Positions 1-64,000 of a DNA stretch of 64,000 nucleotides are shown here, piece after piece. The translations under genes and the position numbers were made by a program. The DNA comes from Acanthochlamys bracteata (taxonomy: Eukaryota; Streptophyta; Magnoliopsida; Pandanales; Velloziaceae). The notes below the pieces were generated by a model. It did not search any database. It was not told the DNA's origin and worked only from the letters and a program-made list of their open reading frames with translations. The stretch is taken from positions 7,892,495-7,956,494 of the forward strand of contig CM034133.1 in assembly GCA_019914995.1 (NCBI GenBank), read 5' to 3'. Every line of letters begins with the position of its first letter. The first letter of the stretch is position 1.

Positions 1-2160
1 TTGAGAGTTCGACAACAGTTCAGTTTCTTCTGTAATTTTTTGCAGTACTATGTGGTTTGATGTAGGAGTTGCTATACGAACAAGAAAATTATACACAGCA
101 ATCGGCCAACAGTGACACATTTTCAAGCGACTAACCAGCAACCCAAAGCAGTTAACTGATTCATCTGCTGGTTAACACAGTTCATTCACAGTTTCCATTC
201 TTTGATATTCAGTGTTCTTATCATGTTTTAGTACTGTACAGAGCGGTTCTGAACTAACCCCTTTACAGAGTTGAACCTGTAGAAACGTTCTAAATCATTG
301 AAACAGTTGTATTGAGAGCAGTTCGCGGTGACAATATATGACTCCATTTAGTTAAGATTGATAATTTTTATATGTATAAATTTATATATTGTATTAAGAT
401 TGAACAAATTTGATCCGATTATTAAATAAATTGACTCGAATCTAATACACCAATTCAAATTGCCATTCTAGAAGGAAGAACTCTTTTTTGATTTTTTAAC
501 GTAGAATAAAATTTAAGTAATGAAAAAAAAATCAATCATAGTAATTTTAAATTATTATAATTATATTATATTTACAATTAGTCGTTTATTTTTATATTTT
601 ATAAAATAGTGCAAGATGAGATTTATAATATGATTGAAAGTATTATTATGTAGGTATTTTTTTAATAACGAATTTAGATTTTGTAGAAAAATTTTTATCA
701 AAATTTATTGACGGAGCTTGTTTATTAAAATTTATATTGAAAGTATTAATATGTATTTATAATAATAAAATTTTAGCTATCACCACATACTTTTTAAAAA
801 TAAAAATAAAATTTTTTAAAACATTCTAAGCATCAATAAAGATATTAAAGAATGCACATTTTGATAAATACTCAATAGATCTCTTCACCAAGTATACAGT
901 ACAATATTCATTCCAACTGACTTTATAAATTCACTTAAGCTTAAAAGCGTAGAAATAAAAATTAATAATATTAATTATTAAATTGATTGATCTGAATTTA
1001 ATCTAGTTATTAAATAGGTTGTGGTAAGGTTGATAATTTTTGACCCGTATAAATTTATAAGTTGGATTAAAATTAAATAAATATTCATCCGATTATTAAA
1101 TGAGTTTAGTCAAAATTGATCCATCAATCTGAATTGCCACCTCCTAGTGCAGGATGTATTTAGGATGGAGAAGTGTTTAGTTGGAAGCCTTTTCGGTGCT
1201 ATCTTTGTAAAGATTATGTATTATACTCAGGAGAGACAAATGGTGTCCGCTTGCGGTTAAGTTCAACTAGATGTGGAAGCTTGGTTGATACAAAGACGTT
1301 CGGTTGGAATGTTGGTCTCGTGGTTTCTAGCACTTTGAAATAAGATATTGACAATTTATTTTAGTTGGAGTCGTCATGAACGTATGCTATGCTGGGTCAA
1401 TGGTCGAACCATGTAAAATTCTCGTGTGCTTTTACTCTGAATTTGCTTTAAACTTCAGTGCTAAGAACTAATATCGAAAGCAAAGTAAGATTTCTACAAA
1501 AATCAGTAAGCTTTCAACTAACTGCCTTACTCGTTGTTTAGTTGGACTTTAACGTTTTACTAAGTATAGGTAACCAACAAGCAAAGGAGCCAATTGATTC
1601 AGTTACTGACTCCGCTCTGTATCAAACGAAAGAAGATAGCTAGAAAATCAGTCAGTTGTTCTATCTACTGTTTATATCTATTTTGAATAAATTGAAAGAC
1701 TAGCGAAACAACTAGTCAACCGACTTAAAATTGACTTTTTCTTAATTTACAGAAAATATTATATGTAGTAAACTACCAGCTCAACCAGTCAGCTGATTTA
1801 TTTACTGATATTTCACTATTTAGTGTAGAAGTTTTTAGCATTAGTCTTAGTTTAACAATTCAACTCTCCCTTGGCATGTATATTAACACTTTAACACCTG
1901 CTCTCCTACAGGCGATGGTCCTTTGAGATGAAGCGAGCCACTGCTCTGAAATTAAGCTGGACACTGCTCTAAAGTGAATCGGATTAAAGTTGGGTTTAGC
2001 CAAACTTAAAACGATCTCACCAGCTTGTTCCGATGACGACTTATAATTCTTTTCAAAATAATTGACAATAAAAAGAATAGCTAAAATCTTTATGAATATC
2101 ATCTCAAAGATATTGATAAGCGATATAGGATTGAATCTCTTTAATAAACAAGACATAGTC
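1..2160. other. AT-rich intergenic DNA with dispersed repeat remnants
   Basis: I see no convincing gene here. The stretches at about 345-475 and 860-1145 are two diverged copies of a dispersed repeat that recurs at about 20120-20425. The part from about 1150 to 2160 is less AT-rich and may be decayed transposon or other repeat sequence. A 98-codon minus-strand ORF at 1860-2156 has no recognisable domain, so I do not call it a gene. Confidence 0.5.
860..1145. repeat. Dispersed repeat R1, copy 1
   Basis: This block matches 20120-20425 along its length when read by eye. Shared landmarks in order are a start with 'cattttga', 'caaatctcttca'-like or 'atctcttcacc', then 'actgactttataa', a 'taaaag' segment, 'attattaaatag' and an end near 'attgccacc'. 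The second half also matches 345-475. There is no coding potential. It is probably an old non-autonomous element or a retroelement tail. Confidence 0.55.
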
Positions 2161-3180
2161 TCTTGAGCTTTCCATCTCCTCCCAATAGTAGTTCAACTGA
2201 TCATCATTCATTTTTTTTGCATAACTAAAGTACTCTGAAAGCAAATTTTCGACATACACTTCAAATCAGATTATCTTGAAACAAGTCATACACATGGCTG
2301 AATCATCAATTTTAAGCTACGCTTTTAAAGACTTGATAGATACATCATCTTCATTTCCTCCAAAAATAAATGATGCATACCATAGTCGTCAAAACCAAAA
2401 CGAGAGTCGATCCGAAAAGTTGTTCGGATTAACGATTTTCGAATTAACCTGGCGGATAATTGACCCGCTGGGTCAACAGCTATACTTGCGGTACAAAGAA
2501 AATTTTGTTTGGCGAGATTAATGGCAGCATTAGAGCATTGAGCTTGTTTGAAATTTATGTCTTGATGAATAAATTGATACTATCATATGGCTTGGATCTT
2601 ACTCGACTGCCGACGCTAATTGTCACGGACTTAGAGTTTTATTTTGATCCGTGCGGCACTTACTCACACTCCTTTGTGGCTAAGTCAATCTTTCACCCAA
2701 ATGAGCTATCAAAGATAGCCAAAAACTTTGTAGCAAAAGGGATTCCTGCTTATATGACTATGCTTGTTACAATTCTTGCTTGATTTTTTTGATGCCCTTA
2801 AATGAGAACTCATTTCTCCTATTTATAGCTTCTCCACCTCAATGGATGATAGATATTATTTCGATCGGACAGTGAAAAATACATGGTTCAGAAAGTTTTT
2901 ACATAATATTTCTTACAAAAATCTCCATATTTTTATAGTATTTTTTAACCTACTCTAGATTTATACAAACTATCTTATATCTAAAATATTTTACCATATT
3001 CAAAATTTGACTTATATACAAGATATTCTATCTAAGTAAAAAGTATTTTACTGAGGTAATTTGGATAGAAAGAAAAACCAAAAATAGTAATACGTGACAT
3101 GATGCACGGGTTTACGACACGGCGGTTTATCTTCTCCGTGGGAGATCGGCCAGGTTGAACTTTCCAGATTAGTTGCCACA
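2160..3180. other. Unclassified low-copy or LTR-like remnant
   Basis: Two overlapping plus-strand ORFs (2276-2521 and 2460-2783) are open but show no domain, no convincing splice structure and no family I recognise. The segment from about 2625 to 2860 contains 'gtcacggacttag', 'ccgtgcggcactta' and a TATA-like 'ctatttatag' region. This reminds me of plant LTR sequence, but I cannot prove that from this window. Confidence 0.25.
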
Positions 3181-4210
3181 AGAAGGTGAAATGGAGATAT
3201 AAATCAACTAAACCCCTAAATCGCCGGGGAGGCTATGTTCTCAGTCGGCGAAGCCTCACAGATTCGAAACTTGCTTGCGCTGCTACTAAAGGATTATTTG
3301 TTGCTTCGATTAGGATTAAAGTTACTAACGTCGACACGAGGGTCGATGCTTTACAACAACAACAGCACCAGCACCACAACATTATCACAGTTCGGAGTAG
3401 TAGCAACAACAGATGAAGTGTGAATAAGAATCCTGACTTTTAACCAGCATCCCAACCCTACTTCTTCAGACGAAGATTAGCACCATCACACCACAACGAC
3501 AAGAAAAATTAATCAAGTTGTTTTGATTAGCACGGTTCACCATGAAAAGCTAAAGCTAGCATGGAAGAAGTAGCACGTTCCCAACGGGATTTGGAGAACT
3601 CTAGATTCTTCTACACATGAACATGTTAATCGGTGAGATCAACCAAGCATAGTGAAGCTTTCGAAGCTCTACGATATTCGGGTGCTCAACATCTGTACTC
3701 ATTGGCGTTCTTCCAGCGAAATTGGAAGATATCAAATCTAATTTCTAAATTATGAAAGTAAATATTCTAACAGATTCAAGGAGCATTCGAATGAAACAAA
3801 AAGAGAAGATAAAACTGCTGAAGCAGCGGCAAAGGCTTCCGTAGTGAGCAGTGGGGAGGCGGCGGAGACGGCACATATTCGTGGGGCGTGAGCGACGCGG
3901 GAATGGAGGAGGATGAACGGAGACGTGAAGGATGAAGAGAGCCGCATCCACTACCCCCGCCTCCAGCTTGAGAGAGTTCATGGTTGCGAGAGAGAGTACG
4001 GAATCGAATTGGAAACGTTTTAAGTCCCATTTTTTAAAAAACTGTTTACGTGGCCTAGGTTGTATTGGGCTAATTGTATAACCAATTTTTTTTCAGATTC
4101 ATACTTAGTTTATATTCGGATCGATCTGAACTGTCCTATTAACTCTTACAACCTGATCCATACTATTGAGTAGTGCATATTAGGCCCACTCTGCTCGCTG
4201 GCGGCATTAA
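3180..4210. other. GC-richer intergenic island, gene remnant possible
   Basis: This island stands out from the AT-rich surroundings. Plus ORFs at 3186-3416 and 3235-3423 contain a CAA/CAC-rich tract at about 3353-3380. Around 3750-4030 the minus strand has three overlapping ORFs in different frames, rich in Ser, Pro and Leu. No frame is clearly favoured and no domain is recognisable. It could be a decayed first exon or a noncoding transcript. Confidence 0.25.
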
Positions 4211-4520
4211 GAGCATGTTTTCGTCATCGATGAATTCAAGGACGGACGAGATTAAACGCCCATAACTGAATTTCGTAAAAATAACACGTAACAAATAAAA
4301 TTTTTTTAAAAATAAAATAAAAATAAAATTTAATATTTATGTTTCAATAAATTTTAAAAATATGTTAAAAATTAAAAAATATAAAAAATTAAAAAATGTG
4401 CAAATAAAAAAATATGTGAAAATAGAGTTCTTAATTCTTTATGTAATTAAAACATATGAATTGTTCGAAACTCAAAATATAATCCAAAAAAATAAATTAC
4501 GGACATTTAAAATACGCCCT
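4211..4520. mobile_element. MITE-like element, family A copy 1
   Basis: The element is bounded by imperfect terminal inverted repeats: 'gagcatgtttt' and 'aaacgcccataact' on the left, and the complement of 'acatttaaaatacgccct' on the right. Internally it shares 'gtaattaaaacatatgaa', 'gttcgaaa' and other blocks with copies at 35734 and 62985. The left terminal repeat appears to be interrupted by about 33 bp that the other copies lack. No ORF is present. Confidence 0.65.
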
Positions 4521-5185
4521 AAATTTGTATAGCGTTTCATTCAACTTTTAATTTTATATTTTATAATAAATTTTCTATAACATTATACAAATTTTATCTA
4601 ATAATTAAATAACATAAAAAATTATATATGTAAAATTTAATATTTACTTTTTCTGAAATAAAAAATAAAATCATTTTTAAAAATATTTTTAAAATAAATT
4701 TTATTTCAATAAAATTTTATTTTATAAACACTCCCCACAACTTACCATTACTGATTGAGATCAGAATCTGAAGGGCTGAAGAGATCGTTCTTGTTCGGTA
4801 CTATTGAGTAAAAAATAATAAGATATGTTCATAGGGCAAGTCAGCCGCTGCAACCGTCCAGCTAACAAACGCTAAGAAAGCAGACATAATCTTCATAGAC
4901 GTCCGAGTTGCTGCTACACCGTGGCCAACAGATTCAGCAGGCAAACTGGAACACCAGCTTTCATATCTTCCCAGACAACCAGCAAGTAGCATAAGGTTTG
5001 CATGAATGACTTCACATCAGATCTTGCGACTTCTATTATCGAAGACGAAACAAGAAAGGTCTTGCAAAGAGGTTTTCTCATGCAAATACTCCCACGACAA
5101 TTGGCTCTTGACAAAAGAATTAGGCTAGCTATGATAATTTACATGATAATATACATGAATTTAAAACACCAACTAGCGCATTCAT
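4521..5185. other. Intergenic AT-rich DNA and probable SPL7 3' UTR
   Basis: AT-rich sequence runs to about 4735. The part next to 5186 should carry the 3' untranslated region and polyadenylation signals of the minus-strand SPL7 gene. The short ORFs here (4801-5114 minus, 5002-5226 plus) are not supported as genes. Confidence 0.45.
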
Positions 5186-8100
5186 TTATCTTTCAGGAGA
5201 ACCAAATAAGCACCTCCTTATGGTGACAGCAACTTTCCCTGCTCTGTGAGGATGTAGGAGGACAACACAAGCAGCGAAACACATCAAAACAGCGGTTATT
5301 ACAAATAGTGTTGCCCTTCTATTGAGGACTGTACTTGGAGAAAGGTGAATCCACTGCTCCTCTGACCATTTCCTACCCAGGTGTGTCAAGCAATGCCTCC
5401 TCTGGACAAGGTCTTTATCAACAAGTGGCATATGCTCATCATTTCCTCCAGAAGTTGTGGTAATAGGAGCATGACAACCACTGCCTTCTCTTGTGTCAAT
5501 GAGCTGCATATAAAAACGAAAAATTCAATATTGCATGCCATTCAGACATAAATAAGACAAGCACTCTCTTATCCAACACGTATAAGAGCACAAGAACATA
5601 AAAGAGAGTCAAAAACTTTATGGGAAAAAATTGCTTGCTTAATGTAGATTCAACAGATTATGCATTGTGGATTAGTCGCCATTGTTTTAAGAATAGTACC
5701 AACTAACTTTATAAGTGAGTTTGATGGCTCTGATGATGTTAGTTGCTTGACAAGTTTTAGAGTCTAAAGCTACTGGAAAAATCCATCAACAAGTTTTTGA
5801 CAACACAAAGAAGTACCAATGCATTACTTACCCATGAAAATTTTTATGAAGGTTCCGTGAGCTTTCTCATCTAAACTGGATTTATGATCTGATACTTCAG
5901 ACAATGGACAAACTTATCAAACTCGTAGTGGTAGAATCAGTATCTTAGAACAAACTCACGAAGATTTAGAGTCACATTAACTACTCAGTGCTAGCAGCGG
6001 AAGAAGATAAGACCAAGATTAAGAGTAGGTAATGTAAGAAATGGGAAGCACAGAATCTGCCGGAACAAAATCATGCAACTTAGTTATTGACAAGTGCGAT
6101 TAAGCTGACAGGATGAAAAATGGAAATACCAGTTATTGACTTTACTCGCCATGACATTGGAAGGACTAAAGAAACATTTGAAGGTTATAGGCTATGTTTA
6201 CAGTAGTAAGATATTTGCAAAAACTTTTGCTAGACTTTTCAGGAGAACATTATTTGCAAATTGTTGGATATAGTTTAAACGATTATACCTATTGCAATGC
6301 TTAGCACCATCCATATCTGGACTAGACAGAAGTAACCCTCTAGTTAAGAGTTTCATGTAATCAGGATAAAGGAGGCTACTTTTGTACTTCTTTCTACAGT
6401 CTTTTAAGCTTTTAAATTCCTCTGAAGAAATACCATTATGTCTTGGTTACTACATATGAGAGATGTGTTACACAGGTCCAAGATATATCCATATGATATG
6501 TCTTGCAACAGTTACATGCAAGAGGTTGGTGGAGTAGCCCCCTTTTTATAAAAAGTTAAAAAGCAACTTAAGTTTTAACCATCAGAGTACCAAACTACTC
6601 AATGATATAGCAACAAAGGACAGGAATTTCTTAATTCATTACGCAAATATCCAACTTACTTTGGCTGGAGAAAGTGAGAAGCAATTTGTGTCAGACCCTT
6701 TGGAGCGGTGCTGATCAAACACTCTGTTAGATGAGTTTCTTGACTCAAATTCTGCAGATGGAACTCTTTTATAGAGGATCTCCTTGGCACACTTGATTTT
6801 TCTTTCAAGCAGTACCCACTTGCTACCAGAAAGTTTAATTGATAGGTCGAAAGACTGCCTCAAGACCATCCTATCTATAAATTTCATTACTTCTTCCAAA
6901 GTAGCAACAAGTTCATACTGCATCAAGAACTCTAGTAAAGTAGTCAATCTCTGAACATTAGGTAAACTCAAAGTAGTAGAATTCTCATCTAATTCCTGGT
7001 CTTTAAGCAACCATGCAATGTCCAAAAGTAACTCTGACATTGCGCTTTGATCCAAAGAAAATAGCTCGCAGGAATTTGCACTAACAGCAGATAACTCACA
7101 TTCCGGTTGCACTGTATCTTTGCATATGGGTTTAGCAAATCTCACTTGCATCTTCTCTAATTCTGAACATACTTCTTTGTTCCCTATGAGAATGGGGATG
7201 AAGTTGGATAAACCAGATCCATTCTCAACCTACAGAAACCAAGACAAAGCTATTATGACATTCTTTAATGGTGTTGATGTAATACATGCTGATACTCTTG
7301 GTGTAATCTCAAAATCTCTCCATAATACCGAAGACAGAAGTACATAAGTTTTCTTTCCATGTTCTGCACACCTGTGAACTTTTTGCCTTTCATATAATAT
7401 AATTGAGGCTGTAGATGGTAGAGAAAATGTGAACAAATCTAAACTAAAAGAGAGTGAATCTATAGCAATGGACCTAGAGCATCTGGTATTAGAACCATCA
7501 TTACACAGAAAATGGTTTGTTTATGCATCCAGTCAAAAACAGTTCTAGCCATTGATTTTTCCGCTTATAAAGCAATGTCCACATGTACATAGATGGTACA
7601 TCCTCAGGTGGTAAACTTAATACTAGCTAAATCCTCAAGAGTTAAACTTAATACTTTCTTACTGTCATGCTATGCTAGAAGGCACACAAAAGTTCAAAAG
7701 CAAGACAAATCTAAGGCCCAGATCAAAGAAAGCTACATTAGCAAGGTGATATATTTTTTTATAGAAATATTAACAATGAAATCTGACTCAAACACACTCA
7801 ACAGATCACTTAAGCATAACAAATTTTCATGAACAATATGCAGAGTGAGCTACAACCTACAATCTGTGGAAAATTGAGCAATTGAAAAAAGTAAAAAGAA
7901 ACAAATTAACAAACTTCAGGAGTATCAATCAAGCAATCAGAAAGTAACTTAATTTCTATAGGAAACACAGGACAATCATCCATGGTTAATAGCAAGCATC
8001 AAGAAACTAGAAAAGGCCAGTCAACAAACATTTGGTTATCTCCATACATGGCTAACCTGCATATACCAAGCAATAGATACAGAAGAACAGCATGAGTTTA

Positions 8101-11100
8101 CAATTTGAATTTAGTCATGCATTTATAAATTCATAAGCAATAAACTATTCAAGAATTGCCAAAACAAAGAAAATTTACATGACAATTAATTATAAATTCT
8201 CTCAAAAAACGTTATACTAAATAGAAGGTGGGAAGTACATGCCAATGTTCCTGATTTGACAAACAAGTGAATCAACACTTCTAAAAGGAGATGAACAACG
8301 TTTTGAAGTAACAACAACCAAGTAACAAAAAAGGGCCAAAAGCACATACTTGAGCTGGTAAGTGGCAATAATCCAGTAAGAGAATAACAACGATAAATTT
8401 TACTAACCTCAATAAAGGCAGGCCCAAAAGTATATTCCTGCGTCCAAGATATAATTATCTTGAACATTTCGTGCTCAGAATTATGCTGAGAGAAACTCTT
8501 TTCATTTTCCATGGCATTTTCTTGATTTATGATACAACAAGAGTCATAAACTAGATACTTTCCAGCAAAAGACACAAGCAACCTGGCAGAAAAATATAAT
8601 GGGTCTCAGACTAATTAAAGGAAATTATTCAATCACTACTGCATCAGTATCGGAAATATGGATGATGCAATTTAAAGCTATTTCAGATTGAAGAAGAAAC
8701 AGATATTAACAAAATGTATGAAATAGAAGCAAACATATCAGAAATTAGATGAGATTATATAGTAGAGACTAGAGAGCAGGAATTACATAGAAAACTCAAA
8801 CAAGACGAGAAATCTCAATCAACAGCATCTTAACTTTGACTATCAAGAAAAGACATGTAATGGAAGAAAAGAAATGGAAAGGAACTGAAGCAGAAAATTC
8901 AGTATTTATGTATTGCTGTTACAGCAAGCAAAAGACTGGAAAGGAGACAAAAACCCAAGATAAGAAAAAACATCAACTTGGCTGATAAAAAACCCAACGG
9001 AGTATCCTCCTTAAGCTCTCTCAATAGTGGAAGATAAATACAAACTCTCACATTGTCGCTATTCGCTATTCAGATATTCAGATTTGAGTACATCATATCC
9101 ATATCAAGGAATTGGAGTTCTGAATCAATTACGCTCTGGATGAAACAAATCTATGTAAGAGCCCAAAAAATTAGCCAATCAGGAAACCTATTTGACATTG
9201 AAATTTATTAGCTCAACGGAGCACCTTTTGATTGGTGATGCCTCAAGCAAAGCTACTCATTTCCTCTAATACCTAACTGAAAAAAAAATTGTAAAACAGA
9301 CTTGAACATGACAGCTGAAAATGCTGAATGAATTTATAGAAGTCAAATTCTACACTTCGAAATACTGCAGTGCCATACATACATGGCACTGAGTCATCAA
9401 GATAGTTTACTTGATTAAAAAAAGGTGACTAAACTAATACTAACTCAATCACAAAATTATATCAAAAAGTGATCGTAAACAACTAATAATGATATGCATT
9501 CAAGATTGACCCATGAAATGATCAATTTTCAATACAGGACTACAGTATGCATCAATTACTTGAAACAAGAAAAAAAATACAGATTCTACAGTGTCTTCAA
9601 ATTTAATAACTAGCTGATCATCCATAGAAGTGCTAGGACTTGATTTGAAATAAAATAAGCTAATATGCTATTGATGCTAGGCAACATAGACTCACTGAAG
9701 TTTAGGTTGATCAAGATTGCTGCCACAGACCACAAACTCCATTGGTTTCCCGGCCTCAAAATACGTAGGATAGACATAGTGCAACCTTGGAACTTGAATT
9801 TCCATTTTAATATCTGTTAGTGTTGTTCCATCTAATTCCCAGAAAAAAAAATGAAGAAAGAGAGAGAACCTTAGTGACTTGAAACTAGCAACATCTTTCA
9901 GCAGGCAATAGAGTTAATATTTAAATCCGTAGCATGGGTACAAATAAATTACTTTGAAAATAGAAAGAAATTGGTTTTCTTCCTATATTCAATAACTACA
10001 AATAAGTTACACAACTAGCACTACATGCTTCTTATAGTCTTAGTATGCTTTGGTAAGAATTCTTTAATGCTTGCAAATCACCCTACAGTTTGATAATTGA
10101 TTTCAAAATAAAATAAAAAAAATGTTCAGTGTCATCTATCAACCATTCATAACAACATTTGCAGGTCTTTTCAGAATAATATGTTTCAAATAGTTGTAAT
10201 GATGACGAGTTGATCAACTTACTGATCAACAGTATTTCTAACATTTTAAGCGTGAAGACCGTTTAGGATTTTAAGGAATTGATAGCTTTAAAATTATGTT
10301 CATGAATCATCAATGATCAATTAATCCTTTACATATCCTTTTTAGTTTAGAACTGTGTTTCTTAGAATATTATGTCTCCCACTTCCAAACGATGCACTTA
10401 ATTGGAAACCAGTTTAGCAATTGCTTCTCATGTGAACAGACCGGTGTGCATTAGCATGACAACTTGGAGAAATTTTACAGCTATGCCATGAGGTGCATGC
10501 TATTGAAGGGGGAAAAAATTGGAAGTAATAAAACTTTCAGAGGTTGATAAAAATAGGAAAGTGATAATAGATGCAAGTAGCCCCAACTTTTATGCGCCAT
10601 AGAAGTTAAATCCAAAAAGTTAAGGTAAATAGTAAAAACCTACTAGGATTCCCAGCTAAAAGCATACCTTTTAGAACATGAACAATTGAATTGTTCAGGT
10701 AGATGAAAAAGTTCCCTTTTCCAACAAATAAACTGTCAGGTGCATGAATCAGCTCTTCGACATAAAGAGACACCTCCTGCAAAAGCTGCTTCCAGTAATG
10801 GATATATTATTATCCAGCTATACATGTACTAAAATATGCATTAAGAAGAAATGAAACTTCGACTTTACAGTTGCCAGAAGTTTGAACAGTGCTTTTTATT
10901 TTTCCTAAATGGTCATGCAGCAACAAGCAATGTCATACAATTAAAACATAAATATTTACTGAGACACTCACAAACAAAATGTTTTAATTAGTCGAATATG
11001 CTGTTAACTCTATCATTCCGATCCTAGAAGAATGATGAAAATCAAACATTGCAACAAAAAATGACTCGTCTCACTATTGGAAATGATACTCACCATACAC

Positions 11101-14100
11101 ATGCAAAAAAGGACACATTTATCTAAAAGTAATGACTCTGAAATTAAGTCAGTATGCAAACTACAAGATAGGAATAGAGGCTCAACCATTCAAGAAGGGA
11201 TAACTCAGTCTCACTATTTGAAATGATGACACACTAAATACTCAAGTACATGCAGAACGGGTGCATTACCTGAAGTTACAACTTGCAAATTAAGAATAAG
11301 AAAGGTGATTCAGGGGTAGAATCATTTCATTGATCTTGTACCTTTTCCCACATTAATTGCGGCATTGCAATGAATATAGTCAATATGGTACACCCAGGAC
11401 GTATATAACCTTCCAATTCAACAGGCATGCTAGCCAGCCATTCAAAAATCTGCATTTTGAGATAACAAGTTATTGAACTCTCCATTTTTTATAATAAGAA
11501 ACACAATTACAAAACTAATGCAAACCCAAAACTTAAGGAAATACTTGGTGACGGAGGCGCCTAGGGAATTCGGCAGGATTCCAATCATAAAGCTTAAATG
11601 ATATACGACCTGTTGGACACTGAAATTGAGAAATGCATCATTACCTTACCAAGATACACATGATATAGGAATTTAACTCCTAAGGTACACTGCTATGCCT
11701 ATTTTTGTGTTACATAAATGATAGAAAAAAAAAAGAAATAGCATTGTGTAACTATCTGAATAAGAGCATACCGCTGAAGAATAAGGATTGTTATTGTTGC
11801 GGAATGCAGACGAAGTAGTAGACTTTGATTTATCCAATCTTTCGTCTATCTGAGCATCCCCAGATGATGTAAATGAGAAACCACCGTTATCCTGAACATT
11901 GTGAGAACTAGGAAGGGGAGATGATGGAGATCCAAGGCCATTTTCTAACTCCAACAACATTAATCCATCTGTTATATTATTTCTTGCCATCCCGTCAACT
12001 GTTTCATATGTAAATTAAGTAGATAAGAATAAGCAGGAAACTATTTTAGCTATTGTATTTATGATGCCGCACCTAAAGTTAGACATGACAAATTAAGTAA
12101 TTAGCTTAAAGTTGCTAACATGTTTGAAATAGCAAACTATAATGTACCAGATGCTTATACGAATCCTTACATGTGCATATATTGTAAGGTTCATACTGCC
12201 CGTTCCTAAACTCTATTTATGTAATTATGGCACAAGGAACTGAAACTGATCATAATTACTAATAGGTACCTTTTGTTCCTTCACCATCACAATCAATTTC
12301 TATTACTGGCTCCTCCTTATGCTCCTTTCCTTCCTCAGTTATACTTGCAAGATCTGCAGGTTTCCTCCGCCTCCTTTTGTTATGTCGCTCTAATTTTCTC
12401 CTACAACTTCGCTTACCTTCATCAAAATCTGCCAATATATGAAACCTGAAATATCAATACATTATCAAGACCCTGGAACTTGAAAAATGGGAATTACAAA
12501 CTTATACAGAGTCAAGGCAACTATATGAAGTTCACCAAAGGAGCACAACATTAAAGAATGATCTTTAGATTATTGCAAGGTGCCAGCAAGTACAGCATAT
12601 TCAAAAGTAACACAATTTGATCAAGTATTATATCTGTCAATCCAGTAAAACACGAAGTGTAGTGGTTCTTCAAGTTCAGACTTGCTACAAACAAGCTACT
12701 CATTCAGCATAAAAAGATGAGGCAATAAGATATTTGCAGTAAAAGATGCTCTAGAACCAATAACAAGGAATATGCTCATTAAATTAAGATGCTACATGAT
12801 GGTCAGTTCAGTAAGTTCACGAGACCCATGACTCAACCTGGGTCTATTCTTTTAAGCTGTAGAAAGCTGCCACATCTCTTCAGGATGCACAGTTTCAGAG
12901 AGTAAGTGGCAACATGTTTGCAGTTATGACTCATGGCTTGCCCTAATTCCTAAACTCTTAAGCTGTCTGCATTTCATTTTGTCACAAGTAATTGGCTTCC
13001 TATCTTGTCAGCATGAGGTAAGATTAGTGACATCAACAATGAATGAGCATTTGACAAGTATGGAACAATAAGATAACAACATCCAGAGCCTAATATCTCT
13101 TAATTCGGCACTCAAACTCCATTATGATCAAAATTCTTGGCATAGTTTCCAAACATGCTTCTCCAAGCTGACTTCCTAGGCCACATTCTCATAACCTCAC
13201 AGCTCCGACCTCCAAGACATACAAGAATTGGCTGCTATTGACAAGCAAATGATGTGGTAAATTTGATTACGTTGGGAATCTAGAGCAGTCTTCAGAAAGT
13301 CAACGACAGAGATACGTAGCAAGTGATTTAAGACAAACATTTTGGTTAAATATGTTTACAACCATGACACAATTTACCTAAACAGAAGAAAGGAAAAAAA
13401 AAAAAAAAGAATCCATTTAACACATTGAGATACTCTTTCATGGATAGAAACCAAATTACTTATTTCTTCTTAATATTCACTATGGATCCTCTCACATTGT
13501 GCTCGATTATGTTTTCAAAATAACTAAAACGGTAAGAAATGTATAAGCTCTTTTAGTACAAATAGTGCAAATAACGCCTGCTTCAACAAGCACTATTATA
13601 GTTACTTAAATTGCAAGTAAACAAGCAATTGCGTCCTTCAATTTCTAGATCAAATAGTGATGAACAAACAAAGAAGTTGAAGTTCATTTATGTATGCATT
13701 ACCCACATTTTCTTGAGCTACATAAGAGCAAGTGAAAAACGTTTATTACTTATGCAGACCATCATGGCATTCATGTAACAAGAACTTATTGATCCTGAAA
13801 ATTCAAACTACAGATAGGAATGCAAAATTACACCATAGATCATATAAAAGAAAACTGCTCACTAGACACAGTCTATAGAATATACTCGAGTTTGCAGGAA
13901 TTAAGACTTCAAGTAATATGAAAAAACTCCATGTCATTCCATCACCACCCAGAGTAAATTGACAAATTTTGAAGGTGAGTTTTGGGTCGAGGGGAGTGAA
14001 CTACAACACAGGTATCATCAACTGTCGCTCCTTCAATCAGGCACTACTAACTAAATGGTAGTGGAAATTCCTAAGGCCCAATCATTCCCCTTGTAATGAG

Positions 14101-15288
14101 CTGAGGTTAACAAATGGGAAATGCAGTAGCACTATTTCCATTTTTGGAAAGGGATTCTGAGCTTCACTCACTATTCAGCACCATATCTAATATCTTTCCT
14201 GGCGCGCTGATGGCTTGATATCTCCTCAGACATACAATTCAAGAAAGAAGAGAAAGACCAGACAGGTGCTACAGAGGCTAGCACATTGTTTCCTGTCCCA
14301 ATTCAACATATTCCTCTTTTTGCTGTTTAGAAGGAAGAAGACATACTTCGCGTCAACATTTCTCTGAGCTACTCTGACCTTGAGGACTCTCTTTGTGTAA
14401 TTAGATGTAGTAGTAGTAGTTAGATTCATGTAGTAGGTCGCTTCACTATCTTGTATTTTGCTCATAACTCTCTTACCTCTTGGGTCTTCTTGCTTTCTAC
14501 CATAGTCACCCTCGGACTTTCTTCTGTATCTAACTTATATGTTGCTAACAAAGCCTATTTTCTCAATCAAAAAAAAAAAAAAAAAGGGTGAAACTCCATA
14601 AAAGCCGGAATCTTGCAAGAACAATAAAGCAAGAGCTACAAAAACTTATAACTCACTTGCCACACTGCTGACAGTATCTCTTGTTCTCACCATCAAGCAT
14701 GACAGACGAAGAATTAGCGCACTGAAGGCAAACCCTATGTCGTCGATGGTACCCTTTCAGCTCACTAATATCCACTTCACAATCAGGAACCTGACATCTC
14801 ATCACCACCGCCCTTCCTCCAGTAGCTCCCCCCCTCATCCGCTTTTTCGCAAGCTCCGCTTCTTCCTCAGCCGCTGCAGCGAGCGCATCGACCTCCGGGC
14901 ACGCGCACGGAACTCTTCCCGCTAAATAATTCTCGCAAACAAGCATCGGGTCCCGTTTCCTCACTCGACTCACCCGACTATTTTTCGCCGGCGTTTGTGC
15001 TGGTGCCGGTGCCGGTGTCGGTGTCGGTGCTGGAACTGGTGGCGCCAGATGATTCAGTTGCTCTTCATTCTGATCGGAAGAATCTAACGGCCAGGAAGGG
15101 AAGAGTTGATCGGTTGAAGTATCGAGTGCGAAATCGAGAAAAGCGCTCCAATCCCACGGTTGTTGATCGACCGATTCCATCCTGGTAGTAGACCGTAATT
15201 GATTCAGAACTGGTGGCCAAGAAGATGATGGCGATCGAATTGCATTATCCGAATCGGAATTCAAACTCTGGTGAATGTTTTCCTCCAT
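5186..15288 (-). CDS. SPL7: Squamosa promoter-binding-like protein 7 (copper-response regulator)
   Basis: SPL7 is the SBP-box transcription factor that binds GTAC-core copper response elements and drives copper uptake and copper economy. Exons in transcript order are 15288-14657, 12445-12270, 11998-11772, 11619-11545, 11449-11342, 10785-10668, 9831-9696, 8582-8408, 7229-6660 and 5503-5186. All have GT-AG borders and matching phases, giving 844 residues. The SBP domain spans about 163-240. Zn1 ligands are C165, C170, C187 and C190 (Cys4 rather than Cys3His, as I recall for SPL7/CRR1-type proteins); Zn2 ligands are C206, C209, H213 and C225. The basic nuclear signal [19 protein letters not shown] follows. 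The SPL7-typical N-terminal motif [11 protein letters not shown] precedes the domain, and a hydrophobic segment near the C-terminus ([18 protein letters not shown]) may be a membrane anchor. The start is the first ATG of the long exon 1. Intron 1 is about 2.2 kb. Confidence 0.93.
12446..14656 (-). other. Large intron 1 of SPL7, splits the SBP domain
   Basis: This intron interrupts the SBP domain between CQQCGK and FH, a position I recall as conserved in SBP genes. The donor is GTGAGT and the acceptor TTTCAG. I see no nested gene. Homopolymer A runs lie at about 13396-13410 and 14569-14585. The second could be the tail of a retroposed fragment, but no target-site duplication was identified. 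Confidence 0.7.
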
Positions 15289-16706
15289 TCTTGTTGTTCT
15301 TCTATCGATTGAACGAATGAAAAAGAAAAAAAAATAAGTTTAGGAAGAATTTGTTTTGAGTTTCTATTTCTTTCGGTTTTGTTGTGCGGTTGATGGTTGG
15401 TTAGAAGAAAGACGGAGGCTTAACGCGAAAGGGAAAGAAAGAATGAAACAAGAAAGTGAGCAGGTTGGACTCGGAAATCAGTTGATTCAGGAGAAAGTTG
15501 GCCCCACTATAACGTAAGAATGTCGACATGAATGCTGAGGAGAAGAAAATTAAAAGGGCAAACATGTCTTTTTATGTGTGTACGTTGACTGAAGTGCGTA
15601 ACGACGTTAACATTAGCTTTAAAATGGAGAATGAATGAAAAGAACTAAAAAAGTAAACTTTGACGAAGACTATGAGTAACGGCGTTAGCGTTAACAGTGC
15701 CGATATAAGCGAGGTATATTTGAAAGTATTTATTGACAAAAGTTTTTAAAAAAATATTTTAAAATTTTTAAAAAGTGAAATTTATTTTTGTATTTTAAAA
15801 AAATAATTATTAAAAATATTTGATAACGTCAAATTTTTTTGTATTTTTACAAGTATTTTAAAAATTTTATAAAAAATATATAATTAAAAAATTAAAAAAA
15901 AATCTCCAAACTGAACCGTTGAATGAATAATAAACTGCTTAATAAATACTTGCAGGACTGCGTATATACTGGAGTAGACACTATCTAGCGATTATTTTAT
16001 TATTAAGAAAACTAATCTAGCTAAATTTTAAATTATCTTATAACAGTATTAAGGATAAGAACATTATGTCATCGTAATGGCGTATTTAGTTTTGTCAAAG
16101 TAAATTTTATAAAATAAAATTTCATAATAAATAAAGTTCAATAAAAATAAAAATTTAAAATTATTAAAATATGTATTTAATTTTAGAGTTTTATAACAAT
16201 AAAATTTGGTGTAAAACTGAATGAACTTTAAAATGGTAATTAAATTTTAAAATCTTTAAAAAATTAAAGTTGGTAAAATATGCCGTAAATCTAATAATCT
16301 TTTTGGAATATGCTAGTTATATCATGTTCAGAATATTAAGGTACCTGGAAAAAAAATATAAAATAGAAACTACAATAGCGTGTGTTACATGTCATCTCTT
16401 GTCGCCTCCTGTATTATGTGTTAATTTTTTCTTGATGAACTCACCAATAAGAACATTATAATTTCCTTTTGTATAATTGATACAATTTTATTTTATTTTG
16501 CTTGTATGTTTTATTAATTAAATTTCTTTTAATGAGTTGAATTTATAAGAAGAAAGGAGACCATTATGTTTGGATTGAGAGTAATAGAGGAGAGGGAGGG
16601 AGGATGAAGCATACATAGAGTGCAATAGCGTACACAGAAGCCAGAAGATGCAATAAGACTCCAAATACGAAACAGGAAACAACATACAACTTTTGAAGAT
16701 AATAAA
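15289..16706. other. Intergenic: SPL7 upstream region and EC1 3' flank
   Basis: The first 200 bp or so upstream of the SPL7 ATG are purine/pyrimidine biased and probably hold its 5' UTR and promoter, but I find no decisive TATA box. The stretch 15715-16500 is AT-rich with A/T homopolymer blocks and no gene. The stretch 16530-16706 is the probable 3' UTR of the EC1 gene. Confidence 0.45.
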
Positions 16707-17756
16707 TCACTTGGGGATAGTAGTACTTGCAGGGGCATAGGCCTTGGAAGGCGCCGGAATAATATCTGCAGCAGGCGCCAACGGCGGCGGAGACGAAGAA
16801 GAAGAGTTTGGCTCAGCATCGCAGTATCCTCGGAGCACGTTGCCTTCTTCTGCAGTGAACCCAAGTGTGGCAAGTAATGTTTCTGCAGCCCAACAGCTAC
16901 GATGAATGGTGTTGATTGCACGGCAGCAGCTCGGACCGAGGTAAGTTTCTCCGTTGAGGAAGAAGAGAATAACCTCACCGGTGCATGAACGAAGCTCCGT
17001 CAGCGACTCCCAGCATTTCGCCGTCTCATCTGCTTGTAGCCTCACAGCTATGTTAGAGGATGAGCCCGGTAGCTGTGGCGGGCGAGCGGCAGCCTTGCAG
17101 TATCCACGCAGCATGTTGCCTTCTTCTGCAGTGAAACCAAGAGTAGAAAGCAAAGTTTCCGCAGCCCAGCAGCTCTGATGAATGTTGCGAATGGCGCGAC
17201 AACAGCTCAGGCCAAGATAAGTTTCTCCATTGAGGAAAAAGAGAATAATCTCGCCTGTGCATGAACGGAGATCCGATAGAGACTGCCAGCAGCGTGCTGT
17301 CTCGTCTGCTTTCAGCCGTACAGCCACTGTAGAGGATGACTTAGAGGATGCAGGAGCAAAAGCAACAGATGACTCCGGTAATATTGGCATTGGAGGCGGA
17401 GCAGTAGCGTCGCAGTACCCGCGAAGAACGTTGCCTTCCTCTGCAGTGAATCCTAAAGTAGTAAGCAAAGTTTCCGCAGCCCAGCAACTATGATGAATGG
17501 TGTTAATGGCGCGACAACAGCTCGGGCCAAGATACGTTTCTCCGTTAAGAAAAAAGAGAATCACTTCACCGGTGCACGAACGGAGTTCCATCATAGACTG
17601 CCAGCATTGCGCAGTCTCCGCCGCTTGCAATCGCCATACTAAATTATTGTTTCTGCCGGATTGAGCTCTTGCTGCTGCAGCATTAATGGCTTGCAGAAAC
17701 ACTACAAGTACTGGAACAATCATAGAGATAACAGAGAGCTTGAGCAGGATAGCCAT
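16707..17756 (-). CDS. EC1: Triple-domain egg-cell-secreted EC1-like protein
   Basis: EC1 proteins (ECA1-gametogenesis/prolamin-like family) are secreted by the egg cell when sperm arrive and activate sperm for gamete fusion. This intronless ORF encodes 349 residues, whereas family members are normally about 120-160 with one domain. Residues 1 to about 29 form a signal peptide ending in an Ala-rich site. Three complete domains follow at about 39-115, 143-220 and 236-312. Cysteines are at 51, 61, 80, 81, 91, 115; 156, 166, 185, 186, 196, 220; and 248, 258, 277, 278, 288, 312, so spacing C-x9-C-x18-CC-x9-C-x23-C is identical in all three. Each domain keeps the EC1 signatures LFFLNGETYLG and LGFTAEEGN. 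Linkers and the C-terminal tail are rich in Pro, Ser and Ala. No stop or frameshift separates the domains, and domains 2 and 3 lack their own signal peptide. A TATA box lies about 45 bp upstream of the ATG. Family assignment is very secure; a function for the triple form is inference. Confidence 0.95.
   Translation of the reverse strand: MAILLKLSVISMIVPVLVVFLQAINAAAARAQSGRNNNLVWRLQAAETAQCWQSMMELRSCTGEVILFFLNGETYLGPSCCRAINTIHHSCWAAETLLTTLGFTAEEGNVLRGYCDATAPPPMPILPESSVAFAPASSKSSSTVAVRLKADETARCWQSLSDLRSCTGEIILFFLNGETYLGLSCCRAIRNIHQSCWAAETLLSTLGFTAEEGNMLRGYCKAAARPPQLPGSSSNIAVRLQADETAKCWESLTELRSCTGEVILFFLNGETYLGPSCCRAINTIHRSCWAAETLLATLGFTAEEGNVLRGYCDAEPNSSSSSPPPLAPAADIIPAPSKAYAPASTTIPK
16821..17642 (-). 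repeat. Three in-frame tandem EC1-domain repeats within one ORF
   Basis: The domain copies lie at about 17642-17412 (D1), 17330-17097 (D2) and 17051-16821 (D3). The period is 105 codons between D1 and D2 and 92 codons between D2 and D3, measured at the first cysteine. Over the 67 residues from the first cysteine, D1 and D3 differ at 5 positions by hand count, while D2 differs from each at 11. The linkers differ in length and sequence. Confidence 0.95.
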
Positions 17757-17800
17757 GGATTTGATGTAGTTTTATGGATTGCTAAGAGAAGTTTGAAGCT

Positions 17801-17810
17801 CTCTATATAG
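17801..17810 (-). promoter_or_regulatory. TATA box of the EC1 gene
   Basis: On the minus strand the sequence reads CTATATAGAG, 45-54 bp upstream of the EC1 ATG. This places a start site about 30 bp downstream, with a leader of roughly 20 nt. The position fits a compact intronless plant gene. Confidence 0.6.
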
Positions 17811-18180
17811 ATTTGTAATTTGTAACTGCTGCTTTGAAAGATGAAGAGCTACGGGTGTAACACTGGAATTGGAAAAATGAGAGAGATAATGGGGTTTAAT
17901 TTAATTGATTATGCGGTTACAATAAGCATTTGAAGTGAAACCATTAATTCATGAAGAAATTAATTAAGAAGATGAATAGCAGAAGGTGGAGTTCATGGCC
18001 CTTGAGTTCTCTAACAGAAGAGCTACTTCATGTTTCAATTACTCAGGTTTAATTTGAATTCTTCAACAATAATAGTAAGTTTCAACTCTACTTGGAGGTA
18101 AGAAATTAATTAGGTAAATATCCCTCTTTTTACTTGAACCGGAAGCTGTCAAAAAAGGTTGGTTTTGAGCTACAAAACTA

Positions 18181-18397
18181 AGGGCATGTTTTGGGGAGTT
18201 TTTCTTTCCCAAATTCATTTCACGTTTTTAATTAAAATTTTAAAATATTTTACAGAATTTTAAAAAAATTTTAAAAATATAATTTTAAAAATTATTTTTA
18301 TTATTTTTTTAAAAATAAAAAAGTAGAATTTATTTTTAAAAAATTTTTAAAATATTTTTTTAAAATTTTTTTTTTTAATAAGCACCCCCAAACATCG
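18181..18397. mobile_element. MITE-like element, family B relative
   Basis: The left end 'gggcatgttttgggga' pairs imperfectly with the right end 'taagcacccccaaacat' as a terminal inverted repeat. The interior is almost pure A/T with runs such as 'taaaaatt'. It resembles elements at 24622, 39431 and 42601 in design, but the ends have diverged. Confidence 0.45.
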
Positions 18398-20119
18398 GCT
18401 AAAGATATGATGCGGCTTTCACTCTCATTTCTTATAAAAGTTCATTTCATATTTTTAAATAAAGTATTTTAATTTTTTACAAATTTTATTTAAAATTTTA
18501 AAATATTTAAAAATTTTACATTATAAAATTTTATTATTAATTATTTTTATTTAATTTTTCAAAATTTAAAAATATTTTTAATTTTGAAAAATATTATAAA
18601 CACTTCAAAACGATTCTAAAAGCATCGGAAATGGCCCTTTTGAGGGCATGTTGGGAATACTAAAAAAGTAGAGTTTTCATATAGGATAAGTTTTTAAATA
18701 CTTTTCAAACAAATTCTTATAATGGTTTCAAAATATTTTGTATAATCGTTACATGAAGTATAATTCATTCATGCATTTAAATTTTTAGAATATTTTTAAA
18801 TACTATACATAATCTTTTTGAAATTTTTGGAGATAAAAAGTAACCCCAAATAAGTCTATGATATACTGCAGAAAAATAAAATAAAAGGTTAAGGTAATTT
18901 TGGTGAATTATGAGTTAGCTTACAAGTTTAAGTTCGTAATTTTGGTGAATTATGAAAACAATCCGACCCCATTTGGATTGCTTACGACTGCTTTTATCTC
19001 CTTTTTAGTTTTTTATTTGAAAAAAAAAGTAATCTAGAATTTTTCTATTTAAAATACATGATGAATAATACTTTATAAGATAATAATATATATTATTTTC
19101 TATGTTTTACTAAAAAAATAAATTTAATTTTGAAAACTTATACAAAAAATCTTTTACTATAGTATCATTATATATTGCACGATCAAAATTCAACCCACAA
19201 TTAACTTGTTTGATTCAACTTTGGATTTAACTTTATTCGAATTCAGATCAATTTCTTCTCAATTTGAAATTGATTCGATAATTTAAATAGATTTCGGCCA
19301 ATTCATATCAACCGAAATTGACCCAAATAGAAGTCTCTGGTGGTTATATCAAGCTCAAAAATTTCCAGCAAAATTTAGAGTTTTCGTAAACTTTTCAATC
19401 AAAAGAGAAAATCAACAAAAGGATCCTCAAAAGTAGCTGAGATATGATCAACAGTCAAGCTAAAAAAACATGATAGGCACCGAAATAGCATTTCCACGGT
19501 GGCCTAACAATCTCATGCATGCATACACTCGAGTTAAAATTTTCGGCTTAATTAAATAAGGAGTGCAATAGAAGGACGGGGAGATGGATTGCCACAGCCA
19601 GACGCGATCAATTTGCCTACAAAAAGGTCTGACAAAAGCTAGGGTTTATGTTATGGGTTTGTGATCAAACACGCAATTACCTATAATAGTAGGAGGAAAC
19701 GACAGTAAGATAGGACAATAAAACGATTAGCGGCGATGTCCTGACGGACAGCGGCAAGGAAGAGAAGATTGCGCTCGGGCACAAGGATGGGACTATTACA
19801 TGGCCAGGAGGAAAACAATGGAAGAAAAAAATAAGCAAATTGAAATAATAAGGGAAAAAAATAATATAAAGTTTGCACTTGATTTGCCAAAATTACTAGT
19901 TTAATAAAAAAAGGGATATTATAAAAATATTATGAGCTAAAAGTAGTTAGAAATATAAATTACTAAATTCTAGTTTTTGATTTTACATCTAGACTTCTAG
20001 TTGTGATACCAATCTAATTAGTTTGGTAATACGTTTCAATAACATAAAATTTCATCTATTATCACGTAGTTTGATAAACTAAAAATAGAAATATATATTT
20101 TTCAGAACATTGTAACTAG

Positions 20120-20425
20120 TGATGATACGGAGGAATGCTCATTTTGACGGACACTCGCCAAATCTCTTCATAAAAAATTCTGTACAATAATCATTTCAAC
20201 TGATTTTATAATTTCACTCACGCTAAAAGTATATAAATAAAAAAATAATTTTAACTATTAAAAAGGTCGATCCAAATTTGACCTGATTATTAAATAGATT
20301 AATTAAGGTTAACAACTTTGACCGATATAAATTTTTTGATTAAATTAAATTGAACAAATTTGATTTGATAATTAAATAGATCTTTGAAATCGACCTATCA
20401 ATTTAAATTACTACCCCTATAATTG
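20120..20425. repeat. Dispersed repeat R1, copy 2
   Basis: Matches 860-1145 throughout. Shared blocks include 'atctcttca', 'caactgattttataa', 'gctaaaagtatat', 'cctgattattaaatagatt' and a terminal 'aattactacccc'-like end. There is no coding potential. The divergence suggests an old dispersed element. Confidence 0.55.
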
Positions 20426-21226
20426 AATAGTAAAGATCATCTGAAAAATGAGAATCGCATGCTGCATGAATTTGACTATTAGGAACGTAGATTACTTTGT
20501 TGCAGTCCTTCGAACTTATTAATACACTTTTATTAATCAGACTTATCATGCCATAAATAGGTAATGAGTTTGTTATTTTTTAGCGTCAAAGAATGGACCT
20601 CATTGGCTGATCAGTCGAGTATATCGCGTTCATTTGGTTCAAAAGAAACGAAAAGACTGTCGGTAATTGGTTCGAATGAACCAGTTAGACCAGAGACGAC
20701 AGTTGATTTAGTCTAGACTTTGTGTTCAAAATAGATTAAGCGGTGGTTCATTTGGTATTAATTCAGTTGAAATAAATAGTGGCTTATCTGGTTCAAAAAT
20801 AATTCTTTTTTCACTAAAAAATACTTAAATAATATTTTATATTTATTTATAAATTTATTTTTATAAAATTATCTCTGTAAATCATCTTTTAAGAAGTCAT
20901 TTTAAAAAGTCCACTCTCGAATTATTTTACGAACGGGTAAACATGCCCTCCTAAAATGTATTGATACAGAGAAATTGGCCCTCTTGTTTTAGATAATGGT
21001 GGAAAGCCTGGCCCAAGCCCATTCCTCTTCTTATTATGCTCACCACACAACTGTTATAGACCCACTTATCCAATTACGTTCCTAAATACATACTCCACCA
21101 ATACAAACAAACAAAAAAATCTCCACCGTTCATTTTTCATTCTCCACTCTTTAGAAACAAAAGCGAAAAAGAAAAAGAAAATTCAAGACTTCAAAACCAA
21201 AAAAAAGAGAGCAACAAAAAAGTTCC

Positions 21227-24200
21227 ATGGAAGAAGATGAATCATCAGAAGAAGTAGCAGAACAAGAACAAGAACGGTATTCAAATTCAAACGGTGCTGT
21301 GAACCACACGATTGCCTCAGCATTCGGACTACCTGATGAGGTGGCAGCACTACTGCCGTCAGATCCGTTCGAGCAGTTGGACGTTGCGCGGAAGATCACG
21401 TCGATCGCGCTCGCTTCCCGCGTGAGCAGTCTAGAAGCCGAAAACGCTCAGCTCCGGCGCACTGCTGCTGAGAAAGATGAGGCCATTGATGAGCTCCGGT
21501 CTCAGCTTGGCGCGCTTGATGCTTCGCTCGCTGACCTCAACGCTTCTCTCTCCCGCGCTCTTCAGGAAAAGGTTACTCTTCGTATGTTTCTCTTTGAATT
21601 TTGTGCTTGGAACAATTCTGAATGCTTCTAAGTGAAAATTTTGATGACAAAATTTAGTTTATTAGTTGTTTTAGAGATGAAGACATGGTTCTTGAGACCT
21701 CGCTTTCTTTATTTCTTTTTCTTCTATAATTCTTTCTGCTTGAACTTTGTTAGATTTTGTGCTTGGAAGTTGGAACAATTATGAAAGGTTCAAATTTGAA
21801 TTTTTAAGACAGAAAAAATAGATAAAGTTTAGTTTTATTTGTATTAGAGATGAAAACATGGTCCTTGAGAGCTCTCTTTGTTCTTTCTTCCGTTTGTTCC
21901 TTTTGTTTTTTTTTTTTATAATTTTGTTAAATTTTGTTCTTCAAACAACTGTAAAAGTGTTCCAACAGTCCAACTTTGAATTTTTTAAGTGAAAAACTAG
22001 ATAAAGTTTTAGTTTCTTATTTGGTTTAAATATGAAACATAGTTGGCCTGGGGGTTGGACATTATGATATTTGAATTTCCTGAAAGAGTTGATTTGTTAT
22101 AAATGTAGTTTGTATTGGAACTTATAAGTTGGTATTGAGTTTGAACACTTCGAATTGCTGTTATATTACATGCGGCCAACTATTATATCATTGTGTTTGT
22201 TATTATGGTCTTCCCATCTGTTTCTGTGGACATTGCAGGGAATAGTTGTGACCTTATGCTTGTGAATAAACATGTATCTTCTTCTACTTCTTCTTCTTTT
22301 TTTTAAAAGTTTTTTTTCCCTTGTTCTTGCAGGATAGCCTTTTAAATGAGAATGCTTCACTCTCAAACACAGTAAGGAAGCTCAATCGGGATGTTACGAA
22401 GGTAGTTCACAAGGATCTATACTATCAAAACGTCAAAACTTAAAAGTTGATGAAGTTCCTTTTGCTATAGTACAAACTTTAGGTGGTTTCAAATGATGAT
22501 CTCTCTGGTGCTCTTTGCTTTGATTGAATTAGATAACCATGATATTGTTTGATTTGTATAAATCCATTAACCTAGCAAACTAGAAAAACAAAAACTACGA
22601 CAAACTTGAAAGTCTTGTTTATAGATGTTGACTTCTATATGTCATTGTATTGCTTAATCTGGGTCACAAATCTTAGCCTGTGCCACTCTGAGTTGACAAT
22701 ACCATAGGACTCAGGTATTGTAAATATATTGTAAAGCAGATGTTCTGCTTGAGATTTAAATACCAGATATTCTGGGTTCAAAAGTTCCTTAAGGTGTATT
22801 TCTGTCTTCCAATTCAATAGTCAAATTGCTTTGCTTATCCCCCTAAAGTTGAGTATTCTTATTCTGATTATGAGTATGTAGCCTCAAGATCGATTCCCAT
22901 GTCACTTACTAGAATTTGAAAATGAATAGAGAATGGCTTCTGAGGTCAAATTAGAGGCATCACATTTGCTACTTCTTAAAGCTCAATGTGTTATAACTCA
23001 AACAGGAATTTACTTAAGATTTGTGCTTTGGGAACTAAGACTATGTGACCTTCTCACTCTGCAATCCCAAGCTATGAATCTTAAGTATATAGGTGTTCCA
23101 CAGGTTAAAGGTCATTTTCATCGTTTCATAATCAGGATAGTTGTTATGTATGATGCAGCTGGAAACTTTCAGAAAGACACTTATGCAATCACTTCAGGAG
23201 GACGAAGAAGGTTCTGTAAGTGACCTTAATCTCTATCTGCTAGCTCGAGGTTCTTTTAAAAGGACTAGTCTGGTTTTCTTGCACCGTCGCCTATGTATTT
23301 ATGTACTACATGGGGCCAGAAAGTATTAACAAAGCCATGTTTCCATAGCAAACGAGAGCTCAGAAGATGGTAAAACAGCAAATTACTGACTCAGCTATAT
23401 TTTCAAATTCAAGTGGATCCTTGACTGGAGGTTAGTGATGGTCACTTAAAATAGTGTGCTCAAGTTCCACAAATTTAAGCAACTTTTCAACGGCTTCTCC
23501 TCAATAAGCTTACTCTGTGAGATCTATCTTATGTTTACTAGAACCTAATACTCATCCTTCATCTCAACCAGTGGAGGAGGGTTCTGGTTCTTCATCAAAA
23601 TCAAATGCTGCAGTGACTCAACTATCAGAAGGAGGAAGTTCGGTCTCCTTAGATACTAGTACACATAGCAGTGAGTGTCTTTTTTTGGATTTCTGTATGT
23701 TACTGTGATCAGGCTTGTTGGCAAAATCTTTCTCTCTGTGTTATATCGCAGGTTATAAGGACTTTACGTCTTCTGCCCCAAGCTTATTGTCTTATAACAG
23801 CACACCAAATCTCTCCCCTCGACATTCTTCTCCAAGATTTTCAGCAACAAGGTCTCGAGCAGAATCCCCAACAAGATCGTCTAACCCAGTTTCTCCAAGA
23901 CGACATTCAATTTCTTTTTCAACAAGGGGCATGATTGGCGACAGATCATCTTATTCCTCCATGCCATCAAGTTTACATAGCTCAATGACTACTCCTCTCG
24001 AAGCAGAAAACCAAACAGGTAGCTGTGTTGTTCTTCTTGAGTAATTTCAACAAATTATCGCATAAAAAAATTTCCCCTTTTTTTTTATGGAATTCGATGA
24101 ATTACATTACATATGGCTAACATATTGGTGGTACATTTACGGTTATGAAAATCCTGGTACACTTTGTGAACATCACTCGTACAAACGAATCAAAGAAGCT

Positions 24201-25384
24201 TGAACAATAACTGTTTAGTTTTCTGTTAGAAGCTTCATTGATGGTTACAAAAATGCAACACATTATATGCAAACAGCTTTGTTAGTCCAAGTATAAAAAT
24301 TTATTAGTAGCTCTATGGAAATCACAGCAGATACATGTGTAGATTTGACTCAACCAATAGCACTGTCTCTTTCTTGTTTCTATGATTCAATGTAACAGCC
24401 AACTCATCAACTATTGGCTTTTAGCTTTTGTAGAGAGGAAACAAAAGCACCTTATACAAGTATACTAATATATCCTCTGAGGCAGAACTGTTGCATCCTC
24501 TGAATGCCATTAGCAGTTTCCTGGAATGTACTTTCCATAGAACTTAGATTTATTTGATCTGTCTATACTGCATTCATGTGCTTGCATTACCATTGAATAA
24601 TCTTCACATTACCTATGAGCCGGGGCGTTTGGCAAAGCTTTCAACAAAAGCAGTTTTTAATTTTCCAGTTCACATTTTTCAATGCATCTTTTATAAGCAT
24701 CTAGAGAATTTATTTAAAAATTTAGAAAGTATAGAAAAATTCTATGCAGTGACATCTTTCTATTACTTATTTTTATTATTTTTTTGAGATAAAAAAAGTA
24801 TAACTCGTTTTTCAAAAAGAATAAAAATACTTTCCGTTCTAGAAAAGTTTTATTTCAAAAGCATTCCCAAATGCCCTAACATCTTTCTGCTAGTTCAAAT
24901 AATTTACTGCTAAATATTCTAAACATGACAGTTGCCTAATGAACGGTTTTTGAATTGCTTCAGGGCGAACTCTGGTTGACGGAAAGGAGTTCTTCCGCCA
25001 AGTTCGGTAAGTAGAGAGCAGCTGTTCTAATAATAGCCTTTAAACTATGCTGAAAGGATGCGAAATTAGAATGCTGCTGATGCTGAATATCAAATTTGAC
25101 ACAACTTTGTTCTTTCCATTCTCTCAGGAGCAGATTGTCTTACGAGCAGTTCAATGTGTTTTTAACCAATGTCAAGGACTTGAATGCACACAAACAGAGT
25201 AAAGAGGTGAACTCCTCAAAAGATTTTATACCTTTTTGCATCGTACTTTTGAGCTTTTTCACTTACTAATTTCCTCCTCGGTCATTTTCAGGAAACACTT
25301 CGAAGTGCTAGTGAGATTTTTGGCCCCGACAACAAAGACCTTTTTGCCATATTTGATGGTCTTATTAATCGCAATCTTCATTAA
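21227..25384 (+). CDS. Coiled-coil protein of the At4g15545/NAIP type
   Basis: Exons are 21227-21571, 22333-22401, 23159-23215, 23349-23430, 23572-23670, 23752-24018, 24964-25006, 25128-25206 and 25292-25384, all GT-AG with consistent phases, giving 377 residues. The N-terminus is acidic, then residues about 60-155 form a coiled coil (SSLEAENAQLRRTAAEKDEA, NENASLSNTVRKL, LETFRKTLMQSLQED). The middle is Ser-rich with PRRHSISFSTRG. The last 70 residues are the conserved block starting GRTLVDGKEFFRQVRSRLSY and ending GLINRNLH. This architecture matches Arabidopsis At4g15545 and relatives, which I recall as NAI2-interacting proteins (NAIP) linked to ER bodies. Family membership is firm, but the ER-body role may not carry over outside Brassicaceae. 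Intron 6 contains a MITE. Exon 4 is the least certain exon. Confidence 0.85.
24622..24876. mobile_element. MITE-like element, family B, in intron 6 of the NAIP-type gene
   Basis: The left end 'gggcgtttggcaaagctt' pairs with the complement of the right end 'aaaagcattcccaaatgccc'. The interior shares 'gagaatttatttaaaaa', 'gaaaaattctatgcagtga' and 'ttattatttttttgag' with the copy at 39431. The copy is intronic and does not disturb the flanking splice sites. Confidence 0.7.
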
Positions 25385-25744
25385 TCGCAACAAAGACCTG
25401 TTCGCCACAAATTACATCAAGCTTGCTAGACGATCATAGTAATAGTACATAAAACTTCTACTAAGGTAGGATCATACCGTTTTTACTGGTATTTCGTTTG
25501 TATAATATGATCACTACATCAGCAGAGTATACGCATTATTACAAGCAAATGTATGTAACTTCATTCGTTAGTACTTATTGCTATGTGTACTAGTACCTAG
25601 CTAAGGACAACTCCAGAGTCCTTGGATAATAACTGGCATTTATTAAAATGAAAGTTAGATTTTGTTGTGTATAAGTTATGAATTAGTAAAATTGTTATGT
25701 TATATGTCATAATTGTTAGGTATCATATATCCAATATATATATG

Positions 25745-26100
25745 TTAATTTCGATAAATCTATAAATTAAGTAACAAATTAATCATAATATGATAAGTTA
25801 AGAAAAATATATATTAATAAATTAAAATTTTATATCATTGTTCTTAATATTTTATAATTATTAGGTAATATATAAGTAATTATACAGATTAAATAGGTCA
25901 TCAGGTCAATACGAATTCGATCCAAATTTATTTAAATTTACATGTCAATCTTAGGTTGATCAAAAACTGATTCAAATCGTCTGATTTAAACAAGGATCAT
26001 ATATTGATCTAAATTCAGTTAAATCCGAATCCTAATCCAATTAATAAGTCGGTTTCGAATCAAATTTACTGATCGGATTATATATTGTCAACTCTAGATA
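25745..26100. repeat. Dispersed repeat R2, copy 1
   Basis: Shared in order with 37375-37680: 'gataagtta', a 'catca/gtcattgttc' block, 'tataattattaggt' or 'taactattagatca', 'aattatacagattaaa', 'gattcaaat', 'cccgaatcc'-like and an end near 'atattgtca'. No coding sequence. It may be distantly related to R1, with similar A/T-rich motifs. Confidence 0.5.
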
Positions 26101-26943
26101 TTAGTAGACGATTCCCTGCGATGCTGAGTAACTTCATGATCATCACTTTCTTGTTAAGTTCATGTGATTTGTGCGATATTGTTCAAATAATTCATAGTGC
26201 ATTACGTGTTTGTCACTGATATATTGTATGGAATTAGATTCTGAATGAAATATTGCGTTTTCAAAAAGGGTTCCTTTTGTTGATTTTTGGGGTTATCATT
26301 GAGGGTATCCGCCCTAAAAGTCTAATTTGCCAGCTAAGTAGTTTACATAGAAGAACATTGAAGTTTTAGTTTGCGTAGAAAGTCTCGACATGAAAAGAGC
26401 CGATTTTTGTTCTTTCTCTTATTTGTGCTTTTGATGTACTTTTTTGAATTCCGACTTATTTACTTCGTCTGAAAGTAATTTGTTATTGTCAAAATTTTAT
26501 TTTTAAATAATTCGTATATTTAGTTTTAAAATTTTATTTTTATAAATTATTTTTAACTTATTATAAACTTTTTTTTTATAAAAAAAACTCATTTTTAGAT
26601 TACTGGCATGGTGTTATGGATATCTTTCTCAAATATTATGTACTCAATACGGAAACCTAACGTAATTTGAGACCGACATTTTTTCAAAACCTTGAGGTCT
26701 AATTCTAATATAACAAACTAATCATAAGAATTTTGCTTTTTCTAGAGATAAGGTTAGGCATGAAATCATCCAAAAACAAGTTAGAAAGAAAACTAGTAAG
26801 GCATCCAACTCATGTGAAAAAGCTAAGTACAAATTTTCTTCACTCGTCAGGGAATCATATTCTTGGTAACTCGTTCACAGCTAAGCTTTCACACATATGG
26901 AAAACAAAAAATTATGTTTTGTTTACTTCACTCTTTCATCTCA

Positions 26944-26950
26944 TATAAAA
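26944..26950 (+). promoter_or_regulatory. TATA box of the small basic-protein gene
   Basis: TATAAAA, about 71 bp upstream of the ATG at 27021, implies a leader of roughly 40 nt. This supports reading the short ORF as a real gene. Confidence 0.5.
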
Positions 26951-27020
26951 GTGTCCATCACCTTCTTATAACCAAATCAAAGAAAACACCAAAAACTTTT
27001 TTTGTGGCATATTCAATTTA

Positions 27021-27413
27021 ATGGAGAACAAGCCTCAGGGCATGTGTGAAAAGCTGTTCAATGCCTTTCATATGAAAACTGGCTTCAAACCGCTACGCCG
27101 TCTACCTTACAGGCCACAGCAGCCTGCTGCCGGCAACCATACAGTTCCAATTCTGAATGCAGTAACTAGAGTCAGCCGTTCATCAAAGAAACAAGATCAA
27201 ACTGCTGACAAAACTAAGACTGCTGCTGCTGCGAACGCCACGGTTGTGCCAATGCCAACACAGCCTGATAAGAAACCGCAGCGTCAAGGAACTGCAGTGC
27301 AGCAGGCGAAACAGCAGCTGAAGAACATCAATGAGAAGAGTGAAGAGTTCATACGGCGAGCAAGGAATAAAATGAGGGCTGGATCAAGTGTTGGCAAGGG
27401 TGAATCTACATGA
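27021..27413 (+). CDS. Small basic protein, unknown function
   Basis: Single-exon ORF of 130 residues with a good TATA box upstream. I do not recognise a named family. The N-terminus (MCEKLFNAFHMKTGFKPLRR) is followed by a low-complexity middle rich in Ala, Lys, Gln and Thr. The C-terminus has an amphipathic basic helix, INEKSEEFIRRARNKMR. There is no signal peptide or membrane segment. The mix of Lys/Arg and Gln suggests a soluble, partly disordered protein. GC content and codon use look coding compared with the flanks. It could be a short plant-specific orphan, or one exon of a longer gene, although no splice partner is evident. Confidence 0.65.
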   Translation: MENKPQGMCEKLFNAFHMKTGFKPLRRLPYRPQQPAAGNHTVPILNAVTRVSRSSKKQDQTADKTKTAAAANATVVPMPTQPDKKPQRQGTAVQQAKQQLKNINEKSEEFIRRARNKMRAGSSVGKGEST

Positions 27414-29110
27414 TGCTTCAATCTAGTTTAACAAGGAATGGGATTTTACTGCTTTTGTGGTTTGTGCTTTTTTGCTTGCATAGCATTATATGAGCGTGTT
27501 CTTACGTAAGCGTGATGTTTGTTTTCTGCAGCTATCATGGATTTTTTTCTTGTGAAGTTTGAAAATTTATACAAATATTTGTATAGATATTGATTATATT
27601 TGTTTCCCATATGTGTTTTGTATTTGAAACATAAAAAGTTAGAAAGAAAGCTTTTATATTTATAAATTTTTTTTTAGATATTAATGAAAATGAATTATCT
27701 AATACCTTACTTAGAATATTAACAAAATTATTATCAGAATTCATATTTGCAGTCTTTGTTCAATATAAAAATTGTTATCAAAGTAAAATAAAAATAGATT
27801 TTTTAGCTTCTCACCACTTTTTAAAACCTGAAACTAGATTATATATCCAATAAAATTTTAAAACTTTATAATTACTTAGAAATTATTCTAAAACCTAAAA
27901 TTAGAAAAGTTACAAAATGACATAGTAGTGTTTGAAAGTACTTATAAAATAAAATTTTTTCTAAAAAGAACGATATGTTTATTTTATTTTAAAAAATGAG
28001 TTTATTTTTTTTATCTAAAATAAAAATAAATAATATCAAAATCTTCTAAAGTAAAACTTTTATATTTTTAAAATTTTAAATAAATTTATTTATTAGAAAT
28101 TATAAAACGAAATGGAACTTCTGATAAGAAGCCAAACGCACTCATCAAAATAATTGGTCTTTTAAAAAAATTATAGAACTTATTATGTCTCTAATATCTA
28201 GGATTTAAAAAATGAAAAAAGAAAGAAATAATGATGAGTTGAGATGGTACTTGATTTAATTTTCTTTTTATGAGTGTTTTACAAATGCTTTTTTATTTTT
28301 ATCTTAATTTTTCGTTACACAAAACAACTGTAGTATTATAAATTTTTAAAATTTTTTTTTGTTTTTCATTAGACAAAAAACTTATGTAGTATATAATTGT
28401 ATATCATAATTTACATATGTAATTTATTTTTTATAAAACAATAAGTTTTATTTTTAAAAATGTAAAGAAACTCTTTAAAAAATTATTTTATTTCAAGTAA
28501 CCCAAACAACTCATAAAACAACTTTCAAACATCTTACAATTTTAAGATGAGTTGTGTAGAAAATTTTTTCTCTAAAAGTTTTCAATTACTAAAAAGACGA
28601 AATTAGCCTTCAATTTTCTTAATAGAAACAATTACAAATAATTTCATGTATTCAATAATAAAAAATTTTATTGAACCTATTTCCATAACTATTTTCAATT
28701 ATTGGATTAAGCAGCAACTAAAATAAGTAAAAAGTCCATTAAAATTTTCTCACCAAAACAATATTTCCAATATTTATTCCATCTGCATTATCCATAACAC
28801 GAAACACCTACATACTCCACTCATAAATTAACTATATAACTACCGAATCATTACATCTGTGGGTTCCGTTATATCTTAAACCGTGTCATCATATCATTTG
28901 GTTACTTGCTGCAAGATATTATATCCTTCTCAACCAATTACAAAAATCTTCACGCGTTAAAACAAAAATTTTACTCCAAAAGTAAACGCTCATCTCTTCT
29001 GCTTTCATTTTTTTCTCTTGAAGATTCAGAAAAGGTTTTCAAATTCAATTCCAAAGCAAGCAAGAAAGAAAGAGTTAAATCTTTCTTTGAAATTCAATTC
29101 CAGAGAAAAA
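27414..29110. other. AT-rich intergenic DNA upstream of the LIFEGUARD gene
   Basis: No gene is visible. The stretch 27780-28560 is dominated by A/T blocks typical of the MITE-like sequences in this window, including phrases such as 'cttataaaataaaattttt' and 'gccaaacgcactc' near 28130, but clean element ends could not be drawn. The last 200 bp should include the promoter and 5' UTR of the gene starting at 29111. Confidence 0.4.
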
Positions 29111-32100
29111 ATGTATGGATTCGAGAGATTGAAGGTTGAGTCAAGAGGAGAAGGAAAATATAAGGAGAACGAGATCGATCTCGAAGGCGGCAATGGAGAT
29201 TTGTTGTTTCCAGGGCTGAGCCGTGGTGAGAACCAACTGCGGTGGGGATTCATTCGAAAGGTTTACGGAATCCTTTCTGCTCAGATCGTTCTCACCACTG
29301 TTGTATCTGCTTTCACTGTTCTCTACTCGCCCGCTACTGAATTCCTCCGTGCCACGCCGGGACTTGGCTTGTTTCTCGCTCTCCTACCCTTCGTCGGTTA
29401 GTTGTTCTTGAATTGATGGGAATTGTTGATTATGTTGTTTATTTTGGTGTAGTATTTTGTGGATTTTAGTTTAGGGTCGATTTAGGGTTGACTAGAACCT
29501 TGTAAGTTGATTTTGTTGATTGTGCATGAGACCATATGGATTTTTCGAAAGCGCAATTAGTTGCAAATAATGACACGTTGTTTCTGAGAAGTTTGAATGG
29601 GCCAATTTTTTGCTAGCTTCTCCTATTATTTTATTTATGCCAGTACGGAAGTTGTTAGAAGAAATCCTGAGTTAATTACATGAATGAAGTTTTGGAAACA
29701 ATATGCTCTCGTCACAAAAATCTAGCTCCTAAACCCAATCTTGATTTACAAGTTTGCAGTATAGCGCCATGCGCCCTTTTATACTGTTAATAGATAAAGA
29801 GATCTCAACACGCGTTTACGTGCTGTCTGAGACTGTATTTTCATGGGAATTTGCTTTTGTTGGATTCTCATATGTATTGATGCTGCAAGCTTGCAACATG
29901 TGGCTTATAATTTGTTAAAACCTCCCTACATTACTTTACCAGCCAGATCAAAAAAACTAGTTTATGCGAACCCCACTGACAACTTGATGAGATATATTAG
30001 AGATGATGAAATCCAAATGCAGATCATTTCGTTTGAAGGAAGGAAAAGGTGCTTCTTTTATTTTTTCCCTTGCTATCTCATTGTTTTGGTCTTTTCCCTC
30101 ATTGCAAGAGTATAATTATCATTCGATACATTTCATATGAGTCTGGCCATAAGCAGCTATTTCAGTGTTATTGATGGGCTACAGAAAGTGTTCTCAATTA
30201 ATTTGCTCAGATAACCAACAACCTTGAATCCTCATTACAGCTTGGAGCTTAGGATATGTTTCTCCATACCTTGAATCCTCCATGCAACATCTGATTTTTT
30301 TTATTGCTGATATCTTAAATATCAGATATTAAAACTGGAGCTTTCTTTGCTCTTTAGTGATGGGCCGTGAAGTGTGAAGTGGAAGTTCAATCATTCCTTT
30401 CCATATTGTAAGCCTTGTGGACGTTGAAAACCTATGAGCGTGTTCTTCTGTCTGGTTGAAAGGTTTTACAAGACATATCTACATTTGACTTTTATAAATT
30501 ACAATCTGTCATTGGAAGCAAGACAGCAAAGGCATGTATCAACTTTCTAGCTTCTCTCGTATAGTTTGGCATGCCATTTGGGGCTTTTAGCTGCCATTAT
30601 ATGGATATAGTTTCACCTGCACATTATTAGTTAATAAAGGGATCTACTTTGAATGGATCTACATTCTATATGGTTGATTATCTTCTCATAAGAATTTTGT
30701 GTTTGCTAAATATGAACTATTATTTTTCTAATATGATTTGTTTTTTGCATAATAGCTTCTTATCGATATTTTTAACATTTGTATAGATATTGTTGTCAAT
30801 TATTTTGGGTAATTTATTTCAAAAACCTTGAAATGGATGTCATTGTGATAACGTTGTCTTTGCTCTGCAGTGCTGTGCCCCTTGTACAATTACCAACACA
30901 AGCATCCATTGAATTTCGTGTTTCTTGGACTATTTACTGTCTGCTTAAGTGTGAGCATCGGTGTGGCTTGTGCGAGTACCAAAGGTTCAAAAACTTTTTC
31001 TGCACTGAAGCATTTTTCTCATTTCCTTTTTGTGTATTTCCGTGAGGCTGTACTTACTGGTTTGCGGGTGTAAAAATAATCATTGATTATGTGCAGGAAG
31101 AATTGTGCTACAAGCCTTGATCTTGACGTCTGCCACTGTGTTATCTTTGACTGGATATACCTTCTGGGCATCGAAGAAGGGAAAGGATTTCAGCTTTCTT
31201 GGGCCAATACTGTTTTCTGGTCTTATAGTCCTTCTTTTAGCAAGCTTCATTCAGGTAAAGGATTAAGCAAAGGTTTTCACTGTTAGGGCATTTTCTTTTT
31301 GCTACAGTTCAATTGACTGTTGTTTACCTATGGTAGTCTCCTTTCCAGCTTCAACAATTGCTTAGATTGCTGGAGTAGTGCTACTACCAACCTCGACTAG
31401 TTTTTTTTTTTTCAATTATATTGCACCAGAATTCCATGCAGTTATTGTTTATTTATATATAGATAAAAGTCATGTAGGTAGTTAATGATGGAGTACATAC
31501 AGTACTAAATGGAGTTGTATGTATCTTAAGTTAAGTTGACCAAAATTTTGCATTTTTATTGCTGCTTGCTAATCGTGTTTTCCTTTTTATCCTTCTCTTC
31601 CTCATGTCATCCTCCTTCCTGTCTCTGTTTTTATTTTGCTTCTTCCTCGGCTCTCCTTTATGTCCCTTCTATATCTGCTCTCCATGTGAGCCATGCTATA
31701 GCCATCACTTCACTAAATATGTTGGCCTCAAGTTTGACATTTGCTGATGGAATTACTTCTTCAGATGTTTAAAGAGGGAAGAGATAAGAAACTGCTGTCA
31801 ATATTTTTTTAATAGGATTTTTCTGTCAGGCGAACATGTTTTTCCTATTGATACAAGAATCAATTTTTTTTTGGGAATTTTCTGACATTAATCAAAGCCA
31901 TTCACTTTTTTAAATGCAGATATGTTTCCCATTAGGGTCGACATCAGTTGCTATCTTTGGTGGATTTGGTGCTTTCCTCTTCTCCGCGTACCTTGTTTAT
32001 GACATGGAGACCCTCATTAAACGCTTCACTTATGATGACTACATATGGGCATCGGTTATTCTCTATCTTGACATCCTCAACCTCTTCCTTTCAATTCTGA

Positions 32101-32132
32101 ATGTTCTTAGAGGCATGCAGTCTGACAGCTGA
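29111..32132 (+). CDS. LFG: LIFEGUARD / BAX-inhibitor-1 family membrane protein
   Basis: LFG/TMBIM proteins are multi-pass membrane proteins of ER, Golgi or vacuole membranes that modulate calcium leak and cell death. In plants they affect susceptibility to powdery mildew. Exons are 29111-29396, 30871-30984, 31097-31254 and 31920-32132 (GT-AG, phases 1, 1, 0), giving 256 residues. Family landmarks are LRWGFIRKVYGILSAQI at the first helix, VLCPLYNYQHKHPLNF after helix 2, TGYTFWASKKGKDFSFLGP between helices 4 and 5, and the C-terminal YLVYDMETLIKRFTYDDYIW ending in LNVLRGMQSDS. I count about seven hydrophobic helices from residue 50 to 250. The N-terminus of about 45 residues is acidic and soluble. 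The ATG lies after a purine-rich leader and is the first in frame. I am confident of the family, not of the LFG subtype. Confidence 0.92.
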
Positions 32133-34180
32133 AGAAACATTTTCTAAGCTGTTGGAAAGCTGTAGATCGTGTACGATGTTGCCCTCCGTTCAATGTTGGT
32201 GAATCTATGTTGCAAAATAAATCAAGGTTCATTCGTATCAAGTTGTATGTATACAGGTATGCTTCTCAGACTGGAATTGTAATGGTGTGTATATGAGGGT
32301 GTGTAGCTTCTTTTGCTTATATTATATCCCCTGAATCATGTAATGAGGAGAGCACTTGATAATTTTGATTTTGATCTAATAGTGTTATTGGTTTTTAAAC
32401 AATTAGATCATAATATTCTTTATTTCTTTATCCTTATTTAGAAAAGTACAAAGTAGAAATCAATGATAGAAAAACTTAAAGGTTGCTGTTTAGGCATGTT
32501 TTTTTCTTTCCTTGGGATTTTGAATTGTCAATATGTTTCTTCAGAGGTGGTTTATTGTTCTACAGTACTGGCGATGAGTTTATGCTTTCGTTTTGGATAG
32601 AGAACATCACCTTGAGATGTTCTATTCTTTTTTTAAAATAAATTTCTAAAATATGGATATTATTTATGTTGTATTCAGATTTCTTTTGCTATAGAAGTAA
32701 AGCAATCGAAAATGTGATCATGCAAAGAAGCACCGGCACGTTTAGATGTTTGGGGTAAATTACGACGTGCATTGTCAAATTTCATACTGCTTCATGCTGT
32801 AGCTTGCCTTTTCTTTTTGCATGTAGGGGATTGCAGATACTTAGAGCATGTTTTATTATCACCAAACACGACTCTCTCATCCAAATTTTGAGTTCGACAT
32901 TTTAAGTGTTTCAGTTGCTATTCAGAATTTCACTTTCATACTGAATTCTGCTTCTATTAAAATTTTATTTCAAATTTTACCTAATATGCTTCGATTATCA
33001 TTGTAAATTTTATTTATGTTGAATTTTATTTTTACCAAATTTACTTCGGTAATACTCACTTTTTATGTGATTGAAACACGCACATAGATTATAAAAAGGA
33101 GCTCTGGAAGATAAATATTGGCCTTGAAGAATCTAGTGTTATGCAAAATTCGCTGTTTTGGTCATAAGGATCCAAGTAGAGGAAACAAAGACAACCATGA
33201 AGTATAGTATGCTTTTGCCTTCATGGTGTTAATTTCTCCTGTGCATTTGATAACAAAAGCAAGCTTTCTCTTTGATACTTACATGTTAATCTCATCATCC
33301 ATACGGTGCATATTCCTTGAGTACTTGTCTTTCATGAAGAATACCTCTCTGATAGTAGTAGATGGTAATGGACAGATAATGCGATTTATAAGGTTGGATT
33401 GAGTTTAATATCAAGTTTCTGGAATTGCAATTTGTTGATGACGTATTTTTTACTAAAATTATGACACTATTGAAAATTTGAATTGCAAATGCTTATGTCC
33501 TGCAGTTGTAATTTAACACTGGATCATGAACTGTAATGTGCTGATTTAGGTACCTTTTTGGCGAGGATACAATGATAACCTATTCATTAATGATTTGGGT
33601 ATCCTCTCATTAGGTTTGATAAAAGCTTTTGCATCTTTTTGTTGATGAAAGCATGGCCTTGCTTTCTGATGCTGAGATTTTCTACATGAATAGTTCGTAT
33701 TTTGCACTGTAGTTGATTATGAATTAGTGATTAAGATATAACTAGAGTGTTTTGCTTCTTCCAACAAGAAGATTGGCGTTGGCTTTCAATTGAAGGTTGA
33801 TATGAATGTCATTTTAATTTCTATGAGCGATAAATATCCTGTTAGAAATCTGTTTCGTCGCTAGACAATGTTGTTTGGCGAAGTCCACCCCTTAGTTTGG
33901 CAAAGTTGTCTACCTAACGGATTGTTTAGGAACTAGATTAAAATGTAAGATAGAGATAATAGTGAAAGTGAAAATGAATATAAAGGTGAATGAAGAGTTG
34001 TAGTTTAATTTTATGATATTTAAATATATTTATAAAATTAAAGATTTAATTTTGTTTGGATAAAAAATAAAATAAATAAATAATGATGATGAATATTTGA
34101 TTAAAAAAATAAAATATTTTTCTTATTTTAAAGTAATATTAGATATCCTAATGTTTCGGATTTCTGATAGAAGATTTGGG
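32133..34180. other. Intergenic: LFG 3' flank and MITE-like element
   Basis: The LFG 3' UTR probably ends within about 300 bp, where AATAAA-like motifs occur at about 32207. An element with terminal inverted repeats lies at about 32844-33084. The rest shows no open gene structure. From about 33100 to 33850 the base composition is mixed and could be an unrecognised transcript or decayed sequence. Confidence 0.4.
32844..33084. mobile_element. MITE-like element, family D
   Basis: The left end 'gagcatgttttattatcacc' and the complement of the right end 'tgtgattgaaacacgcac' form an imperfect terminal inverted repeat. The interior is AT-rich with 'aaattttatttcaaatttta' type blocks. Only one copy is seen in this window, so support is weaker than for families A-C. 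Confidence 0.4.
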
Positions 34181-35733
34181 AGCCGTTTGGAAGTCTTTCG
34201 AGAAGTGTTTTTTTAAAAAAATATATTTTTATTTAATTTAAAAAAATACAAAAATTTATTTTCTATTTAAAAATTAATAATAAATATAATAAAACTTTAC
34301 TATATAAAACTTTTAATATTTTATAAAATTTTAAATAAATTTTATAAAAAATTATAAAAGATTTATTGAGAAATATAAATTAAAAAGCTAATTTACAAGA
34401 GGTCAATGCCCAGCAGCCCCAAGTCTCGAACCACGAAGCACATATGAGTAAAATACATTGTAAATATATGGCTGAGATGTGGCACAAGAATTGCTAATGG
34501 TGCAAAGAACATATACATTAGAGCTCAATACACTTCTTGGCCATGTTCTTCCTGATCACTTTGAGTATCTTGTTCTACTTACTACTAGAGCATCCACTGA
34601 AAACCAACAAAATTGAAGCTAGGAGAAGAAGTAGAAGAAGAAAGAAAATCAAAATGCAAAAAGAAGGGGGCTTTTAGGAGTGTATATAAAATGAAATTTT
34701 TTAAAATAAAAAATATTTTTATTTTTTTTAAATGAATTTTATTTTTAATTAAAATAATAAAAATAAATAATAAAAATTTTTTATTACGTAAATTTTTTTA
34801 AAATTTTTAAATAAATATTTTATATACTTATAAAAAATATCTTTAAAAATATAAAATAAAAATTAGCATTTGGAAAACGCTTTTTCAAACGCATCCGGGA
34901 AGACGTGCTTACACTCTATATTGGAGTGTAAAGCATTTCATCTTCTACAATATATTTTTTTTAAACTTTTAATTTTAATTCTTCTTATGTAATTTTACTA
35001 AACAAGATTAATGGAGGTGAACTTATTAACTTCATCTCAATCCATCTCTCGTAATATTCAACCACATAGGCCGTAAGAACATTTTAAAATATTTAAAATA
35101 AAAAAATTTGTGAAAAAACTATTTAGCCTGAAATTTTTCAAAAAATGAGCTCGATTTTTTTACATAAAAAGCAAAATTATATATAAATTTTTTTTTATGA
35201 CGTATAATTTATTTATTTTTTAAAATATTGTAAAAATTCATTGAAAAATAAGAAATTAAAATTAAATTTTTATAAATAGTAACAAGTATTGCTAGATAAC
35301 ACCTAAATGAATAAGGACACCAGCTACAGTGAGTAGGAAGTCTCAATTTTCTTAGACCAATGATTGAAGTGCAACTCTCTAAAATACCAAAAGAGATATT
35401 TAGGACTATTTTCTTATGCGCTTTAAGTTTCTTTCAGGAAACTAATAATGAGTGGAGAACTCAAAGAAGGCAAAGCAAACGTTGCACCTTTGTGTTTGGA
35501 TGGTTGCTGTTCAAAATCAATCTCTTATGTGATTCTCTTATGAGCACCATTCAATTTCTCTTTATGACCAAAAGCAGATTTCGAACTGTTTCTTTCTTTA
35601 TCCCTACAGTCTTCTATAATAAATATTCTCACGAGAAGGAAGGGAATAGATACCTTATTCTTGTTTTGTTTGTTCTTTTTCTTTGGTAACCTTTTTTTTT
35701 ACTGTAGACTGTTTGAGATTAGGAAAAGATAAT
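34181..35733. other. AT-rich intergenic DNA, MITE-like debris
   Basis: Two A/T-block segments (about 34181-34400 and 34668-34905) begin or end with phrases like 'gccgtttggaagt' and 'ttcaaacgcatcc', which are typical of the family B style of ends. The ORF at 35360-35689 (109 codons) lacks any recognised domain and is not called as a gene. Confidence 0.35.
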
Positions 35734-36027
35734 TAGAGCGTGTTTTAAATGCCCATAACTAAATTTTTTAAAAAGTAAAAAGTAGAATTTCTTAAAAAAT
35801 AAAGTGAAAGTGGAGTTCAATATTTATGTTTAAATAGGTTTTGAAAATGTGTTGAAAATTAAAAAATATAATTGTATTGGGAAGTGCGCAAATAAGAAAG
35901 TTGGAACTGGAGTTTCGTATGTGGAAGTAGAAATTTGAGTTCTTTGTGTAATTAAAATATATGAACCGTTCGGAATTTAAAATATGGCGGAAGAAAGTAT
36001 AGTTATGGGCGTTTGAAACACACCCTT
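35734..36027. mobile_element. MITE-like element, family A copy 2
   Basis: The best-preserved family A copy. The left end 'gagcgtgttttaaatgccca' continues 'taact', and the right end 'agttatgggcgtttgaaac' continues 'acaccct', which is its inverted complement. The interior carries 'gaaagtggagttcaatattt' and 'gttctttgtgtaattaaaat'. It is about 290 bp long with no ORF. Confidence 0.75.
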
Positions 36028-36408
36028 ACTATTTATAGCTAAATTTTTGTGTCGATCTTTGATGGTTGCTACTTCTATTGAAAAGATAGTTAATTATGTC
36101 CTCAAAATAATATTACTGGCAAGAAGATTACTTCTGAATAATTTCTTATATTTATTTTTACAAATTTATTTTCAAACTCATATTCTAAGAACTCGCTTTT
36201 TAAAAACTTTATGATCGAGCAAGTAAACGTGCCTTAAAGTGAAGAGCAATAGAGTTGTGGTACCAAAAGGCATGCATGTATATATGCAAGCAAGTACTAA
36301 GCATTGGCATGCCAAGAGAGGTGTTTGTTTTTCCATGGTATTCATCATGCACTTGCTACTTTGCATAACTCAAATGTCCACCACTTTGTAGGGCTTTTGT
36401 TATTTACC

Positions 36409-36660
36409 TTAAGGTGTGTTTACTTTGAAGATAAAGTGAATAAAATAAATTTTTTGAAAGTCAATTTAAAAATTAAATTAAAAATTAAAAATATTTAATA
36501 AAAAATAAAATTATATATTAATTTAATATTTATAATAAAATTTAAAATTAAAATTATAAAAAAATATTAATAAAAAAATTTATTTTAATTTATATATATA
36601 TTTTATATTGAAAGTGAGTTTAAAAAAAGTGAGTTTGGGTGTTGGGTAAACACGCCCTTG
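36409..36660. mobile_element. MITE-like element, family C copy 1
   Basis: The left end 'aaggtgtgtttactttgaa' pairs with the complement of the right end 'gggtaaacacgcccttg'. Subterminal 'gtgaataaa' and 'aaagtgagttt' motifs also occur in the copy at 58354. The interior is nearly pure A/T. Confidence 0.65.
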
Positions 36661-37002
36661 ACGTTCACAAAAGGTAATTGAAAAGGACCATGTAGCATGA
36701 GAATCTTGTTGCCTCCAGGGCTTTTCCACCAAGTGCATGCAAATCATCTTTTACTACAACTTTCATTGATTAATCTAATAGACTTTTGTGAAAATTTTGT
36801 GAACCTCAGCTTTTTTTTTCTTTCCAAGTATTTGATTTTCTTCATCTCAGTCTCTTTCGAAACTTCTCATTGTTAACTCTTTATGCCCCTAAATCTATGC
36901 ATGAATTTTTCCCTTTCCACGTCATCAATACAGTAAATAGTAGAAAGACGTTTGGTAGTGTTTAGACTAAATTTTTTTTAAAGATTATTTTTGAGTTTTT
37001 GA

Positions 37003-37060
37003 AAAATAAATAAATAAATAAATAAATAAAAATAAATAATATATATATATATATATATAG
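37003..37060. repeat. Compound microsatellite (AAAT)n then (TA)n
   Basis: About seven to eight AAAT/AATA units run into about ten TA units. It is a simple length-variable tract. Confidence 0.8.
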
Positions 37061-37374
37061 CCATACTTATAGGTAGGTATATATATAGTACAATTTCCTA
37101 TAGAAGATCTTCAGAAAATGAAAAATTAAAGTATAAATAAAAATAAAGTTGATATAGTGTAATAGTGTAGCGAAATATTTATTAAAATATAGTGTAATAC
37201 GAATCGATTCGTATAATTATTATCAGACACATATATTTATATAGGTTAAAATTATTAATTATAATTTAATTTATTTAATAACTGAGTTAAATTCAAGTCG
37301 ATCTATTAAAAATTAAAATTAAATTTTAATAATAATATATAAAAAATTATTAATTATCATATATCTAGAAAAGA

Positions 37375-37680
37375 AAAGTATTAGTTTGATAAAATCTATA
37401 AAGAAATAAAGAAATTAATTAAAATAGGATAAGTTAGAATGTACATAATTAAATCAAAATTTAATGTCATTGTTCCAAGTAATTTTCTAACTATTAGATC
37501 ATATATATTATACAAATAATTATACGGATTAAACGAATCAATCTAAATTTTTTTAAATTGTCAAGTTGAATTCGGATGAATCTAAAATTGATTCAAATTC
37601 GACTAAAATTAAACCCGAATCCAACTTAGATTGACTAATTTATGATCGAATTTATAGATCATGTGTATATATTGCCACCA
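37375..37680. repeat. Dispersed repeat R2, copy 2
   Basis: Aligns by eye with 25745-26100. Shared landmarks include 'ataggataagttag', 'tgtcattgttccaag', 'aattatacggattaaacg', 'gattcaaattcga' and 'atattgccacc' at the end. Confidence 0.5.
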
Positions 37681-38300
37681 CTGTTTTTGAACTAAGATTT
37701 TAAGAACTTTTAGGAGCATCCTTTGTATTTTCTTCTTGGGTAAGTACAGATGTTCAGAATCCAACGAAGAAATTTATCCGCCAATTCTGCGTACACTCAA
37801 AGCTTCTTCTGTGATGAAGAAATCAATGTTGAAGCTACCAATTAAGCAAGGCAAGATCTGTAGCCGTAGTTTGGAACCCTTGTACCGAGTTGGTCCTATG
37901 TCTCATTCATTTGGATACCTTTTGATTGCTTTTCTCTTGAAGTGCATGCCATGTTTGTTGATGTGCTTTCGTTTCTTTTTCATTCTTTCAAGGTAACAAC
38001 TACCCTCAAGATATCTCCAAAGCAAAATTATACCCTAACTCATTTCGAATCGGGTCAATTTATTTTAATAAGAAAAAGTGAACGTTTAAAAACATTTTCA
38101 AAATTGACGGGTATTCATGATATTATTTTATGTAGTTTTGGTTTTTGTCTATATATGAACTTTGAATTTGAGTCTTGCTCAAGTTTCGAACTTCTTCAAT
38201 GGTTGATTTTGCTTTTGGAGATATTTAAAAATGCTTAAAATGAAAGTTTATTTAAAAAAATTATTTTAAAAATTTTTAAAATATTTAATTTTTATTTAAA

Positions 38301-38302
<2 letters not shown>

Positions 38303-38331
<29 letters not shown>
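38303..38331. repeat. (TA)n microsatellite
   Basis: About 14 uninterrupted TA units inside AT-rich MITE-like sequence. Confidence 0.85.
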
Positions 38332-38740
38332 GTATACAATTTACTTATACTTTTAAAATTAAAAAAATTAAGATATTGTAAAAAATTTATAAAAAATATG
38401 AAAAATTATTTGGAATAAAAATTAGCACTCCCAAACACTTCCTTCGATATGCAATAGAAATATGCACCAATACATTAGAAAGAAAAATCTTAAATGTTAT
38501 ATTTAAAACTATTAGAATACTTTGCGGTTTCAGCCTGCATGTTAACTAGTTTTTCGATGGCGTATTGTATTGATAATCAACTTATCTATACTAAATTATG
38601 TACTATTTTAGAGAATGTTTGGAAGTACAGAAAATAAAATATTTCTGAAAATTATTTATTTTGAAATTTTTGTTAAACGAATTTGACCTTTTACTCATAA
38701 TATATATATATAGGATATGATAGAAGCACATGACATTGTT

Positions 38741-39107
38741 AGAGGCACATGATACACATGACGGCCAAAAGGGGTCGCAGAGAGATCCAAATTCAATTTC
38801 TACCGCTGTATTTGAAGAATCATGAGTTCAAAATATGTTGATAAAATTTTAGCTCAATCGTAATACGAACCAATCTCTATTGGAATTATTAATAACAATG
38901 ACATAAAATATTAAATTTGATAAAAGAAATATCTCTTTTTGTGTCACTTTAATCAAGAGTTCCGATGGAGGTCAGTTCGTATTCCGATTGAGTTAAAATT
39001 TTATCAATATGTTCTCAATTCACTATTATTTTTTATATCCAACCGTAAAGATTAGATTTGGATATCTCGCCAGCCATATTTGACCGACAAGTGCATCATG
39101 TGCCTCT
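38741..39107. mobile_element. Foldback element with very long inverted repeats
   Basis: The left arm starts 'agaggcacatgatacacatg' at 38741 and the right arm ends 'tcatgtgcctct' at 39107, its complement. Symmetry continues far inward: 'gttgataaaattttagctca' with 'atcgtaatacgaac' on the left matches the complement of 'gttcgtattccgattgag' and 'ttaaaattttatcaat' on the right. Each arm is about 170 bp with a centre of only about 20-30 bp, so almost the whole element can fold into one imperfect hairpin. The flanks are (TA)n tracts on both sides, compatible with a TA target site. No ORF is present. Confidence 0.8.
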
Positions 39108-40150
39108 AAAAATATATGTATTTTTATTCTATATATATATATATTATAACGTACAATTCACACCAAATTTTAAAAAAATAAATATATTATAGAAAGTTTA
39201 GTGAGAAATAAAAAATGAATTGAAATTGTGAAATGAAATAAAATATTTTAACAAAGATGTCTTTAATCATCCGATGAGATACTGAATAAAATAATTAGAA
39301 ATTAGTGGAATGTATAGTGTTATTATTAAAATTATTTATTGATGATTGTGACATATTGTTGATAAAAGTCGATCAATCTGATTGTTCATATGTCTCAATA
39401 AGTTTCTATTTAATTTTGCTTTCATCATTAGCCTGCGTTTGGCACTGCTTATCAAAAATAATTTTTAAATTTTTTTTTTTATATATTTTTAATATATATT
39501 TTATAAGTATTAAAAAAAATTATTTAGATAGTGTAGAAAAATTTTACAAAGTGAGATCTTTTTATTGCATATTTTTATTATTTTTTTGAAAGTAAAAAAA
39601 ATAGAGCTCATTTTAAAAAAAAGATAAAAATATTTTTTATTTCAGAAAAATTTTATTTTATAAGCACTACCAAACGCTCCTTGATTGACCAAGAACAATT
39701 ATCAAATTCTTATTAAAAAATTCTTGGTCAATAAATGTCTATGATATTTTCTATAGAATTTTTTTATAAATGTATCTGACGAAAATATGCAAACATATAC
39801 ATGTAGTCAACTCTTTAAACTGGCCATATCAACTCGTGAAGGGATTTAAAAGATTTGTTTTATTATCATTATTCTACAATGATAGCTAAATTTTTCTTTA
39901 AAACTTCAATCATATCAAATTTGGGATTGTTTGGGTATACTAAAAATAAGGTATACATATAAAAATTTAATGACATACAATTTATATATATTTTTCAAAT
40001 TAAAAAAAATATAAAAAATTTATTTAAAAATAAAAATTTGAAATAAAATAAATGGAAGTACCAAAAACTGAACAAAGTTTGTTTTATTTTTTTCAACATT
40101 ACATAGTCAACTAATTGCTTTTAGCAATAATAATAATAAAATTGGGGTAT
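39108..40150. other. AT-rich intergenic DNA around a family B MITE
   Basis: Apart from the family B element at 39431-39682, I see only AT-rich sequence with no gene. Fragments such as 'gattgtttgggtatacta' near 39925 resemble MITE ends. Confidence 0.4.
39431..39682. mobile_element. MITE-like element, family B copy 2
   Basis: The left end 'gcctgcgtttggcactgctt' pairs with the complement of the right end 'ataagcactaccaaacgctc'. It shares 'gtgtagaaaaattttacaaa', 'ctttttattgcatattttta' and 'ttattatttttttgaaa' blocks with the copy in the NAIP-type gene intron. Confidence 0.7.
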
Positions 40151-41250
40151 GCATATGGATGTCACACCCCACGCCCTGCCCAATCATAGAATACACAGTC
40201 GTCAGTCGTTCAGAATTGTTTACAAAAAATTACATTTTAAAAAATAAATTTTTAAAAAATATATAATTTTTTTTTATAAAATTTTTAAAAAATATATAAT
40301 ATTAAAAATTTTATAAAATATTAAAATAAAAATTGAGAAGCACTTTCGAACATCACGTAATCAACTCGACCACTCTTATATTACAAATTTGAAATGGGGT
40401 GCCGTTTTAACTGGTATTCATCTATCCTTTCATTACGAGTACTCAATCATAAGTTGTTGTACGATAAATTTACGAATATGCAAACTTTTCTTCATATTAC
40501 AGAGATATATGCCCTATGCATTGCACCCATTCATAATAAACGAGTACAGAATGTGTATAACCACTACCCTCATATAGTTCTTCAATAAACCTAACAGTAT
40601 TTGTCTCGTGCATGTAAACACCTATGTTCTAAATCTAGAGTGCATCCTCAAGAGTGAGTCATTCATATTTTTTCTCATCCGAATATCATATCGCGTACCA
40701 AATACGTCGATCGTTCCGAATTTCAGCCACTTGACTTCGAACATCGTTACTGCACACTATGAGTTAGCAATCAGAATCCAACTTGATCATATTTCTTACT
40801 CACACTATGCGAAAATAAGCTCATGTGAGTCACACTATTTTTACCTTCTCATCGCATTACTAATTAGAATTACAATATGCGCCGATTGCCTCGCCTGTCA
40901 CCGTTCTGTCGCGTTCAAGAGTCAACTATCAGAACTCAATTTGTTCCGAATTCTTGCTCACACTTTGGAAAAACCCATATGAATCACACTGCTCTTAACT
41001 TGCTCACCCACTGTCAGCGATGGCTACTATGTGTATCATATTCTCAATTAAATTCAGCTCTGATATCACTGTTGAGAGAATATAATATCGAATAAGTTAA
41101 TAAAAATAAGATACCTAAAAGATCCAATCCATACACTAAAAAGTTCAATCTAATTCAAAATTTTAAACTAATGGGTTATGAAACTTTCTAATATGTCAAT
41201 CCCATTTTTTATTTTATTTCTATTTAATATAGAACTAATCCACTCAATTT
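40151..41250. repeat. Dispersed repeat R3 ('gctctgata' unit)
   Basis: Begins near 'gatgtcacaccccacgccct' and ends with 'cagctctgatatcactgttg' followed by 'agagaatataat', 'aaaaagttcaatctaattca' and 'aaactttctaatatg'. The same phrase order recurs several times at 52640-54175. The ORFs at 40394-41095 are open by chance and overlap in different frames. It is probably an old retroelement-derived or satellite-like unit. Confidence 0.5.
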
Positions 41251-42600
41251 TAATCCAACACTAATTTTAGTAGCGTAGAAACAATAATAGTGCTCGAATG
41301 AATGATAGGCTAGCTAGTTAGGTCATGCCCAAAAGTAGCATAGGAGTCAGAAGAATGGTGTACGAGTGAAAAATTAATTAGTTAATTTGATAGTTTAATT
41401 AGCATCTCATCTTGAGTTAAATCAAATAGACCATAATTTGATGTAATTTATGTTTTTTTGTTAGTCCTATGTCATGCGATATATGCTAATTTTCGATGGT
41501 TGGCCAATTACTTTAGTACAAATATCCGATCCAACAATTATACACAGTTATTAGAATCTAGATGTGCGTACATAAGTGCCGCACATCGCTATGATAATAT
41601 AAAGTATGCCCGTCAATTTTGTTTGAGACCGACCATTCATTTTTCAATATTCTTAAAACATTTCCAAGAACTTGGGAATTCTCGTAGAAGTTTTATTTTT
41701 CAACTAAAGTCTAATTGGAAGATTTACTATTTAGACTTTAGTGCTTGCTAAAGATGTAGACATAAATTTTACATTAAATTCTTATGCATATAGCATATCC
41801 ATGTATATCCTTTTCTATCTCAAAATTTAAATACCTTTCATACCAGATAAGCACTTCTCCTCTTCTAATAAAACTTCTGCAATATCATTCGAAATTTTTG
41901 TAAAAATTTTAGAGTACAAAAAATTATATGTCTAACAATCTTTATATGTATAAAAGTTTCTTTCAGTTAAAAAAGGTCAAACATGTTTTCTAAAAAATTT
42001 CTAAAAATTTGTTATTCTAAAAAGCTTTAGTTTATAAGCATGTTAAGAAAATCCTAAAGAGGAATATTAAAAATATATGCTTGCATATTTAATCATATGC
42101 TCTTTTGTATAAGTTATTCGTCATGAAGAAAACTATAGGTAACATATTTAGTGAAACATTATGTAACAAACCATTATCGAAAACTAACAGTAGCTATCCA
42201 TGAAAACTTTGTTTTTTTGGTGTCTCACTTTCTTATTACAAACCAATGCTGTTGTAATAATAATGGCATGCATAATTGAAACTCAAACCCTATTTTATTT
42301 GTTAGAGAGCACACTCTTATTCATCTAGCTCATAAAAAAAAGCTTCTAATGTATAACGATATAATATGCACTATTTCGGAAGTATTTTTAAATTTTTTAA
42401 AACGAAAGATATTTTTATTCTATTATAAAAATAAGTTTTTTTATTTAAAATTAATAATAAAAATAAGTTATAATAAAATTTTATATCGTAAATTTTTTTT
42501 TTAATTTTTTAAAATTTTAAATATAATTTATAAAATATTATAAAAAATTTATTAACACGTAATATGAAATAGAGTTGTTAGAATGGTCCCAGACGCACTA
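41251..42600. other. Intergenic DNA, no supported gene
   Basis: A 97-codon ORF at 41458-41751 lies in less AT-rich sequence but has no recognisable domain. The stretch 42370-42600 is MITE-like A/T block sequence without clean ends. Confidence 0.35.
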
Positions 42601-42846
42601 GGCACCATTTGGAAGTGCATTTAGAAGTGTTTAATTTCAACTTTTTAGTTTAGATTTTATGATAATCTTCTATAAACTTTATAAAATTACAAAAATTTAG
42701 AAAAAATAAAACATATATAATATTGTAAGATATTTTTAGTTTATTTTTAATGTTTTTTAAAATAAAAAATAAAAAATAAAAAATTTTCATTAATATCTGT
42801 TATTTTAAAATAAAATTATTTTATAAGTAGTTCCAAAACGTCCCTT
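42601..42846. mobile_element. MITE-like element, family B copy 3 (diverged)
   Basis: The left end 'ggcaccatttggaagtgcat' pairs with the complement of the right end 'taagtagttccaaaacgtcc'. The interior is A/T-rich. Confidence 0.5.
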
Positions 42847-44360
42847 AAGATTCTGGAATTACTTTCTGATGGAATGAATAGCATTCAGATTAGGAATGAA
42901 TGAGTTGGTGATTATTTCATTGTTTCCACCGAATCACTGTGTTTGAGTCGCGTTCCAAAATAATATTTGGGAGATGGTTTTTGCTAAAATAAATTTTTAC
43001 TTCATTATATTATAATTTGTTACAGCTTACCAATATATATAAGTTTCGTTGGAACGTGACAATAATAGAGTGTTCACTTTTATAAAGATAACTACTCTCA
43101 AAAAAATTTATTATTAAAAGTAATCTTCAAAGAATATAAAAATTTATTTGAAAATAAAATTTTATAATAAAATAAGTCACTTACAAACGAAAAAAAGAAA
43201 CACATCCATAATGAAACTATTTCAAACAATTACCCTCTGAACCATTTGAGTTCCACTTGAGTCTAAAAAGTTATATTTTGGGTCATTCTCATAAATTATT
43301 TTGCGTATATTTCTAAGTTTTATAAAGAGATAGAGTTATGTTTAATTTATTAAAAAAATTAAGACGTCTTGTTTGGGTTGCAAATGTAGAATATTATTTA
43401 TAATATTTTATTTTTTAATTTTAAAAAATATGAATTTTGTACTTTGTAAATTTGGTATATATATATATTTTTAAACATAAAAGATATAATAATTTTGTGT
43501 TAAAAGAGAACTAATAAAATATTTTTAAAAAATTTATATTAGGAACGAGTCATAACTCATTTTTAAATTTTATTTTAAAAACTATTTTAAAATACTTATA
43601 AAAAGTAAATTTTTATAAAACTATTTATTAAATGTTACTCAATCTATTTTTAATATAAACATAAAAATATAAATTTTTATAAACTATTTGTACTTTTAAA
43701 ATTTTAAATAATAAGTACTAATTTTGAATAAAATATAGTTAGAATGTTAACCAACGTTACTTCAGGACTCAAAATACGTTTGAAAGTATTTATAAGATAG
43801 AATTTTTTAAAATAAAAAATATTTTTATTTTTTAAAATAAATTTTATTTTTTTATTTTTAAAAAATAATAATAATATATAATAAAAATATTTTATTACAT
43901 AAAATTTTTTTATATTTTTAAATTTTTAAATAAATTTTTTAAATATTTATAAAATATATATTAAAAATATAAAATAAAAAAATAAAAATATAGTTGAAAA
44001 AATAGAATCCCAAAATTCTACTCCGTTTTCAAACTTCTTCATTCCATCGATCTAATTTCAAAAGTTCAACAAGCAACAGTCAGAGAAGGGAAGACAAATT
44101 ACTTTTTACCAACGAACAAAAAAACAATTCTATCTCAAATCAAATTACACTACCTGTCCGTTCTTGACAAATCGTTCCAATCAATCAATTAACTCTCCTA
44201 AACCTCGAACCATCATCATTCATTCATATAACCGGCGGCGGATGAATTCACAACCGTCGATTAATCTCTTAAAATTAAATCTCAACCGGTCCCATCTCCA
44301 CATCCCTGAAATCGCAAATTGTCAAGCCAGAGACGTGCGTGAAGAAATCAAACGAAGTAG
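42847..44360. other. AT-rich intergenic DNA upstream of ALKBH10B
   Basis: The stretch 43080-44000 is mostly A/T homopolymer and MITE-like debris. From about 44030 the composition changes to mixed sequence, probably the proximal promoter of ALKBH10B. The 82-codon ORF at 44164-44412 overlaps this promoter and the start of the leader and is not supported. Confidence 0.4.
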
Positions 44361-44362
44361 CC

Positions 44363-44370
44363 TATATAAA
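44363..44370 (+). promoter_or_regulatory. TATA box of ALKBH10B
   Basis: TATATAAA in the context 'cctatataaacacg', 331 bp upstream of the ATG. If it is used, transcription starts near 44395-44400 and the leader is about 300 nt. Confidence 0.5.
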
Positions 44371-44467
44371 CACGAATACCCGTATATTCCTGATTCCCGC
44401 CACCTCCGGTAACTTTAACAACTCTTTCCCTTCATTCTTTCTCTCTCCCTCTGTGATCGCTATATAT

Positions 44468-44524
44468 ATGTACACACTCCTCGCTCTACTGTTAGTTACA
44501 ACCCCGGTTCGCGGATCCCGGTGA
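44468..44524 (+). CDS. Upstream ORF 1 in the ALKBH10B leader (18 codons)
   Basis: The ATG at 44468 opens a short frame beginning MYTLLALLLVTT and ending before the leader's second ATG. It lies within the predicted 5' UTR if the TATA box at 44363 is used. Its hydrophobic character is notable, but it may be coincidental. Function as a translation-attenuating uORF is inference. Confidence 0.3.
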   Translation: MYTLLALLLVTTPVRGSR

Positions 44525-44564
44525 CCTTAACCTTCTGCGATCAGCTCTCTCCCTTCTTCTCTAT

Positions 44565-44669
44565 ATGTACTCTTATTCCGTTCCTTACTTCTCTGTTTTC
44601 AGTTTTCATTCTGTTTTCCAAATTTTAAATTCATCAGTTCAATTTAACAGAGAGAGGATTTCAATTTGA
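44565..44669 (+). CDS. Upstream ORF 2 in the ALKBH10B leader (34 codons)
   Basis: The ATG at 44565 opens a 34-codon frame beginning MYSYSVPYFSVF that stops 31 bp before the main ATG. Ribosomes translating it would have to reinitiate over a very short distance. It depends on the start site assumed from the TATA box. Confidence 0.3.
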   Translation: MYSYSVPYFSVFSFHSVFQILNSSVQFNRERISI

Positions 44670-44700
44670 ATTCTGTGGCTTTCAGTGATTGAAAGTGAAG

Positions 44701-47700
44701 ATGGCGCCAGGGGGAGTGGTGGGGCCGGCGGCGATGGCGGCGGCAGCGGTTGTGCAGGAAGTGGCGGCGAAGGACGCGATCATAAATTGGTTCAAAGGAG
44801 AGTTTGCGGCGGCGAACGCGATCATCGACGCGTTGTGCGGGCATCTTTCGCAGGTTGGTTGTGCAGGGGAGTACGATGGCGTGTTCGCCGCCGTGCACAG
44901 GCGGAGATTGAACTGGATCCCCATTTTACATATGCAGAAGTACTACTCTGTTGCTGACGTGGCGGCTGAGCTCCGTCGCGTCGCCGCTGCCAGGAGTTTA
45001 ATCCCGGTGTGCTCTGTCGCTGCTGCTGATGTGGCGAAAGAAGAGAATTGCTGCAGTGGCGGGTGTAATGAAGGATGCGGTGAGCCGCCGGAGGCGGCGG
45101 CGGCGGCAACCGTAATGGGGAAAGTGGAGAGATCGGTTGATGAAGAATGCGTGGAAGAAATTGTGGTGGAAGTGGAGATGGAGAAGGAATCTTCTGAAGG
45201 AAACTCTTCGACGGATCTGAAGGTTCTCGAAGAAACTACTACTGTCGACGATGATGCTGGTCAGTAAAAATATTTCTTCAATCCATTTGTTTTTGCTCAT
45301 TGCCTGAATTTTTCTTTCATTCGTTTTCTTCAAAATTTTTAGTTTCTATTGTTTGGTTTTTTTGTTTGTTTGTTAGTTCTTTTATTGGGTTCTATTATAA
45401 CACTTACTAAAAGCTTGTTTATTGATCTACCAAACTCACAGACTAATTTTTAATACAAAATAACTAAACTTTTAAATTATTTTTATAAAAATTTATCTTT
45501 TAATTTACTTTAGAATTATTTTAATATAAATAAATATACTAACTATTTTTGTGTAATATTATTAATTATATTTTTTAATTTATTTCTAAAAATGAATATT
45601 TCAAGATAAATATGCAAAAAAGAATAGTTTTTACAGTATTTTTTAAAAAGAAAATTTCTGAAATAAAAGATCTTTTAAAAAATTTTAAAAGCAAATTTTA
45701 ATTTATAAAAAACAATAATTATAAAACTTTATCCTGTATATTTTTTATATTTTTAAAGTTTAAAAAAATTATATAAAAAATTATAAAACTTTTGATATGA
45801 AACGTAATTGAAAAATGTTGATAAGTAATACCAGCCCCTAAAATCCTTTTTTTCAGTTACATCCAAATTGCTTTTAATTGTAAATAATATTCTTCTGCAT
45901 ATATTGTCGTCATGAAACAAGCTCTTTATTTATGTTGTTAATTATTAAAATAGAAAATAAAATTTTAATTAGTTATAGTATCACCTTTTTTATTTATGAG
46001 CTTGAATATTTTTCTTATTTTCATTATATAAAATATTTATTTGAAATTTAGTTCTCGAGTTTGTAAACTGTTATAGATTCAACGGCTAGTCACCGGGTAT
46101 TCTGGTGATCTAATTATACTGGGTTAATTTTATTCTGTTACTAAAATAAACGAATGAATGATTCTTTAAACACGTGCCGCACGAGAACGACGGTGCCGCT
46201 ACTGGCCACATGAGATCAAGCGACAGTTGATTCAAGTTTTGTCGCCGCGCTTAGTTCTCTTTGAGCAGTTCGAGGGGCTCCGTCTATCCTCTACCTGCCA
46301 CGGATTCTGCAGCCATCTGACGTAATCAGATTGGCTGTACGAGAGATGTGTCTTATGATCAAGCTGGCAGTTTCGCATTCACTGGCCTTCTCAGTTCATT
46401 TTTGTTTTCATGTACCTGGACCGTTCACTGTCAAGAGTCGTCCGAAAATTGCTGAAAATAAACACTTTTATAAAATTTTAAACTAAATTTTAATTATTTA
46501 GTTTATATATATATATATATATTATTTTTTAAAAATTAAAATATTATAATTTTAGAAAAAAATTTTAAAATAAAATAATAAGCACGAGTACTCCCAACCG
46601 CAGTCTAGATAGATCGATGTTTTAGTGTTTTAGAGTTTTTTTTTTTGTTCTGAAAGTAAATTTTTTAAAAATAAGTTTATAAATAATGTTATTGAAGTGA
46701 GTTGAATTTATATTTTTTTGTAATTAAAAATAAATTAAAAGTAAAATTTTTATATTTTTTTATATTATTTGTGTTTGAAAATAAGATATTAAAGAAAAGT
46801 AAGTGAATTCTTCGGTAAAAAGAACACATCTATACTTTCACTAATTTAACATTGATAAAATAAAGAGTTATCTAGGAACTTTACTGCCAAAATATATTGG
46901 GGTCTGTAGTTGTGAATAGTTTGGTGGGGACTACGGTTGGTTGTGGAGATCGATTGACCACGTGCGCGTCGGCGGTTGAGACTCCGACTACGTGTGCTAT
47001 TTGATTGGTAGCTCCAGCTAAGCGTGTGACAAATTGACAACTTATGTTCTAGAATTCCACAAATTTTCTGCGTGCTATTTCTTTGTTCTTTAAACCAAAG
47101 GACCAGGGGAGCAAGTTCCCCCTTTTTTCTTCGTCGCATAATGTTAGCTCCCAAGAGAAGCTTCTCTTCTCTCCAGCTGGTGGTCATTCTCAGTCCTTTC
47201 TTCCACTTTTTAAATCATGATGATCTTAAAATGAACTGTTCCAATTGAACTAGCTTGAAGCTTATGCTCTCTTTTTGTGCAAAGAACTGTTTTTAATGAT
47301 TAAGTATGATATTGATCAATAATTACTGAATGGCCTACCGCTTGATTTAATTGAAAGTCACTGTTTGTGCTTTGCTTGTTTCAACTTAGAAGACTTTTGT
47401 TTTTTCCTTGAAAGCTATCACGCATGCATGTGACTAATGACCTTTTAATTATAAAAATGAAATATCTGGAACAGAAAGTCCGTGAGTCGGACCGATACCA
47501 ACCTCAGGCTGTTAATCACTCGTGAATACGATTCGCGGTGAACGTTTTATTCGATCGACAAGTTTCTAGGCAATGTGAGATCTCCGACTTGTTTGTGATT
47601 AGTGTGATGATTGATAGCACCACATTTGGTCTTCTCTTTAACAACAATCTGACTGCCCATGTGTTCATGCATGTGCCTTCAATTAGGTCAAGTTTGTCTA

Positions 47701-50312
47701 ACATCTAGTGGTTTTCTTTTTAGTAGTTATAGTACCAAACTGTAATACCTTCTATAACAATCTAATAATTGAGGTTTGAGAGAGCTTCGATGTCTCATCT
47801 TTCTGGATCAATGAAGAAGAAACAGATATCTCTGGCCCTTTTAGATTCTACCATCTTACGCGAAAATTTGAGAATTTAGATTTGCATGAACCCAAGTTAT
47901 TGAACGCATGGAAAGTAATGTTTTGTGCTGTTTCCTATAGAATCTATTCTCTAGTGACAGTGTAATTCTTATGGAATTTAGCTGGTTTGCAGGATCTCGA
48001 GGAGAACAAGGTTCAGAGTATTTTCAAATTTGCACTGACCATGAGAACTGTGCTACGCGTCCTGACATGATCAAGATCTCCAAAGGTTTCGTAGCCAAGG
48101 AACCCGTGAAAGGGCATATGGCGAGTTCCATATCCACAAGATTCGAAAAAGAAATTTTGTATTGAGATGATATAGAAGATGCTGTAGGATACACTAGATG
48201 TTAAGTTAATTCAATGAGTCCTGTTGAGCATGTAATCACCTAGGCTGTTTGTAATGCTTGTCCAGGTAAATGTAGTAAAAGGCTTAAAGCTTTACGAGGA
48301 TGTCTTCACTGATTCCGAACTCTCAAGGCTTGCTAAATACATCAATGAACTCCGCCAAGCAGGCCGAAGGGGAGAACTCTCAGGTCTGTCCTTTCACTTT
48401 GTTTTGAAATTATTTTCAGAAAGCTTCTTTACTTCGTCATTTGGAGCTACTACAAATAGTGTCACCATATCGTTAGTTTGCACGTCTTTCCATATGTTCA
48501 ATTTATCTAATGCTGCTTGATATATTGTCTATGCAGGAGAATATTTAAACTGAACTGTAATCGAATACCAAAAGTAGAAAATACAGCCTTATTGCTTTAG
48601 TGTAAACCTTGTATAACCTGTCTTGACTGCAGAGGCTAAACATCTTTGCTAGCTGTATGATCATACATAAGATACAACGTAGCATAGTTCTATTTTGGAT
48701 TGTAAAGTGATGCTGTTTCATGCTGAATAACTACGTTTTCTGTAATGATGCAGGAGACACGTTCATTTTCTTCAACAAAGAAATGAAAGGAAATAAGAGG
48801 GAGATAATCCAACTCGGTGCTCCTCTGTTCCACCAAACAAAAGAGGGTTCGAAAGGTATATGTGCATCAAACATTGAAGATACCTCAATAAAATTTTCTT
48901 TATCAAACAAACAAATTTCTTTCTTTCAAGTTTTTTAAATCATTCCATTCAAATGCTACCAAGAATTATCAAAACCAAAGTTATATAGTAATAGATGAGC
49001 TCTCAGATTCTTTGCCTTTGCTTATGGCCTTTCTCTCCCTCTTCAACCAACTTTGTTTTTTATACTTTTAATCCGAGTTTCAATGTCTGGCATGCTTCAA
49101 AATCCAGTCAGTGATGATTGCCCATTTTTATTTGAAGTCATGAGCAAATAGAAGGCCTTCATCAAAAGAATGTGTTTGAAATGCTATATCATAAAATTTT
49201 CATTGTAATTCTTTTTTTCCCCCTAATCTCCTGTCTTAGCTAGATAATGTCCATATATTCAACAAAGTTTCACTGAACTGAACAGAGTGGAAATTGGATT
49301 CTGTTAGGTTATTGACGATGCCCTAATAAAAGAAAAATCAATGATCAGTTTCTCTATCCCTTAATGCAAAGCTCTAATGTACTATACAATTTATGTTTTG
49401 GCACTCTTCAGGGAACAATGAACCAATTCCAGAAGTACTGCAGAATGTGATCGAACATCTTGTTCAATGGCGACTTATACCAGAGGGTAGAAAGCCAAAT
49501 AGCTGCATTATCAACTTCTTTGATGAGGTACTTACACATTGTTCTTATATATGATGTTGAACCTTGAAACCACTTTCTCCATGAGATCATTTACTTAACT
49601 TCCAACTGTCATGTTCCTTGTTCTCTAGGATGAGCACTCTCAACCTTACCAAAAACCACCTCACTTGGACAATCCCATCACCACACTTCTACTTTCTGAT
49701 ACAACAATGGCTTTCGGAAGGATGCTTGCAAGCGACAACAACAACAACTATAAGGGCTCCCTCTCACTTAATCTGAAGGAAGGGTGCGGAGTTTGTTTAT
49801 TAATGTCCATTCCAACTCCTAAACTGAGCATTTTTCTTTCTTGTGCATGAGTGCTGATATACTTTCGCAACTGATCCAGGTCACTCCTAGTTCTGCGAGG
49901 CAATAGCGCCGACATGGCACGACATGTTATATGTGCATCTCTTAACAGGAGGGTCGTCATCTCATTTGTGAAGGTCCGACCTGCCAACAACGTTGTTGAG
50001 CATCCAGCCTCGCCGGTAACTAAAGCTATTACACTCTGGCAACCTGGTGCTACTCTACCCCAGAAAATGCAAGAACGTCCTGTTGGTTATGGCCCACATA
50101 CTGTGGTCCCTACATGGGGAGTCGCTCTACGCCCACCAGTAGTCATGCTGGCACCGAGACCCATGCTAATGAGCCCAAGCAGAAAAGATTCAAGGAACGG
50201 AACAGGAGTGTTCTTGCCTTGGACCGTTGCGCCGAAAAAATATACAAGGCATCTCCCTCCCCGTATCCAGAGGAGAAGGCTCACCCCATTGGCTCCAGCA
50301 ATTGAAGCTTGA
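44701..50312 (+). CDS. ALKBH10B: RNA demethylase ALKBH10B-like (2-oxoglutarate/Fe(II) dioxygenase)
   Basis: ALKBH10B removes N6-methyladenosine from mRNA using Fe(II), O2 and 2-oxoglutarate; in Arabidopsis it promotes flowering. Exons are 44701-45259, 47993-48120, 48266-48383, 48754-48855, 49412-49527, 49629-49783 and 49880-50312, giving 536 residues. The N-terminus carries the family block DAIINWFKGEFAAANAIIDA. The catalytic region starts at VNVVKGLKLYEDVFTD. Iron ligands are probably H353 and D355 in KPPHLDNP and H408 in ADMARHV, and the 2-oxoglutarate arginine is in NRRVVISF. The C-terminal 110 residues are Pro-rich, basic and probably disordered. Intron 2 (48121-48265) needs a GC donor, ATG|GCGAGT. 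The ATG at 44701 is the first in-frame ATG; an upstream in-frame TTG at 44689 is not needed. Intron 1 is 2.7 kb. Confidence 0.93.
45260..47992 (+). other. Long intron 1 of ALKBH10B
   Basis: Donor G|GTCAGT, acceptor TTTGCAG. The stretch 45411-45840 is A/T MITE-like sequence whose left end, 'aagcttgtttattgat', resembles family C. The stretch 46170-46440 and 46880-47200 are GC-richer islands without a recognised gene. A (TA)n tract lies at about 46506-46522. Confidence 0.6.
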
Positions 50313-52195
50313 AGGGGAAAAAACCACTTGGCTTTTAGGGAGGGCGGCAGTGTTGTTTTTTAGGTGGTTTGGTACAGGTCACATTTCTTATTATCGCTGT
50401 CTTTCGGATTAAACGGTCTTTTAGGTTAGTCAGATGTGCTGCAAGTTATAAAATGACGTGGGCATTTCTTTATTTTCGGCCATCTCTTGATAATCAAGAC
50501 GATGAGCGTCGAAGCTGTAGTTTTCTCGGATTGTTTTCTTGATGTTGGGCTTTTCCTTCGGAAGTTTGTGTGATCAGCTAGTGTACCAGCAATGTTATAG
50601 ACTCTCTAGTCCTTTGTCTAGGTGTAATGGAAATCTTTTCGCAAAGGGAACAGTTTTGTAAAAATTAGAAGTTACTCTCATATGCAACTCTGGTGAAGTT
50701 TTCTCCTCATATTGTTTTCATCTTTAGTACCGTTGGTGGATACCTAATGGCGTATATCAATCATATTAAACTGAGTTTTAAGAAAGTGAAAACACAAAAT
50801 CTAGAGCGAGAAATTGGAATTGTAACATGCTGTAAAGACAAAAACTAAAGCCTACTTGAGTTGTCGCACATAGAGTTACAAATTCGGACTGGGCTGAACG
50901 GCCAGCACAGTCTACGGCCTCGATCAAATAGTTCGGAGATTGGAGATTGGTCCGTAAATAGTAACAAGATCGAGCCGATCCGGCTTGGTCTAATAGGCAG
51001 TATTGGATCGATATTATCGGTCTGTCCGTCTGGGTACTGTACGTGTTGATCCATCAGTGATGATCCATTGAGTTGGTCAATATTGATAGTTTACTAGATC
51101 AACTTCTAATAAAAAAATAATTTTTAATAATAAGAAAATATTTTTTATAATAAAAAATTTTATCATTTATTTTTTTATTAATCATAATTTTTAAAAATTA
51201 TTTTAAATTTTTTATTATTTATTTATTATATATAAAAAATAAAATGAATAAACGGGTCGGATCATTTGATATGTTCATTTGATCCGGACTAGTCGGACTT
51301 ACCTGACTCATTTATATTTGCACCTTTAGTGGCATATCCTATATCGGGCGAGTTGTAATATTACATTTTTTTAGAGGATTGTGGCTTGGTGGCCGGGTCG
51401 TTCAAGAAGCAGATGCCTATGTCATTACTCGGATGAGGCAAACATGGAAAGCTCATAGATATAATAAGTGAATTAAACAGAATTTGTGTGGCGACACTTC
51501 AAGAACATCGACAATGGAATAACTTATACTAACAACTAGAATGCAATCGCTTAAGTTTTTTACTTGTTTCACGACAAATATTGAACATCACTACCAGTAC
51601 TAGTACCCTTTCAGTAACCTGTGTGCATTGATACCAAACCGTCCAATAAGTTATAAATATTAATAGCTTTTTAAAAATCTAGAACTACCCTTCTAAAGAC
51701 TTGGATCATCTCTCTAGTCACCGGAAGAAAAATACGGTACATGACTTATGTGAGTTGCGATAAGTCATACTAAATGCTAATTTGACAACGGTGGAGATCT
51801 CCACGGTAAATTGTATAACTATAACCGAACAGTCATATCAACGATGAAAAATTTACTGTGATGATAGACGATGTGTTAATAGTTTGCGTAGCTTTTTGAA
51901 GTTGTCCAATTTAAATATCTTGGACACTTGTAGGAAAGGTGATAGAGTTCGCTGCAGGTGGCATTTGAAAGTGCTTAAAATAAGAGCTTTTACAAACATG
52001 CTTGATTTTTTTACCTACAATAAATAAATGGAAATTATAAGATAAAAAATTCATCTGTACTTTCCAAACTTTAAATTTTTTAAAAAAATATTGTAAAATG
52101 TGTATTGAAAAATGAGAAATTGAAATTAAGCTCTAATAAGTAGTGATAAGAACTCTTGATACCATAGAGCACCATAATTATAAAGTTCATATCTA
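50313..52195. other. Intergenic: ALKBH10B 3' flank and repeat debris
   Basis: The 3' UTR probably extends some 300-400 bp. The stretch 50880-51060 and 51240-51360 carry mixed sequence with Gly/Ser codon-like runs but no gene, separated by AT-rich filler. The segment 51961-52165 begins 'gcatttgaaagtgctt' in the style of family B ends. Confidence 0.35.
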
Positions 52196-52495
52196 CTACA
52201 AGTTCACGAGATGATAAGCAAATTCTCGATATTTATATCGTTTCGTATTATTGCTCCTCTTCAATGTTATTATACAAGTCGTGCCCATAAACTTCTTCCA
52301 CAAGTTCATTGAATTCTGGAATGTGGTTATAGACGGAAGCTGAAGTTGTGCTCTGACTAATAGGTCGAAAGGATGAATATGACCTTTGTGGTCGATGAAG
52401 TCAAACCAACTATAAGAGGAGCCAAAGTAGTGCACGAGAGCTGAGTTCAGGTGAAACTTAACAAGTTGAGCAACATCAATGTCTGAGGGACTCAA
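52196..52495 (-). pseudogene. Unidentified ORF or gene fragment, 99 codons
   Basis: An open minus-strand frame beginning MSPSDIDVAQLVKFHLNSAL, with aromatic-rich stretches such as HYFGSSYSWFDFIDHKGHI. Composition is more protein-like than neighbouring chance ORFs, but no family, promoter or splice partner is recognised. It sits next to a repeat field, so it may be a transposon-derived or decayed coding fragment. Confidence 0.2.
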
Positions 52496-52639
52496 GACAT
52501 TATAAACTATCAGAGTTTGTCAAGCACAATGAATAAGAAAGCAAGAGAACACCTTGAGACAAGTCAGTATCTAACATCCTCTATGTCAAGCAAGCTATCC
52601 TAAAGCATCTGCATAGACACTAAAACTATTGGAAAGATA

Positions 52640-54175
52640 CAACACAAATGATTTACCCTTAAAAATAAGAATTCCATCTGAGAGTTTTGACTCATACATT
52701 AGAAGCTCAGTCCAACTCAAAATCTTAAATCAATAGATTGTAAAACTCTCTAATATATAAAACTCCTTATCGTTTAACTATTATTCTATATGAGATTAAT
52801 CTAACTAATCCGTATATCTAAACCAATAAAGATAGATCACCTACGTTATTCTCCAAATTCGAGCACTATGTTATGCACTAAGTATGCCAATCACTCCAGC
52901 TCCAACTAGTTTTAGTTTCAATCACAAGTACTACGTTATTCTCCACCACCATATGGACACCATAGAAGTCATATTACTTTTAATTTTCGAACCATATTGC
53001 TAGTAAGAGCTACAATATTTGTCGATTGTATTTATTTGTACACTAGTACTGCTAGCTAGAGCTAACCTTCAAATCTAACTTACTCTGAATCACCGCTTAT
53101 CTAAGAAAGCTCACATGAGTCACAATGCTCTTAACGTACTCACTTTGCTATCAAATAGGTTTACCACATACACTGGTCGATCTAGTTCAGCTAAACCATA
53201 AATTTTGATACTATTATCCAAGAGATACAGTGACATAGAAGCTAATCAAGATAAAAAGTTTCACTCTAAGGTTCGACATATATACTGAAAAGCCAATTTA
53301 ATATAAAAAAACGTAAGCTAATAGATTTCAAACTCTCTAATAATATGAAACTTTTATGTTATCTTTTTTATTCATATAGGATCAATCTAACTCATTCTAT
53401 GCTCATCAAGCTCTTCTTTAAAGATGAGCTATCCATATTATTCCTCCTCATTTTAACACCGCTATCGTGCATTAATATTCTTTAGAACCTAACTTGTTAT
53501 AGATCACCACTAACTATACTAAAGCTTATGGGAGTCAAAATAGACTAAATCAGCTAACCACCCAACTAATATGAGACACAATATGCATCGGTTTCTCAAG
53601 ATCGTAGTCAAATAATTCGACTCTGATACCAATGCTAGTGAGATGCAACGTTTAAGGAGTTAACTAATATAATAATTCGCTCTAAGGTTTAGTAATAAAC
53701 TAGCTCAATCCTACACAAATTTAAATTAAAATATTTTGAACTCTCAAATATATGTACGTCTTTTTTATGGATATTTTTTACATGCATGCGACTAATAAAA
53801 TGTTGCCGATCGTGCATCAATATTTTTTAGAATCTAATTTGCTATAGATTACCACTTACTATGCTAAAGCTTATGAGAGTCAAATTACAGTAAATTAGCT
53901 CATCATTCAACCAACAAGAGACACAATATGTATCGGTTGCTCAAGATCGTAATTAAACAATTCGACTTTGATGATGTCAATACTGGTGAGATACAACATT
54001 CAAGGAGTTAAGTAATATAATAATTTGCTCTAAGGTTCAGTAATAAACTAGCTCAATTTTACACAAAAAGTTAAGTTAATATATTTTGAAATCTCAATAT
54101 ATGAATGTCTTTCTTATCTTATTTTTTATATGCGACTAATATAACTCACTATTGTATAAAAAAAATGCTGCCTAT
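52640..54175. repeat. Cluster of diverged R3 repeat units
   Basis: At least four units recur here. Two of them (about 53610-53770 and 53930-54130) share, in order, 'caagatcgta', 'caattcgact', 'tgagat', 'aaggagtta', 'ctctaaggtt', 'agtaataaactagctcaat' and 'attttgaa'. Earlier diverged units start near 52650 and 53215 with 'gagttttgac' or 'tttcactctaaggttcgaca'. The copy at 40151-41250 is related. There is no intact ORF. Confidence 0.55.
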
Positions 54176-55405
54176 GTTGAACTTTTGTAAGTTGCAACAT
54201 GTCATTTTATTACGGTTCGTGTATCTTAGTTAGTATTAGTTTATTGTATAGCTAATAAAACAATACAGATATGGTATGCATAATAACTTCTTCCTAAATA
54301 CTGGCAAATGTTGGTCGTTGCTTGAGCCAATAGGGGCCACCAAGTGGGTATAGATTTGGTATCTCTATTTTACAATAATTCTCGCCACCTAAAAGCAACA
54401 ACTCAATGACAAATTATATAAAAACAGCATGTCTTGTGGTAAGTTATAGTACTTTAAATTCACCTTATATAGGTTGAATCATTGATTTGGTAAAAGGCCA
54501 AACTTAGTCGGTAAAGAGAATTACGACTAAAATAAGCATGATTAGCATTCGTTTCTGCAAATCATCACTAACACCTTTACCCATTAAAAGATAAAATTTA
54601 TTTCTTGGTGCTTTTCTAAATAAAAACTTTTGTCAAAAAATCATTATAGTAAATTACTGTATTGTAAACTTTTGCCAATATCTTTTCAAATTTGAAATTA
54701 TTTATAACAAATACATTATAAAATCATTATATGTATAAGTGTTTGCTAACTAAAAACAAATCAAGCTCATTTTTTAAAAATCTAAAAAATTATTTTTTTC
54801 TCAAAAGTTCTACCTTTTAATAATCCCAAACGACCCCTTAATCAGGTTCTTCCCTTTTCCTATTTTCTACAACAACTTGCAAACCATTTGGCTTTAATAC
54901 AAAATTTTTGACCTGAAGGGGACTTTTGGCATTGTTATACTAACTCATTACAGTTTCGTTTCAAATTTTCATTTTTTAAGAAATCTTTTAGAGTAATCTA
55001 AATATTTTTTTAAAATTTGGATAGGGTGAATGATTTATACGTCATAAAACCATGTGTATAATTTTTTTTAATTTATAAAGTTAACAAAAAAGGCAACCTC
55101 ATTTTGTAAACAATTTTACTAAATGCTCATTTTCACCAAAGTTATTTTGAACAACCCAAACCACCTTGAAACGGTGAAAGTCCTTTTGTATGGGCCGTAC
55201 TGGGACTAATTAAGATCGGCCCATATACAGCACATTAATCAAATTGACCGAACAATGTGATTTGAGGCCCCTCTGAGTCTTCTTAACTCGGCTTGTAAGC
55301 CCAACTGATGTTCGAAATCCTAAAAACCCTAGTTAAACCCTCTCCCATATTTGGATTCTAAGAAATTTTACTTCGTAATTTGAAATTGAATTGATCGATC
55401 GATCG
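54176..55405. other. Intergenic DNA and promoter region of the mL45 gene
   Basis: Nothing gene-like is visible to about 55180. The last 150 bp include 'ctaaaaaccctagttaaacc' near 55320, resembling a telo-box (AAACCCTA) common in promoters of plant ribosomal and other translation genes, which fits the downstream gene. Confidence 0.5.
55327..55333 (+). promoter_or_regulatory. Telo-box-like motif upstream of the mL45 gene
   Basis: An 'aaaccctag' motif sits about 75 bp before the ATG. Telo-boxes are frequent near start sites of plant translation-machinery genes. A single short match is weak evidence on its own. Confidence 0.4.
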
Positions 55406-58400
55406 ATGGCGTTGACGAGATCTCAGCTGCTTGGCGGCATCAATCGGGCACTGAAATCATTCGAGATCTCAACGTGGGTTACTACCTGTTCGGTTGTTTT
55501 CTCATTTGATGTTTGTGGATCGATGAATTTAATCTTAATTTTTTGATTGGTTGATTTTTAGTTTATTTTTTCTTCCCTCAGATATCATTCTACTCAGGGT
55601 TTCCGCAATCTAGGAGCAGAAGGCTTGTTTTTCTTGCGAATCTATAATTTTTCATTTAATATTTTTCTGGAAAAAGAGATTGGTTTAGTTAGCATTTCGA
55701 TCACTAAATGCATCTGAATGGCAAATTTAATAAAAATAATACTTTTCAGGGCAATGCAGGCGAATTATAAGTTATTCTTATGAGAAAGTTGGCATTTTTT
55801 ATCCGAGTGTTTATGGAATCTGCGGCAGTTGTGAGCAATCCATCTGTGCTGGTCAGAAGAGAAGCATGGTGACTTGGTCTCATAAGTTACTTAACACATT
55901 TTCTGGATGGAATGGCGGTGCTCAGGTGCTTTTTTCTTGGAAGAAGTCTGGATTTACATGATTGATTGCTTGGAGGCTAAGGATGGCCTTGCACGCTCAT
56001 GTTTTTCTTGTCTATTTCTTTTTCTTTTTAGGTTGATGACTCAAGCTATAATTTGGAACATGTGAGATTGATGTCATCTATGAAGGCACCTGCCAGTGCA
56101 AAACAGGTGTTTTATGTTTCTGTATTTGTAGTATTGATTCTTTTTGTAAATTATGTGGCTATCATATTTTCGAAATGTTTTCTGTACAATTGTCTAAGAA
56201 CTTTTTGATGGTATTATTTTTGCTAGGCCTATGCCTTTATCAAAGATACAGCATCACCTGACTAGTACTATATTGTTCCGGCACATACTCAAACATAAGC
56301 AGTGCCTATCTGTAGGTTATTAAAGTGTGTTGAATACTTGATGATGCGCATTTGTGGTCAGTTACTCTATCTATAATGCATGTAAATCCTCTTCTGTTGC
56401 TTTCTGTTAGTAAAGAAGCTTTTAGATGACCTTAGTTTGTGTCTTCTGTGCCATCGCTTCTTGATTGTGCTTATTTACTATAAATTAATCGTTTTATATG
56501 AAATATTGAGACGTGGAGTGTTTGTGATTTTTCTTTCACAAGATAAAGAATGAATATAAGCTGCTCTACATGAGATAGGCTATCAATTAATAATGCAAAT
56601 AGAATGCATTATCCCTGGATACATACTCATGTTTTCTAATGGACTTATGCTTATCATTGTTATTCCTCCCTTGTAAGTTATCTATAATTTTTAGATTTTT
56701 TTGGCACCAGTGATTATAGCATTGGGAATGTTCTAATGATTTCAACAATGTAGGTTGCTCTGAAAGTGACACTGCTGAGCCCAGGGTTTATTTATGAACC
56801 ATATGCACCTCGCGAACCAATTTCATTTTGGAGAAGGTTGGTTACAGATGTCTATGCCACTATGTTTAACTTGAAAGTTCCTTTTTTGAACAAAGAAATT
56901 TACTGAAGCCTCTTCATATATGTCCTCCCAAGTGTAATGTAACTTTTTTGAACTTGCCTATTGTATGTCAGATGTGATTTTAAGCAGGCGCTTGCTTGAT
57001 CTATCAAAGTTTTGCTGCATATAAATCTAATTTGTGTAAACCTATGTTAAGGTCCTTCATCCTAATACACATGAACATGTAACACATATGAATATGTCAG
57101 GTTAGTTTATAAACTATCAAATTGGTATATGCAATTTTTAATGTATTTTATCTGCAAATATCATTTTTTTTAATGTTTGATTTATGTATTTAGATTTGAA
57201 ATTTCAAATGAAATTAATCAGATGGTTTACCCGAAGTGGTTGGAAAAGAACAAAGGAGGATATTATTTTGGAGGTATTGGTTACTTGTATGCTGATTCAA
57301 GATTAATCCATCCAAATTGCAGGTTCTATTATGAAATCTTTTTTATTCATTGATTTACTTTTAGATGTTTCTCCCACTCTGTGTATATTGTTTAGGTATA
57401 TGCAAGCATTGCTATTTGCAGGTTTGGCAGATCTTGGAATAAGTGGCTTCCCCTGATTTCTACTTAAAAGGCAGAAACTTGTCAAAAATAATATTCAAAT
57501 GATTTATTGTTTCTGGGAGGGCCTATTGTCTACATAATAAATTAGAATCTGATATCTTCTTCCTGTTAGTTTACAAGTTGCAGTTGTAGCCAGTGCATAA
57601 AATGAAACTTCGTATCTTGCAGATTTATGAACTCTAATGTGAGTCCAGTCCCAAACTTTGTTCAAGAAATATAAATTGAACAATCTTTGCAGAAACTTGA
57701 AGTTTAACCTTCTTTTGGAATGAGATATGTTAAATAAAAATGGGGAGTCTAATTTAAGCTTTGATCAGTATTGCAGGTTGATAGAAAATTGTTTATATTT
57801 TCTAAAATAATGAAGATTACTTGATAGGTTAGAATCTAGGCTGTTTACAAAATATTTTCACCAAATTTACATTTAAAATCATCAGTAATGGTTGATTATA
57901 TGAGGTAGTTTATTATGTTGTTTTATTCATTGAGCATGTTATTTAAAAGCTTCCTTATTAGTTTTGTGACACCTTTTTCTCATAATATTTCATGACAAAG
58001 TCCAAAGTAAAATTAATAATTTTGTTACTCAATAATTCTTATGGTAGTTTGTTATCTGCACAAGTGACTCAAATTGTAAGCTTTTAGTGTTACACTTTTG
58101 TCGCAGTTTTTTAAGGGTTTTATGAAATGATATATTTTGAATACATATTTGAGTAAATTTTCACTGGAATCCATGCCCTTTAGCATGTAGTCAACCCGTG
58201 GGTCTTGTTTAGGTATGTCTCATAAAGCTGGGCAAACCTCAAACATGACCTCCATTCTTATGGTGAAAACTTTGGCTAAAAAAGTAAATATTTGATCTTG
58301 CACAGCTATACGAGTCAATGATCAAGATGAGATGGTTTTGCTTTTCTCATCCCTTAGGGCTTGTTTACCAACCCACTAAACTCACTTTTTCTTAACTCAC

Positions 58401-61400
58401 TTTCAATACAAAATAAATAAAAATATTAAAATAAAATTTTTCTATCAAAAATGTTTTCCAAATTTCAAATTTAAAATTCACTTCTAATACAAACTAAATA
58501 TAAAATTTTATTTTTATAAATATTTTTAATTTTTTAATGTTATTTGTTTAAACTCGCTTTCAAAAGAGTGAGTTTACCTCGAGGTAAACATGCCCTTAAT
58601 GGACAAAGTGCTGGTTCATCCAACTTGATCCAGCTTTATGCTATAAATTTAGTTTTGCCCAAGATTCAACTTCGGCAAACAAGTTTAGCTTTAAAAAAGA
58701 AATTTGTTAATGTTGTAATGATATTTGTTGAAGCTGTACCTATTACCAAATTACAATTTCTTGCTAGGTTTTGAGTTAGGAACCTACATAAAATTTCAAC
58801 TGTACAAGATATTTGCAGGCTGGCAGCTGATTGCCATATTAGTTTCCTGCTTATCAAGAACTATGCTTGACAAACATCTTCATTGCATGTCAACCTTTAT
58901 TTTATTAGTAACAAACCCAATGTTAATATTAATTTTAATAAGTGATGTTGGCATCTGCTTCTTTCTCTTACAGATGAAAAGCGCATATGCAATTACAAGG
59001 TTAAAGAAATCAACTGGATATACAAGAAAACTGTTTTATCAACAAGCAGTAAGATTATATAAAGAGGTAAACAGATGCTTTGTTTGCTAGTTTCGTGTCC
59101 TTAATGCCATCTATCATCACTTGCCAATTATTTCAACTGGTAATTGTATAGTATCTGAGTTTTGAGAGTTTGAGATTTACTTGTGTGAAAGGTAGCTGAA
59201 TCTTGAGGCTCTTTCAAGTAGAAATTATCCTGTATTATGACCCCCATTCTCTAGCTGACTTCAGATTCTTAAAAGAAGCAACTTGTTCTTCTCCTTGCAG
59301 TTGTCCACTTTCTATCTCTTCAAGGTTAGACACTACAAGTCTTGACACTTGCATGGTAAAAGGGTTTGGAAGTGGCAACTCTTTCCCACGTAAAGGTGAA
59401 ATGGTTAAAGAACTGGTTGCTCTTAAGAATCATTAGCTCATAGGCAAGCACTTGCTAGCTTTGTTGTAGGGAATAAAGATAAGATAACAACGATTTGGTG
59501 AAGAAATGGAAATTGAAGCCTATTGTTATCAGTATTTCTCAGAAGCCTCTATTTTGGTTTTGGGAGTTGTACTATGAGCATTACCTATTCTCTTTCTGAT
59601 CATATATACTGTAACTAATATATTTTTGAGGCCCAACCTATAGTAAAATTTAGGGTGGAATGTTGGCATCTTTAGGGTTGTTGTAGAGCCTTTTAGTGCA
59701 ACTTGCCTTGAAGCAATTGATTTATTTAAAGTTTATATCAAATACTTGGCTAATAGTATTTACCCACAAGGAGACCTGGCTTTAATTGCTCCTCGAAGAA
59801 GGCGTTTTTAGCATCATGATCTAGCACTTTCCCCAGATACTATGTTAGATGCCATAATCTGATAGAGCTGGTGTGAAGGAGATAGAGGCGTCTTGATAGA
59901 CCCTTCAAGATGATACATGACTTTGTCTGTATTATACAGATTACAACATTCTTGCAGAATGATGCACTATGTGTAAATACAAAGCAAGATTGTGATGACC
60001 TTCTATGGTCATGTTTTGGCCCCTATTCCATGCGAAGCTCTCATAGCTTATGGAAGTTGCATAAGTTTGCAAAATTCTTTGTTGTAAGCCTTTAACTATA
60101 TAATGTGATTGGTTTTACTGAGAGGTGCTGACTGCGTAGCTACTCCACACAAAGTCTCAGTTACTCAGTAATGCTTGGATCAATCTAGGGATGGGGCTAA
60201 GGGTAGGTACAGAGAACATACCTTTAGTGGGTACCTTCATAGCCGCAGCTAATCTACCCTTTTTATTGAAATCTGATAGTTTCATCCATTATTTGAAGTT
60301 AATTTGTGGGTTCAGGAAAGCCTGCATTAACCTGTCATAGCAGCCCACCTATACTTTCAGTTATGCTATCCTTAGCAGCCTTAACTGTAGTCGCTGATTC
60401 CTTACCTTGAGATTATCACATTTTGCCTTTGTAACAAGAATTCTAATGGACATAAAGAAGCCATTAATATGAATAATTCATGATGTAATGGCACTGAAAA
60501 ACTTATTTCACTTTTCAGATTAGTTGTTCTGAGATATTTTATTTTCTTGACTGACTAAAAGGTTTCATGTTTACCTAGATTAATACTTTGATGGTGAACG
60601 GAGATGCATCATCCTTAAGGAAAGCTGTTACTGAGAAGATGTATTCTGTAAGACTACCATATTCTTCAATTTAGTTTAAGTCATCTAGCACTAAGACTCT
60701 CTTAGGGCCTGTTAGTAAGGAATATGAAACCAACTTTTCTGAACTTCATATTCACATATATGACTATTGGATACTTCTGGGAACAGGTTTAGTAAGTTTA
60801 TGTTCCTTCTAAGTTCGAAAATAGGTTTTAATAAGTTTCCTTCTAAACTCAAAAGATGAGTTTTAAATAGAAACCTGGAGTACTGGATTTTAACAAGACC
60901 CATTTTAGGAAATTCAAGACCAGCTTTAGAGAAAATTACTTAATAGCACACACTACCTTTTTATCTTCCAGAAATTTGATTCTTTCTTTTTCTCTGATTG
61001 CAGACCCTAAAAAATGAGCTCAAACGAAGGCAAAGCATGTGGAGTTCTGTTTATTGGGAACTAATTGAACCTGTTGTTAGCATCCGAACTTTGCGGGCTA
61101 GAATGGTAGCTCTTTTGATCTACGTACAATTTTTTTTCTTGTTATAGTTTGGAATATGCCCTGCCATCATCACTCAACCAACATCCACCAACCTATTTAC
61201 TTCCTTCACAGATTGCCTTGGACAAGGATGATCTTGAGAAGGGATTTATACAACTTACACTTGAATTTGTCAGCAAGCAGGTTTATTTAGCTTACCTTTA
61301 TCAAATTTACCTCCATATCTTGCCTGTGAATTGTCTTCTCACCATCTGTAGTTTTTACACCAAGCAAACTATGATTGTATTACTGAGAAGTATATTTTCA

Positions 61401-62179
61401 AAATTCGGTCTTTTTCCTTCTTTTATAACTCAGAAATTTGAAGCGTATGATTCAAAAGGAGCTGTTGTGGCTGGAGACAAGACAAAAGAGGTTTGTCATC
61501 TATTCGAAATTTTGTTTTGACATCTGAATAAATCCTTGATAAATGCACCGTCTCCATGAATAGAAATGCTTTTACTTAACATATTGTCAGTATATTCTCT
61601 ATTTAACAATTTTTCTTCTTTTAGTAAACCATAGTCAAATATGCTAAGGCTATTTAGTTTTCCTCTTTCTACTTGCTATTACTATCTATTTATTGATTTG
61701 AACCTCCTTCTTTGTGGTTTGCATAGTACTGAATTTGTTGATTTTCAAAATAGCACCACATGGAGCTTTCCAAAAATATGGATCCTTAAAGAGAGAAGCG
61801 ATCAACAGGATTACTGAAATCTCCATCAACCATAAAAGTTTTTATGCTTGAATATAATCTTCGATAGCATTATTCTGAACCAAGATGGAACTGTCATCTT
61901 ACCAGAAAAGAAATTCTAAGAAGTAGAATGATTTTTCAGTCAATTTCACTCACCATGGACTTATCTGTTTACCCATAAATGGAAATCCCATGAAAGGCTA
62001 ATTTTCAGTTTATTAAGTCATGTGCATTATCTGCACGCTTCTTCTTTTAGTGCTTTTCTGATGCAATTTGATCTTATTTGTAGGTGTTGGTACGTGATAT
62101 CTGGGTGTTTGAGAGATCCCTATTCCATCCTGGAGCTGATTGGCGCCTTTGTGGACGCATTTCATTTCCTGCTGCCTAA
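55406..62179 (+). CDS. mL45: Mitochondrial ribosomal protein mL45 / Tim44-like protein
   Basis: Plant mL45-type proteins carry a Tim44-like domain and belong to the mitochondrial large ribosomal subunit, near the membrane-facing exit tunnel. Exons are 55406-55473, 55582-55622, 55750-55925, 56032-56106, 56754-56836, 57222-57273, 58974-59066, 60579-60647, 61004-61105, 61212-61280, 61434-61490 and 62084-62179, giving 326 residues. The N-terminus MALTRSQLLGGINRALKS looks like a mitochondrial presequence. Conserved blocks are SGWKRTKEDIILEMKSAYAI (about 151-170), YKEINTLMVNGDASSLRKAV, VYWELIEPVVSIRTLRARM and the C-terminal KFEAYDSKGAVVAGDKTKE then VLVRDIWVFERSLFHPGADW. The exon 2-3 junction is ambiguous: GAAG|GC with a GC-AG intron, or a GT-AG alternative that is also in frame. 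Intron 6 contains a MITE. The family call is secure, the first two exons less so. Confidence 0.88.
58354..58599. mobile_element. MITE-like element, family C copy 2, in intron 6 of the mL45 gene
   Basis: The left end 'agggcttgtttaccaaccca' pairs with the complement of the right end 'gaggtaaacatgccctta'. Subterminal 'aaactcactttt' and 'aaaagagtgagtttac' are also inverted. The interior is A/T-rich and related to the copy at 36409. Confidence 0.7.
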
Positions 62180-63562
62180 TATTACTTCTGTTCTACAGAA
62201 TTTAGGTTGTAAATTTGAACAAATTTATGATTTTTTGTTGCCTCTGAGTTATTGCAGCCTTTCTTAGTTGAACATATATGTGCTGTATCTTTATTTACAA
62301 AATAAGAGGTCTCTCCCCTTCATATCTTTTCACTAACTCAACCAATAAGGCTGCCAAATGTGTTATAAAGATGCTACCTCTTTTGCTTATGGTCAACGGG
62401 TTTTGAAAAAAATGAAAAATATATTAGATAGATATTTATAAAAGAAATAGAGAATATATAAAAGAAATAAAGAATATAGAATAAATGGAAGTGATTTTTA
62501 TATTCACTAAGAATCCTAATTTTTTACTTTACTATGAACTATGAATACTATGAATTCTTCGATCAAATTAGTTAAGAGTCGTGAATTTATAATAAATTTT
62601 TTGATAATAAAATTTTTTTTAGAAAGATAGAAAGAAGATAAGGATAAGAATGGGAGAAGAAGAATAAGCAAATTTTGAAAAAATTGATAAAAGTAGATTA
62701 ACATACATATTCGTGTATAAAGACAAATAGATACAACTTTAATACTCTTCACTGTACACTTCGAACTTTGCTTTTTCTTTTTAAAGAGCATATATATATA
62801 TGCTATATAGTTTCTTTGTTTTACTCTATCAACAATAATTAAAAAGCCAACAGTTTTTAAGCCTTAAAGTGCTCATGTTTGTTTGTCAGTTTATTACATG
62901 CTCTATTTCTTGTCAAATCACATGGGGTAAAGAGTGCATTCTTCAAACATAAAATCCACTTAATAGGGATCTCATTGAACATTTAGGACGTGTTTTAATC
63001 ATCCGTAACTTTACTTTCTTCCGTCAAATTTTAAATTTAAATAATTCATATATTTCAATTACACAAAAAATTCAAAACTCCACTTTCCACATACGAAACT
63101 TCATTCTCAACTTTTTTATTTACATACTTTTCAATACAACTATATCTTTTAATTTTCAACACACTTCCAAAACCTATTGAAACACAAATACTGAACTCCA
63201 ATTTACTTTATTTTTTAAAAAACTCTACTTCCTACTTTTCACTTTCACAAAACTCAATTACAGGCATTTAAAACACGCTCTTACATAAGGCCATGTTTGG
63301 TGAAGTAATTTGAACTTGCCTCAACAGGCACTTTAGACTTACAGAGTAGAATCCATTCTACACAAGTCAATCCTAAGTAGAGCCAAAACAAAAAAGATCC
63401 AATATACCAATAAATACCCAGATATTTACACAGTAACAATGAAAACCAACTTCTGCATAAGGTCAGGCCAAACAATATTACACCAAACTTAGAATACTAA
63501 AAGCTATTCCTTGAACAAATTTATCATACTAGCGATGGAACTTATAATTATCAAATAAACAT
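62180..63562. other. Intergenic: mL45 3' flank and family A MITE
   Basis: Two convergent genes end here. Apart from the family A element at 62985-63282, the sequence is AT-rich with no gene. The minus ORFs at 62516-62791 and 63281-63475 are not supported. Confidence 0.45.
62985..63282. mobile_element. MITE-like element, family A copy 3 (inverted orientation)
   Basis: Reads as the reverse complement of the copy at 35734. Ends are 'aggacgtgttttaatcatcc' and 'ggcatttaaaacacgctctt'. The interior has 'caattacacaaaaaattcaa', 'cactttccacatacgaaact' and 'tcaacacacttccaaaacct', which are complements of family A interior blocks. Confidence 0.75.
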
Positions 63563-64000
63563 CTATGTCATAGTGGATGGTAGATGAGCAATCCTCTCAA
63601 TTTCATTAATGACTAGTTCCTTCTCCTCTTCAAATTGTTCATCCTCTCCTGCAAAAGAATAGAGGGTTGTTAGGAAAAATAATATAAAGCAGAGAATTTT
63701 TACATATTCCATGGTATTTATTCGGAGAGGTTCAGCCAAACTGGGAGTAACATAGTAGTATCTCAATGGCTATGTTCAATCCTACTTTCAAAAGATTGCT
63801 CAGGGTGCCTTTTTGAGGTTGTATATCAACCACAGCATCAATTGTTCTATACAGAAGTGGGCAGCCTTTCTTTGATTCAGTTGTCACAAGGATAATCACC
63901 TCATGTACAAACATATTTACATTTTGTTCACAACAATACTTCACCTTTGTTTGAAGGAAGCCTGTGCAGCAACATCAACAATTCATCATGATTCTTGGCC
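63563..64000 (-). CDS. Last two exons of an unrecognised gene (5' part outside the window)
   Basis: Exons are 64000-63945 (truncated by the window edge) and 63648-63563, joined by a GT-AG intron of 296 bp in phase 1. The visible C-terminus of 46 residues reads AKNHDELLMLLHRLPSNK then GEDEQFEEEKELVINEIERI and a short tail ending in a TAG stop. It is helical and acidic and resembles the end of an alpha-helical repeat protein. The splice borders and phase fit well, so I believe it is a real gene, but I do not recognise the family. The convergent mL45 gene ends 1.4 kb away. Confidence 0.6.

Follow-up and report, generated by a model that had tools for sequence, protein, structure and literature searches.

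A single open frame encodes three EC1 domains

Does one gene of Acanthochlamys bracteata encode three complete EC1 (EGG CELL 1) domains on a single chain, and if so, how did such a protein arise and what might it do? The question was raised by an initial annotation of the window, the whole stretch of 64,000 nucleotides analyzed here (C8:7892495-7956494, in a 195.5-Mb genome with 20 chromosome-size contigs), which had claimed three EC1 domains behind a single leader in one uninterrupted 349-codon frame. The frame was confirmed on the minus strand of the window. From an ATG start at position 17756 it runs through 349 codons to one terminal stop ending at 16707 (CDS at 16707..17756, 349 aa plus stop) without an internal stop, and each of the other five frames contains 9 to 26 stops across the gene. 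A stop or frameshift between domains, the outcome that the annotation had named as counting against it, was looked for, and none was found in frame. As read on the DNA, the gene is intronless, a single open frame from start to stop.

A probable signal peptide occupies approximately residues 1 to 27 (17676..17756, minus strand, as are the other parts of the gene given below). The hydrophobicity peak begins at residue 7, the top five 15-residue windows of the protein all lie within residues 3 to 24, a helix is predicted over residues 2 to 31, and the cleavage site was placed by eye. The start codon and hydrophobic leader precede domain D1 only, not D2 or D3, in agreement with the single leader annotated. 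The mature chain consists of the following: D1, residues 42 to 117 (17406..17633); a Pro/Ser/Ala-rich linker 1, residues 118 to 146 (17319..17405); D2, residues 147 to 222 (17091..17318); linker 2, residues 223 to 238 (17043..17090); D3, residues 239 to 314 (16815..17042); and a C-terminal tail, residues 315 to 349 (16710..16814), which is recognizable in a relative on contig C11. Upstream of the start, the region at 17757..18025 is conserved in alignment with the C11 copy and contains a TATA-like TATATAGA at 17809-17802 on the minus strand, identified by eye.

Three PF05617 (Prolamin_like) stretches were found by hmmscan, with a total score of 168.8 bits (E = 2.7e-50; the cut-off is 22), and in a profile search of the DNA the individual domains scored 61 to 64 bits. 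The spacing of the cysteines (9, 18, 0, 9, and 23) is identical in D1, D2, and D3, all 18 cysteines of the protein lie within the domains, and Trp is present after cysteines 1 and 5, as the EC1 criterion in the available part of PMC8702097 asks. A 36-row alignment gave 21 invariant EC1 columns, 20 of them inside the domain, and all 20 are kept in each of the three domains. At 15 nearly invariant columns, D1 departs twice (M55 and N109), D2 twice (L78 and N109), and D3 once (N109), with N109 assigned by eye; the EC1 signature motifs were assessed solely through such conserved columns, not through published motif letters. The cysteine pattern, invariant columns, and N-terminal leader are those of single-domain EC1 proteins (PF05617), which also share the one-exon structure, according to the part of PMC8702097 available. 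Single-domain proteins are 84 to 171 aa long among the best 120 of 183 relatives from a search admitting approximately 68 to 217 aa, compared with 349 aa and three domains here.

A domain tree was built from 93 of the 153 rows; its 76 columns are few for that many rows, and the bootstrap was not fully settled. In it, D1 to D3 fell inside an EC1 set (91/92, not starred) in which every named row is a monocot. Among the matches listed, an EC1 protein of Typha latifolia had 61% identity over 69% of the query. A sequence search of solved structures gave a single weak match to an unrelated protein (E = 0.02), and fold comparison of the predicted structure with solved structures gave no informative match.

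Multi-domain EC1 proteins in other plants

The annotation had regarded multi-domain EC1 proteins as undescribed and had suggested looking for proteins with two or more EC1 domains. That check was run in a protein database on 146 proteins, comprising 26 matches (from scoring the 8000 candidates sharing most words) and the best 120 of 183 short relatives, for which the search admits only approximately 68 to 217 aa; a further search with 32 candidates gave 6 matches, all among the 26. By cysteine pattern, 4 of the 146 proteins, all four among the 26 matches, were two-domain EC1s, and Pfam confirmed two PF05617 stretches in all four (9 of the 26 matches were scanned). No three-domain EC1 was found among the 146, an absence that is not proof, since the searches were restricted to candidates and to short proteins. 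These protein searches have a visible limit: no Gossypium name occurred among the matches listed, although cotton EC1s with two domains have been published.

The cotton proteins, reported in the available part of PMC8702097 as intronless Type-III EC1s with two Prolamin-like domains, resemble the present gene in that an intronless gene holds multiple EC1 domains. They differ in having two domains and in belonging to a eudicot, and are probably of independent origin. In the literature searched, outside which most subscription journals lie, neither a published EC1 with three prolamin-like domains nor a multi-domain EC1 other than those of cotton was found. The claim of novelty therefore stood in part: two-domain forms were already in print and in databases, which reduces the surprise, and no three-domain form was found. 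The A. bracteata protein represents an extended version of a multi-domain EC1 form that has seldom been noticed, and the three domains are the new part.

The four database proteins are of several kinds. In P0001 from Macleaya cordata (266 aa), the tail of copy 1, read by eye, is followed directly, without another leader, by the mature start of copy 2, and the two domains pair with each other in the tree (98/68, not starred), which points to an origin separate from that of the three-domain gene for this database gene model. P0002 from Rhodiola kirilowii (243 aa) has two domains on one chain, each placed in a different EC1 group of the tree; the protein therefore resembles either a fusion between two classes of gene or the product of a joined gene model. 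P0003 (jgi) and P0004 (Carpinus fangiana) each have two EC1 domains per chain; P0003_1, P0003_2, and P0004_2 form a third group (100/97), and P0004_1 sits on a long branch whose placement is unsure. Provided that the gene models in the database are correct, these cases together with cotton suggest that multi-domain EC1 arose several times. A further five proteins, P0005, P0012, P0016, P0018, and P0020, combine an EC1 domain with unrelated ones (ribosomal L7Ae, glycosyl hydrolase 17, 14-3-3, and others) and are probably joined gene models.

Predicted structure and proposed action

In the AlphaFold model each of the three domains consists of five or six helices, with pLDDT values of 77 to 94 in ten-residue blocks wholly inside domains. 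The linkers are largely below 50 (most of linker 1 and, around linker 2, residues 228 to 241), and the whole-chain pTM is 0.40. Three separately folded domains on a flexible chain with no fixed arrangement are thus predicted.

In the parts of PMC12069490 available, EC1 is described as triggering movement of HAP2/GCS1 to the sperm surface, for which DMP8/9 are needed, and an EC1-like protein of Amborella as rescuing the Arabidopsis quintuple ec1 mutant. According to PMC9953686, this scenario of HAP2 relocation goes back to an assay in which synthetic EC1 motif peptides were applied in vitro, and the paper's own images do not support the DMP8/9 part of it.

A secreted trivalent EC1, in which each in-frame duplicated domain acts as an EC1 and together they raise dose or avidity toward the sperm, is the probable reading of this gene. 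We infer secretion, expression, function, and multivalency as follows: the egg cell would secrete the protein on sperm arrival; each domain would fold alone with its own disulfides and would act like EC1, so that the sperm moves the fusogen HAP2/GCS1 to its surface; and three modules per chain would deliver more EC1 per secreted molecule and, should the sperm carry a clustered or oligomeric target, would give higher avidity. Sequence alone does not discriminate among dose, avidity, and cleavage into units. Cleavage is the essence of one alternative, a polyprotein whose linkers are cut after secretion to release three ordinary single-domain EC1s with a dose effect only. The predicted disorder of most of both linkers would make them accessible to proteases, and the aspartic proteases ECS1/2 are released by fertilized egg cells, according to the available part of PMC12069490; the same source, however, describes ECS1/2 as acting after plasmogamy, not before, and by eye neither linker contains a dibasic site, so that a polyprotein seems improbable.

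Constraint on the three domains

A second alternative to the trivalent EC1 is neutral elongation, in which a chance tandem duplication was tolerated and the extra domains add nothing beyond one EC1 domain. The domain pairs are identical at 180 to 185 of 228 bases (79-81%), that is, they differ at 43 to 48, and the differences by codon position in the three pairs (10/6/27, 7/3/38, and 10/5/32) fall mostly at third positions. Nei-Gojobori dN/dS was 0.20 for D1-D2 and 0.10 for D2-D3; for D1-D3, dN was 0.05 with silent sites saturated (pS 0.75). Judged by these substitution patterns, the three domains are under protein-level constraint. Their closest pair differs with the measure used: by protein it is D1-D3, with 69 of 76 amino acids shared compared with 62 for D2-D1 and 63 for D2-D3, and by the DNA tree it is D1-D2 (82/88), a forced D1+D3 pair being rejected (p = 0.017). 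Consistent with neutral elongation, D2 is the most diverged in amino acids and carries L78 in a column occupied by P in 34 of 35 relatives, and multi-domain EC1s are sporadic (4 of the 146 proteins examined). Against it, none of the 18 cysteines was lost and each domain kept all 20 invariant columns despite the saturated silent sites of D1-D3, and neutral elongation is accordingly regarded as unlikely.

Origin of the three-domain gene

A PF05617 profile search of the genome gave at least 10 matches, three of them in the three-domain gene, distributed over at least 8 places. A broken multi-domain copy on C11 (L013:3383-4335) retains three domain starts, linker 2, and a tail of the same kind. 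It has no ATG in the leader, its first domain start runs into the second, and its last domain is split by frameshifts. In addition, a broken single EC1 domain lies at C8:7789962-7790204. In the tree, the three domains of the gene cluster with the C11 and C8 fragments in a single clade (100/99), within which the genome search found no second intact copy. Four further EC1s, on C13/C14 and C12/C7, form sister pairs (98/82 and 100/99, with dS of 0.54 and 0.64), of which the C14 member has Arg in place of the second cysteine and the C7 member is without an in-frame leader; C5 carries a distant PF05617 family member. Misassembly, whether of separate genes misjoined or of one gene stuttered, is very improbable, as a start and leader precede D1 alone, the C11 relative likewise has several consecutive domain pieces, and 43 to 48 differences per 228 bases, mostly at third positions, are far from a stutter.

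Since D1 to D3 and the broken copies form one clade within the monocot EC1s, the gene grew as its mature-coding part was duplicated in frame, and on this tree a one-domain ancestor expanded within this lineage. Linker 1 resembles the C-terminal tail by eye (AFAPASS compared with AYAPAST), which suggests that a tail was joined in frame to a mature start with no second leader. The mature part of a monocot EC1 gene would thus have been duplicated in frame twice, and the product would be one signal peptide before three complete EC1 domains on flexible Pro/Ser-rich linkers.

A broader reading is possible, if rather doubtful: that eggs in this lineage depend on a trivalent EC1, the three-domain gene being the only intact copy found in a clade elsewhere filled by single-domain monocot genes, and that several multi-domain origins would argue for a sperm target that is clustered or oligomeric and rewards multivalency. 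To our knowledge, how the sperm senses EC1 is still open. Natural one-, two-, and three-domain EC1s offer ready-made ligands of differing valency for distinguishing a dose response of the sperm target from a clustering response.

The C8/C11 duplicated block and the age of the three-domain state

The gene lies in a collinear duplicated block at 5065..18025 of the window, which matches C11:1492468-1476589 in inverted order and includes a piece of an SBP-box gene and approximately 270 bp upstream of the EC1 start. The SBP-box transcription factor piece near the EC1 gene is at 14653-15288 on the minus strand and has a counterpart in the C11 block. The dS between the C8 and C11 copies was 0.53 in the leader region and 0.68 between D3 and the last C11 domain; in block stretches in frame with open reading frames, it was 0.32 (6681-7106), 0.85 (14821-15075), and 1.07 (the overlapping 14965-15162). 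The first C11 domain gave 2.08 to D1, 1.02 to D2, and 1.09 to D3, far above the leader region, so the scatter of dS across the block is wide. The dS values, together with the paired copies, fit one large duplication, after which one copy per pair looks damaged.

Three domains may possibly predate the C8/C11 duplication. In favor of such an age are the three domain starts on C11 and the last C11 domain, which by dS is nearest D3 (0.68, compared with 1.41 for D2 and saturation for D1). Other observations weigh against it or are ambiguous. The first C11 domain is distant from all three at silent sites and grouped with D1+D2 with moderate tree support (82/94), and the D1-D2 dS of 0.64 is about equal to that of the C8/C11 duplication. 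The C11 body matches all three domains about equally (132/159, 135/161, and 138/163), which makes recombination between copies likely. Elsewhere in the window, C11 stretches in either orientation match an element at 38697-39148, as expected of a palindromic (MITE-like) repeat.
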